Origin: Candidatus Rokuibacteriota bacterium
GTDB taxonomy: Bacteria; Methylomirabilota; Methylomirabilia; Rokubacteriales; CSP1-6
DNA length: 64,000 nucleotides
Assembly: GCA_003221515.1 (NCBI GenBank)
Contig: QHSI01000097.1
Coordinates: 1 to 64,000 of the forward strand
Direction of reading: 5' to 3'
Numbering within the stretch: the stretch's first letter is position 1; each line of letters opens with the position of its first letter. This document shows, in pieces, positions 1-64,000 of this stretch. Position numbers and translations under genes: made by a program. The notes beneath the pieces are model-generated. The model saw only the letters and a list, made by a program, of their open reading frames with translations. It was not told where the DNA came from and did not search any database.

Positions 1-1
1 A

Positions 2-3055
<3,054 letters not shown>

Positions 3056-3057
3056 CC

Positions 3058-3639
3058 ATGAGCGTCACGACCGCGGCCGACGGTCTGAAGGACGTCACGA
3101 CGCCGCTCAGCGACGCCGACGTCGAGTCGCTGAAGGCCGGTGATCGCGTGCGGATCACCGGCGTGGTCTACACGGCGCGCGACGCGGCGCACGGGCGGCT
3201 GTGGCCGCTCATCCAGGACGGGCAGCCGCTGCCCATCGACGTCCGCGGCCAGATCATCTACTACACCGGGCCGTCGCCGGCGCGGCCGGGCGAGGTCGTC
3301 GGGTCGATCGGCCCCACCACGGGCAGCCGCATGGACAAGTTCACGCCCGCGCTGATCAAGCTCGGGCTCAAGGGCACCATGGGCAAGGGCGCGCGCTCGC
3401 AGCCGGTGAAGGACGCGTTCAAGCAATACAAAGGCGTCTACTTCGGCGCCATCGGCGGCGCCGGCGCTGTCCTGTCACGATTCGTGAAGCGCGTTGAGAT
3501 CGTCGCGTACGAGGATCTGGGCACGGAGGCCATCCGTCGTCTCGAGGTCGAGAACTTTCCCGCCATCGTGGTCAACGACTGCCGCGGCGGCGATCTCTAT
3601 CAGGACGGCATGACGGCCTACGCACGGGAGGAGACATGA
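3058..3639 (+). CDS. Fumarate hydratase class I, beta subunit
   Basis: A 193-residue homologue of the C-terminal (beta) domain of class I fumarase and tartrate dehydratase. In two-subunit enzymes this polypeptide pairs with the alpha subunit (here at the window start) to complete the active site. Family features include the LKAGDRVRITGVVYTARDAAH opening, IGPTTGSRMD near residue 85, and GKGARS near residue 105. It starts two bases after icd and overlaps the start of the next gene by four bases (ATGA), so translation of the cluster is coupled. Separation from its alpha partner by icd is unusual. Confidence 0.92.
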   Translation: MSVTTAADGLKDVTTPLSDADVESLKAGDRVRITGVVYTARDAAHGRLWPLIQDGQPLPIDVRGQIIYYTGPSPARPGEVVGSIGPTTGSRMDKFTPALIKLGLKGTMGKGARSQPVKDAFKQYKGVYFGAIGGAGAVLSRFVKRVEIVAYEDLGTEAIRRLEVENFPAIVVNDCRGGDLYQDGMTAYAREET

Positions 3640-4430
3640 TCGGTCAGGCGGTGGGGCAGGCGCGCGCGCCGATCGCGGCGGCGCACTTGCGCAGGGACGC
3701 GTGGTGGACGCTGCCGCTCACGGTCGTGGTCGTGCTCGGCTCGTTCATCGTCTACTCGACGTGGGCGGCGTTCCAGAACGCGCATTATTATACTGCGCCG
3801 TACCTGTCGCCGTTCTACTCGCCGTGTCTCTACCGCTCGTGCCTGCATCCGTCGTTCGGCTATGGGCTGTCCGACGTTCATCTTCCGATGATCGGACTTC
3901 TGTCTCCAGCCTTTCTCATCCTCGCCGGCCCGGGCGCGTTCCGGCTGACCTGCTACTACTACCGCAAGGCGTACTACCGGTCCTTCTGGCTGGCGCCGGT
4001 CGCGTGTGCCGTCCGTGACGTGAAGACCGGCTACTCGGGCGAGACCCGCCTCCCGCTGATCCTCCAGAACGTGCACCGCTACACCTGGTACGTCGCGGTG
4101 CTGTTCATCGCGATGCTGTCCTGGGACGTGGTGCTCGCGTTCCGGTTCCCCAACGGCTTCGGCATCGGCGTCGGGACGCTCGTCATGCTGGTCAACGTGA
4201 TCTTCCTGGCCGGCTACACGTTCTCGTGTCACTCCTGCCGCCACGTGTGCGGCGGCCACGTCGACGTCTTCTCGAAGGCGCCCCTGCGCTACGGGATCTG
4301 GCACTTCGTCACCCGGTTGAACGAGCGCCACCCCCTCTACGCGTGGTTGTCGCTGTTCAGTGTCGGGCTGACGGACCTCTACATCCGACTGGTGTCCATG
4401 GGCATCATCCGCGACCTGAGGATTGTGTAA
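3636..4430 (+). CDS. sdhC: Succinate dehydrogenase membrane subunit, mycobacterial Sdh1 type
   Basis: A 264-residue polytopic membrane protein lying directly before sdhA. Hydrophobic segments are visible around residues 27-45, 85-105, 150-170 and 178-197, with one more probable near 236-256. It is much longer than a classical SdhC or SdhD, and no separate SdhD follows, so this single protein is probably the whole membrane anchor. A Cys/His cluster, SCHSCRHVC at residues 197-205, follows a hydrophobic segment. Mycobacterial Sdh1, whose SdhB this operon's SdhB resembles, has a membrane-embedded Rieske-type cluster, so this motif is a candidate ligand set (inference). The gene overlaps its neighbours by ATGA and TAATG. 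Confidence 0.82.
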   Translation: MIGQAVGQARAPIAAAHLRRDAWWTLPLTVVVVLGSFIVYSTWAAFQNAHYYTAPYLSPFYSPCLYRSCLHPSFGYGLSDVHLPMIGLLSPAFLILAGPGAFRLTCYYYRKAYYRSFWLAPVACAVRDVKTGYSGETRLPLILQNVHRYTWYVAVLFIAMLSWDVVLAFRFPNGFGIGVGTLVMLVNVIFLAGYTFSCHSCRHVCGGHVDVFSKAPLRYGIWHFVTRLNERHPLYAWLSLFSVGLTDLYIRLVSMGIIRDLRIV

Positions 4431-6232
4431 TGGCGAACGGGGACTACGAGACACACGAGCACGACGTCATCGTGATCGGCGCCGGCGGGGCCGGACTGCG
4501 CGCGGCCATCGAGGCGGCGGCGCAGGGCGTCTCGGTCGGCCTCGTCTGCAAGTCGCTCCTCGGCAAGGCGCACACGGTCATGGCCGAAGGCGGCATTGCC
4601 GCGGCGCTCGGCAACGTGTGGCCCGAGGACAACTGGCAGGTCCATTTCCGCGACACGATGCGCGGCGGCAAGATGCTCAACAACTGGCGGATGGCGCAGC
4701 TGCACGCCCAGGAGGCGCCGGAGCGCGTGCTCGAGCTCGAGCGCTGGGGAGCGCTGTTCGACCGCACCAAGGACGGGCGCATCCTCCAGCGTGACTTCGG
4801 CGGCCATCGCTACGCGCGCCTGGCGCACGTCGGCGACCGCACCGGTCTCGAGATGATCCGCACGCTCCAGTATCACGGCATCCACCAGGGCATCGACGTC
4901 TACATGGAGTGCAAGATCGAGCGCCTCCTGCGCGACGGCGATCGCGTCGTCGGTGGCCTCGGTTACTGGCGCAACACCGGGAAGTTCGTCCTGTTCAAGG
5001 CCAAGGCCGTCGTGCTGGCGACCGGCGGCGTAGGCAAGGCGTGGAAGGTCACCTCGAACTCGTGGGAGTACACGGGTGACGGCCAGTCGCTGGCCCTGTG
5101 GGCCGGCGCCGACCTGATCGACATGGAGTTCGTCCAGTTCCATCCGACCGGCATGGTGTGGCCGCCGTCGGTGCGCGGCATCCTCGTCACCGAGGGCGTG
5201 CGGGGCGACGGCGGGACCCTGAGGAACAAGTCCGGCGAGCGATTCATGTTCAACTACATCCCGGAGTTCTTCAAGGGCGAGACGGCCGACAACGAGGCCG
5301 AGGCCGACCGCTGGTACGAGGACAAGAAGAACAACCGGCGCACGCCCGATCTGCTGCCGCGCGACGAAGTCGCGCGCGCCATCAACGCCGAGGTGAAGGC
5401 CGGCCGCGGCAGCCCGCACGGCGGCGCCTTCCTCGACATCTCCACGCGGCGCCCGGCCGACTACATCCGCAAGCGCCTGCCTTCGATGTACCACCAGTTC
5501 AAGGAGCTGGCGGATGTCGACATCACCAAGGAGCCCATGGAAGTGGGCCCGACCTGCCACTACATCATGGGCGGCGTGCGCGTCGACGCCGACACCACCG
5601 CGGCCACCGTGAAGGGTCTCTTCGCCGCCGGTGAGGTCGCGGGCGGCCTGCACGGCTCGAACCGGCTCGGCGGCAACTCGCTCTCCGACCTGCTGGTGTT
5701 CGGGCGCCGCGCAGGCCTCTACGCCGCGCTCTACGCGAAGGACTTCGGGGGACAGCTCACGGTCGACTCCGGCCAGGTGGAATCGATCGCGCACGACATG
5801 CTCGAGCCGTTTTCACGGAGCGGCGGCGAGAACCCGTACGCGATTCAGGCCGACCTTCAGGAGACCATGCAGGACCTCGTCGGCATCATCCGCACCGAGA
5901 GCGAGCTGAAGGACGCCCTGAAGAAGCTCGAGGTCCTCAAGCAGCGGGCGGCGAAGGCCCGCGCCGAGGGCGGGCGGGCCTACAACCCGAGTTGGCACAC
6001 CGCGCTCGATCTGAGCTCGCTGCTGACGGTGGCGGAGTGTTGCACGCTGGCGGCGCTCGAGCGCAAGGAGAGCCGTGGCGGTCACACCCGCGACGACCAC
6101 CCGTACACCGACGACACCTGGGGCAAGATCAACGTGGTCATCCGGCAGAAGGGGAGCGCGCTCCAGCTGGCCCGCGAAGCGCTGCCGGAGATGCCCGCCG
6201 AGCTCCGGACGCTGTTCCAGGAGCGAACGTGA
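4430..6232 (+). CDS. sdhA: Succinate dehydrogenase flavoprotein subunit
   Basis: This 600-residue protein carries the FAD-binding and dicarboxylate sites of complex II and oxidises succinate to fumarate at the membrane surface. It shows the Rossmann motif VIGAGGAGLRAAIEA near residue 15, the covalent-flavin histidine context KAHTVMAEGGIAAA, and the active-site region QFHPTGM near residue 240. The C-terminal part (TAGR-like GGAYN and ERKESRGGHTRDD) is complete, so the gene looks intact. The ATG at 4430 shares bases with the sdhC stop (TAATG) and the gene's own stop overlaps the sdhB start (TGATG). It works with the sdhC and sdhB products. Confidence 0.95.
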   Translation: MANGDYETHEHDVIVIGAGGAGLRAAIEAAAQGVSVGLVCKSLLGKAHTVMAEGGIAAALGNVWPEDNWQVHFRDTMRGGKMLNNWRMAQLHAQEAPERVLELERWGALFDRTKDGRILQRDFGGHRYARLAHVGDRTGLEMIRTLQYHGIHQGIDVYMECKIERLLRDGDRVVGGLGYWRNTGKFVLFKAKAVVLATGGVGKAWKVTSNSWEYTGDGQSLALWAGADLIDMEFVQFHPTGMVWPPSVRGILVTEGVRGDGGTLRNKSGERFMFNYIPEFFKGETADNEAEADRWYEDKKNNRRTPDLLPRDEVARAINAEVKAGRGSPHGGAFLDISTRRPADYIRKRLPSMYHQFKELADVDITKEPMEVGPTCHYIMGGVRVDADTTAATVKGLFAAGEVAGGLHGSNRLGGNSLSDLLVFGRRAGLYAALYAKDFGGQLTVDSGQVESIAHDMLEPFSRSGGENPYAIQADLQETMQDLVGIIRTESELKDALKKLEVLKQRAAKARAEGGRAYNPSWHTALDLSSLLTVAECCTLAALERKESRGGHTRDDHPYTDDTWGKINVVIRQKGSALQLAREALPEMPAELRTLFQERT

Positions 6233-8166
6233 TGCCGACCGTCTCGATGGAGGTATTCCGCGGGGATGGCGGCGGTGGTGAATTCAAGACCTACGACGTC
6301 GACTTCGACGAGGGCATGGTGGTCCTCGACGTGATCCATCGCCTGCAGGCCACCCAGGCGCGCGACCTGGCCTGCCGGTGGAACTGCAAGGCCGGCAAGT
6401 GCGGCTCGTGCAGCGCGGAGATCAACGGCAAGCCTCGGCTCATGTGCATGACCCGGATGAACACCTTCGCGCCCGGCGAGTCCATCAGCGTCGCGCCGAT
6501 CCGGACCTTCCCGCTGATCCGCGATCTCGTCACCGACGTGTCGTACAACTACGAGAAGGCCAAGCAGGTCCCGCCGCTCCGCCTGAAGCCGCCGGAGACC
6601 GACGGCACCTATCGGATGATGCAGGAGGACATCGATCGCATCCAGGAGTTCCACAAGTGCATCGAGTGCTTCCTGTGCCAGGACGTCTGCCACGTCATCC
6701 GCGACCACGAGGAGAAGAAGAAGAATTTCGCGGGGCCGCGCTTCTTCATCAAGCTGGCCGGCCTCGACATGCACCCGCTCGACACCCGGGATCGGTCTGA
6801 GTTCGTGAGGCAGCAGGCCGGCGTGGGCCTCTGCAACATCACGAAGTGCTGCACCGAGGTGTGCCCCGAGCACATCCACATCACCGACAACGGGATCATC
6901 CCGCTCAAGGAGCGGATGGCCGACGGCTACGATCCCATCGTCTGGCTGCTCAGGAAGTTTCTCAGGCCACCCGCGGTGCAAGCCGGCCTCGAGGCCCCCG
7001 CTCCAATGAAAATTCACGAGTATCAGGCCAAGGCGCTGCTGCGCGAAGCCGGTGTTCCCGTGCCGCGCGGCGACGTCGCCAGAACGCCGGCGGACGCCCG
7101 CTCCGTCGCGCAGGGCCTCGGCGGCCGCGTCGTCGTGAAGGCCCAGGTGCACGCCGGTGGGCGTGGCAAAGCCGGCGGCATCAAGCTCGCTGACGATCCG
7201 GCGGCGGCCGAAGGGGCGGCCCGTCAGATCCTGGGCATGCGCTTGAAGACGCCGCAGACACCGCCCGAGGGCATCGAGGTGCGCGCGGTGCTCGTGGAAG
7301 AGGCCTCGGCGGTCGACCGCGAGCTCTACCTCTCGATGACCCTCGACCGTGCCCGCGGCGCCCACGTGGTCATGGCGTCCGAGGCGGGCGGGATGGACAT
7401 CGAGGAGGTCGCGGCGCGGACACCCGAGAAGGTCCTCCGCGAGTGGGCGCACCCGGCGCTCGGTGTGCAGGACTTCCAGGCGCGCCACCTGGCGTACGGT
7501 CTGGCGCTCGCCGGGGACCAGTTCAAGCAGGCCGTGGCGCTGATCCGGAGCCTGTTCGCGCTCTACCTGACGCGCGACTGCTCGCTGGCCGAGGTCAACC
7601 CCCTTGTCGTCACGAAGGACGGGCGGGTGCTGGCGCTCGACGCCAAGCTGAGCTTCGACGACAGCGCCCTGTGGCGCCACAAGGACATCATCGCCTTGCG
7701 CGACGTCAACGAGGAAGACCCGCTCGACGTCGAGGCGTCGAAGCATGGCCTGAACTACATCAAGCTCGACGGCAACGTCGGCTGCATGGTCAACGGGGCC
7801 GGCCTCGCCATGGCGACGATGGACATCGTGAAGCTCGCCGGCGGCGAGCCCGCCAACTTCCTCGACGTCGGCGGCGGCGCCTCCCCCGAGCAGATCGAAA
7901 ACGCGTTCCGCATCCTCTCCTCCGATCCGAGCGTGAAGGCGGTGTTCATCAACGTCTTCGGCGGGATCCTGCGCTGCGACCGGCTCGCCGCCGGCGTGAT
8001 CGCGGCGATCAAGAAGCTCGGCCTGCGTCTGCCGGTCGTGGTCCGGATGGAGGGGACGAACGTGGAGCTGGGCAAGCAGATGCTCGCCGACTCGGGTCTC
8101 GCGCTGACGACCGCCAACGACATGGGCGATGGCGCGAAGAAGGCGGTCGCCCTCGCCCGGGGTTAG
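6232..8166 (+). CDS. sdhB: Succinate dehydrogenase iron-sulfur subunit, frame continuous with succinyl-CoA synthetase beta
   Basis: Residues 1 to about 243 are a complete SdhB. Cysteines 52, 57, 60 and 72 fit a [2Fe-2S] site; [13 protein letters not shown] (143-155) and [11 protein letters not shown] (201-211) fit the [4Fe-4S] and [3Fe-4S] sites. The form [12 protein letters not shown] resembles mycobacterial Sdh1. There is no stop codon after the SdhB domain. The frame runs through 15 residues encoded by a dispersed repeat ([15 protein letters not shown]) and straight into the ATG of sucC, giving 644 codons in all. It may make a fused SdhB-SucC, or sucC may also start separately at 7006. A sequencing error that removed an sdhB stop is the simplest alternative. 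Confidence 0.8.
6961..7005 (+). repeat. Dispersed repeat R1, copy upstream of sucC
   Basis: This 45-bp segment matches copies at 11391-11500, 49004-49040 (minus strand) and 58951-59097. The shared core begins CTCAGGCCACC and ends GCTCCA directly before an ATG. Read in the frame of the downstream gene it gives [15 protein letters not shown], the same peptide as the other copies. Here it fills the junction between sdhB and sucC and supplies no stop codon. Confidence 0.8.
7006..8166 (+). CDS. sucC: Succinyl-CoA synthetase (ADP/GDP-forming), beta subunit
   Basis: From the ATG at 7006 the frame encodes a standard 386-residue SucC beginning [20 protein letters not shown], which is the family N-terminus. 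It has the ATP-grasp nucleotide-binding domain ([16 protein letters not shown] near residue 46) and the C-terminal CoA-ligase domain ([14 protein letters not shown] near residue 320). With SucD it makes ATP or GTP from succinyl-CoA. It is listed separately because the reading frame is shared with sdhB upstream and both a fused product and an internal start are possible. No strong ribosome-binding site precedes 7006; only GAGG lies upstream, inside the repeat. A lipoprotein gene begins inside its 3' end. Confidence 0.9.
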
Positions 8167-8485
8167 ACGCTGGATCCCGCTCCTGAGCCTGCTGGTGGTC
8201 GCCGCGGCGACGGCCGCGTGCTGGAGACCGGCGGACGAGCGCGCGTACCAAGACGTCGTGACGTCCATGTCGATGGTGAAGGCGAGGGCGTTCTTCGAGC
8301 AGTACCCGAAGAGCGCGTACCGCGACCGGCTCGTCGAGGACATGATCGGATGGTGCAGACACGAGGACACCGGAACGTGCTACCAGATCGTCATCGAGAC
8401 GTTGCCGAAGGGGCACCCGCGCTACCAGGAAGTCGTCGACGCGTACGAGAAGCGGCTCGCCGACAAGCGGCGGAAGCCGCGCTGA
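8129..8485 (+). CDS. Small putative lipoprotein
   Basis: A 118-residue protein starting 38 bases inside the 3' end of sucC and ending 10 bases before sucD. Residues 1-15 are arginine-rich, 16-29 are hydrophobic ([16 protein letters not shown]), and a cysteine follows, consistent with a lipoprotein signal, although the -3 residue (Thr) departs from the usual Leu. The mature part is short, charged and mostly helical, with a pattern like a single TPR-type helical pair ([22 protein letters not shown]). I do not recognise a family. Its place inside a TCA operon is conserved only as far as this window shows; an incidental insertion is possible. Confidence 0.6.
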
Positions 8486-8495
8486 GGCGGCGCCG

Positions 8496-9368
8496 GTGAG
8501 CGTCCTCGTCGATCGTTCCACGCGCGTGCTCGTGCAAGGCATCACCGGCCGCGAGGGCGCGTTCCACGCGGCGCGGTGCCGCGAGTACGGGACGACCGTC
8601 GTCGGCGGGGTGACGCCGGGCAAGGGCGGCACGACGCACGAGGGCTTCCCGGTGTGGAACACGGTGGCCGAGGCGGTGGCGAGTGAGGGCGCCAACTGCG
8701 CGCTCATCTTCGTGCCGCCGCCGGCGGCGGCCGACGCGATCATGGAAGCCGCCGCGGCGGGGATCCCGCTGGTCATCTGTATCACCGAGGGGATCGCCGT
8801 GGCCGACATGGTCCGCGCCAAGTACTTCCTCGGCGCGACCACGAGCCGGCTCATCGGACCGAACTGCCCCGGCGTCATCACGCCGGGCCAGGCGAAGATC
8901 GGCATCATGCCCGGGCACATCCATCAACCCGGGCCGGTCGGGGTCGTCTCGCGCAGCGGCACGCTGACCTACGAGGTGGTCGGCCAGCTCACCGGCCGTG
9001 GGATCGGGCAGTCGACGTGCGTTGGGATCGGCGGCGATCCCGTCCACGGCACGAGCTTCGTCGACGTGCTGCGGCTGTTCAGCGACGATCCCGAGACGCG
9101 CGCGATCATGATCATCGGCGAGATCGGCGGCACCGAAGAAGAAGAAGCGGCGGCGTTCATCCAGTCTCACGTGAGAAAGCCGGTGGTCGGCTTCATCTGC
9201 GGCCAGACGGCCCCGCCGGGACGCCGGATGGGCCACGCCGGCGCGATCATCGCCGGAGGGAAGGGCACCGCCGCGGAGAAGATGAAGGCGCTCGAGAATG
9301 CCGGCGCGACGCTGGTGCGGAGCCCGGCCGACATGGGGGCGACGATGGCACGGGTGATCGGACGATGA
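8496..9368 (+). CDS. sucD: Succinyl-CoA synthetase, alpha subunit
   Basis: A 290-residue SucD with a GTG start at 8496. It has the CoA-binding Rossmann region ([13 protein letters not shown] near residue 13), the IGPNCPGVI motif near residue 123, and the phosphohistidine loop [16 protein letters not shown] near residue 245, in which the histidine is phosphorylated during the reaction. It pairs with SucC. A small lipoprotein gene separates the two subunit genes, which are normally adjacent. The stop overlaps the ndk start (ATGA). Confidence 0.95.
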
Positions 9369-9787
9369 CGCAGCGCACGCTGGCCATCATCAAACCCGAT
9401 GCGATAGGCAAGGGCGTCGCCGGGCAGATCATCGCGCGCGTGGAGAACGCCGGCTTCAAGATTCTCGCCGCCAAGATGATCCACATGTCGCAAGCCGAAG
9501 CGGCGGGCTTCTACGCGGTCCACCGCGCGCGGCCCTTCTTTCAGAGCCTGTGCGACTTCATGACCCAGGGGCCGTGCCTGCCGATGGTCCTGGAGGGCGA
9601 AAACGCGATTCAGCGGTGGCGCGAGCTCATGGGCGCCACCGATCCCGTCAAGGCGGCGGCGGGCACGATCCGCAAGGACTTCGCGTCGTCCATCGAGGCC
9701 AACGCCGTCCACGGCTCCGACTCCCCCGAGACGGCCGGGGTCGAGATCTCGTACTTCTTCTCGAGCCTCGAGCTCTGCCCTCGATGA
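9365..9787 (+). CDS. ndk: Nucleoside diphosphate kinase
   Basis: A 140-residue enzyme that passes the terminal phosphate between nucleoside triphosphates and diphosphates. The start [10 protein letters not shown] and the catalytic histidine at 116 in [10 protein letters not shown] are diagnostic. It overlaps sucD by four bases and accC by four bases. Coupling to succinyl-CoA synthetase makes sense because NDK equilibrates the GTP or ATP that enzyme makes. The length is normal. Confidence 0.96.
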
Positions 9788-11283
9788 AGATCACGAAGGT
9801 CCTGGTGGCGAATCGAGGCGAGATCGCCGTGCGGGTGATCCGCGCCTGTCGCGAGCAGGGGATCGCGTCGGTGGCCGTGTTCTCCGAGGTCGACCGCGAG
9901 GCGCTCCACGTCCTCATGGCCGACGAGGCGTACCCGATCGGCCCGCCCGCGCCGGCCGAGAGCTATCTGGCGATCGACAAGCTCGTGGGCGTCGCCAAGG
10001 CTTGCGGCGCCGACGCCGTTCACCCGGGCTACGGGTTCCTCGCCGAGAACGCCGCGTTCGCCGAGGCCTGCGCCGCCGCCGGGCTCGTGTTCATCGGACC
10101 TCCGCCGGAGGCGATCCGCTCGATGGGCTCCAAGACCGCGGCGCGGCAAATCGCCCGCAAGCTGAACGTGCCGACGGTGCCCGGGACCTTCGAGCCGCTG
10201 GCCGAGGACACCGCCTTGCGCGCGGCGGCGCGCGAGATCGGCTATCCGCTCCTCATCAAGGCCACGATGGGCGGAGGCGGCAAGGGCATGCGGCTGGTCC
10301 GCGCCGAGACAGAGCTCGAGGCCGCGCTCGGCCTCGCGCGGAGCGAAGCGGCGTGGGCATTCGGCGACGGCGCCGTCTACCTCGAACGCTGCCTGGCCGA
10401 CCCCCGGCACGTGGAAGTGCAGGTGCTGGCCGATGCCCACGGGCGCGTCATCCATCTGGGCGAGCGCGAGTGCTCGATCCAGCGCCGGCACCAGAAGCTC
10501 ATCGAGGAATCGCCCTCGCCGTGCGTGGACGCCGCGATGCGCGAGCGGATGGGCGAGGCCGCCTGCCGGATCGCGAAGGCGGCCGGCTACGTCAACGCCG
10601 GGACGGTCGAGTTCCTCGTGGACGCTGACCGCCGCTTCTATTTCCTCGAGATGAACACGCGGCTCCAGGTCGAGCACCCGGTGACCGAGATGGTCACCGG
10701 CATCGATCTCGTGCGCGAGCAGCTCCGGATCGCCGCCGGCGAGCCGCTCGGCTACACGCAGGCCGACGTCCACCTTCGGGGCGCGTCGATCGAGTGCCGC
10801 ATCAACGCCGAGGATCCGTTTACCGACTGGCGGCCGTCGCCCGGGACCATCACCGGGCTGCGCGCGGCGACCGGTCCCTGGGTGCGCGACGACTCCGCCG
10901 CCTACGAGGGCTACACGGTCCCGCGCTTCTACGACACGCTGCTGGCCAAGCTCATCGTCTGGGGCGCCGACCGCGCCGCGGCGATCCAGCGGATGTCGCG
11001 AGCGCTCGCCGAGTACAAGGTGGTCGGCATCCTCACGACCATCCCCGTGCTCGCGCACATCGTGGCCCACGAGGACTTTCGCGCCGGGAACCTGTCGACC
11101 GAGCTGCTCGACCGGATCATGCCGGCGGTGGCCACTGTCAAGGATGGCTCCCGCTCGATCGCTGTCATCGCCGCCGTGCTCGCCGAGTACGAGCGCCTCG
11201 GCCACCGCACGATCGCCGAAGCCCCTCCACCCACCCCCGACGCCTGGCGCACCGGCCGCCACCCCGGCTGGCGGAGCCGATGA
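9784..11283 (+). CDS. accC: Biotin carboxylase subunit of an acyl-CoA or pyruvate carboxylase
   Basis: This 499-residue ATP-grasp enzyme carboxylates the biotin on a carrier protein using ATP and bicarbonate. It shows [18 protein letters not shown] at the start, GGGGKGM near residue 160, and [14 protein letters not shown] near residue 290. At about 500 residues with a C-terminal extension it is longer than housekeeping E. coli AccC and closer to subunits that partner acyl-CoA or pyruvate carboxyltransferases. The biotin carrier gene follows after two R1 repeats, but no carboxyltransferase gene is present in the window, so the acceptor substrate cannot be named. The ATG overlaps the ndk stop. 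Confidence 0.92.
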
Positions 11284-11357
11284 GGAGGCCGGCGTTCGCG
11301 AAGCGAACCAAGCCGGCCGCAGCTCATCTCATGCCGGGCCCGCAAACCACCAGGTCA

Positions 11358-11500
11358 GAAACGGGCATGCGGAGCCGGGTCGCATCTATCTCAGGCCACC
11401 CTCGGTCCAAGCCGGCCTCGAGGCACTCGCACCAACGAATCCGGGTCGCGTCTACGTCAGGCCACCCTCGGTGTGAGCCGGCCTCGAGGCACTCGCTCCA
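11358..11500 (+). repeat. Dispersed repeat R1, two tandem units before accB
   Basis: Two 66-bp units (11375-11440 and 11441-11506, the second ending in the accB start) share CCGGGTCGC.TCTA, TCAGGCCACCCTCGGT and GCCGGCCTCGAGGCACTCG. The match to the fabD copy extends leftwards to 11358 (GAAACGGGC.TGCGGAGCC). In the first unit the downstream frame reads LRPPSVQAGLEALAP; in the second a TGA (CGGTGTGAGCC) interrupts it, so accC-side read-through is blocked here. The array fills most of the 217 bases between accC and accB. Confidence 0.85.
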
Positions 11501-12000
11501 ATGAAATTCGTCGTCAGCGTCGGCGCCAGCACCGAGACCGTCGAAGTGAGCGGCGAGGCCGGGCGCTATCGGCTGACCATCGGCTCGGAGGTGTGGGAGG
11601 TCGACGCGCGCCTCACGGCGCAGGGTATCTCCTCGCTGCTGATCGGCGGCGTGTCGTACGTTGCCGACGTGCAGGACGAGGCGGGCGCCTGCGTCGTCGA
11701 CGTCGGTGACGATCGGTACGTGGTCCGCGTGGAGGAAGAGACCCGCTACATCATTCGCACCAAGGGCGGCGCCGCCGAGGACCACGGCGCGCTGACGCTG
11801 GTGGCCCCGCTGCCGGGACGGATCGTGAACGTCGCGGTCCGGCCGGGCGATCGGGTCGAGAAGGGCGACACGCTCCTGGTGATCGAGGCGATGAAGATGG
11901 AGAACGAGTTCAAGTCGGGCGCGGCGGGCACGGTGACCGAGGTGCGGGTCACGCCCGGCCAGGCGGTGAACGCCGGTGACGTCCTGGTGGTCATCGCCTG

Positions 12001-12001
<1 letters not shown>
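11501..12001 (+). CDS. accB: Biotin carboxyl carrier protein
   Basis: A 166-residue protein with a C-terminal biotinyl domain. The motif EAMKMEN places the biotinylated lysine at residue 132, and [17 protein letters not shown] precedes it in the usual spacing. Residues 1-90 form a less conserved linker domain like those of acyl-CoA carboxylase or decarboxylase carriers. It accepts CO2 from AccC. The ATG follows the R1 repeat directly (CTCCAATG) and the stop overlaps the next gene (TGATG), so the transporter genes downstream may be co-transcribed. Confidence 0.9.
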
Positions 12002-12741
<740 letters not shown>

Positions 12742-12754
12742 CGGAGGCCAATTG

Positions 12755-13612
12755 ATGAAGCGCATACTTGCTGTCGTCGTCGCCCTGGCCGTGGCTCTCT
12801 CGCTCACGCCGCCGGTCGGGGCTCAGCAGGACACCATGGCGAAGATCAAGGAGTCCGGCGTCCTGACCATCGGGACCCGCACCGGCTCGCCGCCCTTCGC
12901 CTACATCAACAAGGACAACCAGTGGGTCGGCTTCTCGATCGACCTGGTCGAGCAGCTCGTGAAGCCGGCGGTCGAGAAGGAAGTGGGCCGCGCGGTCAAG
13001 GTCGAGAAGAAGGAGTCGACGCCGCCGACCCGGATCCCGCTCCTCTCCGCGAACTCGGTCGATCTGATCGCCGGCACCATGACCGATACGCCGCAGCGGC
13101 GTGAGGTCGTCGACTTCAGCCTGACGTTCTTCTACACCGGCGCCCAGTTCCTGGTGAAGAAGGGCAGCCCGATCAAGGGCGTCAACGACATCGCCGGCAA
13201 GCGCATCGCGTCGCAGCAGGCCTCGACCAACGCGAAGATCATCCGCGAGAGGTATCCCCAGGCCCAGCTGCGCGAGTTCCCCGATCAGCCCGCGGCATTC
13301 CAGGCACTCCTCCAGGGTCAGGTCGACGCCTTCACCAACGACGGCATCCAGCTGGCCGGCCTGAAGGCCAAAGCGCCGAACCCGGCCGAGTGGGAGATCG
13401 TCGGCGACTTCTACTCGGAAGAGCCCTACGGCATGGCCATGCGGAAGGGCGACGCCAGGCTCAAGGCGGCCGTCGACGGCGGGCTCAAGAACGGCTTCGA
13501 ATCGGGCAAGTACTTCGAGATCTACGAGAAGTGGTTCGGCCCGAAGGGCGAGTTGCCGTACCCGCTGACGGCCACGGTGAAGGCGTATTTGCTGAAGCAG
13601 ATCGGCAAGTAG
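12755..13612 (+). CDS. Amino-acid ABC transporter substrate-binding protein
   Basis: A 285-residue family 3 binding protein. A signal peptide (MKRILAVVVALAVALSLTPP, cleavage after VGAQ) sends it to the periplasm. The mature part begins KIKESGVLTIGTRTGSPPFA, and GTMTDTPQRREVVDFS is the conserved family 3 signature. The ATG at 12755 is chosen over the TTG just before it because GGAGG ends seven bases upstream. It delivers the ligand to the two permeases that follow. The resemblance is to glutamate/aspartate binding proteins of the GltI kind, but specificity is not established. Confidence 0.93.
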   Translation: MKRILAVVVALAVALSLTPPVGAQQDTMAKIKESGVLTIGTRTGSPPFAYINKDNQWVGFSIDLVEQLVKPAVEKEVGRAVKVEKKESTPPTRIPLLSANSVDLIAGTMTDTPQRREVVDFSLTFFYTGAQFLVKKGSPIKGVNDIAGKRIASQQASTNAKIIRERYPQAQLREFPDQPAAFQALLQGQVDAFTNDGIQLAGLKAKAPNPAEWEIVGDFYSEEPYGMAMRKGDARLKAAVDGGLKNGFESGKYFEIYEKWFGPKGELPYPLTATVKAYLLKQIGK

Positions 13613-13632
13613 CGCACCGCATCGACCGCCCC

Positions 13633-14346
13633 GTGAACTATCAGTTCAACTGGAGCGTGCTGTGGAGCGGCCAGTCGGGCGGCTGGCTGCTCCACGGGCT
13701 CCTCCTCACGCTCGCGATTTCGGTGCTGGCCTGGGTGCTGGCGGCGGTGCTTGGCATCGTGTCGGGGGCGATGCGCACGGTGCCGTGGAAGCCACTCCGG
13801 GTGATCGCCACGTTCTACGTCGAATTCTTCCGCAACGTCCCGTTGCTGGTGTGGATGTTCTTCTGGTACTTCGGCGTGCCGCCGCTCCTGCCGCGCGTGG
13901 TGCAGGACTGGCTCTTCAACCACAGCGCCGAGTTCTGGGCGGGCATGTTCGCCCTCGGCGTTTACCATGGCGCGCGCATGTCGGAGATCATCCGCGCGGG
14001 GATCCTGTCGATCCCGCGTACCCAGTTCGAGGCCGCGGTGGCGATGGGGCTGACGACCTTTCAGGTCTACCGGCTGATCATCGTGCCCATCGCGCTGCGG
14101 CTCATCGTGCCGCCGGCGACCAACGACTCGTTGAATCTCCTGAAGAACTCGTCGGTCGCTCTCACGATCAGCGTGGCGGAGCTCACGTTCCAGGCCCGTC
14201 AGGTCGAGACCTACACCGCCAAGGCCATCGAGGCGTTGACCGCTGGAACTGTGATCTATCTGGTGCTGTGCCTCGGGATTGCCGCGATCATGACGCGCGT
14301 CGAGCGCCGCTTCGCGATCCCGGGCCTGATCGCGCGCGGGGGCTGA
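13633..14346 (+). CDS. Amino-acid ABC transporter permease 1 (GltJ type)
   Basis: A 237-residue inner-membrane permease with a GTG start at 13633. It has the HisM/GltJ family N-terminus (GWLLHGLLLTLAISVLAWVL), the FYVEFFRNVPLLV segment, and the EAAVAMGLT coupling region (EAA loop) near residue 135 that contacts the ATPase. About five membrane helices are visible. It pairs with the next permease as a heterodimer; the second gene begins two bases after its stop. Confidence 0.9.
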   Translation: MNYQFNWSVLWSGQSGGWLLHGLLLTLAISVLAWVLAAVLGIVSGAMRTVPWKPLRVIATFYVEFFRNVPLLVWMFFWYFGVPPLLPRVVQDWLFNHSAEFWAGMFALGVYHGARMSEIIRAGILSIPRTQFEAAVAMGLTTFQVYRLIIVPIALRLIVPPATNDSLNLLKNSSVALTISVAELTFQARQVETYTAKAIEALTAGTVIYLVLCLGIAAIMTRVERRFAIPGLIARGG

Positions 14347-14348
14347 GC

Positions 14349-15023
14349 GTGCTCGACTTCGGCGTCGTCGTCGCGAACTTCAAGTTCCTGATCGTCCAGG
14401 GGCTGTTCGGGGTGGGCAGCTTCGGGGGAGGCACGCTCCGCCTGGCGATTCCGGCCATCGTGCTCGGATTCTCGATCGGCGTCTTCGTCGGACTCGCCCG
14501 CCTGGCGCGCGCGCGTTGGATCAGCGTGCCGGCGACGCTCTATGTCGAATTCATCCGCGGCGTCCCGCTGGTCATGGTGATCTTCTGGATCTGGTTCATC
14601 ATTCCGCAACTCTTGAAGCTGCCGATCCCAGAGTACGGGGTGGCGCTCACCGCGTTCGTGATCTTCGAGGCCGCCTACTTCGGCGAGATCGTGCGCGCGG
14701 GCATACAATCGGTCCCGCGCGGGCAGGTCGAGGCGGCCACCGCCGTGGGGCTCACCTTCGCGCAGACCATGCGCTTCGTCGTCTTGCCGCAGGCCATCCG
14801 CAACATGGTGCCGGCGCTGGTGACGCAGATGATCGTGCTGTTCAAGGATACGTCGCTCGCGTCGATCATCGGCTACGTGGATCTGACCAAGGCCGCGCAG
14901 ATCGTCAACAACCGCGAGATCAAGCCGTTCGAGCTCTACCTGTTCATCGCGGTCGTCTACTTCATCTTCACGTACTCGATGTCGCTGTTCGCTCGGCGGT
15001 TCGAGCGTCGTCTCGCTTCGTAG
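14349..15023 (+). CDS. Amino-acid ABC transporter permease 2 (GltK type)
   Basis: A 224-residue permease starting at GTG 14349, two bases after the stop of permease 1. ATLYVEFIRGVPLVMVIFW and the EAA loop EAATAVGLTFAQTMRFVVLP show the same family. It closes the transporter operon. A large R2 hairpin element begins 15 bases after its stop, so the element could form or stabilise the 3' end of this mRNA. Confidence 0.9.
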   Translation: MLDFGVVVANFKFLIVQGLFGVGSFGGGTLRLAIPAIVLGFSIGVFVGLARLARARWISVPATLYVEFIRGVPLVMVIFWIWFIIPQLLKLPIPEYGVALTAFVIFEAAYFGEIVRAGIQSVPRGQVEAATAVGLTFAQTMRFVVLPQAIRNMVPALVTQMIVLFKDTSLASIIGYVDLTKAAQIVNNREIKPFELYLFIAVVYFIFTYSMSLFARRFERRLAS

Positions 15024-15038
15024 GCGTCCGCGGGTCGT

Positions 15039-15200
15039 CGGCGGCGCCGGGCGTGGGACCGCAGGGGGGTCGGACGAACCACGCGGCACGCGTCCGCTGC
15101 TCCGCGGCGGCTGGGCTCCATCCGGGCGCGCGTCGTCCGACGCCGCTTGCTGGGAACGAGTTCGCTCGACCCCCCTGCGGTCCCACGCCCGGCGCCGCCG
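15039..15200. repeat. R2 element, copy A: conserved core in a perfect 34-bp inverted repeat
   Basis: Left arm 15039-15072 and right arm 15167-15200 are perfect reverse complements over 34 bp. The 94-bp core between them (15073-15166) matches the cores of copies at 35756-35931 and 36071-36237, with the shared block AACCACGCGGCACGCGT and the block GGCTGGGCTCCATCC. The arms do not match those copies apart from the innermost GGGGTCG and CGACCCC. It lies between convergent operons, 15 bases after a permease stop, and could fold into a very stable hairpin. No U-tract follows. Confidence 0.88.
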
Positions 15201-15344
15201 GCCACCCATGGCGATTGTGACGCGTTACACCACTAATCCCTGCGACGTCTGACGTGGTGTACACGACGCTGCCGAGCCCGCCACGAGAGGCTCGAGTCGA
15301 CAGACCGCTCTCCGGTTGCCTGATGGCGTCGCGCGCGTGTAGCT

Positions 15345-15375
15345 GCCGGCCGCCCGATGTTATGGGCGGCTCGGC
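15345..15375. terminator. Hairpin between convergent operons
   Basis: CCGCCC and GGGCGG (15350-15355 and 15364-15369) pair across an eight-base loop, extended by an imperfect outer GCCG/CGGC. It lies between the plus-strand amino-acid transporter and the minus-strand sugar transporter, where a bidirectional terminator is expected. There is no T-run, so the assignment is weak. The rest of 15201-15423 holds nothing I can identify. Confidence 0.3.
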
Positions 15376-15423
15376 GTGATTCGTCGCTCCAGCGGCCTGC
15401 GATCGGCACTGACTGGGGCGTCG

Positions 15424-16260
15424 CTACTTGATGGCGCCGGCGGTGAGGCCGGAGACGTAGTAGTCGAGGAAGAAGACGTAGAGGACCACGATCGGGACCG
15501 AGGCCAGGACGGCGCCGGCCATCAGCGAGCCCCAGTAGTAAATGTCGCCGCGGATCAACTCGGTCGTCACGCCCACGCTGGCCGTGATCTGCTCGGACGA
15601 CGAGGTGAACGTGAGCGCGTAGATGAACTCGTTCCAGGAGAGCGTGAAGGCGAAGAGCGCGGCGCAGACCAGACCCGGCACCGCGATCGGCAGCACGATG
15701 CGCCAGAGCGCCTGGATGCGCGTGGCGCCGTCGACCATCGCGCACTCCTCGACCTCCTTGGGCACCGTGCGGAAGTAGCCCATGAGGAGCCACGTGCAGA
15801 ACGGCACCAGGAACGTCGGGTACGTGACGACGAGCGCCCACTTCGAGTCGCCGAGCCCGAGCCAGTTCACGACCTGGGCCAGCGGTAAGAACAGGAGCGA
15901 CGTCGGGACGAGGTACGTGACGAAGATCAGCGTGCCGAGGCTCGCGACGCCGAAGAACTTCAGCCGGGCCAGCGCGTACGCCGCGACCGTGCCGATGACG
16001 AGCGAGACGAACGTCGACAGCACGGTAACCAGCAGGCTGTTCTTCGTCCACGTGTAGAACTCGGTCTCCCACAGGAGCTTCGCGTAGTGCTCGAGGGTCG
16101 GCCCCTGGCGGATCAGCAGCGGCACCGCGTTGCGGTCGTAGAGCTCGCGGTTCTGCTTCAGCGACGTCAGCGCCATGTGATAGAAGGGGAACACCGCGAA
16201 GATGATGAACGGCAGCAGCGCCAGGTGCGCCAGGATCTTGTTGACGAGCTTGCGGTTCAT
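15424..16260 (-). CDS. Carbohydrate-type ABC transporter permease 2 (MalG family)
   Basis: A 278-residue MalG/UgpE-family permease. It begins MNRKLVNKILAHLALLPF, has six predicted membrane helices, and carries the EAA loop EECAMVDGATRIQALWRIVLP near residue 175, the site that docks the ATPase. The start at 16260 is chosen because it overlaps the stop of the upstream permease (ATGA) and matches the family N-terminus; an upstream in-frame ATG would lie inside that gene. It is the last gene of a three-gene minus-strand operon lacking an ATPase. Confidence 0.9.
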   Translation of the reverse strand: MNRKLVNKILAHLALLPFIIFAVFPFYHMALTSLKQNRELYDRNAVPLLIRQGPTLEHYAKLLWETEFYTWTKNSLLVTVLSTFVSLVIGTVAAYALARLKFFGVASLGTLIFVTYLVPTSLLFLPLAQVVNWLGLGDSKWALVVTYPTFLVPFCTWLLMGYFRTVPKEVEECAMVDGATRIQALWRIVLPIAVPGLVCAALFAFTLSWNEFIYALTFTSSSEQITASVGVTTELIRGDIYYWGSLMAGAVLASVPIVVLYVFFLDYYVSGLTAGAIK

Positions 16261-17201
16261 CAGTACGCCTGCTTTCTGACGAAGCGGAGCTGGGCCCACA
16301 CCACGATCATCAGCGCCGGGAAGAGGTAGAGCGAGATCGCGGCGCCCTCACCGATACGACCCGTCTCGAGCCCGACCTGGCGCGCCAGCGTCGCGAACAA
16401 GTGAGTCGAGTTCATCGGGCCGCCGTGGGTCAGCACATAGACGATGTTGAACTCGCTGAACGTGAAGATCGTGGAGAACAGCACCACGATGGCCAGCACA
16501 CCCTTGAGCAGCGGCAACGTGACGTACCAGAAGCGCGCGATCGGCCCCGCCCCGTCGGCCTCCGCGGCCTCGTAGAGCTCCTTCGGGATCGCCACCAGCC
16601 CGGCCAGGATCGTGATCGCGAAGAACGGCAGGCCGCGCCAGATGTTGACGATGACGACCGCGGTCATCGCGTAGTACTTCTGCCCGAGCCAATTCGGCCC
16701 CGGCGGGTCCATGATGCCGAGGGCGAGGCCCGTCCAGTTCACGACACTGTAGAGCGAGTTGAACATCCACGACCAGCCCAGCGTCGACAGGGCCGTCGGG
16801 ATGACCCACGGCAGGAGCACGGCGCCGCGGATCATGCGCTTGAACCAGAGCTGCTGGTTGAGCAGCAGGGCCAGCGAGATCCCCAAGACGATCTTGGCGC
16901 CGACCGCCGCGCCGCAGAAGACGAACGCGTTCTGGAAGGTCTGGCGGAACGCGTCGCTCTCCCACAGCCTGACGAAGTTGCGGATGCCGACGAAGTTGCT
17001 CGGCCGCCCGATGAAGGCGTTCGAGACCGAGAAGTAGAGCGCCATGCAGAACGGATAGGCGACCAGGAGCAGCAGGAGGATGAGAGCGGGGCTGACGAAG
17101 ATCGGCCCCAGCCAGTTCTCGCGGTCGAGGAGCTCGCTCAGCCGCGCCCGAAACGACGGGCGCGGCACTGCCGTGGCGACACCGACGCTGCCGATAGCCA
17201 T
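16260..17201 (-). CDS. Carbohydrate-type ABC transporter permease 1 (MalF family)
   Basis: A 313-residue MalF/UgpA-family permease. After a short cytoplasmic N-terminus the first helix is near residues 33-58 (GPIFVSPALILLLLLVAYPF), and the EAA-type loop is YEAAEADGAGPIARFWYVTLP near residue 215. It forms a heterodimer with the MalG-type protein. It begins 8 bases after the binding-protein stop. Spermidine or other polyols are as plausible as sugars for this family. Confidence 0.9.
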   Translation of the reverse strand: MAIGSVGVATAVPRPSFRARLSELLDRENWLGPIFVSPALILLLLLVAYPFCMALYFSVSNAFIGRPSNFVGIRNFVRLWESDAFRQTFQNAFVFCGAAVGAKIVLGISLALLLNQQLWFKRMIRGAVLLPWVIPTALSTLGWSWMFNSLYSVVNWTGLALGIMDPPGPNWLGQKYYAMTAVVIVNIWRGLPFFAITILAGLVAIPKELYEAAEADGAGPIARFWYVTLPLLKGVLAIVVLFSTIFTFSEFNIVYVLTHGGPMNSTHLFATLARQVGLETGRIGEGAAISLYLFPALMIVVWAQLRFVRKQAY

Positions 17202-17209
17202 ATGTCAGC

Positions 17210-18487
17210 TCACCCCGCGATGATCTTCTTCATTTCGTTTTCGGCCCAGGCCATCGCGTCCTTCGTCGACGTGCCGGTCACCGCCTTGGCGAGCATGATC
17301 GGCAGGATGAACGAGTTCGTGATCAGCTGCACCCGGTCGCTCGGCGGCGCCGGCCACCCGTAGGCGTGGTACTGGACGCCCTCCGACTTGAGCGCGGCGT
17401 ACTTGGGATCGGTCTTCAGCACCGCGTGGTCCTGGAGCTTGTCGTACACCGGCAGATTGAACGCGTCGCCCGACATGATGTACTCGTTGTAGACCTCCGG
17501 GCGGCCCAGCAGGTACCGGATGAACTCCTTGCCCGGCTCGACGTTCTTCGAGAACTTCCAGATGCCGATGTGGCGCGGCGCGTCCGTCTCGTGGCGGCCG
17601 CTTGGCCCGCCCGGCGTCCGGTGGTGGTTGATGGTGTCACCGGTCGGGAGCTTCATCTGCTTGGCCACGATGTAGGCGCTCACCGGATTGTGGATCCAGC
17701 CGGCCTTGCCCTGCTGGATCGACTGGTTGTTGCTGGCGTTGTCCCAGGAGAGGACCTCGGGCTCCATGCAGTCCTTGAACATCTTCCGGTACCACTCGAT
17801 CAACTGCGCGGTCTGCGGGCTGTTGATCCGGACGGTCTTGCCGTCCTTGTCGACCTCCATGCCGCCGAGCGACCACAGAATGGGCCCGGCCGTCGAGATC
17901 GAGTCGAGATTCTGGTTGATGGGGATCCCGACCGGGTGCCCCATCTTCTTCAGCTCCTTGCCGGCGACGTAGAGATCCTCCCAGGTGTCCGGGATCTTGA
18001 GCCCCGCCTTCTTGAAGAGGTCCTCCCGATACGTGGCCACGAACATCGCGTGGTACTGCGGCACCGCGCGCCAGGTGCCCCGGACCTTGGCGGTCTCCTC
18101 GGCCGAGGAGATGGCCTTCCCGTACTTCTTCTCCAGATCGGCGACGAGGTCGCCGACGTCCACCAGCTGCGGCTCGTAGAGCCACGGGAAGTGCATCCGC
18201 ATCTCGATGAGATCGTGGCCCGCCTGCGTCTGCACCTCGGAGGCGTACTTCGCCGGCTGCTGCTCGGCGTTGATGTGGTCGATCTTGATCTTGATGCCGG
18301 TGTCTTTGGTGAAGCGCTGGCCGATCTCGGACAGCTTCTTGTCGGAGAGCGGGGCGAAGTTGTTCCAGCACAGGTATGAGACCTCGCGCTGCTGGCCCCG
18401 CGCCGGCGGCACGCCGGTGGCGAGGATGCCGGCGAGGCCGGTGCCCGCGGTGGTCGTCAGGAAACGTCGTCGAGTGATCGTGGCCAT
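17210..18487 (-). CDS. ABC transporter extracellular binding protein, Tat-type signal
   Basis: A 425-residue family 1 binding protein, the first gene of the minus-strand operon. The N-terminus MATITRRRFLTTTAGTGLA contains a twin-arginine-like signal (TRRRFL), suggesting export of a folded protein. The mature part starts after ARGQ and contains the SBP_bac_1 pattern EVQTQAGHDLIEM. A strong ribosome-binding site (GAGGGGG) lies just upstream of the ATG. The ligand is unknown; sugars or polyols are usual. No ATPase gene is adjacent, so it must share an MsmK/UgpC-like ATPase encoded elsewhere. Confidence 0.9.
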   Translation of the reverse strand: MATITRRRFLTTTAGTGLAGILATGVPPARGQQREVSYLCWNNFAPLSDKKLSEIGQRFTKDTGIKIKIDHINAEQQPAKYASEVQTQAGHDLIEMRMHFPWLYEPQLVDVGDLVADLEKKYGKAISSAEETAKVRGTWRAVPQYHAMFVATYREDLFKKAGLKIPDTWEDLYVAGKELKKMGHPVGIPINQNLDSISTAGPILWSLGGMEVDKDGKTVRINSPQTAQLIEWYRKMFKDCMEPEVLSWDNASNNQSIQQGKAGWIHNPVSAYIVAKQMKLPTGDTINHHRTPGGPSGRHETDAPRHIGIWKFSKNVEPGKEFIRYLLGRPEVYNEYIMSGDAFNLPVYDKLQDHAVLKTDPKYAALKSEGVQYHAYGWPAPPSDRVQLITNSFILPIMLAKAVTGTSTKDAMAWAENEMKKIIAG

Positions 18488-18882
18488 GATTCCCCCTCTT
18501 TCCTTTGGTTCAACCGACCGGCCGTGCCGAAGGCCGTGGATCCGGCTCGTCGCCGGCCATCTCGAATGTGCGTGGGGAATGCTCCTCGAACATCACGTAG
18601 AGCCTGGGGATCAACACCACCAGATGGGGAGTCCAAGGAGGACGATCAACACCCGGCGGGCGAATCTCATTCGGACGACATCATACCCCAACTCCCCACG
18701 TCGGTCTCTGCGCCTAAACTATCCGGAAACCCAGGGGTTTGCGCCTCACCGTGGCTCACCGCCCCGGAGCCATCTCGCCCAGATCTTCGGACGTCGCGCA
18801 CCGAAACCCGACGAAGTGATGCCGTCGGCCGCGTCGGGTCGCGACGAAGCGGCTCACGCGGATCATGGTATCGTGGTGCCGC
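18488..18882. other. Divergent intergenic region with promoter-like sites
   Basis: This 395-base gap separates the minus-strand sugar transporter from the plus-strand aldolase gene. It holds the binding-protein ribosome-binding site (18488-18510), a minus-strand TATGAT at 18680-18685, and a minus-strand 19-codon frame starting at 18670 (MRFARRVLIVLLGLPIWWC) nine bases from it. The short palindrome AAACCC-AG-GGGTTT at 18727-18740 is a possible operator. The TATGAT may instead start a long leader for the transporter. None of these is certain. Confidence 0.4.
18869..18874 (+). promoter_or_regulatory. -10 element of a leaderless promoter for the aldolase gene
   Basis: TATCGT ends eight bases before the ATG at 18883, so transcription would begin at or within a base or two of the start codon. 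The same geometry recurs at several other genes in this window. No convincing -35 hexamer was seen. Confidence 0.35.
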
Positions 18883-20943
18883 ATGCGCTCACGCTGGAAC
18901 GAGGCGGAGGCGAGTCAGCTCCAGGGCCTCGACCTCCTCGTCTACGCGTCCCGCCTGGTCGGCGCCGAATCCTCGCTGGTGATCTGGGGCGGCGGCAACA
19001 CGTCGATCAAGACGCGCGAGCGGGATCACCGCGGTCGTGAGATCGGCGTGCTCCGCGTCAAGGGCAGTGGCTCTGACCTCAAGTCGATCCAGCGCAAGGA
19101 TTTCCCGGGCGTGCGCATGGACGACATCACGGCGCTCCTCTCGCGTGACGACATGGGCGACGAGGAGATGGTGAATTACCTCGGGCACGCGCTCCAGGAG
19201 CCGGGCGGTGTCCGCCCCTCGATCGAGACGCTCCTGCACGGATTCCTCTCGGCGCCCGCGGTCGTCCACACCCACGCCGACGCGGTCGTGTCGCTGACCA
19301 ACAACGACCGTGCGGCCGACGTGATCGACGGCGTGTACGGCAAGGACGTCATCGCGCTCGCGTACCGACGGCCCGGGTTCCGCATCTCACGCGACGTGGC
19401 CGACGCGATCCGCGAGCGGCCCGACGCCCGGGCATTGCTGCTCGAGCGCCACGGCACGATCACGTGGGGCGCCACCGTGCGCGAGGCCTACGAGGCGACG
19501 ATCGAGCTGATCACGCGCGCCGAAGAGGCCATCGGCGAGCGGAAACGGGGACGACGGCTCTTCGGCGGCGCGCGGGTGGCCAGCGCCGAGCCGGCGGCGC
19601 GCCGCGCGCTGGCGCTGGCGGTGGCGCCGAGGCTGCGCGGCCTGCTCGGGCGCGAGCGGCGGGTCGTGATGACGTTCGACGAGTCGCCCGAGGTCGCCGA
19701 CTTCGCCTCGTCGGTCGACGCGCCTCGCGTCTCCCAGGTCGGCCCGGCCACGCCCGACCACACGATCTACGCCAAGCGCGTGCCGTGCTTCGTGGACGCG
19801 ACCGGCTCGGAGTCGCCCCTGCAGCTGGCCGCGGCCATCGAGCGCTCCATCGACCGTTTCGTCGCCGACTACACGCGCTACTTCGAGCAGCACCGCTTCG
19901 CCGGCGCCTCGCTGGGCGACCCCATGCCACGCGTCGTGCTCGTGCCGGGCGTCGGCATGTTCGTCTCGGGCAAGGACCGGCGCACCGCCGGCATCGTCGG
20001 CGACATCTACCGCCACACGATCGACGTGCTCGGGAACGCGGAGGCGTTCGGCCACTACGTCTCGCTGTCGCCGAAGGACGCCTTCGACGTCGAGTACTGG
20101 CCGCTCGAGCTCTACAAGCTCACGCTGGCCCCGCCCGAGAAGGAGCTGGCGCGGAGGATCGCGTTGGTCACCGGCGGCGGCTCCGGCATCGGCCGGGCGG
20201 TCGCGCGCCGCCTGGCCGTCGAGGGTGCCCACGTGGTCGTCGGCGACATCGACGCCGCGGCCGCCCAGAAGACCGCCGCCGAGATCGTGTCGGCCGCCGG
20301 CGCGGGCCGCGCGCTCGGCCTGGAGATGGACGTGACGCGCGAGGCGTCGGTGCGGGCGGCGTTCGAGACGACGATCCTCGCCTACGGCGGGCTCGACGTC
20401 CTCGTGTCGAACGCGGGCATCGCGCACTCGTCGCCGGTCGCCCGCCTCGAGCTCGGTGACTGGGAGCGATCCTTCGCGGTCAACTCGACCGGCCACTTCA
20501 TCGTGGCGCGCGAAGCGATGCGCCTGCTCACCGCGCAGGGGCTCGGCGGCGCGCTGGTCTTCGTGGCGACCAAGAATGTGATGTCGCCGGGCAAGGACTT
20601 CGCGGCGTACTCCGCCGCCAAGGCGGCCGAGGCCCAGCTGGCGAAGGTGCTCGCCCTCGAGGGCGCGCCGCACGGGATCCGATCGAACATCGTGAACCCG
20701 GACGCCGTGTTCCAGGACTCGAAGCTGTGGTCCGACGAGATCCGCCGCGAGCGCGCGGCCGCCCAGGGGATCAGCGTCGATCAGGTCGAGGACTTCTATC
20801 GCACGCGCAACCTGCTCGGTGTGAGCATCCTGCCCGAGGACGTCGCCGAGGCGGTGCTGTTCCTCGCCTCCGATCGCTCCGCCAAGACCACCGGTTGCAC
20901 GCTGACCGTCGACGGCGGCGTGAAGGACGCCTTCCCGCGGTGA
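18883..20943 (+). CDS. Bifunctional class II aldolase / short-chain dehydrogenase (RhaD-like)
   Basis: A 686-residue fusion. Residues 10-420 form a class II (zinc) aldolase domain with IWGGGNTSIK near residue 33 and VHTHADAVVSL near residue 128, whose histidines bind the metal. Residues 430-686 form a short-chain dehydrogenase with the NAD motif TGGGSGIGRA, the NAG motif (SNAGIAHSS) and the catalytic YSAAK. This matches the bifunctional rhamnulose-1-phosphate aldolase/lactaldehyde dehydrogenase family. No other rhamnose genes are nearby, so the substrate may be another deoxy-sugar phosphate. ATG 18883 is preferred over 18865 because of the -10-like site in between. Confidence 0.85.
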   Translation: MRSRWNEAEASQLQGLDLLVYASRLVGAESSLVIWGGGNTSIKTRERDHRGREIGVLRVKGSGSDLKSIQRKDFPGVRMDDITALLSRDDMGDEEMVNYLGHALQEPGGVRPSIETLLHGFLSAPAVVHTHADAVVSLTNNDRAADVIDGVYGKDVIALAYRRPGFRISRDVADAIRERPDARALLLERHGTITWGATVREAYEATIELITRAEEAIGERKRGRRLFGGARVASAEPAARRALALAVAPRLRGLLGRERRVVMTFDESPEVADFASSVDAPRVSQVGPATPDHTIYAKRVPCFVDATGSESPLQLAAAIERSIDRFVADYTRYFEQHRFAGASLGDPMPRVVLVPGVGMFVSGKDRRTAGIVGDIYRHTIDVLGNAEAFGHYVSLSPKDAFDVEYWPLELYKLTLAPPEKELARRIALVTGGGSGIGRAVARRLAVEGAHVVVGDIDAAAAQKTAAEIVSAAGAGRALGLEMDVTREASVRAAFETTILAYGGLDVLVSNAGIAHSSPVARLELGDWERSFAVNSTGHFIVAREAMRLLTAQGLGGALVFVATKNVMSPGKDFAAYSAAKAAEAQLAKVLALEGAPHGIRSNIVNPDAVFQDSKLWSDEIRRERAAAQGISVDQVEDFYRTRNLLGVSILPEDVAEAVLFLASDRSAKTTGCTLTVDGGVKDAFPR

Positions 20944-21866
20944 GCCCGACGATCGGCTTCGGCGCGCAGCTCTCGATCCATCCGCCGGCCGAGCAGTTCG
21001 AGCTGGTGCGGCGGTTGGAGGCGGTGGGGTACGACTCGGTGTGGACGGGCGATCACGTGTCGTTCCACAACCCGCTCTACGAGTCGCTCACGCTGCTGGC
21101 GTCCTACGCGCCCATCACCCGGCGGATCAAGCTCGGCGTCGCGGTCTATCTGCTGGCGCTGCGCGCCCCCGCGGTCGCCGCGAAGGCGGCCGCCACGGTC
21201 GACGTGCTGTCGGGCGGGCGCCTGGTCTTCGGTGTCGGCGTGGGCGGCGAGAACCCGAAGGAGTTCGAGCTCTGCGGCGTGCCCCACAAGGAGCGCGGCG
21301 CGCGGGTGACCGAAGGCATCGACGTGGTCCGAACGCTCTGGCGCGATACGCCGGCGAGCTTCCACGGCCGGTTCACACGCTTCGAGTCGGTCTCGGTGGA
21401 TCCCAAGCCGATCCAGCGGCCGCCGCCGATCTGGATCGGCGGCCGCTCGGACGCCGCGCTGGCGCGCGCCGGCCGCCAGGGCGAGGGCTGGGTCTCCTAT
21501 GTGGTCCAGCCCGATCGCTACGCGCAGAGCCTCGACAAGATCCGCGCCGCGGCCGCCGCCGCCGGCCGCTCGATGGCCGGCTTCACCGCCGCGCACCTGG
21601 CGTTCATCACGATCGGGCGCGACTGGGAGGCCGCGAAGCGGACCTGGGTGCGCGTGCTCAGCAACCGCTACGCCCAGGACTTCGAGCCGCTCGTGAAGCG
21701 CTACGGTGTCATCGGCACGCCCGAGCAGTGCAGCGAGCAGCTCGAGCGCTTCCGCGCGGCCGGCTGCAGCTACTTCCTGATGAGCGCGATCGGCGACCCG
21801 CGGGACGAGCGGGACCAGCTCGAGACGATCGCCGCCGAGATCATTCCCCGCTTCAGGTCGCGCTGA
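20940..21866 (+). CDS. LLM-class flavin-dependent oxidoreductase
   Basis: A 308-residue TIM-barrel oxidoreductase of the luciferase-like monooxygenase family, many of which use F420 or FMN. It begins TIGFGAQLSIHPPAEQFELV; YDSVWTGDHVSF near residue 32, GVGVGGENPKEFELCGV near 100 and IWIGGRSDAALARAGR near 163 are typical. The GTG at 20940 overlaps the previous stop (GTGA), so the two genes are coupled. Substrate and cofactor cannot be told from sequence. Confidence 0.85.
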   Translation: MSPTIGFGAQLSIHPPAEQFELVRRLEAVGYDSVWTGDHVSFHNPLYESLTLLASYAPITRRIKLGVAVYLLALRAPAVAAKAAATVDVLSGGRLVFGVGVGGENPKEFELCGVPHKERGARVTEGIDVVRTLWRDTPASFHGRFTRFESVSVDPKPIQRPPPIWIGGRSDAALARAGRQGEGWVSYVVQPDRYAQSLDKIRAAAAAAGRSMAGFTAAHLAFITIGRDWEAAKRTWVRVLSNRYAQDFEPLVKRYGVIGTPEQCSEQLERFRAAGCSYFLMSAIGDPRDERDQLETIAAEIIPRFRSR

Positions 21867-21937
21867 TGGCCTGCCTCAACGTCGTGCTCGACCCCGCCGC
21901 GTACCGCAAGAGCGGCCAGGTCTCGATGGCCATCTGA
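21866..21937 (+). CDS. Possible 23-residue micro-ORF
   Basis: An ATG overlapping the LLM stop (ATGA) opens 23 codons, MACLNVVLDPAAYRKSGQVS followed by three more residues, ending seven bases before the glycosyltransferase start. Its tight coupling to both neighbours is the only support. It has no signature of a known peptide precursor and could be a translational coupling leader or a chance frame. Confidence 0.2.
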   Translation: MACLNVVLDPAAYRKSGQVSMAI

Positions 21938-21944
21938 CGGCCGC

Positions 21945-23003
21945 GTGAAGATCACGTTTCTGTGTCCGCATCTCCGCGTCGCCGGAGGCGTGCGCGCGAT
22001 CCTGACCTACGCCGACCGGCTCGCCGCGAGCGGGCACGACGTCGCGGTGGTCGTGGAAGCCAAGGGCCGCGGCCGGGCGCTCTGGCGCTCGCTGACCCAC
22101 GCCGGGCCGGCGTGGGTGCCGGGCTTCCAGGCGCGCGTCGTCTGGGTGAATCGCTGGCGGGCGAACCAGCTCCCCGAGGGCGACGCGGTCGTCGCGACGG
22201 CGTGGCAATCGGCCGCGGCGGTCGCCGCGGCGCCCGCCCGCTGCGGCCGGAAGTTCTACCTCGTCCAGCACTACGAGAGCCTGTACCACGGGACACCGGC
22301 GGCGGTGGACGAGACGTACCGGCTGCCGCTCAGAAAGATCGCGATATCGACGTGGCTCCGCGACATCGTGCGCGAGCGCTTCGACAGTGACGCGGACGTC
22401 CTGGTGACCCCGGTCGACCGAGCGCTGTTCCACCCGGTGCCGGTGCCTCCGGCCCCACAGGGGCCGCGCGTGCTGATGCTCCATCACGAGTATGGCTGGA
22501 AAGGCGTCGCCGACGGCTTCGCCGCGGTCGCGCGCGTGAAGGACCGAGTCCCGAGCGTTCGGCTCGTCGGATTCGGTGTGAAGCCGCCACGAACGCCGGC
22601 CGCGTACGACGAGTTCCACGCGAACCCACCCCAGGGGAAGCTCGCCGCCATCTATAGCGGCTGCGAGATCTACCTGTGCCCCTCGTGGGACGAGGGGCTC
22701 GGCATGCCGTCGATGGAGGCGATGGCGTGCGGCGCCGCGCTCGTCACCTACGACAACGGCGGCTGCCGCGACTACGCTCGCGACGGCGAGACCGCGCTGG
22801 TCGCGGCGCGGCGCGACGTGGCCGATCTCGCCATCAAGCTCGAGCGTCTCGCCGTCGATTCCGCGCTGCGCGCGCGCATCGCGAAGACTGGCTCCGCGTG
22901 GGTGACGACGGCATTCGACTGGGACCGAGCGGTGCGACGGATGGAGGCGATCCTGGCGGCCGGCGCGGTCGCCGGGGACGATCAGGCGCGACGCAGGGCG
23001 TGA
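21945..23003 (+). CDS. Glycosyltransferase, GT4-like
   Basis: A 352-residue GT-B fold glycosyltransferase. The N-terminal domain begins MKITFLCPHLRVAGGVRAIL; the C-terminal nucleotide-sugar domain contains CPSWDEGLGMPSMEAMACGA near residue 245, the conserved EX7E-type region of the GT4 family. The start is GTG 21945. The acceptor is unknown. A second GT and a CelD-like acyltransferase follow within 2 kb, suggesting a small surface-glycan or glycoside function. Its last 22 bases overlap the convergent small gene on the other strand. Confidence 0.85.
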   Translation: MKITFLCPHLRVAGGVRAILTYADRLAASGHDVAVVVEAKGRGRALWRSLTHAGPAWVPGFQARVVWVNRWRANQLPEGDAVVATAWQSAAAVAAAPARCGRKFYLVQHYESLYHGTPAAVDETYRLPLRKIAISTWLRDIVRERFDSDADVLVTPVDRALFHPVPVPPAPQGPRVLMLHHEYGWKGVADGFAAVARVKDRVPSVRLVGFGVKPPRTPAAYDEFHANPPQGKLAAIYSGCEIYLCPSWDEGLGMPSMEAMACGAALVTYDNGGCRDYARDGETALVAARRDVADLAIKLERLAVDSALRARIAKTGSAWVTTAFDWDRAVRRMEAILAAGAVAGDDQARRRA

Positions 23004-23197
23004 GAGCTGGGCTGCGCGAAGGCCGCGGGTGGCCCGAGGCGAGACGCGAGGTTGGCGAGCTCCCGCTCGAGATCGGCGAGGCGCCGCGCCAGGCGGTCGC
23101 GCTCCTCGCGCAGTGACTGCGCCGCCGCCGCCATGTGCTCCGCGAGGCGCCGATCCCCGTCGGCCCGCCGCTTCGTGTCGAGGGGAACGTTGTCCAT
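22982..23197 (-). CDS. Small coiled-coil protein
   Basis: A 71-residue hypothetical protein, MDNVPLDTKRRADGDRRLAE onward. Residues 15-52 form a long amphipathic helix rich in Leu, Arg and Glu with heptad spacing (LREERDRLARRLADLERELA), consistent with a coiled coil. The ATG at 23197 is favoured because a minus-strand TAACAT lies five bases upstream. Its 3' end overlaps the convergent glycosyltransferase gene by 22 bases. I do not recognise a family. Confidence 0.5.
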   Translation of the reverse strand: MDNVPLDTKRRADGDRRLAEHMAAAAQSLREERDRLARRLADLERELANLASRLGPPAAFAQPSSHALRRA

Positions 23198-23351
23198 GGC
23201 CGATGTTACGAGCAAGACCGATGCCGAATGCCGAAGCCTTGTCCGCCGCAAGTTTCTGGGAAATCGGAAATCCGGAAGGCCGCACACACTGTCACAATGG
23301 TGCCGGCCGGACGGTCACGCTGACACGCCCGAACCCCCTTTGACCGCATGC

Positions 23352-23357
23352 TAGAAT
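23352..23357 (+). promoter_or_regulatory. -10 element before the FmdB-like gene
   Basis: TAGAAT ends nine bases before the ATG at 23367, with no ribosome-binding site between, consistent with a leaderless mRNA. A TTGACC at 23340-23345 is too close to serve as its -35. Confidence 0.4.
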
Positions 23358-23366
23358 CGGCGCGAG

Positions 23367-23744
23367 ATGCCGATCTACGAGTACGAATGCCACGACTGCC
23401 GCCGGCAAGTGAGCCTGCTCGTGCTCCGGCCGTCGGCGGCGCCCCCGCCGACGTGCCCGCGCTGTGGTGGCTCCGCGCTCTCGCGCCTGATGTCCCGCTT
23501 CGCCACCGTGAAATCGGAGGAGGCCCGGCTCGATTCGCTGGCCGACTCGTCGAATTACGGCGACCTCGACGAGGACAACCCGGCGAGCGTGGCCAAGTTC
23601 ATGAAGAAGATGGGGCAGGAGTTCGGGGACGATCTCGGCGACGATTTCGAGTCCGCCATGGACGAGGCGATGGCCGAGGGCGAGGGCGGCGGGGAGCCCG
23701 ACGCCGAATCCACGGGCGCCTCGGAAGCGTCCGATCAATTGTGA
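23367..23744 (+). CDS. FmdB-family zinc ribbon protein
   Basis: A 125-residue protein with an N-terminal FmdB/CxxC zinc ribbon: MPIYEYECHDCRR and later CPRCGG provide the four cysteines. The second half is acidic, ending in a Glu/Gly/Asp-rich tail after DDLGDDFESAMDEAMAEGEG. FmdB-like proteins are called putative regulators but their role is poorly known. The stop overlaps the GTG of the following acyltransferase gene (GTGA). Confidence 0.85.
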   Translation: MPIYEYECHDCRRQVSLLVLRPSAAPPPTCPRCGGSALSRLMSRFATVKSEEARLDSLADSSNYGDLDEDNPASVAKFMKKMGQEFGDDLGDDFESAMDEAMAEGEGGGEPDAESTGASEASDQL

Positions 23745-24721
23745 AAGTCCAGGCGCATGACTCCTTCGACGCGGTGGGGGCGTCGGCGTGGGATGGACTT
23801 GTGGGGGCGACCCGCCTGCGCTCACCGTTTCTGTCCTGGACCTGGCAGCACGAATGGGCGCGGGCGTTTGCGCCCGATCGCCGGGTTGAAATCCGCGTCG
23901 TCCAGGACGACGGGGGGCACCTGGTGGCGCTCCTGCCGCTCTATGAAGACTCGCCAGGAGTCATGAGAATGATCGGCGGAGCCGACGTCTCCGACTATCT
24001 CGACCTGATTGCGGTGGAAGGGCGAGAGGAGGAGGCGTGGGCGGCCCTGCTCCAGTCCCGTGGGACCGAGCGCGTCGAGTGGCGCCTGCACGCGGTGCCG
24101 GCGGCGTCGGCCACGGTGGCCGCGCTGCCGCGGCTCGCCGAGGCATCTGGTCTCGCCGTGTCAGCCACGGTGGAGGAGCGATGTCCCGTGCTCGCCCTAC
24201 CGCGGTCGTGGGAGACCTACCTCGCCAGCCTGTCCGGGAAGCACCGTCACGAGCTCCAGCGCAAGATGCGACGTCTCGAACGCGAAGCCCCTGAGGCGCG
24301 CGTGTCCTCCGCCGGCGATCCGGCCGAGGTCGGGGCGCGCCTGAGCCAGTTCCTGGTCCTCCACCGGCGCTCGCGCGTGGGCAAGGCGCGCTTCATGGAC
24401 GAACGCATGGAAGGTTTCTTCCGGCGGGTCCTCGCTGCCCTGGCCGCTCGCGACGGAGCGCGGGTATGGCTGCTGGAGACGGCGGCTGGCCCCATCGCGT
24501 CGTTCATCACGCTCGAGTGGGACGGCACGGTCGGCCTCTACAACTCGGGATTCGATCCCCAGCGGGCAGCCCTCTCGCCGGGCGTGGTCCTCCTCACGCA
24601 CCTGGTGCGGGACGCGATCGAGCGGTCCAAGCGCACGTTCGATTTCCTCCGCGGCGAAGAGCGCTACAAGTTCGAGTTCGGTCCCGTCCCCGAGCCGGTC
24701 TACGCGGTGACGATCGCATGA
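23741..24721 (+). CDS. CelD/BcsL-like GNAT acyltransferase
   Basis: A 326-residue protein of the GNAT superfamily branch called CelD/BcsL (acetyltransferase_6). SPFLSWTWQHEWARAF near residue 27 is the conserved start of that family, and GKHRHELQRKMRRLERE near residue 165 plus FDFLRGEERYKFEFG near residue 302 mark the C-terminal acyltransferase fold. Members are found in exopolysaccharide clusters. It is flanked by two glycosyltransferases, consistent with acylation of a glycan, though that is inference. It starts at GTG 23741 inside the fmdB stop. Confidence 0.8.
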   Translation: MKVQAHDSFDAVGASAWDGLVGATRLRSPFLSWTWQHEWARAFAPDRRVEIRVVQDDGGHLVALLPLYEDSPGVMRMIGGADVSDYLDLIAVEGREEEAWAALLQSRGTERVEWRLHAVPAASATVAALPRLAEASGLAVSATVEERCPVLALPRSWETYLASLSGKHRHELQRKMRRLEREAPEARVSSAGDPAEVGARLSQFLVLHRRSRVGKARFMDERMEGFFRRVLAALAARDGARVWLLETAAGPIASFITLEWDGTVGLYNSGFDPQRAALSPGVVLLTHLVRDAIERSKRTFDFLRGEERYKFEFGPVPEPVYAVTIA

Positions 24722-25974
24722 GCCTGCACGTCGCGATGCTCAGCGTGCATACCTGTCCGCTCGCCGCGCTCGGCGGCAAGGAGACGGGCGGGATGAACGT
24801 CTACGTGCGCGAGGTGTCGCGCGAGCTCGGGCGCATGGGCGTGTCGGTCGACGTCTTCACGCGCTCGCAGAACTCGGCGATCCCGCGCGTGGTGGCGCTG
24901 GGCGAGCTGGCCCGCGTGATCCACCTGCCGGCCGGCGCCGAGGCGCCGATGATGCGCGAGCGGATCCACGAGCACCTCGACGAGTTCGTCGACGGCGTCG
25001 AGGCGTGGCGCATCGCGCGATCCATCGACTACAACCTGATCCACGCCCACTACTGGCTGTCCGGCGTCGCGGCGCTCACGCTCAAGGCGCGGTGGTCCGT
25101 GCCCATACTCCAGATGTTCCACACCCTCGGGCGGCTGAAGAACCGTGTGGCCCGGAGCGCGGCGGAGCTGGAGCCGCAGGTCCGGCTCGACGAGGAAGTG
25201 CGCATCGTCGGCGCCGCGGACCGGATCGTGGCCGCCAACGTCGTCGAGCGCGCGCAGCTCATCGCCGACTACGGGGCGCGCGCGGCGCAGATCGCGACGA
25301 TCCCGTGCGGCGTCGACACGGATCTGTTCACGCCCGGCGATCGCGCCGAGGCGCGGCGACGGCTCGACCTCGACAACCGGCCGGTGCTGCTCTGGGTCGG
25401 CCGTATCGCGCCGATCAAAGGGCTCGACACGCTCCTCGACGCCGTGGCGCGGCTGCGGGCGGCCGGTCAAGAGTCGCGACTGCTCATCGTGGGCGGCGAG
25501 GCCGACGATCCCGCGAACGGCCACGAGGCGTCGCTCCGCCAGCGGATCACGCGCCTGTCGCTCGAGCAGTCCGTGCGCTTCATCGGCCCGCAGCCCCAGA
25601 GCGTGCTGCCCACGTACTATGTCGCCGCCGACGTGACCGTGCTGCCCTCCTACTACGAATCGTTCGGCATGGTCGCCCTCGAGGCGATGGCGTGCGGGAG
25701 TCCCGTGATCGCCTCGCGCGTCGGCGGTCTGGTCACGACCGTTCGCGACGGCGTCACCGGCTTTCTCGTGCCCGAAGGCGACGTCGCCGCGCTGGCCGAG
25801 CGCATCGGCAGCCTCACCGCCGACGCGGACCTGCGCTGGCGCATGGGGCGCGAGGGCGTGCGCTGGGCGGCCCAGCACCGCTGGCCGTGCGTGGCCGAGG
25901 CGGTGTGCCGGGAGTACGCCTCGCTGGAAGAACGCGCCGAGGCCCACCTGGCCGCCGCGCGCTGCCGCGAGTAG
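24718..25974 (+). CDS. Glycosyltransferase, GT4 (MshA / sucrose-synthase-like)
   Basis: A 418-residue GT-B enzyme. LGGKETGGMNVYVREVSREL at residues 18-37 is the donor-loop motif shared by MshA and sucrose-phosphate synthases, IPCGVDTDLFTPG near residue 197 and the EX7E region ESFGMVALEAMACGSPVIAS near residue 312 are standard. Such enzymes transfer a sugar from UDP- or GDP-sugars. Mycothiol genes are not seen nearby, so an MshA role is not claimed. The ATG overlaps the preceding stop by four bases. Confidence 0.88.
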   Translation: MSLHVAMLSVHTCPLAALGGKETGGMNVYVREVSRELGRMGVSVDVFTRSQNSAIPRVVALGELARVIHLPAGAEAPMMRERIHEHLDEFVDGVEAWRIARSIDYNLIHAHYWLSGVAALTLKARWSVPILQMFHTLGRLKNRVARSAAELEPQVRLDEEVRIVGAADRIVAANVVERAQLIADYGARAAQIATIPCGVDTDLFTPGDRAEARRRLDLDNRPVLLWVGRIAPIKGLDTLLDAVARLRAAGQESRLLIVGGEADDPANGHEASLRQRITRLSLEQSVRFIGPQPQSVLPTYYVAADVTVLPSYYESFGMVALEAMACGSPVIASRVGGLVTTVRDGVTGFLVPEGDVAALAERIGSLTADADLRWRMGREGVRWAAQHRWPCVAEAVCREYASLEERAEAHLAAARCRE

Positions 25975-25997
25975 CACAGCCGCGCGCGACCGCGTGC

Positions 25998-26003
25998 TAC
26001 ACT
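25998..26003 (+). promoter_or_regulatory. -10 element of a leaderless promoter for the peptide transporter
   Basis: TACACT ends eight bases before GTG 26012, and no ribosome-binding site lies between. This would place the transcript start at the start codon of the first transporter gene. Confidence 0.4.
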
Positions 26004-26011
26004 CCGCCGGC

Positions 26012-27018
<1,007 letters not shown>

Positions 27019-27022
<4 letters not shown>

Positions 27023-27999
27023 CGGGGGACGTCCCGCTCCTCGAGGTCCGGAATCTCGTGAAGCACTTTCACGTCGGTGGCGGGCTCTTCGGCGGGCGCG
27101 CCGGCATCGTCCGCGCGGTCGAGGGCGTGAGCTTCGAGATCCGCCGGGGAGAGACGCTCGGGCTCGTCGGCGAGTCGGGCTGCGGCAAGACGACGGTCGG
27201 CCGGTGCCTGCTCCAGCTCGAGCGGCCGACGAGCGGCCAGGTCCTGTTCGAGGGGCGCGAGCTCACGACCCTCGGTGACGAGGAGCTGCGACCGATCCGC
27301 CGGCGCGTGCAGGTGATCTTCCAGGATCCGTACAGCTCGCTCAATCCGCGGATGACCGTCGGTCAGATCCTCGCCGAGCCCCTGATGGTCCACGGGATCG
27401 TCGTCGACCGCGAGCGGCGCGCCGCGCGCGTGCGCGAGTTGCTGTCCCACGTAGGGCTCCTCCCACAGCACGCGCACCGTTACCCGCACCAGCTCTCCGG
27501 CGGTCAGCGCCAGCGGGTGGGGATCGCGCGGGCGCTGGCGGTCGAGCCTGCGCTGATCATCTGCGACGAGCCGGTATCGGCCCTCGACGTCTCGATCCAG
27601 GCGCAGATCATAAATTTACTCGAGGACCTGCAGGCCGGCTTCGGGCTGACCTATCTCTTCGTCGCCCACGACCTTTCGGTGGTGCGCCACATCTCCGATC
27701 GCGTGGCCGTCATGTATCTTGGCCGGATCGTCGAGATCACCGACCGCAAGTCTCTCTACGACGTCCCGCGCCACCCGTACACGAAGGCGCTCCTGTCGGC
27801 GGTGCCCATTCCGGATCCGGCGCTGGAGGCGGAGCGCGAGCGAGTCGTCCTCGGCGGCGAGGTGCCGAGCCCGCTCAATCCGCCGGCCGGCTGCGCCTTC
27901 CATCCGCGCTGTCCGATCGCCATCGACCGCTGCCGCGAGGCGTTGCCGGAGCTCCGCGAGATCACGACGGGCCACCGCGCGGCCTGCATCCTGGCTTGA
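27019..27999 (+). CDS. Oligopeptide ABC transporter ATPase (DppF/OppF type)
   Basis: A 326-residue partner ATPase. Walker [10 protein letters not shown], the [18 protein letters not shown] segment typical of OppF/DppF, signature [15 protein letters not shown], Walker [19 protein letters not shown], and the C-terminal [15 protein letters not shown] oligopeptide domain are all present. The ATG at 27019 overlaps the previous stop by four bases. A GC-rich hairpin lies after its stop and before the binding-protein gene. Confidence 0.93.
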
Positions 28000-28035
28000 C
28001 TCGCCGCGCCGGGTCCGTGCCTAATGCAGAAACCG

Positions 28036-28050
28036 CGCGCCGTCGGCGCG
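28036..28050 (+). terminator. GC-rich hairpin between ATPase and binding-protein genes
   Basis: CGCGCCG and CGGCGCG form a near-perfect palindrome followed by AGTTCTCT. It lies in the 83-base gap after the second ATPase. It could be a weak terminator or an mRNA-stability hairpin giving different levels of ATPase and binding protein. No long T-run is present. Confidence 0.3.
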
Positions 28051-28082
28051 AGTTCTCTAGCAAATCCCTGGAGGGACGATCG

Positions 28083-29681
28083 ATGCGACGCTACCTGCCC
28101 ATCGTCGTGATCGCTATCCTGACCGCGGCGCTGGCCGGCCCGGCCGTGGCTCAGGACAAACCCCGATACGGAGGTGAGCTGATCTTCGCGGTGCCGTCGG
28201 AGCCGCCGTCCTACGACGGCCACCGGGAAGAGACCTTCGGCGTCATCCATCCGATGGCGCCCCACTACAACACCCTGCTGCGCACCGACCCCAACGACAA
28301 GACCGGCACGAAGCTCGTCGGTGATCTGGCCGAGTCGTGGACCATGGCGAAGGACGGCCGCACCTATACGTTCAAGCTGCGCAAGGGCGTCAAGTTCCAC
28401 GACGGCAGCGAGATGACGTCGGCCGACGTCAAGGCCTCGTACGACAAGATCATCTTCCCGCCCCAGGGGGTCGCCTCCGACCGCCAGGGGCAGTACGTCG
28501 TCGTCGAGGCGGTGCAGGCGCCCGATCCGTACACGGTCGTGTTCCGGCTCAAGTGGCCCGCGGCCTCCCTCCTGGCCTCGATCGGGTCGCCGTGGAACTG
28601 GATCTACAAAGCCGACATCCTGGCCAAGGACGTGCGGTGGTACGAGAAGAACGTGATGGGAACAGGCCCCTTCACGTTCGTGGAGCACGTGAAGGGTTCC
28701 CACTGGGTCGGCAAGAAGAACCCCAACTACTGGGACAAGGGCAAGCCGTACCTGGACGGCTATCGCGCGGTCTTCATCAGGGACTCGGCGGCGCAGGTGG
28801 CCGCGGTGCGCGGCGAGCGGGCCCACATCCAGTTCCGGGGCTTCTCGCCGTCGGAGCGTGACAGCCTCGTGCAGGCCCTCGGCCCCAAGATCACGGTCCA
28901 GGACAGCCCGTGGGACTGCGTCCTGCTGGTCGCCATGAACCACGAGAAGAAGCCCTTCGACGACAAGCGGGTCCGCCGCGCGCTCTCGCTGGCGCTCGAC
29001 CGCTACCAGGGCTCGCAGGCGCTGTCGAAGATCGCCGTCGTCAAGGAAGTCGCGGGCGTCCAGGTGCCGGGAACGCCCTACGCTACGCCGCCGGCGGAAC
29101 TCGAGAAGCTCGCCGGGTACAGCCGCGACATCGCCAAGTCGCGGGCCGAAGCCAAGCGGCTCCTCAAGGAGGCAGGCGTTCCCGACGGCTTCGGGTTCAC
29201 CTTCAAGAATCGCGGCATCCCCATGCCCTACGAGCCGGTCGGCGTGTGGCTGATCGACCAGTGGCGGCAGATCGGGCTCAACGTCAGGCAGGAGGTCGTC
29301 GAGGCGGCCCAGTACTACGGGCAGGTCCTGCGGCCCGGCAACTACGAGGTCGCCATGGACTTTCAGTGCGGATACATCGTCGAGCCGGACCTCGACATCT
29401 ACAAGTTCCAGTCCAAGGAGATCAGCCCGGCGAACTACAGCCGCTACACGGACAAGACCCTCGACGAACTGTTCCTCAAGCAGGGCCGGGCGGGGGACGC
29501 CGAGGAGCGGAAGAAGTACATTCGCGAGTTCGAGAAGCGGCTGCTGGACGACGAGGTCCACTATTTCTACACGCTCCAGTGGCACCGGATCATCCCGCAC
29601 AGCTCGAAGGTGAAGGGCTGGACCATCACGCCGAGCCACTACCTGAACCAGCAGCTCGACGCGGTGTGGCTCACGGAGTAA
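28083..29681 (+). CDS. Peptide ABC transporter binding protein 1 (SBP family 5)
   Basis: A 532-residue family 5 binding protein. The signal peptide (MRRYLPIVVIAILTAALAGP) is cut near AVAQ. TDPNDKTGTKLVGDLAESW, LRKGVKFHDGSEMTSADVKA and FDDKRVRRALSLALDR are conserved family 5 stretches. GGAGGG ends nine bases before the ATG. The next gene encodes a close paralogue; long blocks such as WIYKADILAKDVRWYEKNVM are identical in both. Ligand unknown (oligopeptides, or other solutes for this family). Confidence 0.93.
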   Translation: MRRYLPIVVIAILTAALAGPAVAQDKPRYGGELIFAVPSEPPSYDGHREETFGVIHPMAPHYNTLLRTDPNDKTGTKLVGDLAESWTMAKDGRTYTFKLRKGVKFHDGSEMTSADVKASYDKIIFPPQGVASDRQGQYVVVEAVQAPDPYTVVFRLKWPAASLLASIGSPWNWIYKADILAKDVRWYEKNVMGTGPFTFVEHVKGSHWVGKKNPNYWDKGKPYLDGYRAVFIRDSAAQVAAVRGERAHIQFRGFSPSERDSLVQALGPKITVQDSPWDCVLLVAMNHEKKPFDDKRVRRALSLALDRYQGSQALSKIAVVKEVAGVQVPGTPYATPPAELEKLAGYSRDIAKSRAEAKRLLKEAGVPDGFGFTFKNRGIPMPYEPVGVWLIDQWRQIGLNVRQEVVEAAQYYGQVLRPGNYEVAMDFQCGYIVEPDLDIYKFQSKEISPANYSRYTDKTLDELFLKQGRAGDAEERKKYIREFEKRLLDDEVHYFYTLQWHRIIPHSSKVKGWTITPSHYLNQQLDAVWLTE

Positions 29682-29685
29682 CGCC

Positions 29686-31302
29686 ATGACCGACATCGGC
29701 GTCGCACCATGGCGTTCGATCCCGGCGATCCTGCTTCTGCTCGCCGGCCTGGTGTTCATCGGGCCGGCGGCCGCTCAGGTCAAGCCGCGGTACGGCGGGG
29801 AGCTGATCCTCGCCGTGCCGTCGGAGATGCCCTCGTACGACGGCCACCGGGAGGGGACCTTCGGGATGGTCCATCCGCTGGCGCCGCACTACAACACGCT
29901 GCTGAAGACCGACCCCAACGATCGGACCGGAACCAAGATCGTCAGCGACCTCGCCGAGTCGTGGACGATCTCGTCCGACGGACGCGTCTACACCCTCAAG
30001 CTCCGGCGCGGCGTGAAGTTTCACGACGGCGCCGAGCTGAGCTCACGCGACGTCAAGGCGTCGTACGACAAGATCGTCTTCCCGCCGCCGAACGTGGGAT
30101 CCATGCGCAAGGGCCAGTACACCAACATCGAGGCGATCGAGGCGCCGGATGCGTCGACGATCGTGTTCCGCCTCAAGTGGCCCCAGGCTTCGTTCCTGGC
30201 GTCGCTGGCCTCGCCGTACAACTGGATCTACAAGGCCGACATCCTCGCCAAGGACGTGCGGTGGTACGAGAAGAACGTGATGGGCACGGGTCCCTTCACG
30301 TTCGTCGAGCACGTGAAAGGCTCGCACTGGGTCGGCAAGAAGAACCCCAACTACTGGGACAAGGGCAAGCCGTACCTCGACGGGTACCGCGCGATCTTCA
30401 TGAAGGACTCGGCGGCGCAGGTCGCCGCCGTCCGCGCCGAGCGCGCGCACATCCAGTTCCGGGGCTTCGCGCCCGCCGAGCGCGACAGCCTCGTCGCCGC
30501 GCTGGGCAAGAAGATCACCGTGCAGGAGAGCCCGTGGGACTGCGCGGCCTGGGTGGCGATCAACCAGGAAAAGAAGCCCTTCGACGACAAGCGTGTCCGC
30601 CGGGCCCTGACCCTCGCCCTGGATCGCCATCAGGCGTCGCGGGCCCTGTCCAAAATCGCCGTCGTGAAGGAAGTCGCCGGCGTGCAGGTGCCGGGCACGC
30701 CCTATGCGACGCCGCCGGACGAGCTCGAGAAGCTCGCCGGGTACGGACGCGACATCAAGAAGTCGCGGGCCGAGGCTCGCCGGCTCCTCCGAGAGGCCGG
30801 GGTCCCCGACGGCTTCGCCTTCACGTTCACAAACCGGGGGCTGCCGATGCCCTACGAGCCGGTCGGGATCTGGCTGATCGACCAGTGGCGCCAGATCGGG
30901 CTCAACGCGACCATGGTCACGATCGAAGCCTCCCAGCACGTGAACGAGCTGCGGGCCGGCAACTTCACGGTCTCCAGCGACGCCCAGTGCGGCTACGCGG
31001 TCGAGCCCGATCTCGACCTCGCCAAGTTCCAGTCCAAGGAGATCAGCCACAACAACTACGGCCGCTACACCGACAAGGTGCTCGACGACCTTTACCAGAA
31101 ACAGAACCGCGCCACCGATCCCGAAGAACGCAAGCGATACGTCCGGGAGTTCGAGCGTCGGCTCCTCGACGAGGAGGTGCACACGTTCATCACGCTCCAG
31201 TGGCATCGCATCGTCCCCCACAGCGCCAAGGTCAGGGGCTGGACGATCACGCCGAGCCACTACCTCAACCAGCAGCTCGACGCGGTGTGGCTGGCCGAGT
31301 AG
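29686..31302 (+). CDS. Peptide ABC transporter binding protein 2, tandem paralogue
   Basis: A 538-residue family 5 binding protein starting four bases after the first one ends. A hydrophobic signal (residues 12-31, cleavage near AAAQ) precedes a mature part closely matching its neighbour, for example TGPFTFVEHVKGSHWVGKKN. Differences concentrate in the ligand-contact half (TIEASQHVNELRAGNFTVSS versus VVEAAQYYGQVLRPGNYEVA), as expected for a duplicated protein with altered specificity. Both could feed the same permease pair. Confidence 0.93.
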   Translation: MTDIGVAPWRSIPAILLLLAGLVFIGPAAAQVKPRYGGELILAVPSEMPSYDGHREGTFGMVHPLAPHYNTLLKTDPNDRTGTKIVSDLAESWTISSDGRVYTLKLRRGVKFHDGAELSSRDVKASYDKIVFPPPNVGSMRKGQYTNIEAIEAPDASTIVFRLKWPQASFLASLASPYNWIYKADILAKDVRWYEKNVMGTGPFTFVEHVKGSHWVGKKNPNYWDKGKPYLDGYRAIFMKDSAAQVAAVRAERAHIQFRGFAPAERDSLVAALGKKITVQESPWDCAAWVAINQEKKPFDDKRVRRALTLALDRHQASRALSKIAVVKEVAGVQVPGTPYATPPDELEKLAGYGRDIKKSRAEARRLLREAGVPDGFAFTFTNRGLPMPYEPVGIWLIDQWRQIGLNATMVTIEASQHVNELRAGNFTVSSDAQCGYAVEPDLDLAKFQSKEISHNNYGRYTDKVLDDLYQKQNRATDPEERKRYVREFERRLLDEEVHTFITLQWHRIVPHSAKVRGWTITPSHYLNQQLDAVWLAE

Positions 31303-31317
31303 CGGGCGGCTGACGGT

Positions 31318-32271
31318 ATGTGGAAATACGTGCTCAAACGCGTGCTCCTGATGATCCCGACGCTCCTCGGCGTGGCGGTGCTCATCTTCTTTCTCATGCG
31401 GGTGGTGCCCGGAGACATCGTGGAGCTGCGCTTCGCGGGCGAGAGCGCCTTCGCCCAGAAGGAGAACCTCGACAAGGAGCGCGCTCGCCTCGGTCTCGAC
31501 CAGCCGATGTGGCGGCAGTTCGTCACCTGGATGTGGGGCATCGCGCGGTTCGACTTCGGCACGTCGATGTGGACAGGGGCGCCCATCATCGAGGAGATCA
31601 AGCTCCGGGCCGCTCTGAGCTTCCAGCTCGCCGTGATGGCGACGATCATCGCGGTCGTGCTCGCCATCCCGCTCGGGGTGGTGGCGGCCCTGAAGCAGGA
31701 TACCTGGGTGGACTACTTCGTTCGGGTCTTCTCGATCGCCGGCCTGGCCACACCCTCCTTCTGGCTCGGCATCGTGTTCATCCTGATGCTGCTCATCGTC
31801 TTCAAGTGGCTGCCGCCGATGGTGTACACGCCGTTCTGGGTCGACCCGTGGCAGAACATGCTGCAGCTCATCTGGCCCGCCCTCGCCGTCGGCTATCGGT
31901 ACTCCGCGGTGGCGACGCGGATGACCCGCTCGGCGATGCTGGAAGTGCTGCGGGAGGACTACATCCGCACCGCGCGCGCCAAGGGGCTCTGGCAGAAGCT
32001 CATCCTGTCGCGCCACGCGCTGAAGAACGCCATGCTCCCCGTGCTCACGGTGGTCGCGTTGGAATTCGCGTTCCTCATGGGTGGGCTGGTGGTGACCGAG
32101 CAGGTGTTCAACCTGAACGGCCTGGGCATGCTGTTCGTCGAGTCGGTCGCGCGGCGTGACTACACGCTGACGCAGGCGCTGGTGATGCTCGTGGCGCTCG
32201 TCTTCATTCTCGTCAACTTCACGGTCGATCTGATGTACGCGTGGCTCGACCCGCGGATCCGCTTCCGGTAA
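31318..32271 (+). CDS. Peptide ABC transporter permease (DppB type)
   Basis: A 317-residue permease starting MWKYVLKRVLLMIPTLLGVA, the DppB N-terminal helix. RVVPGDIVELRF and RLGLDQPMWRQFVTW follow, and the C-terminal region has the coupling loop EDYIRTARAKGLWQKLILSR near residue 215. Six membrane helices are expected. Its stop overlaps the next start (TAATG). Confidence 0.93.
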   Translation: MWKYVLKRVLLMIPTLLGVAVLIFFLMRVVPGDIVELRFAGESAFAQKENLDKERARLGLDQPMWRQFVTWMWGIARFDFGTSMWTGAPIIEEIKLRAALSFQLAVMATIIAVVLAIPLGVVAALKQDTWVDYFVRVFSIAGLATPSFWLGIVFILMLLIVFKWLPPMVYTPFWVDPWQNMLQLIWPALAVGYRYSAVATRMTRSAMLEVLREDYIRTARAKGLWQKLILSRHALKNAMLPVLTVVALEFAFLMGGLVVTEQVFNLNGLGMLFVESVARRDYTLTQALVMLVALVFILVNFTVDLMYAWLDPRIRFR

Positions 32272-33167
32272 TGGCGATCAGACCGACGAGCGTCACCGAA
32301 GTCTCCGGCATCGTCTCGGATCGATCCTGGCTCACCGAGGTCGGCGACTTCTGTCGGGAGCGCCCGCTGGGCGCGATCGGCGCCGCCGTCGTCGTCGTCA
32401 ACATCCTCGTGAGCTTCGCCGCCAACCTGATCGCCCCGTACGACCCGCTGGCGACCGACTACGGCGCCATGCTCGCGCGGCCGTCGGGGGCCCATTGGCT
32501 CGGCACCGACGCGTTCGGTCGCGACGTGCTCTCGCGCATCATCTACGGCTCGCGCACCGCCATGCTGGTCGGCTTCGCCTGTGCCCTGATCGGCGCCACC
32601 GTCGGCACCGTGATCGGGGTTACCAGCGCGTACTTCGCCGGACGGGTCGACCTGCTCATCCAGCGGGTCATGGACATCTTTCTGGCGTTCCCGCTGATCA
32701 TCCTGGCCCTGGCGGTCGTCTCGATCCTCGGCACCGGGATCGGCAACGTGATCATCGCGATCGCGATCCCCATGATCCCGCGCGCAGCGTTGGTCGCGCG
32801 GTCGAGTGCCTTGGCGATCCGCGAGATGCCGTACGTCGACGCGGCGCGCGCCGCCGGGTACCGCCATCAACGGATCATCCTGCGTCACATGCTGCCGAAC
32901 GTCATGGCGCCCTACCTCATCATGCTCACCGCGTATCTGGGCCAGGCCATCCTGCTCGAGGCGTCGCTCTCGTTCCTGGGCCTGGGCGTGTCGGAGCCGA
33001 CGGCCGCGTGGGGCCTGATGCTCCGGGGTGCGGCGGTGCAGTTCGCCGAGGCCGCGCCGTGGATGGCGATCTTCCCGGGTCTCGCGATCAGCCTGGCGGT
33101 CTTCGCATTCAACCTGTTCGGTGATTCCTTGCGGGATGCGCTCGACCCGCGCCTGAAGACCCAGTGA
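32271..33167 (+). CDS. Peptide ABC transporter permease (DppC type)
   Basis: A 298-residue permease pairing with the DppB protein. The first helix (residues 35-58), the LAPYDPLATDYG-like segment, GTDAFGRDVLSRIIYGSRTA near residue 80, and the EAA-type loop VDAARAAGYRHQRIILRHML are characteristic of DppC/OppC. It ends the five-product transporter operon that started at 26012. Confidence 0.92.
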   Translation: MAIRPTSVTEVSGIVSDRSWLTEVGDFCRERPLGAIGAAVVVVNILVSFAANLIAPYDPLATDYGAMLARPSGAHWLGTDAFGRDVLSRIIYGSRTAMLVGFACALIGATVGTVIGVTSAYFAGRVDLLIQRVMDIFLAFPLIILALAVVSILGTGIGNVIIAIAIPMIPRAALVARSSALAIREMPYVDAARAAGYRHQRIILRHMLPNVMAPYLIMLTAYLGQAILLEASLSFLGLGVSEPTAAWGLMLRGAAVQFAEAAPWMAIFPGLAISLAVFAFNLFGDSLRDALDPRLKTQ

Positions 33168-33200
33168 GGCGCCCGGCCTGGCCACAAACTCCTGGAATGC

Positions 33201-33251
33201 TTGACGCATTTACCCCGGATGCTTGACACGTTGTGTGAATTCGGGTACAAA
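33201..33251 (+). promoter_or_regulatory. Promoter with direct repeat upstream of the ferredoxin gene
   Basis: TTGACA (33223-33228), 17 bases, then TACAAA (33246-33251) forms a good sigma-70-type promoter about 55 bases before the ferredoxin start. The -35 lies in a direct repeat: ATGCTTGAC occurs at 33197-33205 and again at 33219-33227, 22 bases apart. The upstream copy could be a binding site for an activator or a second weaker promoter. Confidence 0.5.
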
Positions 33252-33311
33252 CTCGATTGGCCTCACCTGGCAGCGCGCACCTCGAACAGTGATCGATAGC
33301 GGGAGGTCTTG

Positions 33312-33578
33312 ATGCCGTACATCATCGCCGAGCCATGCATCAACGTGAAGGACAAGGCCTGTGTCGAGGTCTGTCCGGTGGATTGCATCTATGAAGGCGA
33401 GACGATGCTCTACATCCACCCGGACGAGTGCATCGACTGCGGCGCCTGCGAGCCGGTGTGCCCGGTGAAGGCGATCTTCGCGGAAGACGAGACGCCCGAT
33501 CAGTGGAAGAGCTTCATCGAGTTGAACAAGCAGTTCTTCAAGGACAACCCCGGAGTCAAGCCCGCGACCAAGGCGTAG
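33312..33578 (+). CDS. fdxA: 7Fe-type ferredoxin
   Basis: An 88-residue small electron carrier beginning MPYIIAEPCINVKDKACVEV. Cysteines at 9, 17 and 21, with the later CIDCGACEPVCP, fit one [3Fe-4S] and one [4Fe-4S] cluster as in FdxA ferredoxins of actinobacteria and Thermus. The residue equivalent to the free cysteine at position 11 of Azotobacter ferredoxin I is absent, as in many of those relatives. GGGAGG precedes the ATG. It is monocistronic, with a clear promoter upstream. Likely partners are oxidoreductases elsewhere. Confidence 0.9.
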   Translation: MPYIIAEPCINVKDKACVEVCPVDCIYEGETMLYIHPDECIDCGACEPVCPVKAIFAEDETPDQWKSFIELNKQFFKDNPGVKPATKA

Positions 33579-33698
33579 CTGCACAGGTCTCGCGGCACCA
33601 CGCCAGGCCCGCCGTGCATGTGGCAAGCGCGGAGGGCCTCAATCCGTTGCAAAACCGCTCGATCGTCGATGGCACGCGCGTTGCGATTCGCTGCGAGC

Positions 33699-33953
33699 AT
33701 GACATCGACACCTTCAGCCGCTCACGTGTCGCCCGCTCCCACGCCCATATCGTCGCAGACGGCCAGCTATCACGGCGCGGTCTCGGAGTTCAAGCGCCGG
33801 CTGATCGAGTCGACCCTCGACCAGGCGCGCGGCAATCGCACGCACGCCGCCCGCGCCCTCGGGCTGCAGCGGACCTATCTGCTGCGGCTCATCCGGGACC
33901 TCGGCGTCGCGGCGCCACCGCCGCCCCCACGCCGCCGGCGCTCCGCCGCGTAG
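33699..33953 (+). CDS. Small Fis-type helix-turn-helix protein
   Basis: About 84 residues, of which the last half is a Fis/HTH_8 domain: EFKRRLIESTLDQARGNRTH followed by AARALGLQRTYLLRLIRDLGV. That domain is usually the C-terminus of sigma-54 activators; here no AAA+ or receiver domain precedes it. The start is uncertain (ATG 33669 or 33699, with no clear ribosome-binding site). It may be a free-standing regulator of the neighbouring CoA-transferase gene or the relic of a larger activator. The C-terminus is Pro/Arg-rich. Confidence 0.6.
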   Translation: MTSTPSAAHVSPAPTPISSQTASYHGAVSEFKRRLIESTLDQARGNRTHAARALGLQRTYLLRLIRDLGVAAPPPPPRRRRSAA

Positions 33954-34025
33954 GGAGTTGACCTTTCCGGCACCGCCCGGCAATCTGTGGCTCGCCGCGC
34001 CTCCTGGCGCCAAGGGCCATTGCCG

Positions 34026-34047
34026 GTGACGTCGGGTGCGACGTCAC
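34026..34047. promoter_or_regulatory. Perfect palindrome, candidate operator
   Basis: GTGACGTCG and CGACGTCAC form a perfect 9-bp inverted repeat with a four-base spacer, 78 bases before the CoA-transferase start and 72 bases after the HTH gene. Size and symmetry suit a dimeric regulator site. A hairpin in RNA is the alternative. Confidence 0.45.
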
Positions 34048-34125
34048 GCGGTGCGCGCGGCAGGGCGTCGCGGGGCTGGGGCCCCGCCGGCCCAGGCGCG
34101 CGATCAAAGAGGAAAGGACGAACTC

Positions 34126-35322
34126 GTGCCGAAATCCAGTGGACCGCTGGCCGGAATTCGCGTGCTCGACCTCACCCGGGTTCTCGCCGGTCCCTTCTGC
34201 GCGATGACGCTCGGCGACATGGGCGCCGAGGTGATCAAGATCGAGGAGCCGGGCAAGGGCGACGACACCCGCAGTTGGCCACCGTTCGTCGGCGGTGAGT
34301 CGACCTACTTCATGTCCGTCAACCGGAACAAGAAGAGCATGACGCTGAACCTCAAGGCGCCCGAGGGCGGGGAGATCCTCCGCACGCTGGTGCGCAAGAG
34401 CGACGTGCTCCTCGAGAACTTCCGGACCGGCACGATGGACAAGCTCGGCTTCGGTTACCGCGCGCTGTCGCGCCTGAATCCGAAGCTCGTGTACTGCGCG
34501 ATCTCCGGGTTCGGTGAGTCGGGCCCGGAGGCGCACCGGGCCGGCTACGACCTGATCGTGCAGGCGGAGTCCGGCGTGATGGACCTCACCGGGTTCACCG
34601 ACGGCCCGCCGGTGAAGGTGGGCAACTCGATCGCCGACCTCGCGGCCGGCATGTCGGCGGCCCACGGCGTGACGCTGGCGCTGCTGGCGCGGACCCGCAC
34701 TCGCAGGGGCCAGAAGGTCGAGATCTCGATGCTCGACGTGATGGCGTCCCTGCTCACGTATCAGGCCGGGAGCTACTTCGGTACCGGGCAGCGTCCGACC
34801 CGTCGCGGCAACGCACACCCCTCGATCGTGCCCTACGAAGTCTTCCGCGCCGCCGACGCGTTCCTGGTGTTGGGCGTCGCCAACAACTCGCTGTGGGCGA
34901 AGTGCTGCGCTGTGCTGGAGCGCCCCGACCTGACCCGTGACAGCCGCTTCGACGCCGAAGCCAAGCGCGTCCAGAACCGCGACGTGCTGGTGCCGTTGCT
35001 GAACGAGATTCTCGGGACGCGCGCCGCCGCCGAGTGGATCAAGCGGTTCGAGGCCGCCGGCATTCCGGCCGGCCTCATCAAGTCGGTCGCCGAGGTGTGC
35101 GAGAGCGAGCACCTGAAGGCACGGGGCATGACCGTGTCGCTGCCGCATCCCAAGGCCGAGCGCGTGACCGTGATGGGCGTTCCCGTACGCCTGCACACGA
35201 CGCCCGGGAAGGTGACGACGGCGCCGCCGCTGCTCGGCCAGCACACCGAGACGGTCCTCCGGACGCTCGTCGGCCTCAAGAAGCCGGCGATCGCGCGCTT
35301 GCGTACCCAGGGCGCGATCTGA
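34126..35322 (+). CDS. Family III CoA-transferase (CaiB/BaiF type)
   Basis: A 398-residue CoA-transferase. LAGIRVLDLTRVLAGPFCAM at the start, LGDMGAEVIKIEEP near residue 29, ENFRTGTMDKLGFGY near 97 and VGNSIADLAAGMSA near 165 are family hallmarks; Asp171 aligns with the catalytic aspartate of formyl-CoA transferase. It moves CoA between carboxylic acids; the substrate is unknown. GTG 34126 follows GAGGAAAGG with good spacing. The downstream GNAT remnant starts inside its stop. Confidence 0.92.
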   Translation: MPKSSGPLAGIRVLDLTRVLAGPFCAMTLGDMGAEVIKIEEPGKGDDTRSWPPFVGGESTYFMSVNRNKKSMTLNLKAPEGGEILRTLVRKSDVLLENFRTGTMDKLGFGYRALSRLNPKLVYCAISGFGESGPEAHRAGYDLIVQAESGVMDLTGFTDGPPVKVGNSIADLAAGMSAAHGVTLALLARTRTRRGQKVEISMLDVMASLLTYQAGSYFGTGQRPTRRGNAHPSIVPYEVFRAADAFLVLGVANNSLWAKCCAVLERPDLTRDSRFDAEAKRVQNRDVLVPLLNEILGTRAAAEWIKRFEAAGIPAGLIKSVAEVCESEHLKARGMTVSLPHPKAERVTVMGVPVRLHTTPGKVTTAPPLLGQHTETVLRTLVGLKKPAIARLRTQGAI

Positions 35323-35750
35323 ACCTCGCACCCGTCACGCTCGAGGGGCGCTACATCACGCTCGAGCCGATCGCCGAGCGTCACGCGGCCGGCCTCTTCG
35401 AGGCGATGCAAGACGAGGAGGTCTGCCGCTACCTGGCCTGGACCCCGCCCCGCGCGATCGACGAGACGCTCGAGCTGATTCGCCAGGCCGAGGGGCTGAT
35501 GGCCCGGCGCGAGTCGATCGTGTTCGCGCAGGTGTGGCGCGAGACGGGCCGTGCGATCGGCTCCACGCGTCTGCTCGACGTGCGCCCGGCCGACCGTCAG
35601 GTCGAGATCGGCTCGACCTTTCTCGCCCGCGAGTACTGGCGCACGCCCGCCAACACGGAATCGAAGCAGCGCGACACGGTCTACTTCTCCATCCTCGACA
35701 CCGAGTGGCCTTCGGTTCGCTCGCGTCTCGCGGCTCGTCTCTACGCTTAG
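35319..35750 (+). pseudogene. GNAT acetyltransferase with internal in-frame deletion
   Basis: The 143 codons match a RimJ/RimL-type GNAT family at both ends: LAPVTLEGRYITLEPIAERH at the start and RDTVYFSILDTEWPSVRSRL at the end. In the family about 55-60 residues lie between the segments ending WRTPANTESK and starting RDTVYFSI; here they are joined directly as ESKQRDTV. The missing part holds the acetyl-CoA-binding strand and helix, so the product should be inactive. The only available start is CTG 35319, overlapping the CoA-transferase stop (CTGA). An R2 element begins five bases after the stop. Confidence 0.65.
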
Positions 35751-35755
35751 CGGCG

Positions 35756-35931
35756 CCGGCGCGGGTAGTGGCTGTGGTGGAGGGTGGGCGGGGTCGCGAA
35801 ACCACGCGGCACGCGTTCGCTGCCCCGTCGCGGCTGGGCTCCATCCAAGCGCTGGTGCGCCCGCCGCATCCTTGGAGAGAACGGGTTTCTCGACCCCGCC
35901 CACCCTCCACCACAGCCACTACCCGCGCCGG
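35756..35931. repeat. R2 element, copy B: conserved core in a perfect 41-bp inverted repeat
   Basis: Arms 35756-35796 and 35891-35931 are perfect 41-bp reverse complements. The 94-bp core (35797-35890) is in the same orientation as copy A and shares AACCACGCGGCACGCGT and GCGGCTGGGCTCCATCC with it. The core ends (GAAACC and GGTTTC) also pair, extending the stem past one mismatch. The arm sequence is unlike that of A or C except for the inner GGGGTCG. The element starts six bases after the end of the GNAT remnant. Confidence 0.88.
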
Positions 35932-36070
35932 TGTCACCGTCTTCGGCGCCCCGTGGCGGAGTCGAATTGATTGCGTAGACCATGCGGCGCCCTCGGCTGA
36001 ACCTGCGGCGCGCCGATTCGCGATCGCGTCACCGCCCGTCTCTATGAGTCAGTTCTACGACTACGGTTGT

Positions 36071-36237
36071 CGTGGCCGAGGGCGCCGGGGATGGTGGGGA
36101 GGGGTCGACGAAACCCGTTCCCTCCGAGTGGCGACGGGCCTGCAGCGCCCGGATGGAGCCCAGCCGCAAAGGGGTAGCGGACGCGTGCCGCGTGGTTTCG
36201 CGACCCCTCCCCACCATCCCCGGCGCCCTCGGCCACG
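36071..36237. repeat. R2 element, copy C: inverted core in a perfect 37-bp inverted repeat
   Basis: Arms 36071-36107 and 36201-36237 are perfect 37-bp reverse complements. The 93-bp core (36108-36200) is in the opposite orientation to copies A and B (it reads ACGCGTGCCGCGTGGTT on this strand). Copies B and C lie 139 bp apart, head against head, in a 544-base region with no intact gene. The right arm ends 15 bases before the citramalate synthase -35 box. The 139 bases between B and C hold no feature I recognise. Confidence 0.88.
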
Positions 36238-36252
36238 TCGCCATAGCGATTA

Positions 36253-36282
36253 TTGACACCCGGCGAGGGGCGGGGGCATGAT
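36253..36282 (+). promoter_or_regulatory. Promoter of citramalate synthase
   Basis: TTGACA (36253-36258), 18 bases, then CATGAT (36277-36282). The ATG lies 12 bases beyond, so the 5' leader would be only about five bases long, too short for a ribosome-binding site. Confidence 0.5.
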
Positions 36283-36294
36283 CGGCGGTACGCG

Positions 36295-37875
36295 ATGCGA
36301 CGGCTGATCAAGATCTACGACACGACGTTGCGAGACGGCACCCAGGGCGAGGGTGTGTCGTTCTCGATGGAGGACAAAGTCAGGCTCGCCACCCGTCTGG
36401 ACGCGCTCGGCATCCACTACATCGAGGGCGGTTGGCCGGGCTCCAATCCAAAAGATTTGCGGTTCTTCCGGCGGATGCAGGACGTCGCGCTCAAGCACGC
36501 GAAGCTCGCGGCCTTCAGCATGACCCGCCGCGCCGGCGGCAACGCCGATTCGGACGCCAACATGCAGGCGCTCCTGGAGTCGGGCGCGCCGGTGGCCACG
36601 ATCGTCGGCAAGTCGTGGGACTTCCACGTGACCGAGGCGCTCGGCACCACGCTGGCCGAGAACCTCGCGATGATCGGTGACACGCTCGCGTTCCTCCGGC
36701 CCCGGATGGACGAGGTGCTGTTCGACGCCGAGCACTTCTTCGACGGCTTCCGCGCCAACCGCGAGTACGCGCTGGCCACGCTGAAGGCCGCGGAGGACGC
36801 GGGCGCCCAGTGGCTCGTGCTGTGCGACACGAACGGCGGCACGCTGCCGACCGAGCTGGCGGCGATTCTGCAGGCCGTGAAGAAGCACGTGCGGGCGCCG
36901 CTCGGGATCCACGTGCACAACGACGCCGAGTGCGCGGTGGCGAACTCGCTGGCCGCGGTCACCGAGGGCATCGGCCAGGTCCAGGGGACGTTCAACGGCT
37001 TCGGCGAGCGCTGCGGCAACGCCAACCTCGTGTCGATCATCCCGAGCCTGATCCTCAAGATGGGGCTCGACTGCATCCCCGAGCCGAACCTCCGCGAGCT
37101 GCGCGACGTCTCCCGTTTCGTCTCAGAGCTGGCCAACCGCACGCCGTGGTCGGCGCAGCCCTACGTCGGCGACTCGGCCTTCGCGCACAAGGGCGGCATG
37201 CACGTGTCCGCGGTCCTCAAGCACCCGGAGACGTACGAGCACATCGACCCGCAGGCTGTCGGCAACCACCGCCGCGTCCTCGTGTCCGAGCTGGCCGGCA
37301 AGTCCAACGTCCTGTGGAAGGCGCGGGAGTACGGGATCGACATCGACCAGGACACGCCGGACTCGCGCCGGATCCTCGAGCAGCTCAAGGCGCTCGAGGA
37401 CCAGGGATTCCACTTCGAGGGCGCCGAGGCGTCGTTCGAGCTCCTGATGGAGCGGGCGCTCGGTCGCTATCGTCCCTACTTCGAGCTGCAGGCCTACCGC
37501 GTGATCGTCGAGGAGCAGAACGGGGACGAGGAGCCCGTGGCCGAGGCGACCGTCCGGGTGCGGGTGAAGGGAAGCATGGAGCACACCGCCGCGTCCGGGA
37601 ACGGTCCCGTCAACGCGCTCGACCACGCCCTCCGCAAGGCGCTGGAGGAGTTCTACCCGAACCTCAAGAGCATGCAGCTGCTCGACTACAAGGTGCGCAT
37701 CCTCGACGAGTCGAAGGGCACCGCGGCCAAGACCCGCGTGCTGATCACCTCGGGTGATGGCGACGAGACGTGGGGCACCGTCGGTGTCGCCGACAACATC
37801 ATCGAGGCCTCGTGGCAGGCCCTGGTCGACTCGGTGGAGTACAAGCTCCGCCGCGACGAGCGATCGCGCGCCTGA
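36295..37875 (+). CDS. cimA: Citramalate synthase
   Basis: A 526-residue enzyme of the isopropylmalate/homocitrate synthase family. Residues 1-290 are the HMGL-like barrel with [19 protein letters not shown] at the start, [16 protein letters not shown] near residue 203 and the GERCGNANL motif; the C-terminus has a LeuA-type regulatory dimer domain. [13 protein letters not shown] is typical of the CimA (TIGR00977-like) branch, which makes citramalate from pyruvate and acetyl-CoA for isoleucine synthesis. Isopropylmalate synthase is less likely given that motif and the length. The gene is monocistronic with its own promoter. Confidence 0.88.
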
Positions 37876-38083
37876 TCTCGCCGTCCCGGGTCCCGGGCCG
37901 CTCCTCGACACCTCCTCCCCAGCGGTAACGAACTGGCTGGATCGAGAGTGATCTTCCTGGTCAGGAACTCACCAGGCCGCGATGAGGTCTGTGCGCCTAA
38001 GACGCTGATTTAGCAGGTAATTACACCGCCCTCATGCTTCGGTATCGGATTTGCTTTTCCGGTATGGCATGGAGGGTTTAGAC

Positions 38084-38356
38084 ATGTCGGTCAATGGAAT
38101 GGCGATCAACGATCCGGTCAAGGGCGCCGCCCCCCCCGCGTGGCAGCCCCGCGGTGTTGGACGCCCCTCGACGGTGGCCCCGTTTGCTCCGCAAATCGAG
38201 GTGTGGCTGCGCCAGGAGCCCGCGCTTTCGGGCGCGGAGATTCTCAGACGTGCACGTGAGGTTGGCTATCGCGGCGGCAAGAGCGCGCTCTACGAGCTCG
38301 TTCGTCGGCTCCGCGTCCCGGCCTCGTCGGTCTCCGGCAACGGCAGTCACTCGTAG
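38084..38356 (+). CDS. Small helix-turn-helix protein, IS21 IstA-like N-terminal domain
   Basis: A 90-residue protein starting at ATG 38084, seven bases after GGAGGG. Residues 25-80 (GRPSTVAPFAPQIEVWLRQE and SGAEILRRAREVGYRGGKSA) match the HTH domain found at the N-terminus of IS21-type transposases and related regulators. No catalytic DDE domain follows and no inverted repeats flank the gene, so it is either a free-standing HTH protein or a transposase remnant. The 208 bases before it are AT-richer than the surroundings, which hints at past insertion. Confidence 0.6.
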   Translation: MSVNGMAINDPVKGAAPPAWQPRGVGRPSTVAPFAPQIEVWLRQEPALSGAEILRRAREVGYRGGKSALYELVRRLRVPASSVSGNGSHS

Positions 38357-38383
38357 CCTGTCGCTCGATGGCGCAATGCCGAG

Positions 38384-38404
38384 CGCCGAGCACGCTCGGT
38401 GGCG
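38384..38404. terminator. Hairpin between convergent genes
   Basis: CGCCGAGC pairs with GCTCGG-GGCG across a two-base loop with one bulge, between the convergent HTH gene and the minus-strand GNAT. No T-run follows. Confidence 0.3.
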
Positions 38405-38508
38405 CGTCGTGAGCGGACGGTCTACGGGTCCTCTGCCGCGCCGGTAATGCCGGATTCCGCCACTCGTTCGTAGCCTCCAGAAGCCCCGGCCCCGCCGCAT
38501 CGAACGGT

Positions 38509-38931
38509 CTAGGGCGCCAGTCGCTTGTAGAAGAGCAGCTCGCGATAGCCCTGCGGGAGATTGTCGATGTACCCCGACGGGGTGAAGCCGAGCGCCGTGT
38601 GCATCTGGATCGCCTTCGCGTTCGTCTCCTCCGTCGACGAGAAGACCCGCGGCCCCGGCGACATGTCCTCGACCATCTTGAACAGCGCGCGCGCCACACC
38701 CCGCCGGCGGAAATCCTTGTCGACGGAGACTAGCGAGACGAACGTGCACTGGAACCAGTCCGTGCGGTAGGCAATGAACCCGACGACCGCACCGGCTTCC
38801 TCGGCCACGGTCACGTGGTGGCGCTCGGTGTGGGAGCGCACGAAGGGTCCGGCGCGCTCGGGCCCGATGACGTCGGCGGCGAGCGTCAACACGGCTGGCA
38901 GATCCGCCGGCTCCACGCGGTGGAGGTTCAT
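38509..38931 (-). CDS. GNAT family N-acetyltransferase
   Basis: A 140-residue single-domain GNAT. The acetyl-CoA site is VDKDFRRRGVARALFKMVED near residue 74, followed by a C-terminal fold with HTALGFTPSGYIDNLPQG. Length is normal for the family. It is the last gene of a minus-strand run, 18 bases after the RraA-like gene. The acceptor is unknown. Confidence 0.85.
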   Translation of the reverse strand: MNLHRVEPADLPAVLTLAADVIGPERAGPFVRSHTERHHVTVAEEAGAVVGFIAYRTDWFQCTFVSLVSVDKDFRRRGVARALFKMVEDMSPGPRVFSSTEETNAKAIQMHTALGFTPSGYIDNLPQGYRELLFYKRLAP

Positions 38932-38949
38932 GCCGCTCGCCCAGCTCTC

Positions 38950-39627
38950 TCAGTAGGTGCCCGGCCGGATCTGCTTGTAGAGCCCCTTGAGGGCGTCCGC
39001 CGAAAAGGTCGGCGACTGGCACAGCGAGATGATCTTGCGCTCGTCGGCCTCGACCTTCGCGACCGCCTCCGGGATGCGGGGGGCGATCTCGGCGGGAACG
39101 GTCACGGCGCCGTGCTGGTCGGCGTGCACGAGGTCGCCCGGCTTCACCCAGAGCCCGCCGACCTTGATCGGCAAGCCGAAGTCCACCATGTGCACGTAGG
39201 CGTGCGAAACCGAGATGTGCGCGGCGGCGAACTGGAAGCCGAGCGCCCGTACCTCGTCGAGATCGCGCACCGAGCCGTCGGTGATGACGCCAGGGCAGCC
39301 GAGCGCCCGGTGGATGTTGGCCTGCACCTCGCCCCACTGGGCGCCCTGGCCTCGTGGCTCGTCGAGGTCGTGAACCACGATCACCCGAGGCGCCGGGATC
39401 GAGAGCACGTAGTCCCACCACCCGAACGTCGACGCGCGATGGCCCTCGAGGGGCTGGGGCTCGGCGCGGATCACCGCCGTGACGGCGTACCCGACGAGCG
39501 GCCCGAGCTCGGGGAAGAGGGTCCGGATCTCGGAAGACATGTTGCCCTGGTTCCGAGGCCGGACGTTGAACGTCTCGATCGCGTTCGCCACGCTGGGGCT
39601 GGAGATCTTCTTGAGGGCGTCGATCAT
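38950..39627 (-). CDS. RraA-like / HMG aldolase family protein
   Basis: A 225-residue protein of the RraA-like family, which includes 4-carboxy-4-hydroxy-2-oxoadipate and HMG aldolases and was long misnamed dimethylmenaquinone methyltransferase. VITDGSVRDLDEVRALGFQF near residue 128 and WVKPGDLVHADQHGAVTVP near residue 170 contain the metal- and pyruvate-binding residues seen in active aldolases (Arg and Asp of DGSVRD, DQHG). An aldolase role is therefore more likely than RNase regulation. The ATG overlaps the stop of the TPR gene (ATGA). Confidence 0.85.
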   Translation of the reverse strand: MIDALKKISSPSVANAIETFNVRPRNQGNMSSEIRTLFPELGPLVGYAVTAVIRAEPQPLEGHRASTFGWWDYVLSIPAPRVIVVHDLDEPRGQGAQWGEVQANIHRALGCPGVITDGSVRDLDEVRALGFQFAAAHISVSHAYVHMVDFGLPIKVGGLWVKPGDLVHADQHGAVTVPAEIAPRIPEAVAKVEADERKIISLCQSPTFSADALKGLYKQIRPGTY

Positions 39628-40279
39628 CAGATGGTGTCCTTTCGGCGCTGGATCAGCATGGACTTGAGCATCTCGACGGTTTGCTGGACGGACTCGAGGT
39701 TCGGGTTCACGCGGAGCGCCTGCTGGAGGTAGTCGAGAGCCTTGGCCGGCCGGTCGAGCTTGAGATAGATCATCCCGTAGCCGCTCAGCGCGCCAAAGTG
39801 ATAGGGATTGCGCTTCATCACCTCGTCGCAGTCGGCGAGCGACTTCTCGTACTCGCCCACGAGGTAGTAGACGGTCGCGCGCTTGTTCCACCCTTCCGCG
39901 AACTCCGGGCGGCGGCGGATCACCTCCGTGAACGTCTCCACCGCGGCCTCGCCGAGGCGCGCGCCCATCTGCTCGACGCCGACGGCGAAGAGCTGGTCGA
40001 CGGCATCGTCGCCCGAGCGGCTCCAGACCCGCCACATCGTGTTCTCCGCGAACGCGCGGACGAGCGGATCGACGTCACGCAGCGCCTGGCTGAGCTGCGG
40101 CATGTCGGCCATGAGGCCCCGCTCGCCGAGGGCGAGCACGCCCAGGCGGCGAGTCTCGACGTCGCGGGTGTCGGCGATCGCGGCGAGCGCCTGCTCGCGC
40201 GTCAGGTCCGCCGCGATCGCCGGTCCTTCCAGCGACAGCGCGGCCCCGGCCAGGGCCAGCACGAGCCACCAGCGGCCCG

Positions 40280-40283
<4 letters not shown>
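39627..40283 (-). CDS. Exported TPR-repeat protein
   Basis: A 218-residue protein beginning at GTG 40283 with a hydrophobic signal (GRWWLVLALAGAALSLEGPA) cut near AIAA. Residues 30-100 look like HEAT-type helices; residues 105-210 hold about three TPR units (RPEFAEGWNKRATVYYLVGE, NPYHFGALSGYGMIYLKLDR). It is probably a periplasmic scaffold. It is coupled to the Kelch lipoprotein gene upstream (GTGA) and the RraA-like gene downstream. Confidence 0.8.
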
Positions 40284-43627
<3,344 letters not shown>

Positions 43628-43628
43628 C

Positions 43629-44342
43629 ATGGCGAAAGCATCAAACCACAAAGCGGGCGCGCCGGCGAAGGACATGACCGCGTCCGTCCAGGACTACCTC
43701 GCGGCGGTCTACGACCTGGCCGGCAGCGGCAAGCCCGTGATCGGCGCCCGATTGGCCAAGCACATGGGCATCTCAGCGCCGGCGGTGACCGAGGCGATCC
43801 ATCGCATGGCTCGCGGCGGGTACGTGAAGATCGGGCGCAGCAAGCGGCTGACGCTCACGCCCAAGGGACAGCAGATCGCGGAGGTGATGGCTCGACGCCA
43901 CCGTCTCCTCGAGCGCTGGCTGACCGACACGCTGGGCCTCAACTGGACCGACGCCCACGAGGAGGCGCACCGGCTCGAGCACGCGCTGTCGCCGCGCGTG
44001 GAGGACCGCCTAGCGGAACTCCTCGGGATGCCGAGCACCTGCCCGCACGGCAACCCGATCCCCGGAATGGCCAAGCCGCCGCGCGTCGAGCCGTTCCCGC
44101 TCGCGCAAGCCAAGGAGGGGACGACCGTCGTGGTCGAGCGCATCACCGAAGAGGCGGAGGCGGACAAGAAGCTGCTCGAGCACCTCTGGAAGAACGACGT
44201 GCGTCCGGGACGCCGACTCAAGATCACCGAGGTCGCCCCCTGGGCAGGGACGATCACCGCCGCGAGCGACGGCCAGTCGATCGCGCTCGGCCTGCCGGCG
44301 GCCGCGAAGATCTGGGTGTACCTGCCCTCGCCGGCCGCATGA
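43629..44342 (+). CDS. DtxR-family metal-dependent regulator
   Basis: A 237-residue regulator. Residues 18-75 are the winged HTH (SVQDYLAAVYDLAGSGKPVI and APAVTEAIHRMARGGYVKI), residues 80-150 are the metal-binding dimer domain with the typical RHRLLERWLTDTLGL and HEEAHRLEHALSP, and residues 160-235 are a FeoA/SH3-like domain. It senses Fe(II) or Mn(II). The proposed operator before its start and the iron-permease remnant on the other side point to iron. It overlaps the next gene by four bases. Confidence 0.9.
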   Translation: MAKASNHKAGAPAKDMTASVQDYLAAVYDLAGSGKPVIGARLAKHMGISAPAVTEAIHRMARGGYVKIGRSKRLTLTPKGQQIAEVMARRHRLLERWLTDTLGLNWTDAHEEAHRLEHALSPRVEDRLAELLGMPSTCPHGNPIPGMAKPPRVEPFPLAQAKEGTTVVVERITEEAEADKKLLEHLWKNDVRPGRRLKITEVAPWAGTITAASDGQSIALGLPAAAKIWVYLPSPAA

Positions 44343-44695
44343 AGATCATCTTCTGGCTGCTCGTCGCCGTCGGCTGCGTCTACCTCTTCTACTCGGGCGG
44401 GATGACCGTGTGGTCGTATCTGGAGGTCAAGGGCGTGGTCGAGGACGTCGTCGCGGAACGAGCGCCGAAGAGCGAGCGGATGTATCGGGCCACCCAGGTC
44501 AAGGAAGACATCGCCAAGCGGGTGGCGGCGAGCGGGATCAAGGTCGCCGACCGCGAGATCTCCGTCGAGGACGAGGGAAAGACGCTCGACGTCCGCGTGC
44601 GGTGGAACTGGCCGGTGATCGTCTACAAGGGCGACGAGATCTGGGGGATCCCCCTGACGCACGAGCGCACCTTCTCGGTCCCCGAGAAGCGCTGA
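44339..44695 (+). CDS. Single-pass membrane protein, DUF4845-like
   Basis: A 118-residue protein with one N-terminal membrane helix (KIIFWLLVAVGCVYLFYSGG) and a soluble remainder that ends in a beta-rich segment (LDVRVRWNWPVIVYKGDEIW). The pattern resembles the DUF4845 family of unknown role. It is coupled to the DtxR gene by an ATGA overlap, so it may be metal-regulated. It is convergent with the ccm operon, 22 bases from the ccmI stop. Confidence 0.7.
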   Translation: MKIIFWLLVAVGCVYLFYSGGMTVWSYLEVKGVVEDVVAERAPKSERMYRATQVKEDIAKRVAASGIKVADREISVEDEGKTLDVRVRWNWPVIVYKGDEIWGIPLTHERTFSVPEKR

Positions 44696-44717
44696 TCAGC
44701 GTCCCCGGGCGGTGTCC

Positions 44718-45629
44718 TCACCGCCCCGCGCGGGCGTCGGCGATCATCTTCGCCACGCGGTCGCGGTCTTCTCCGGGCGGCGCCAGCGCCATGAACTTCT
44801 CCCACGAGCGGATGGCCCCGCCCACGTCCTTCTTCACTTCGTAGAGCACCTGGCCCCGGTAGAGGAGCGCCGGCAAGTAGCTCGGGTCGATCGCCAGCGC
44901 CTTGTCGAAGGTCTCGAGCGCGCGGTCGGCGTGCTCGGGCCCGCCGCCGATCGCGACGATCAGCGCCAGGTGCGTCATCGCGTCCACGTTCTTCGGGTCG
45001 CGCTTGAGCACCGCCTGATAGGCGGCGATCGCCTCGCCGTAGCGGCCCGCTGCCAGACTCGAGCGCGCGGCCTGCAGCATTCCCCGCAGGACTTCCGGAG
45101 GGACCACGCGGCCACCTGAGCTCGATGGCGGTGGCGTCGACTCCGGTGGCAGCGCGGCCAGCGGGCGAGAGCCGGTCTGAAGTTGTCCGGCCATCGGGTC
45201 GGGCTCGGTGTAGCGGACGACTCCGGCGCCGAGCGCGACGCCGAACGCGACCAGGAGCACCGCGAAGGTGCCGAGCGCGAGCGGATGGCGCCACGCTGAG
45301 CCGCGCGGCGCGGTCGCTTCGACCCGCGGCGGCTCGGGCTCGACGGTGCCGAGCCGATCGAGCTCACCCAGGATCACCGCCGCCTCGCCCTCGTAGCGGG
45401 CACGCAGGTCGGCGAAGTCGGCATCGGACACGTGGCCTGCCGCGTGCTCGAACTCGAGCTCACGGAGCGCCGCGAACACGGCGCGCTTGTCCTCGCCGAG
45501 CTGCTGGCGGCGGTCGAGCGGGAGCGGGAGGAACGTCCGTCCGCCCGCGTCGCGGCGCAGGAGTGGCCAGAGCGCGAAGAGAAGCGCGGGCGCGCCGACC
45601 ACGACCGAGACGACGACGACTCCCGTCAC
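44718..45629 (-). CDS. ccmI: Cytochrome c biogenesis protein CcmI (TPR)
   Basis: A 303-residue protein. An N-terminal helix (residues 1-20) and the CcmI signature LGEDKRAVFAALRELEFEHA near residue 44 are followed by a second membrane helix (115-138) and C-terminal TPR units (GRYGEAIAAYQAVLKRDPKN, KALAIDPSYLPALLYRGQVL). CcmI holds apocytochrome c for haem ligation by CcmF/CcmH. It ends the ccm operon and its GTG overlaps the ccmH stop. Confidence 0.85.
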   Translation of the reverse strand: MTGVVVVSVVVGAPALLFALWPLLRRDAGGRTFLPLPLDRRQQLGEDKRAVFAALRELEFEHAAGHVSDADFADLRARYEGEAAVILGELDRLGTVEPEPPRVEATAPRGSAWRHPLALGTFAVLLVAFGVALGAGVVRYTEPDPMAGQLQTGSRPLAALPPESTPPPSSSGGRVVPPEVLRGMLQAARSSLAAGRYGEAIAAYQAVLKRDPKNVDAMTHLALIVAIGGGPEHADRALETFDKALAIDPSYLPALLYRGQVLYEVKKDVGGAIRSWEKFMALAPPGEDRDRVAKMIADARAGR

Positions 45630-46102
45630 GTGCCGCGCTCCATCTCGCGCCGGATCCGCTCACTCATCGCCGGATCGACGTTCACGGGCGCGGCCACGCC
45701 GTCGCGACGGCGCCGCGTCCAGCGCCGCACGATGGTCGCCACCAGGACGAGCCCGGTGGCCACCGCGACCAACGGGAAGAGCCACACGAGCAGGTTGAAG
45801 CCGCGGCGCCGCGGCGCCAGCAGGATCCACTCGCCGTAGCGGTCGACGAAGTACTGGATGACCTCGGCCGGGCGCTCGCCGGCGGCGAGGCGCGCGCGGA
45901 TGATCCCGCGCATCTGGCTCGCCATCTCCGACGGCGAGTCAGCGACCGAAAGGCTCTGGCAGACGACGCAGCGCAGCTGCGTGGCGACCTCGTGCACGGT
46001 GTCCTCGCTCACCGGCGCTGCCGGCGGCTGGGCGCCCGCGGCGACGCTGACGAGCAGGACGAGCACGGGCGCCGCGAGACGGCGGAGCCATTCGCGACTC
46101 AT
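45626..46102 (-). CDS. ccmH: Cytochrome c biogenesis protein CcmH
   Basis: A 158-residue thiol oxidoreductase of the haem-lyase complex. A signal peptide (residues 1-24) precedes the conserved QLRCVVCQSLSVADS motif with Cys45 and Cys48, which reduce the apocytochrome haem-binding cysteines. PAEVIQYFVDRYGEWILLAP is also diagnostic. A C-terminal helix near residues 103-125 anchors it. The start overlaps the ccmG stop. Confidence 0.93.
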   Translation of the reverse strand: MSREWLRRLAAPVLVLLVSVAAGAQPPAAPVSEDTVHEVATQLRCVVCQSLSVADSPSEMASQMRGIIRARLAAGERPAEVIQYFVDRYGEWILLAPRRRGFNLLVWLFPLVAVATGLVLVATIVRRWTRRRRDGVAAPVNVDPAMSERIRREMERGT

Positions 46103-46635
46103 GGCTTCGCCGCCTCGGCAAGCAAGCGATCGACCGTCTCGCGGAACACGTCGTCGGTGACGGCGCCCACGTGCTTGACGCGGATCCGTCCCTGCCGGTC
46201 GACGAAGAACGTCTCGGGGACCCCGTAGACGCCGTAGTCCACCGAGACGGTGCCCGTCGGGTCCTGGGCGTTCGGGAAGGTGAGGCCGAAGTCGCGGACG
46301 AACTTCTGGGCTGCCTCGGGCTTGTCCTGGATGTCCACGCCGACCACGACGACGCCGCGACCGCGGTACGCGCGCCAGCTCCGCTCGAGCACCGGCGCCT
46401 CCTCGTAGCAGGCGGGGTAGCACCACGACGCCCAGAAGTTCACGACGACGACCTTCCCGCGGTGCGCCTCGAGGGCGAGCGGCGCACCGTCGAGTGTCGC
46501 CAGCGCGAAACGCGGCGCCGGCCGGCCGGCCAGGGGGGAGGGGGTGTCGCGCGGGTTCGCGCGGAACCCATACGCGAGCAGCGCCAGCACGGGCACCGTG
46601 GCCAGCGGAATCAGCCAGCGCCAGAGACGGCTCAC
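46099..46635 (-). CDS. ccmG: Thiol-disulfide protein CcmG/DsbE (TlpA-like)
   Basis: A 178-residue membrane-anchored thioredoxin-fold protein (anchor at residues 6-22) that keeps the CcmH/apocytochrome thiols reduced. VVVNFWASWCYPACYEEAPV carries the active site; the two cysteines (72 and 76) are separated by three residues, not two as in the usual CxxC. YGVYGVPETFFVDRQGRI holds the cis-proline loop. Everything else is normal, so the odd spacing is either real variation or a local indel. GTG 46635 overlaps the ccmF stop. Confidence 0.9.
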   Translation of the reverse strand: MSRLWRWLIPLATVPVLALLAYGFRANPRDTPSPLAGRPAPRFALATLDGAPLALEAHRGKVVVVNFWASWCYPACYEEAPVLERSWRAYRGRGVVVVGVDIQDKPEAAQKFVRDFGLTFPNAQDPTGTVSVDYGVYGVPETFFVDRQGRIRVKHVGAVTDDVFRETVDRLLAEAAKP

Positions 46636-48575
46636 GCGGTGGCCCGGCGGTCCGGGAGGATTGCCAACAGCGCACCAAGCGTCAGCACCGCGCCGCCGAT
46701 CCAGATCCAGCTCACGAGACGGTTCACCTGGAGCTTCACCGTCGCCTGCCGGCCATCGCGCGCGAAGTCGCCGAGGACCAGATAGATGTCCTCCTTCAAC
46801 CCCAGCCGATAGTCGACGTACGCGATGGGCGACTGCTCTTGCGGATAGAATTTCTTGGCGGGCCGCAGCACGCCGAGCACGCGGCCGTTCGAGACGGTGA
46901 AGGCGCCGACGACCTTGAAGTGGTTCGACTCCTCGACGGCGGTGAGGCCGTCGAAGCGCACGCGGTAGCCGACCAGCTCCGCCGTCTCGCCGGGCCGCAG
47001 CGTCATCTCGGTCTGCACCGACCACGCCTGAGATCCGGTCACGCCGAGCGCGATGATCAAGATGCCCAGGTGGACGACGAACCCGCCGTAGCGGCGGTTG
47101 TGCCGGCGCACGAGCCCACCCATGGCCGGCAGCAGGGACTCGCCCGCGCGCAGGCGCGCGCGCGTCGCGCGGCCGAAGTCGAGCGCGATGGTGGCCAGCA
47201 CGAACGCCGCCGCCGCGAACGCGAGCGCCGCCAGCGACGAGCGCACGCCCAGGACGAACGCGGCCGCCGCCGCGACGACGCCGAGCACCACCGGCCACAG
47301 GAAGTTCCGCGCCAGGTTGTCGAGCGAGGCGCGCCGCCACGCGATCAATGGGCCCACGCCCATGAGGAAGATCAGGGACAGGAACAGCGGCACGTTGACC
47401 TGGTTGAAGAACGGCGCGCCGACGCTGACCTTGACGCCGCGGACCGCCTCGGAGAGGAGCGGGAACACGGTGCCGAAGAAGACGGTGAACGCCGCGGCGA
47501 CGAGCAGCACGTTGTTGAGCAGGAACGCCGACTCGCGCGAGACGACGGAATCGAGATCGCCCTGCGAGCGCAGGACTTCCCATCGCCACGCCACCAGCCC
47601 GAGCGCGGTCAGTAGCACCAGCGCCAGGAAGCTCAGGAACAGGATGCCGATCGCGCCCTGGGTGAAGGAGTGGACCGACGCGATGACCCCCGAGCGCGTG
47701 AGAAAGGTGCCGAAGAGCGTGAGGCCGAAGGTCAGGATCACCAGCGAGATGTTCCAGAGCTTCAGCATCCGCCGGCGCTCCTGGATCATCACCGAGTGGA
47801 GGAACGCGGTGCCGGTGAGCCAGGGCATGAACGCGGCGTTCTCGACCGGATCCCACGCCCAGTAGCCGCCCCAGCCCAGGACGTGGTAGCTCCACCAGCC
47901 GCCGATCAGCAGGCCGAGCGAGAGGAAATACCAGGCGACGATGGCCCACCGCCGCGTGAGCGCCAGCCAGGCGTCGCCGACGCGTCCGGTGGCCAGCGCG
48001 GCCATCGCGAACGCGAACGGCACGGTGAAGCCGGTGAAGCCCAGGTAGAGCGCCACCGGATGCGTGATCATGCCCGTGTCCTCGAGCAGCGGGTTGAGGC
48101 CGCGGCCGTCGGCGGGCACGGGGGTGTGCCGCTGGAACGGCGGCGCCGCCACCGTCATCACCAGCAGGAAGAAGGCGAGGATCCCGAGCATCGTGGCGAG
48201 CGCCCACGGATAGAGCTCGCGCGCGGTGCTCCGATGGCGGAGGACGACGATCATCGTATAGAGGGCCAGCATCCAGGACCACAGGATGATGGAGCCCTCG
48301 AGCGCGCCCCAGACCCCGGTGATGCGGTAGTAGAAGGGCGTGCCCAGGTTGGTGTTGGTCGCGACGTAGCGAACCGAGAAGTCGAACGTGAGGAATGCGT
48401 ACGTCAAGAGCGCGAAGCACGCGGTGATCAGGACGAAGACGCCGAGCGCCGCGTGCTGGGCCGATTCCACGAGCGCCGCGCGCCCGGTGCGGGCGCCGAC
48501 TCCGGCCGCCGCGCCCCCGTACACGGCGAGGACGAGCGCCACCAGGGTCATGCCGAAGCCGAGGTCCGCCGTCAC
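46632..48575 (-). CDS. ccmF: Haem lyase subunit CcmF
   Basis: A 647-residue polytopic membrane protein with a dozen or more predicted helices. The tryptophan-rich haem-handling motif is GWGGYWAWDPVENAAFMPWL near residue 225, and TNTNLGTPFYYRITGVWGAL near residue 68 and LTLFGTFLTRSGVIASVHSF near 290 are family hallmarks. CcmF attaches haem to apocytochrome c. The start is GTG 48575, overlapping the ccmE stop; earlier starts would overlap ccmE extensively. Confidence 0.94.
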   Translation of the reverse strand: MTADLGFGMTLVALVLAVYGGAAAGVGARTGRAALVESAQHAALGVFVLITACFALLTYAFLTFDFSVRYVATNTNLGTPFYYRITGVWGALEGSIILWSWMLALYTMIVVLRHRSTARELYPWALATMLGILAFFLLVMTVAAPPFQRHTPVPADGRGLNPLLEDTGMITHPVALYLGFTGFTVPFAFAMAALATGRVGDAWLALTRRWAIVAWYFLSLGLLIGGWWSYHVLGWGGYWAWDPVENAAFMPWLTGTAFLHSVMIQERRRMLKLWNISLVILTFGLTLFGTFLTRSGVIASVHSFTQGAIGILFLSFLALVLLTALGLVAWRWEVLRSQGDLDSVVSRESAFLLNNVLLVAAAFTVFFGTVFPLLSEAVRGVKVSVGAPFFNQVNVPLFLSLIFLMGVGPLIAWRRASLDNLARNFLWPVVLGVVAAAAAFVLGVRSSLAALAFAAAAFVLATIALDFGRATRARLRAGESLLPAMGGLVRRHNRRYGGFVVHLGILIIALGVTGSQAWSVQTEMTLRPGETAELVGYRVRFDGLTAVEESNHFKVVGAFTVSNGRVLGVLRPAKKFYPQEQSPIAYVDYRLGLKEDIYLVLGDFARDGRQATVKLQVNRLVSWIWIGGAVLTLGALLAILPDRRATA

Positions 48576-49003
48576 CGGCCGTCCCCGCGCAGGGTCTTGA
48601 TGAGCTCCTTGTAGCCGGCTGCCGAGGTGTCGTGGGGCGCTTTGTACTCCTCGGAGTGCTTCGCCATGATGAGGGTCGCCCGGAAGTATCCGTCTCCGAC
48701 CCAGCTGCCCTCGACGACGGCGCCCCGGCTCTCTCCGAAGAGATCCGGCGGCGTGCCCTTGTGGCGGACCGGAACCGTCGCGGTCCCGTCGGAGAGCGCG
48801 AACGACAGGTCGAGCGTGCGGGGCTCCCACTTGAGCGATCCGGGCACCACCATCCCGCCGAGCCGATACGCCTTCCCCGGCACGGCGGCCGCGCGAAGCT
48901 CTCCCGGCGTCACGAAGTAGACCACCGACTGCGTCACGCCGGCGTAGATCATGTACGCGAGCGCGCACGCGATGACCGCGCCGCCCACGATGAATTTTGT
49001 CAT
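48572..49003 (-). CDS. ccmE: Haem chaperone CcmE
   Basis: A 143-residue membrane-anchored haem chaperone. The anchor is residues 5-22; the beta-barrel domain includes YRLGGMVVPGSLKWEPRTLD and the haem-attachment motif MAKHSEEYKAP, with His116 and Tyr120 in the HxxxY spacing. It carries haem from CcmABCD to CcmF. The ATG sits directly after the R1 repeat array (GCTCCAATG) and overlaps the stop of the extended ccmD frame (ATGA). Confidence 0.93.
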   Translation of the reverse strand: MTKFIVGGAVIACALAYMIYAGVTQSVVYFVTPGELRAAAVPGKAYRLGGMVVPGSLKWEPRTLDLSFALSDGTATVPVRHKGTPPDLFGESRGAVVEGSWVGDGYFRATLIMAKHSEEYKAPHDTSAAGYKELIKTLRGDGR

Positions 49004-49341
49004 TGGAGCGGGTGCCTCGAGTCCAGCTTGGGCCGAGGGTGGCTTGAGATAGGTGCCGCGTGGCTCCGCTCGCCCTCTCGGCCCGATGTGGCCTGCGAGC
49101 CCGGCGTGAGGTGGCCTGAGATAGGTGCGGCGTGGCTCCGCTCGCCCTCTCGGGCCGATACGGCCTGCGAGCCCGGCGTGGGGTGGCCTGAGATAGGCGC
49201 GGCGTGGCTCCCTGAGGAAGGTGCGAGCCGGCTCCGATCCTCCAAGTCACTCTCTTGGCGTACCAGCATTCTCCAGTATCCGATCAACACCACGGCGGCG
49301 AGCCCGTAGGCCGCGAGGACGAATCCCCAGTTGTCGGGCAT
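49000..49341 (-). CDS. ccmD: Haem exporter protein CcmD with repetitive C-terminal tail
   Basis: The first 45 residues are a normal CcmD: MPDNWGFVLAAYGLAAVVLI with one membrane helix, then WRMLVRQESDLEDRSRL. CcmD usually ends there at 40-60 residues. Here the frame continues to 113 residues through the R1 array, adding units of the form SHAAPISGHPTPGSQAVSAR plus EGER, repeated at a 24-residue period. The stop is the TGA overlapping the ccmE ATG. The core belongs to the CcmC-CcmE haem-handover complex; whether the tail is kept or cleaved is unknown. Confidence 0.75.
   Translation of the reverse strand: MPDNWGFVLAAYGLAAVVLIGYWRMLVRQESDLEDRSRLAPSSGSHAAPISGHPTPGSQAVSAREGERSHAAPISGHLTPGSQATSGREGERSHAAPISSHPRPKLDSRHPLQ
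49004..49211 (-). repeat. R1 tandem array (72-bp period) between ccmD and ccmE
   Basis: Three units spaced exactly 72 bp (unit marks GGTGGC.TGAGATAGG at 49038, 49110 and 49182 on the plus strand) run up to the ccmE start. The unit next to ccmE has the R1 end CTCGAGGCACCCGCTCCA before ATG. In the ccmE frame it reads [15 protein letters not shown], matching the sucC and fabD copies. In the ccmD frame the whole array is open and encodes a 24-residue repeat. Confidence 0.88.
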
Positions 49342-49982
49342 CAGGCCGCCGCCTCGGCCTCGCGTCGCAGCAGGTGAACGCGCTTCGCGACGAAGTAGAC
49401 GTACAGGAGCGAAAACGCCACGAAGTTCACGAGGAGCGCGGTGATGATGACGCGCGGCATGGCGGGGCCCGGCGTCATCAGCGACGGCGGCTGGTGAAGG
49501 GTCCGCCACCAGATGACCGAGAAGTGGACGAGGGGGATGTTGAACGCCGCGACGATGCCGAGCACGGCCGCGTAGCGGGCGCCGCGCTCGCGGTCGTCGA
49601 TCATCCCGCGGAGCAGCAGGTAGCCGAGGTACATGACGAAGAGGATCGAGACGCTCGTGAGCCGGGCGTCCCACGTCCACCAGGTGCCCCAGGTCGGCTT
49701 CCCCCAGATCGAGCCGGTGGCGATCGTGACGCCCGTGAAGACGACGCCGACTTCGGCCGAGGCGTGCGCGAGCCGATCGGCGGCGTCGGCGCGCTTGGCC
49801 AGGTAGGCGATCGACGCGACGAAGACGACGGCGAAGGCGAGATACGCGACCCAGACGCTCGGCACGTGCAGGTACATGATGCGCTGCACGTTGCCCTGCG
49901 TTACCTCCCGCGGCGCCAGCCCCAGCCCGGCCACGAGGCCGGCGGCGAGCGCCACGACGGTCACCGCGCCGAGGACGCGCAT
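49341..49982 (-). CDS. ccmC: Haem-handling protein CcmC
   Basis: A 213-residue membrane protein with six helices. The tryptophan motif TWGTWWTWDARLTS near residue 117 and conserved histidines (MYLHVPSVWVAY near 36 and the IPLVHFSVIWWRTLHQP region near 163) bind haem for transfer to CcmE. Its stop overlaps the ccmD start. Confidence 0.94.
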   Translation of the reverse strand: MRVLGAVTVVALAAGLVAGLGLAPREVTQGNVQRIMYLHVPSVWVAYLAFAVVFVASIAYLAKRADAADRLAHASAEVGVVFTGVTIATGSIWGKPTWGTWWTWDARLTSVSILFVMYLGYLLLRGMIDDRERGARYAAVLGIVAAFNIPLVHFSVIWWRTLHQPPSLMTPGPAMPRVIITALLVNFVAFSLLYVYFVAKRVHLLRREAEAAA

Positions 49983-49989
49983 CGTCCGC

Positions 49990-50667
49990 CTAGCCCTCCA
50001 GCACGAAGTCGAACGTCAGCACGCCGACGGCGACGTACACGACGTCCGCGGCCGCGAGCAGCTTGAGCCAGTGGGCGACCGCCCCGAGCGGCTCGCCCAG
50101 CAGCACCGCCTCGGTCGCCTTGACGGTCGCCAGCAGGACCGGAACCTGCACCGGCAGCAGCAAGACGGGGAACAACAGCTCCCGAGCGCGGACCTGCGTG
50201 GTCATGGCCGCGAAGAGGGTGCCTATGGCCGCGAACCCGACGGTTCCGAGCCCGATCACGACGACCAGCGCCGGCAGCGCGGGGACGAGATCGAGGTTGA
50301 AGAACACGCCGAAGAGGACCAGGAGCATGGCCTCGACGATGAACATCAGCAGCAGGTTGCCGGCGAGCTTGCCGACGTAGATCGCCGACTTGTCGCCGGG
50401 GGCGAGCAGCAGCGCCTCCCAGCAGTCGTTCTCGCGCTCGACCACGAAGGCGCGGCCCAGGCCGAGCAGCCCGCTCAGGATGAAGCCGAGCCACAGGAGG
50501 CCGGGCAGCGCGCCGGCTAACCGCTCGCGGTCGGGCCCTAGTGTGAATTGGAAGACGAAGAGGAGTAACAGCGCGAAGAAGAAGAGCGCGTTGAGCGTCT
50601 CTTTGGACCGGTGCTCGAGCAGGAGGTCCTTCCACACGACGATGAACGCCCGCCGCGCGAAGGTCAG
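49990..50667 (-). CDS. ccmB: Haem exporter permease CcmB
   Basis: A 225-residue six-helix permease partner of CcmA. LTFARRAFIVVWKDLLLEHR at the start and VVERENDCWEALLLAPGDKS near residue 80 are the CcmB signature. No ATG, GTG or TTG lies at the family N-terminus. The only candidate is CTG at 50667, overlapping the ccmA stop (CTGA), a rare start codon that translational coupling could support. The total length then equals the family norm. Confidence 0.88.
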   Translation of the reverse strand: MTFARRAFIVVWKDLLLEHRSKETLNALFFFALLLLFVFQFTLGPDRERLAGALPGLLWLGFILSGLLGLGRAFVVERENDCWEALLLAPGDKSAIYVGKLAGNLLLMFIVEAMLLVLFGVFFNLDLVPALPALVVVIGLGTVGFAAIGTLFAAMTTQVRARELLFPVLLLPVQVPVLLATVKATEAVLLGEPLGAVAHWLKLLAAADVVYVAVGVLTFDFVLEG

Positions 50668-51383
50668 GACGCGTCCTCGGTGTGCAGCGCGTAGAGGCGC
50701 TGGACGTCCTCGGCGGACAGCGCGCCACGCGGCGTGTCGAGCGCGACGACTCCGCCGGCCAGGATGGCGATCCGGTCCGCGACGGCCAGCTCGCGGCCGA
50801 AGCTGTGCGTCGCCATCACGATCGCGCCGCCGGAGGACTTGAACGAGGCGAGGTGCTCCTCGAGCCACTTCTTCGCCCGCTGGTCGAGGCCCGCGAACGG
50901 CTCGTCGAGCAGCAGGACCCGCGGCCGCGCCAGGACGAACCGCGCCAGAGACAGCCGCCGCTTCATCCCCGCCGAGAACGTGCGGACCCGCTCGCCCGCG
51001 AACCGCTCGAGCTCGACGCTGGCGAGCGCCCCGGCCAGCGCGGCCGCGGAGGTGCGGAGCCCGGCGAGCGTGGTCCAGAACGTCAGGTTCTCCAACGCGG
51101 TCAGGTCCTCGTAGACATACGCGCCGTGGGCGACCAGCCCGACGTGGCGCCGCACGCGCTCGGGGTCCTTCGCGCAGTCGTAGCCCGCCACCATGGCGGT
51201 GCCCCGGGTCGGACGCACGAGGGTCGCGAGGATCTTGAGCAGCGTCGTCTTGCCCGCGCCGTTGGCGCCCAGCACCGCCAGCGCTTCGCCCTCGTGGACG
51301 TCGAGGTCGAGGCTCTCCAGCACGCGATGCTTGCCAAAGGTCTTACGGAGACTGGTCACTCGGATGAGTGGATCTGCGGCCAT
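50664..51383 (-). CDS. ccmA: Haem exporter ATPase CcmA
   Basis: A 239-residue ABC ATPase, the first gene of the ccm operon. Walker A GANGAGKTT near residue 39, the Q-loop region, signature FSAGMKRRLSLARFVLARP and Walker B VLLLDEPFAGLD are complete. With CcmB it drives release of haem-loaded CcmE. The operon order A-B-C-D-E-F-G-H-I is the standard System I set, all with overlapping or nearly touching genes. Confidence 0.93.
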   Translation of the reverse strand: MAADPLIRVTSLRKTFGKHRVLESLDLDVHEGEALAVLGANGAGKTTLLKILATLVRPTRGTAMVAGYDCAKDPERVRRHVGLVAHGAYVYEDLTALENLTFWTTLAGLRTSAAALAGALASVELERFAGERVRTFSAGMKRRLSLARFVLARPRVLLLDEPFAGLDQRAKKWLEEHLASFKSSGGAIVMATHSFGRELAVADRIAILAGGVVALDTPRGALSAEDVQRLYALHTEDAS

Positions 51384-51455
51384 GCTTTAAACTGCCCGAT
51401 TGTCGCCCAGCCGCGGGGACCGGGTCAAGGAAGCGACTCGCGCGGACGCGGAAGC

Positions 51456-51485
51456 TTGACTCGGGCGACTCCCGTGCCAAATAGT
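51456..51485 (+). promoter_or_regulatory. Promoter of the second peptide transporter
   Basis: TTGACT (51456-51461), 18 bases, then AATAGT (51480-51485). It lies about 55 bases before the permease start, in the 157-base gap divergent from ccmA. Confidence 0.4.
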
Positions 51486-51540
51486 AGGTTCACCGTCTGG
51501 AGTTGGCCGTAGCCGCGACGGACCGTTGACCGGAGGGCGG

Positions 51541-52467
51541 TTGTTCCACTACGTGCTGTCCCGTCTGCTGTGGCTGTTGCCGACGCTTCTGGCGATGGCG
51601 CTCGTGACCTTCCTGGTCATGCACGCGACGCCGGGCAGCCCGCTCGACCCGGTGTCCGAAGGCGCGAACCCGCTGTCGCCGGAGGCGCAGAAGAACCTCG
51701 CCAAGTACTACGGCCTCGACCGACCGCTCTACGAGCAGTTCGCGATCTTCGTGTCCAAGGCGGTGCGCGGCGACTTCGGCTACTCGTTCGTCTACAAGAC
51801 GCGGACGGTGCAGGAGATCATCGCCGAGACGTTCCCGATTTCGCTTCTGCTGGGCTCGATGGCGCTGGTGCTCGCGATCGTCGGCGGCCTGACGCTCGGC
51901 ATCCTGGCCGCGGTCTACCAGAACCGAACGTGGGACTACGTCTCGGTGAGCCTCGCGACCGTCGGCGTGGCCGTCCCGAACTTCGTCCTGGCCGTGTTCC
52001 TCATCATCCTCTTCTCGTTCGTGGTGCCGCTGTTCCCGACCGGCGGCTGGGACTCGCCGCGCAACTGGGTGCTGCCGACGGTGGCGTTGGCGCTGGCGCC
52101 GATGGGAATCATCGCTCGCTTCACCCGAGCCAGCATGCTCGAGGTGATCCGCGCCGACTACACGCTGACCGCGCGGGCCAAGGGGCTGGGTGAGGGGCCG
52201 GTCATCTTCAAGCACGCCCTCAAGAACGCGTTCATCCCCGTCGTGACCCTGCTCGGCCCGATGTTCGCCGCGGTCGGAACGGGATCCTTCTTCGTCGAGG
52301 CGATCTTCCGGGTTCCCGGGATGGGACGCTTCTTCGTTCTGTCGATGACGGGGCGTGACTATCCGATGATCATGGCGGTCGTCCTGACCTACGGGGCGTT
52401 CCTGGCCGTCATGAACCTCGTCGTCGACCTCCTGTATGGGGTCTTCGATCCGCGCATCCGATACTAG
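51541..52467 (+). CDS. Peptide ABC transporter permease (DppB/OppB type), second system
   Basis: A 308-residue permease with six helices. The N-terminus FHYVLSRLLWLLPTLLAMAL, HATPGSPLDP and KYYGLDRPLYEQF near residue 60, and the coupling loop ADYTLTARAKGLGEGPVIFK near 205 identify the family. The start is uncertain: TTG 51541 after GGAGGG with a short spacer, or TTG 51526 which adds MTGGR. It overlaps the next gene by 32 bases. Confidence 0.88.
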   Translation: MFHYVLSRLLWLLPTLLAMALVTFLVMHATPGSPLDPVSEGANPLSPEAQKNLAKYYGLDRPLYEQFAIFVSKAVRGDFGYSFVYKTRTVQEIIAETFPISLLLGSMALVLAIVGGLTLGILAAVYQNRTWDYVSVSLATVGVAVPNFVLAVFLIILFSFVVPLFPTGGWDSPRNWVLPTVALALAPMGIIARFTRASMLEVIRADYTLTARAKGLGEGPVIFKHALKNAFIPVVTLLGPMFAAVGTGSFFVEAIFRVPGMGRFFVLSMTGRDYPMIMAVVLTYGAFLAVMNLVVDLLYGVFDPRIRY

Positions 52468-53395
52468 CGTCGGACGGGAGCTCGGCCCGTCGCGTCTGGA
52501 CGGGCTGGGTGGTCCCCACCCGCGCTCGGACGCGAAGGGAGTGAGCGCGGCGAGGTCGTCGAGCCTCTGGCGGGACGGGGTACGGCGGCTGCGACGCAAT
52601 CGTCTCGCGGTGGCCGGCGGCGTCGTCGTGGTGCTGCTCTGTCTGATCGCGATCTTCGCCGATTTCCTCGCGCCGCTTCCTTACACCAAGACGAACTTCA
52701 GCCGCCTCAACGAGGCGCCCACGCGCGCGTATCCCCTGGGCACCGATCAGCTCGGTCGCGACCTGCTCTCCCGGATGATCTACGGCGCGCGAGTGTCGAT
52801 GCTGGTCGGGCTCGGTGCGCAGGTGATCGTCGTGATCATCGGCGTGCCGATCGGCGCGCTGTCGGGCTACGTGGGCGGGCGGACCGACCTGGTCCTCACT
52901 CGCTTCGTCGACGTGATGTACGCGTTCCCGCGCTTGCTGTTCGTGATCCTGGTCATGTCGATGCTGGGCGCCGGCCTCACGAACATCTTCATCGCCATCG
53001 GCCTCACCGGCTGGGTCGGGATCGCACGCCAGACCCGCGCTCAAGTCCTGGCCATCAAGGAAAAAGAGTTCGTCGACGGGGCGCGGGCACTTGGCGCCGG
53101 GTTCGGCCGCGTGCTCGGGCGCCACGTCATGCCCAACGCGCTCACGCCCATCATCGTCGCGGTGACGTTCGGTATCCCGGAAGCGATCTTCACGGAGGCC
53201 GCGCTCTCGTTCATCGGCGTCGGAATCAACCCACCGACGCCCTCGTGGGGCCAGATGGTGGGCGAGGGCCAGCAATACATCCGCTCGTACTGGCATCTTT
53301 GTGTGTTCCCGTCGATCGCCATCGCGGTTACCATGCTCTCGTTCGTCTTCTTCGGCGACGGCGTCAGAGACGCGCTGGACCCCAAACTGAAATAA
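52436..53395 (+). CDS. Peptide ABC transporter permease (DppC/OppC type), second system
   Basis: A 319-residue permease with a 50-residue cytoplasmic N-terminus, a first helix at residues 57-80 (LAVAGGVVVVLLCLIAIFAD), GTDQLGRDLLSRMIYGARVS near residue 100, and the EAA-type loop DGARALGAGFGRVLGRHVMP near 215. ATG 52436 is used; GTG 52541 would give a shorter N-terminus without overlap and is a realistic alternative. It partners the preceding permease. Confidence 0.87.
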   Translation: MGSSIRASDTSVGRELGPSRLDGLGGPHPRSDAKGVSAARSSSLWRDGVRRLRRNRLAVAGGVVVVLLCLIAIFADFLAPLPYTKTNFSRLNEAPTRAYPLGTDQLGRDLLSRMIYGARVSMLVGLGAQVIVVIIGVPIGALSGYVGGRTDLVLTRFVDVMYAFPRLLFVILVMSMLGAGLTNIFIAIGLTGWVGIARQTRAQVLAIKEKEFVDGARALGAGFGRVLGRHVMPNALTPIIVAVTFGIPEAIFTEAALSFIGVGINPPTPSWGQMVGEGQQYIRSYWHLCVFPSIAIAVTMLSFVFFGDGVRDALDPKLK

Positions 53396-53408
53396 AGGAG
53401 ACCCGCTC

Positions 53409-55145
53409 ATGCGTACTCCTCGCATTTCCGACAGCCAGATGGATCTCCTCGCCGCGCGTCTCGCCGCCGTCGGCGTTGGCCGGCGCGATTTCCTGAAGGT
53501 CGCCACAGGCCTGGCGACGCTCGGCGCCGCCGGCTTCAACGCGCGTCCAGCCGCGGCGGCTCCGAACCTCGCCCCGGGTGAAAAGCTGGCCCGCGACCAG
53601 CACGTGCGGCTCGGTGGCGGCGGCTGGTGGCAGAACGATCCCTCCAGCCACGACTACAACAAGGACCTGTATTGCAGCGGCGTGCCCATCCTGTGGGCCG
53701 GCCTGATGAAGTTCAATTCCGACTTCCAGCCGGTCCCCTACGTGGCGACCAAGGTGGTGTCCAACGCGGACGGCTCGGTGTGGACCTTCACGATCCGCAA
53801 GGACTCCAAGTGGTCGGACGGCGGCCCGTGCACGGCGCGCGACTTCGAGTGGTCATGGAAGCGCCAGATGGATCCGGCCAGCAAGAACCCGTACTCGAGC
53901 TACTTCTACGACATCAAGGGCGCCGAGCCCTTCAACAAAGGGAAAGTGCCTGACGCCTCCCAAGTCGGGGTCGTCGCCAAGGACGACTGGACGCTCGAGG
54001 TCACGCTCGAGGGGCCGCGCGGTTACTTCCCGGTGCTCTCGGCGTATCTCGCGGCGTTGCCGGCGCACCGCGCCTCGGTCGAGAAGCACGGGGACAAGTG
54101 GACCGAGGCCGCCAACATCGTCTGTAACGGCCCCTTCGTGCTGGAGACCTGGGAACACAACAAGGTCATGGTGCTGCGGAAGAACAAGCATTTCTTCGGC
54201 GCCAAGGACATCATTCTCGAGAAGGCCACGATCCCGATCGTCCCGGTGCAGTCGGGCGCCCTGCCATACGAGAACAACGAACTCGACATCTCGCCGCTGC
54301 AGCCAGGCGACCTCAGGCGGATGCGCGACGATCCGAAGACCAAGGCGCAGGTGTTCCGTTATCCGTTCCCGGGGACCTGGTACCTGATCCCGCAGGTGAC
54401 GAAGCCACCCTTCGACAACGTGAAGGTGCGCCGGGCGGTCGGGCACGCCATCGACAGGGAAAGCGTCGTAAAGGTCGCCGACGGCTTCGCCATCCCCGCC
54501 CACTCCATGATTCCGACAGGCTTCCCGGGGGCGGTCGACGACAAGAAGGTCCGCGACATCCAGCGCTTCGATCCCAAGGCCGCGATGGCCATGCTGAAGG
54601 GCACGCCCTTCGAGGGCGGGCGCAATTGGCCGCGGATCACGCTGACCATGCGCGAGGAGGGGCTCGGGTCCAAGCCGCTGGCCGAGGCGGTGCAAGCCGT
54701 GCTCCTCGAGCACCTCAACATGAAGACGGAGCTCGAGGTGCTGGAGCAGCGCGTCTTCCGCGCCGGGCTCTGGAAGAACGACTATCAGTTCGTGTGGATC
54801 CGCTGGTTCATGGACTATCCGGATCCGCACAACGAGTACTTCGACACGTTCTACGGCAAGAAGACCGAAGGCCGGCGCCAAGCGTGGGTCAACGACGCGT
54901 TCGACAAGGAGCTGGAGGCCGGGCGCGACACCCGGGACACCAAGAAGCGGCTCGTGAACTATGCCAAGGCCGAGGAGATCATGCAGACCGACGGCGGCTA
55001 CGTCCCGGTCGCCTGGGTCTCACGGTGGTGCGCGGCCAAGCCCTCGGTGCGTGGGCTCGAGAAGAACAAGCTGGGGGAGACGGTGGTCGAGGGCAACATC
55101 TACGTCGACATGCTGCCCCACGTCTACATGGTGGAGAAGGCCTGA
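53409..55145 (+). CDS. Peptide ABC transporter binding protein (SBP family 5), Tat-type signal
   Basis: A 578-residue family 5 binding protein. The N-terminus has a twin-arginine signal, GRRDFLKVATGLATLGAAGF, ending near ARPAAAAP. Mature landmarks include RKDSKWSDGGPCTARDFEWS and FDNVKVRRAVGHAIDRESVV. AGGAGA lies nine bases upstream of the ATG. It serves the two permeases before it, but this operon has no ATPase genes, unlike the system at 26-33 kb, which could lend its ATPases. Confidence 0.92.
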   Translation: MRTPRISDSQMDLLAARLAAVGVGRRDFLKVATGLATLGAAGFNARPAAAAPNLAPGEKLARDQHVRLGGGGWWQNDPSSHDYNKDLYCSGVPILWAGLMKFNSDFQPVPYVATKVVSNADGSVWTFTIRKDSKWSDGGPCTARDFEWSWKRQMDPASKNPYSSYFYDIKGAEPFNKGKVPDASQVGVVAKDDWTLEVTLEGPRGYFPVLSAYLAALPAHRASVEKHGDKWTEAANIVCNGPFVLETWEHNKVMVLRKNKHFFGAKDIILEKATIPIVPVQSGALPYENNELDISPLQPGDLRRMRDDPKTKAQVFRYPFPGTWYLIPQVTKPPFDNVKVRRAVGHAIDRESVVKVADGFAIPAHSMIPTGFPGAVDDKKVRDIQRFDPKAAMAMLKGTPFEGGRNWPRITLTMREEGLGSKPLAEAVQAVLLEHLNMKTELEVLEQRVFRAGLWKNDYQFVWIRWFMDYPDPHNEYFDTFYGKKTEGRRQAWVNDAFDKELEAGRDTRDTKKRLVNYAKAEEIMQTDGGYVPVAWVSRWCAAKPSVRGLEKNKLGETVVEGNIYVDMLPHVYMVEKA

Positions 55146-55171
55146 AGCCAAGCGGCGACGCGCCCCGGAAT

Positions 55172-56023
55172 CTAGATTCGCATCGCCCGCAGGCGGGCGA
55201 TCCGCTCCTCGAGGGGAGGGTGGGTCGAGAACAGACGCATCAGCGTCTGGCCGCTGAGCGGATTCACGATGAACAGGTGCGCGGTGGCGGGCGTGGCCTG
55301 TGCCATCGGCGCCGCCTCGTTCGCCATCTGGAGCTTCTCGAGCGCCTTGGCGAGCCCCCACGACTTCCCGGCCACCTGGGCGCCCGTCGCGTCGGCCTGG
55401 AACTCGCGCGCCCGCGAGACCGCCATCTGCACGAGCAGCGCCGCAATCGGCGCCAGAATCGCCAATAATATAGCGGCGATCGGATTCGAGCCGCCCTCTT
55501 CGTCGTCGTCTCGGCGCCCGCCGAACATCGCGGCGTACTGCGCCATGTGTGCCAGATAGGTGATGGCGCCGGCGAGGGTGGCGGCGATCGTCGAGATCAG
55601 CACATCGCGGTTCTTCACGTGCGAGAGCTCGTGCGCCAGGACGCCCTCCAGCTCCTCCTCGTCGAGGATCCGCATGATCCCCTCGGTCACGGCCACCGCC
55701 GCGTGCTCCGGGTTGCGTCCGGTCGCGAAGGCGTTGGGCGTCTCGCTGGGGATCAGGTAGACCCGCGGCATCGGGATGCCGGCGCGGGTGACGAGGCGGT
55801 GGACGATCGCGTAGAGCCTCGGGGCCGCGGCCTCTTCGATGGGCTGAGCGCCGTAGGCGGCGAGCACCATCTTGTCCGAGAACCAGTAGCTGAAGAAGTT
55901 CATCAGCAGGGCGATCACGAAGGCGATCAGCATGCCCTGCCTGCCCCCGAAGGCCCCGCCGAGGAGGACGAGCATCATCGTGAGGACGGCGAGGAGGAAG
56001 CCCGTCTTGAATACGTTTGACAT
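55172..56023 (-). CDS. htpX: Zinc metalloprotease HtpX
   Basis: A 283-residue M48 membrane protease that degrades misfolded membrane proteins. Helices at residues 6-24 and 30-48 precede the domain; the zinc motif is HELSH at 131-135 within [20 protein letters not shown], and the third ligand region is [18 protein letters not shown]. Two more helices near 143-162 and 180-200 are visible. The gene has its own promoter directly at the start codon and is divergent from the yceD operon. Confidence 0.94.
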
Positions 56024-56029
56024 GGTCGA

Positions 56030-56059
56030 AGCCTAGCAGAGGGTATAGGGAAGGGTCAA
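56030..56059 (-). promoter_or_regulatory. htpX promoter, leaderless
   Basis: On the minus strand TTGACC (56059-56054), 18 bases, then TAGGCT (56035-56030), which ends six bases before the htpX ATG. Transcription would start at the start codon. It lies back to back with the yceD promoter, five bases apart, so one regulator could affect both. Confidence 0.55.
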
Positions 56060-56064
56060 ATGCC

Positions 56065-56094
56065 TTGACTTGCGCCCTATAGCGCCGATATACT
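56065..56094 (+). promoter_or_regulatory. Promoter of the yceD-rpmF-plsX-fab operon
   Basis: TTGACT (56065-56070), 18 bases, then TATACT (56089-56094): the best-formed promoter in the window. A TTG at 56103 lies eight bases beyond, in frame with yceD; the likelier start ATG 56142 would leave a 40-base leader. Confidence 0.6.
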
Positions 56095-56141
56095 GACCCG
56101 GCTTGAGTCAAAAATCTTTTGTTGATCACGAGTTAGCAGCC

Positions 56142-56651
56142 ATGATGGTCCGCGTTCCAGATATTCCGACCGAGGGGCTGGGCGTCACCGACGCGGCCGC
56201 TCTGGGCACCGTGTACCGGGACCCGGGCTGGCGTCTCGAGGACGTGCAGCTGCGCATCGAGCGGGACGGTCTCGACGTCTTCGTGACCGGCGAGCTCCGC
56301 GCGACGGTCACGCAGACGTGCGGCCGCTGCCTCGAGCCCTTGGCGGCGACGGCGGCGGCGGCGATCAACGTGCGCTTGGTTCCGCGTCCGGCCACCGGCG
56401 ACACCGTCGAGCTCTTTGCCGACGACCTGGACGTCGACTTCTACGAAAAGGACGAGTTCGATCTCGGCGCGCTGATCGAGGCGGAAACCGCCCTCGCCCT
56501 TCCCATGAAGCCGCTCTGCCGCGAAGGGTGCCTTGGGCTCTGTCCGGTCTGCGGCGGCAATCGAAACGTGGTCGCGTGCGCGTGCCCGCCGCGACCGGCG
56601 GACCCGCGTCTGGCCGTCCTCAAGGACCTGGCCGCACGGCTGCCACACTAG
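56142..56651 (+). CDS. DUF177 (YceD-like) large-ribosomal-RNA accumulation protein
   Basis: A protein of about 169 residues. [12 protein letters not shown] at the start is the family N-terminus, so ATG 56142 or 56145 is preferred over the leaderless TTG at 56103. [12 protein letters not shown] near residue 63 and [21 protein letters not shown] near 128 provide conserved cysteines, perhaps a zinc site. YceD is needed for 23S rRNA accumulation in E. coli and plants. Its place before rpmF and plsX is the classic conserved order. Confidence 0.9.
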
Positions 56652-56662
56652 GAGAGAGCTGG

Positions 56663-56845
56663 ATGCCACTGCCGAAACGACGACACTCCAAGACGCGTGG
56701 GCGGAAGCGCCGCACGCACTACAAGCTGGCGACACCGACACGCTCGGTGTGCCCGCAGTGCCGAGAAAGCAAGCTTCCGCACCGCGTGTGCCCGCACTGT
56801 GGCTACTACAAGGGCCGGGAGATCGTCGCCGTCGAAGGGGCGTAG
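56663..56845 (+). CDS. rpmF: Ribosomal protein bL32
   Basis: A 60-residue bL32, [20 protein letters not shown], with the zinc-binding pairs CPQC and CPHC. GGAGAGAG lies just upstream. It is the second gene of the yceD-rpmF-plsX-fab operon, linking ribosome supply to lipid synthesis. Confidence 0.97.
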
Positions 56846-56901
56846 TCGATCCCGACGCCCCCGCCATGAAGATGGCCAACGCGAATGGCCAGCCCGCTCG
56901 T

Positions 56902-57924
56902 ATGAAGATCGCAGTGGACGCGATGGGCGGCGACCACGGCCCGGCCGTCGTCGTCGCCGGCGCGGTGGCCGCCGTCAGAGAGTTCGGCGCTTCCGTCATC
57001 CTGGTGGGTGACCGCGCGGCCATCCATCGTGAGGTTGTCCGGCTCAACGCCCAGACCCTCGAGCTCGAGATCCACCACGCCTCCCAGGTGGTGGGAATGG
57101 CCGAGAGCCCGTCGCACGCGCTCAGACGCAAGCGCGACTCGTCGATGCGCGTGGCCGCCGAGCTGGTCAAAGAGGGGAAGGCCGCCGCGTTCATTTCCGC
57201 CGGCAACACCGGCGCCGCGATGGCGATCGCCATGTTCGTCATCGGCGTCCTGCCCGGGGTCGATCGGCCGGCGATCGCCGCGGTGCTCCCGAACCTCAAA
57301 AAGTTCACGATCCTGCTCGACGCGGGCGCCAACGTGGACCCCAAGGCCATGCACCTGATGCAGTTCGCCGTCATGGGCCACGTCTACGCGCGCGACATCC
57401 TGGGCCTCGACAGCCCGCGGGTCGGGATCCTCTCGGTCGGCGAGGAGGAGGGGAAGGGCAACGAGCTCACCAAGGAGGCGTACGCGGAGCTGCGCGAATC
57501 GTCGCTGAACTTCGTGGGCAACGTCGAGGGGCGGGACATCTACAACGGTCGATGCGACGTGATCGTGACCGACGGCTTCACGGGCAACGTCGCCCTCAAG
57601 ATCTCCGAGAGCCTCGCCGAGATGCTGGGCTCGATGATCAAGGAGGAGCTCATGCGGGACGCCCGATCCAGGATCGGCGCGAAACTGGCGATGCCCGCGT
57701 TCGAGCGCTTCCGCCGGCGCATCGACTATACCGAGATGGGCGGCGCCCCGCTCCTCGGCATTGACGGCGCCGCGATCATCTGTCACGGTGCGTCCCCGGT
57801 GAAGGCGATCAAGAACGCGGTGCGGGTCGCGCAGGAATGGGCCAGTGCCGGGCTCAACGAGCACATCAAGGCGGCACTGGAAGCCGAGGTGGCGCGAGGC
57901 GGTCGAGAAGGGGGACGCGAATGA
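56902..57924 (+). CDS. plsX: Phosphate acyltransferase PlsX
   Basis: A 340-residue enzyme that turns acyl-ACP into acyl-phosphate for phospholipid synthesis. MKIAVDAMGGDHGP is the canonical N-terminus, so ATG 56902 is chosen; ATG 56866 in frame would add 12 residues. AAFISAGNTGAAMAIAMFVI near residue 95, LLDAGANVDPKAMHLMQFA near 138 and VTDGFTGNVALKISESLAEM near 220 are conserved. The stop overlaps the fabH start (ATGA). Confidence 0.95.
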   Translation: MKIAVDAMGGDHGPAVVVAGAVAAVREFGASVILVGDRAAIHREVVRLNAQTLELEIHHASQVVGMAESPSHALRRKRDSSMRVAAELVKEGKAAAFISAGNTGAAMAIAMFVIGVLPGVDRPAIAAVLPNLKKFTILLDAGANVDPKAMHLMQFAVMGHVYARDILGLDSPRVGILSVGEEEGKGNELTKEAYAELRESSLNFVGNVEGRDIYNGRCDVIVTDGFTGNVALKISESLAEMLGSMIKEELMRDARSRIGAKLAMPAFERFRRRIDYTEMGGAPLLGIDGAAIICHGASPVKAIKNAVRVAQEWASAGLNEHIKAALEAEVARGGREGGRE

Positions 57925-58901
57925 TGCGGGCAAGGATCACCGGAGTCGGGGCGTACGCTCCCAAGCGGATCCTGAGCAACGCCGACCTCGAGAAGATGGT
58001 GGAGACGAGCGACGAGTGGATCGTGCAGCGCAGCGGCATCCACGAGCGTCGCATCGCCGACGAGAGCGAGGCGACCTCCGACCTCGCGGTGCGGGCGGCA
58101 CAGCAGGCGATCGAGCGCGCCAACCTGGTGCCCGAGGACATCGAGTTCATCGCGGTCGGCACCACCACGCCGGACATGATCTTCCCGTCCGTCGGCAACA
58201 TCGTCCAGCACCGGCTCGGCTGCCGGCGGGCGGGCTCGGTGGACCTGCTGGCCGCGTGCGCCGGTTCGGTCTACAGCCTCTCGGTGGGGGCCCAGTTCAT
58301 CCAGACCGGGAAGTACCGGCGCGTCCTCTGCATCGGCGCCGAGACGCTCTCGCGCATTACCGACTTCACCGACCGGGGTACCTGCGTGCTGCTGGCCGAT
58401 GCCGCCGGCGCCGCGGTCCTCGAGCCGTCCGAGGACGAGCGCGGCATCATCGACTTCGACCTCTACTCGGACGGCCAATACTGGGAGCTGCTCTACATGC
58501 CGGGCGGTGGATCGCGCCATCCCGCGACCAAGGAGACCGTCGAGGCGCGGATGCACTACGCCAAGATGCGGGGCAACGAAGTGTTCAAGGTCGCCGTCCG
58601 CCTGTTCGTCGATTGCGCCGAGCGCATTCTGAGCCGCAACGGGTTCACCTCGGCCGACGTGGACCTGTTCGTTCCGCATCAGGCGAACCTCCGCATCATC
58701 GAGGCGGCCGCCAAGCGCGTCGCCCTGCCGATGGAGCGCGTGTTCGTGAACGTCGACCGGTACGGCAACACGGGCGCCGCGTCCGTCTACGTGGCACTCG
58801 AGGAGGCCGTCGCAGCGGGCCGTCTGAAGCGTGGCGACCTCGTGCTCGTCGTCGCGTTCGGCGGGGGCTTCTCGTGGGGAGCCGCCCTCATCCGCTGGTG
58901 A
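57921..58901 (+). CDS. fabH: 3-oxoacyl-ACP synthase III (KASIII)
   Basis: A 326-residue condensing enzyme that starts fatty-acid chains from acyl-CoA and malonyl-ACP. The triad is Cys113 in DLLAACAGSVYSL, the histidine in LFVPHQANLRI near residue 250 and the asparagine in RYGNTGAAS near 280. TSDEWIVQRSGIHERRI near residue 29 is the usual KASIII marker. About 200 bases with two R1 repeats separate it from fabD. Confidence 0.95.
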   Translation: MMRARITGVGAYAPKRILSNADLEKMVETSDEWIVQRSGIHERRIADESEATSDLAVRAAQQAIERANLVPEDIEFIAVGTTTPDMIFPSVGNIVQHRLGCRRAGSVDLLAACAGSVYSLSVGAQFIQTGKYRRVLCIGAETLSRITDFTDRGTCVLLADAAGAAVLEPSEDERGIIDFDLYSDGQYWELLYMPGGGSRHPATKETVEARMHYAKMRGNEVFKVAVRLFVDCAERILSRNGFTSADVDLFVPHQANLRIIEAAAKRVALPMERVFVNVDRYGNTGAASVYVALEEAVAAGRLKRGDLVLVVAFGGGFSWGAALIRW

Positions 58902-58950
58902 GAACAGGCGATCCGGTCAGACCGGGCGTATCAGAGCCCCCCGTTTCCCT

Positions 58951-59097
58951 CTCAGGCCACCCTCGGTCCACGCCGGCCTCATGGCCTCGACTGCCGCGGG
59001 GCTCGTCGAACGCGACGACGGAAACGGGCGTGCGGAGCCGGGTCGCGTCTGTGTCAGGCCACCCTCGGTCCACGCCGGCCTCATGGCCCCCGTTACA
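58951..59097 (+). repeat. Dispersed repeat R1, two copies before fabD
   Basis: Copies at 58951-58990 and 59021-59097 share TCAGGCCACCCTCGGTCCAC followed by GCCGGCCTCATGGCC. The second, longer copy matches the accB copy from GAAACGGGC.TGCGGAGCCGGG onward. The frame of fabD stays open through both and reads RPPSVHAGLMAPVT up to the ATG. The last copy ends at the fabD start codon. Confidence 0.85.
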
Positions 59098-60036
59098 ATG
59101 ACCATCGCGTTCCTCTTTCCCGGCCAGGGCTCGCAAACTGTCGGCATGGGCAAGGCGTTCTACCAGACCTCTCCCGGCGCCAAGGCGATCTTCGAGGAAG
59201 CCAACGCGGCGCTCGGCTTCGACCTCACCCGTCTCGCGTTCGAGGGGCCCGATACCGAGCTGGCGCTGACCGCCAACACCCAGCCGGCGGTGCTGACCGC
59301 GTCCGTCGCGGCGGCCACCGCATGCGCCGAGCGCGGGCTCAAGCCGGCGCTGACGGCTGGCCACAGCCTCGGCGAGTATTCGGCGCTGGTGGTGGCCGGC
59401 GCGCTGCGGTTCGCCGACGCCGTGCGGATCGTGCGGAGGCGCGGCGAGCTCATGCAGGATGCGGTGCCGGTCGGAACCGGCGCGATGGCCGCGATCATGG
59501 GCATCGAGCTGGCGGCCGTCGAAGGAGTGTGCGCCGAGGCGGCGCAGGGTGAGGTCGTCGAGATCGCCAACGTCAACTCGTCGCTCCAGATCGTGATCGC
59601 CGGCCACCGGGCCGCGGTCGAGCGCGCGGTCGGGCTGGCCACCGCGCACGGCGGCAAGATGAGCGTGATGCTGCCGGTGAGCGCCCCCTTTCATTGCTCG
59701 CTGATGGCGCCGGCCGGCGTCAAGCTGGCGCACGAGCTCGACGCCATCACGGTGACCGACCCGACCATCCCGGTGGTCCGCAACGTCGACGGCGGCGTCA
59801 CCCGCCGGGCGCAGGATGTGCGCCCCTTTCTGTTGAAGCAGGTCGCGAGCCCGGTGCGCTGGACCGACTGCGTTCAGCGGCTCGCCGGGGAAGGCGCGAC
59901 GGCGTACGTCGAGGTCGGACCCGGGCGTGTGCTCAGCGGGCTGGTGCGGCGCATCGTCAACGGCGCCCGCGGCCAATCGGTCGAGGATCCGGCCGGGGTG
60001 GACCGCGCCCTGGCGGCCGTCGGGGTTGGCGCGTGA
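59098..60036 (+). CDS. fabD: Malonyl-CoA:ACP transacylase
   Basis: A 312-residue FabD. It begins MTIAFLFPGQGSQTVGMG; the catalytic serine is Ser90 in AGHSLGEYSAL and the histidine lies in SAPFHCSLM near residue 200. It loads malonyl groups onto ACP. ATG 59098 matches the family start; the frame is open further upstream through the R1 repeats but those residues have no family match. The stop overlaps the fabG start. Confidence 0.95.
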   Translation: MTIAFLFPGQGSQTVGMGKAFYQTSPGAKAIFEEANAALGFDLTRLAFEGPDTELALTANTQPAVLTASVAAATACAERGLKPALTAGHSLGEYSALVVAGALRFADAVRIVRRRGELMQDAVPVGTGAMAAIMGIELAAVEGVCAEAAQGEVVEIANVNSSLQIVIAGHRAAVERAVGLATAHGGKMSVMLPVSAPFHCSLMAPAGVKLAHELDAITVTDPTIPVVRNVDGGVTRRAQDVRPFLLKQVASPVRWTDCVQRLAGEGATAYVEVGPGRVLSGLVRRIVNGARGQSVEDPAGVDRALAAVGVGA

Positions 60037-60782
60037 AGGGTCCGCTCGAGGGCAAGGTCGCGATCGTCACCGGTGGCGGGCGCGGGATCGGCGCCGCGGT
60101 CGGCGCGCGGCTGGCCGACGACGGCGCGGCCGTGGTAGTCTCTGGGCGCGACGGCGACCGATTGCAGCGGATGGTGAAGGACCTGGAAGCGCAGGGACAC
60201 GTGGCGCTCGGCATCGTCGCCGACGTGGTGAGTCGTGACGATTGCGATCGCCTCGTGAGCGCGGCGCGACAGCAGTTCGGACGTGTCGATATCCTCGTCA
60301 ACAACGCCGGCGTCACGCACGATGAGCTGCTCGTGCGGATGAAGGATGAGGACTGGGATCGGGTGATCGAGGTGAACCTCCGCGGCGCGTTCCTGATGAC
60401 GCGCGCCGTCTCGAAGGTGCTGGTCAGACAGAAGAGCGGCGGCCGCATCATCAACATCACATCGACGGCTGGGGCGATGGGCAACGCCGGCCAGGTGAAC
60501 TACTCCGCGGCGAAGGCCGGCCTCATCGGCTTCACGAAGTCGGCGGCGCGCGAGCTCGCGCACTGGTCGATCCTCGTGAATGCGGTGGCGCCCGGGCTGA
60601 TAGAGACCGACATGACCGCGAACATTCCTGCAGCGGCACGCGAACATCTCATGTCGCAGGTGCCGCTCAAGCGCGTCGGCACCCCGCTCGAGGTGGCCGA
60701 GATGGTACGATTCCTCGCCGGAGACGGGGCGGCCTACGTCACGGGCCAGGTGTTCCACGTCAACGGCGGTCTCTATATGTAG
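60033..60782 (+). CDS. fabG: 3-oxoacyl-ACP reductase
   Basis: A 249-residue short-chain dehydrogenase. [20 protein letters not shown] is the NADPH site, [20 protein letters not shown] is the FabG-type NNAG segment, and Ser, Tyr and Lys of the triad lie in [20 protein letters not shown]. It reduces 3-ketoacyl-ACP. The start is GTG 60033, overlapping the fabD stop (GTGA). Confidence 0.95.
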
Positions 60783-60810
60783 CTCACCCTTCGGTGGAGG
60801 TGACCGGTTC

Positions 60811-61047
60811 ATGGCGAAGCCAGTGGATGAGAAGGTGAAGGAGATCATCGTGGAGCAGCTCGGGGTGGAGGAGGACGACGTCACCCCGACGGCGAAGTTC
60901 ATCGAGGACCTGGGCGCCGACTCCCTCGACACCGTGGAGCTCGTGATGGCGCTCGAGGAGCACTTCGACATCCAGATCCCCGACGAGGACGCCGAGAAGA
61001 TCGTGACGGTCGGCGACGCGATCCAGTACATCAAGGACAACTCCTAG
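60811..61047 (+). CDS. acpP: Acyl carrier protein
   Basis: A 78-residue acidic ACP. The phosphopantetheine serine is Ser38 in [29 protein letters not shown] provides a good ribosome-binding site, as expected for a highly made protein. It sits between fabG and fabF as in most bacteria. Confidence 0.97.
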
Positions 61048-61050
61048 GCG

Positions 61051-62295
<1,245 letters not shown>

Positions 62296-62739
62296 GTGGA
62301 TCCCGTCCGGGTCGCCGAGCTCGAGCGGCGGCTCGGCTACCGCTTTCAGGATCTGGCGACCCTCGAACGGGCGCTGACCCACGCCTCGTACGCCAACGAG
62401 CACCCGCCGGAAGCGGATCACGTGCCCCTGGCGCTGCTCGGCGACGCGGCGCTGGCCCTCGTCGTCACCGACCATCTGATTGCCGCGGATCCTGCCGCCA
62501 CGGTCGGCATCCTCACGCCTCGGCGCGCCGAGCTGGTCGCGGGAGCGCGCCTGGCGCGCTGGGCCGCCGAGCTCGAGGTCGGTCCGCTCCTGCGCCTGGG
62601 GCGCGGCGAGGATCAGGCGGGCGGCCGCGCGCGCGAGTCGATCCTGGCGACGACGCTCGAGGCGCTGCTCGGCGCGATCTATCGCGAGGCGGGGCTCGTC
62701 GCGGTCCGTGACGTGGTCGGCCGTCTGGCCGCGTGGTAG
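62296..62739 (+). CDS. Degenerate RNase III-like domain protein
   Basis: A 147-residue protein made only of an RNase III endonuclease-type domain; no double-stranded RNA-binding domain follows. [20 protein letters not shown] matches the RNase III start. The signature NERLEFLGD is replaced by HVPLALLGD, so the two catalytic glutamates (E. coli E38 and E41) become Val and Ala, while Asp50 is kept. The second motif ADTVEALIG becomes ATTLEALLG, losing the catalytic Asp but keeping Glu122. It sits directly after fabF where rnc normally lies. It probably binds rather than cuts RNA, or is decaying. Confidence 0.7.
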
Positions 62740-62748
62740 CCTGACCTC

Positions 62749-63933
62749 ATGCGCTGGTGGCCGACGCGTGCGCGACGACGATCCGCGCCACGCCCTCCGG
62801 AAGACTTGCTCGTCACGGAGGAGATGCTGCGCCGCAGCGTCGAGGACGTTCTGGTGGTGCGCGACCGGCAGCTCCGCGGCGGGATCTTCGTGTTCCGCGG
62901 CATCCTCACCATGCAGCCCGGCCGCGCGCTGGACGTGCTGATCGAGCGTTTCCGGCCGATCGGCTACACACCGTTCCTGCGCGAGGAGGCCGGCGCGGTC
63001 AGCGTCCAGGCGTGGCCGCTCACCGAGACCGTGTTGCCGCGAAGGGTCTTCCTCAACGTACTTCTTTTCGTGGTGACCTGCCTGTCGACCCTCGCCGCGG
63101 GCTTCTCGTTCGCGGGCTCGCCAACGTTCGACGCCCTGCGCTCGTCGACGTCCGCGGCCCGATTCCTGGTCGGCGTGCCGTTCGCGGCCACGCTGATGGC
63201 GATCCTGAGCGTGCACGAGCTCGGCCACTACTTCACAGCGCGGCACTACCGGGCGGCGGTGAGCCTGCCGTATTTCATTCCAGCGCCGCTCGGCTTCGGC
63301 ACCTTCGGCGCGATCATCCTCATGCGCTCACCGGCCCGGAACCGCAACTCACTGTTCGACATCGCGGCGGCCGGCCCGCTGGCCGGACTGGCGGTGGCGT
63401 TTCCGGCGATCCTGCTGGGCTTTGCGTGGTCTTCGGTGGTGCCGGTGCCGCCCGGCGGCTACGTGGCGTTCGGCGATTCGCTGCTCACGTGGGCGCTTAC
63501 ATACGTGCGCTTCGGGCCCATTCCGCCCGGGCACATGGTTTTCACGCATCCGATCGCCGATGCGGCGTGGGCCGGATTCCTGGTCACGGCGCTGAACCTG
63601 TTTCCGGTGGGCCAGCTCGACGGTGGCCGCATCGCCTACGCCCTGTTCGGGCGACACCATCGGGTCATCGGCAAGGCGACCGTGGCGACGCTGCTCGTCG
63701 TCGGCGTCGCATCGTTCCTCTGGGGCCTGTCCGCGCCGGGTAACGACGCCGTGTCGGCGATGGCCGCGTCCCTGAACTGGTTCGTGTGGGCGGCGCTGAT
63801 CTTCTTCCTGGTCGGCTTCCACCACAGCCCGCCGCTCGACGACCTCTCGCCGATCTCGCCAGGCCGCCGGGTGGTCGGGATCGTCTGCCTCGTGCTGCTG
63901 ATCGTGATGACCCCCCCGTTCGTAATTCACTGA
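62749..63933 (+). CDS. Site-2-type membrane metalloprotease (M50)
   Basis: A 394-residue M50-family intramembrane protease. Residues 20-95 are a soluble domain like those of plant EGY and cyanobacterial site-2 proteases. HELGH at 156-160 (SVHELGHYFTARHYR) and NLFPVGQLDGGRIAYALFG near residue 283, with Asp291, bind zinc. About seven membrane helices surround them. TAGCCT ends six bases before the ATG, so it may be leaderless and transcribed separately from the fab operon. Its substrate is unknown. Confidence 0.88.
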   Translation: MRWWPTRARRRSAPRPPEDLLVTEEMLRRSVEDVLVVRDRQLRGGIFVFRGILTMQPGRALDVLIERFRPIGYTPFLREEAGAVSVQAWPLTETVLPRRVFLNVLLFVVTCLSTLAAGFSFAGSPTFDALRSSTSAARFLVGVPFAATLMAILSVHELGHYFTARHYRAAVSLPYFIPAPLGFGTFGAIILMRSPARNRNSLFDIAAAGPLAGLAVAFPAILLGFAWSSVVPVPPGGYVAFGDSLLTWALTYVRFGPIPPGHMVFTHPIADAAWAGFLVTALNLFPVGQLDGGRIAYALFGRHHRVIGKATVATLLVVGVASFLWGLSAPGNDAVSAMAASLNWFVWAALIFFLVGFHHSPPLDDLSPISPGRRVVGIVCLVLLIVMTPPFVIH

Positions 63934-64000
63934 ACTCCCGCGAGAGACTTGCCCTCGTTGGGAAGCCGCCGCCGACGAAATCACCCGCCGGCGATGGCTT

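Follow-up and report, generated by a model that had tools for sequence, protein, structure and literature searches.

Inverted palindromes beside cimA in a Candidatus Rokuibacteriota genome: two copies of a probably mobile, MITE-like element

Between a GNAT acetyltransferase gene and cimA, the genome of a Candidatus Rokuibacteriota bacterium carries two long palindromes with opposed cores, and their position raises the question of whether they serve the neighbouring genes or are mobile elements that settled there. A preliminary description had recognized in them two copies (B and C) of a repeat termed R2, lying 139 bp apart in opposite orientation, and had proposed that the pair forms a hotspot, that the palindromes caused a deletion within GNAT, and that they insulate or terminate transcription towards cimA. 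The arrangement itself is confirmed by the following features of the window (the whole stretch of 64,000 nucleotides that was analysed):

35756..35931, + strand: R2 copy B (arms and core), beginning 5 nt past the GNAT stop codon
35780..35905, + strand: core of B as modelled (R1), 105.9 bits
35756..35803, + strand: left arm of B, G-rich, 98% complementary to 35884-35931
35884..35931, + strand: right arm of B, C-rich
35932..36070, no strand: spacer between B and C, 139 bp
36071..36237, - strand: R2 copy C, core inverted relative to B, its end 15 nt short of the cimA -35 box
36094..36217, - strand: core of C as modelled (R1), 128.2 bits, the top match in the genome
15032..15207, + strand: R2 copy A, of the same family, elsewhere in the window
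35325..35750, + strand: GNAT acetyltransferase gene (PF13302) with 153 bp missing in frame, junction 35666/35667, start approximate
35747..35750, + strand: GNAT stop, TTAG, which is CTAG in relative G002 (without B); likely landing site of B
36253..36282, + strand: cimA promoter-like site (TTGACA, 18 nt, CATGAT), its TTGACA box also present in the 6 relatives read
36295..37875, + strand: downstream gene, called cimA in the preliminary description

The distances first reported hold as well: B begins 5 nt after the TAG at 35748-35750, within one of the six bases originally given, and C ends 15 bases before the TTGACA at 36253-36258. The arms of B are 48 nt each and 98% complementary, those of C pair over 37 nt without mismatch and over 44 nt at 98%, and the two cores form an inverted-repeat pair (I1) of 69 nt at 90%. 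Folded as DNA, B has a shuffle z-score of -14.4, and C, folded as RNA, one of -11.9; since 0 of 200 shuffles were equally stable in either case, a chance origin of the two hairpins is excluded.

In R2 elements a conserved core of about 110 bp is bracketed by two arms, the left one rich in G and the right one in C. A covariance model (R1) was built on 30 cores, in whose alignment (A1) 32 of 127 columns do not vary at all and a further 30 show conservation of 90% or more; copies A, B and C, all three in its training set, match it at E 7e-23, 1.7e-22 and 1.1e-27. The model matches 32 places in the window's genome (G000) and is matched in 26 of 57 genomes of the taxonomic family, comprising 9/9 of the window's genus and 11 of 24 genera, with at least 62 matches in G029 alone; the other 31 genomes, often entire genera, have no match. 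A strict core pattern was found in at least 95 stretches of genome_contigs, and the 80 listed are all titled Rokubacteria or Rokuibacteriota. One strict pattern had 0 matches in IMG/VR, and a viral origin was rejected on that count. Open reading frames of 64-89 aa overlap R2 elements, as expected in G+C-rich DNA. No published description of the family was found in the literature searched (open-licence papers only).

Watson-Crick pairing holds for 93% of aligned arm positions (5000 of 5388 pairs, from 124 elements). Left arms of the window's genome, compared copy with copy, reach a mean local score of 15.6 (406 pairs), against 13.8 when their own letters are shuffled and 45.6 for an arm and its own partner; shuffled arms serve as the control here, replacing a column-by-column version that was no real control. 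The small excess between copies is a weak shared G-rich pattern. With near-unrelated arms around a conserved core, the copies therefore share the core and the palindromic form, and hardly any arm sequence.

We consider it very likely that R2 is a non-autonomous, apparently gene-less, MITE-like palindromic element of Rokubacteria that targets CTAG and whose arms would be kept matched by template switching. This reading draws on direct observations: the ends and their CTAG, orthologous sites that are empty, autonomous elements whose ends match, a stop-codon bias and paired arm changes.

Ends, target and insertion sites

Seven recent copies in G032 and G033 share their arms and stop abruptly at CTAG on both sides. 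Their boundary is CTAG followed by TGTCCCGTC..GAAGTCATGTTAA at one end and the inverse followed by CTAG at the other, that is, terminal inverted repeats. A strict motif for this end occurs 42 times, in 7/7 genomes tested (0 for the reversed control), mostly as two inverted motifs some 245 bp from each other with a core in between. The repeats common to recent copies in G032, G033, G078 and G020 are the terminal inverted repeats of an IS630 element, L362 of G070: this intact element of 1145 bp, from a genome of the taxonomic family that lacks R2, has the same ends as R2, with CTAG on both sides, and encodes an IS630 transposase of 352 aa (248 bits, cut-off 100). R2 copies of another set, found in G029 and elsewhere, have ends that resemble CCYGGGTTATTCATGA together with CTAG; these match the ends of an IS1380-family element of 1692 bp in G025, and G029 holds both kinds of ends on the same core (L223 versus L231 and L232). 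No close relative of the G070 transposase was found in the genomes with recent copies bearing IS630-type ends (G032, G033, G078, G029 and G021, all fragmented drafts), nor any IS1380 match in the fragmented draft of G029.

Other elements in these genomes have comparable ends. Four small ones (L279, L281, L302 and L307, in G007, G021 and G029) carry IS1380-type ends and CTAG and no full R2 core; from their sequence they appear to be other MITEs sharing the IS1380-type ends. Two IS481-family elements of about 1.18 kb (L330, G032:C116; L331, G078:C77) have CTAG at both ends and termini that are partly R2-like (TGTCC..., GTGTTGACACTT). IS481 was rejected as the source of the main ends (CTAG + TGT), as L330 and L331 match them partly and the IS630 element L362 far better. 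The idea that the core derives from the interior of an IS was rejected as well, since comparison with nine IS loci gave nothing better than E 0.06.

Occupied and empty orthologous sites differ in gap length by 223 versus 27 bp (L012/L041) and 221 versus 73 bp (L076/L053), and L135 holds an R2 copy at a site that is empty in the window (about 44670-44740; 216 versus 53 bp). Deletion derivatives that retain the ends and have lost the middle include L272 (43 bp with its CTAGs), L248 and L276, and R2 persists at corresponding positions in genomes whose flanking sequences are 82-94% identical.

Empty sites also bear on the proposal that the core inserts into the tip of an existing hairpin or replaces a hairpin, as PMC5678879 reports for IS1272, the arms then being target sequence. 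Copy-specific arms would be explained in this way, and the empty site L063 does hold a long hairpin; but in 9 of 13 empty-site comparisons 40 or more of 200 shuffles did as well as the arm of the element, in 2 others 13 of 200 did, and none did in the last two, L110 and L058 (which resembles a core-deletion remnant); moreover, the arms of recent copies move along with the element. The 13 comparisons leave insertion into, or replacement of, a hairpin unsupported, and we judge it highly improbable.

On the MITE-like reading, a recent copy measures about 240-260 bp and has CTAG at either end, followed inward by a terminal inverted repeat and then by a variable arm that matches its counterpart on the other side, with the core of about 110 bp in the middle. 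Its insertion at CTAG would be carried out in trans, by an IS630-type transposase for one set of ends and an IS1380-type transposase for the other. Copies in the window's genus would be old, having mostly lost their terminal repeats and CTAG while their arms stay paired as the sequence drifts. B and C have no recognisable terminal repeats and no CTAG on both sides; CTAG stands 30-130 bp out on both sides in only 1 of 29 elements of the window's genome, and within 140 bp on both sides in 32 of 170 distinct elements overall.

Neighbouring genes were called for 115 copies: in 107 cases one or both of them end toward the copy, and just 8 copies are flanked by divergent genes. Where a gene ends no more than 130 bp from a core, its stop is TAG in 61 of 117 cases, against 113 of 437 for other genes at the same loci (Fisher p 1.6e-7); for CTAG the corresponding counts are 40 of 117 and 46 of 437 (Fisher p 5.9e-9). 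R2 is often found at stop codons because its target CTAG contains TAG and is uncommon here. A preference of IS630 for the TA within CTAG was reportedly described by Tenzen and Ohtsubo in 1991. Duplication of TA is mentioned in PMC2170065, and, according to PMC6794481, the CTAG-targeting IS481-family transposon TnRErm46 supplies TAG stops and leaves genes uninterrupted.

Pairing of the arms

The same position just past stop codons, rarely between divergent genes (8/115), could point instead to a structured RNA acting as a 3'-end stabiliser, terminator or insulator, whose arms co-vary through selection on an RNA stem; extreme folding energies, the existence of compensatory changes and orthologous retention between genomes with 82-94% identical flanks agree with it. 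An RNA stem, however, should tolerate far more G.U pairs than are seen: G.T mismatches in the arms are as rare as A.C mismatches (96 versus 125 of 5388 pairs), also where both neighbouring genes run on the + strand (42 versus 47), and neither strand shows a G.U bias in the pairing of the arms. This equality does not agree with selection acting on a single RNA strand, and an RNA stem under selection was rejected for the absent bias. No terminator-like site (stem with T-tract) occurs within B or C, and the window has 0 Rfam matches at the gathering score; only sub-threshold matches were obtained, the best to a microRNA family, and since microRNA matches fit any long hairpin an RNA family identity was rejected too. 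The CTAG target accounts for the stop-codon position, and at one locus (L075/L118, below) the core is flipped. For cimA in particular, the TTGACA box is present in all 6 relatives shown, 5 of them without R2 there, and the insertion of C therefore left the box intact. The terminator or insulator role first suggested for the pair thus finds no support in the sequence, which has neither a T-tract nor a G.U strand bias and retains the box where R2 is missing; a structured RNA is in our estimation decidedly improbable.

How the arms remain paired under the MITE-like reading is seen in orthologous copies. Arm changes are 10 paired and 0 single-sided for L061/L084, 6 and 2 for L061/L018, 6 and 3 for L087/L104, and 9 and 1, plus 2 double non-pairing changes, for L086 and window copy A. 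Over the whole set of orthologous pairs, paired changes number 107, single-sided ones 212 and double unpaired ones 39, the excess of single-sided changes coming mostly from poorly aligned pairs, while well-aligned orthologs have mostly paired ones. Template switching can create and repair stems in single events, as set out in PMC8794818. Within the palindrome it probably keeps the arms matched; the simplest account would be that one arm is corrected from the other. At L126:1430-1600, the left half of an R2 core recurs, inverted and diverged, in place of the right half, which is what a template switch would leave.

Conversion between copies, or fast change within the hairpin, is probably also at work, because some orthologous cores are no more alike than random copies: in L037/L133, with flanks 94/92% identical and the left arm alike, core similarity is 0.80, equal to the background mean of 0.80. 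In four further pairs (L042/L010, L063/L110, L090/L115 and L135/L140) neither core nor arms score above background, and the copies there may have inserted independently. L075/L118, the same locus in two species, has a core flipped relative to flanks that are 92-93% identical, with scores of 0.91 for the core (99.4th percentile) and 0.71 and 0.73 for the arms (87th-94th percentile). Judged from this alignment, the core can apparently flip in place; frequent flipping was rejected, L075/L118 being the only clearly supported case.

The cimA locus and inverted pairs

The cimA locus was compared in 16 relatives' loci, and GNAT was located beside cimA by motifs in six relatives (G002, G005, G007, G009, G012 and G029). 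Two GNAT motifs lie 57 nt apart in the window and 210 nt apart in 6/6 of these relatives; the internal segment said to be missing from GNAT has indeed been lost, by a 153-bp in-frame deletion. Among the genomes compared, the deletion is confined to the window genome, which alone has B, and GNAT is intact in all six relatives, including G002 (no R2 at this locus) and G007 (decayed C only). The proposal that the palindromes caused the deletion is compatible with this, as only the B-bearing genome is affected, but the cause is unproven: this is one single event, with its junction (35666/35667) inside the gene and 89 bp from B.

Of the 16 relatives' loci, a single one yielded an R2 core at cimA, the decayed C of G007, which lacks B. 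G002, the nearest relative by DNA identity at the locus (92%), has neither B nor C; its GNAT is intact and stops with CTAG, and a different sequence lies between GNAT and cimA. Because the decayed C sits at the same place in G007 without B, C is probably older at the locus than B, and because the GNAT stop is CTAG in B-free G002, B probably landed on that stop. Read in this way, B would have inserted at the GNAT stop CTAG when C was already there. In the G002 locus (L162, G002:C108), about 1.5 kb of other sequence occupies the GNAT-cimA interval where the window has B and C, and by eye it resembles an opposite-strand hydrolase/adenylate-cyclase gene.

The hotspot is supported by recurrence. 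Ten inverted R2 neighbour pairs (the window, L011, L012, L040, L138, L179, L221, L349, L351 and L354) were found in four genomes of the window's genus and one of another genus, and all are convergent (+ then -), none divergent; 10/10 corresponds to p ~0.001 if the loci are independent (non-orthology assumed). A further pair, G003:C535, obtained by the model search and outside the motif search, is also convergent. Two further neighbour pairs are tandem, both in the local array L244 (G007:C60:59300-60900), where three R2 cores in the same orientation with repeated flanks form a local tandem duplication.

The members of some pairs are sister copies: L040 (ranks 1 and 1), L012 (2 and 4) and, on one side, the window, where the core nearest to B is that of C (85%, rank 1 of 189). 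A sister-copy origin for all pairs was rejected, as it fails for L349, L354 and L221. The closeness of B to C, together with an AAACC/GGTTT variant that both have beside the core, would also suit a single inverted duplication, or an assembly artefact, in place of two insertions. For C, however, B ranks only 9th, B and C have unlike outer arms (local score 16, against 29-66 for own arms), G007 has a decayed C without B, and convergent pairs recur elsewhere, and we give such an origin little chance.

The core and comparable elements

Against the MITE-like reading count the ends missing from the window's own copies, the absence of a matching transposase from the draft genomes with recent copies, the summed excess of single-sided arm changes and the core, which an ordinary MITE has no reason to keep across genera and on two kinds of ends. 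One response is that the core is a DNA site used by the host, for instance by a chromosome or recombination protein, that was spread by transposition and then kept for its function. The conservation (62 of 127 columns invariant or at least 90% conserved in 30 copies), the identity of the core on two end kinds and the fixed pair orientation (10/10 convergent) speak for such a site, but 31 of 57 genomes of the taxonomic family have no match, presence varies among relatives (a core at cimA in 1 of 16 loci), and no trans-acting factor has been identified; we regard it as improbable. Another, which we advance as a speculation that is somewhat unlikely, is that the core, and not the ends, is the inherited unit, carried by the ends of two unrelated transposase families that have only the CTAG target in common, with arms repeatedly re-templated into near-perfect palindromes whose G-rich sequence is arbitrary and the core selected as the tip of a DNA hairpin. 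As such it would be recognised by some factor, or would act in cis on its own mobility or maintenance.

MITEs of the IS630/Tc1-mariner family resemble R2 in having no obvious gene, repeats shared with an intact IS630 and insertion at the TA in CTAG, but R2 has a long core unrelated to the IS compared and self-complementary arms that outlast the terminal repeats. IS1380-family MITEs resemble R2 of the G029 type in the CCYGGGTTATTCATGA-like ends and CTAG, as in the G025 IS1380 element, but the core there is the same as in IS630-type copies; with the same core on both end types, the ends do not tell the descent of the core. REP elements occupy a 3' position and are several times shorter than R2, and mitochondrial hairpin elements have variable stems; we know of no conserved core with a CTAG target in the latter. 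REP/REPIN and BIME are, like R2, extragenic palindromes in alternating or inverted arrangement (PMC2817692 and PMC3116915), whereas R2 has CTAG and terminal repeats, and the sponge RHE and double-hairpin elements of mitochondria are likewise invading hairpins (PMC2800124), but are organellar. TnRErm46 (IS481) shares with R2 the CTAG target giving TAG stops and ends that begin with TGT, as described in PMC6794481; unlike R2 it is autonomous and carries cargo, and the IS481 ends in G032 and G078 are only partly similar. R2 is unusual for a MITE-like family in combining a conserved core, copy-specific matched arms and two kinds of ends.

For the annotation of the window, B and C are to be entered as mobile-element copies and not as regulatory parts of cimA, and CTAG targeting explains repeats after stop codons without invoking gene regulation. 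One core travels with the ends of two transposase families by way of their common CTAG target. The family amounts to many natural replicates of the evolution of a long DNA palindrome, in which paired arm changes without a G.U excess, at the same locus in related species, bear on template switching versus RNA selection. If the core is indeed the inherited unit, R2 would be a mobile element that preserves a structure and a core rather than its full sequence.
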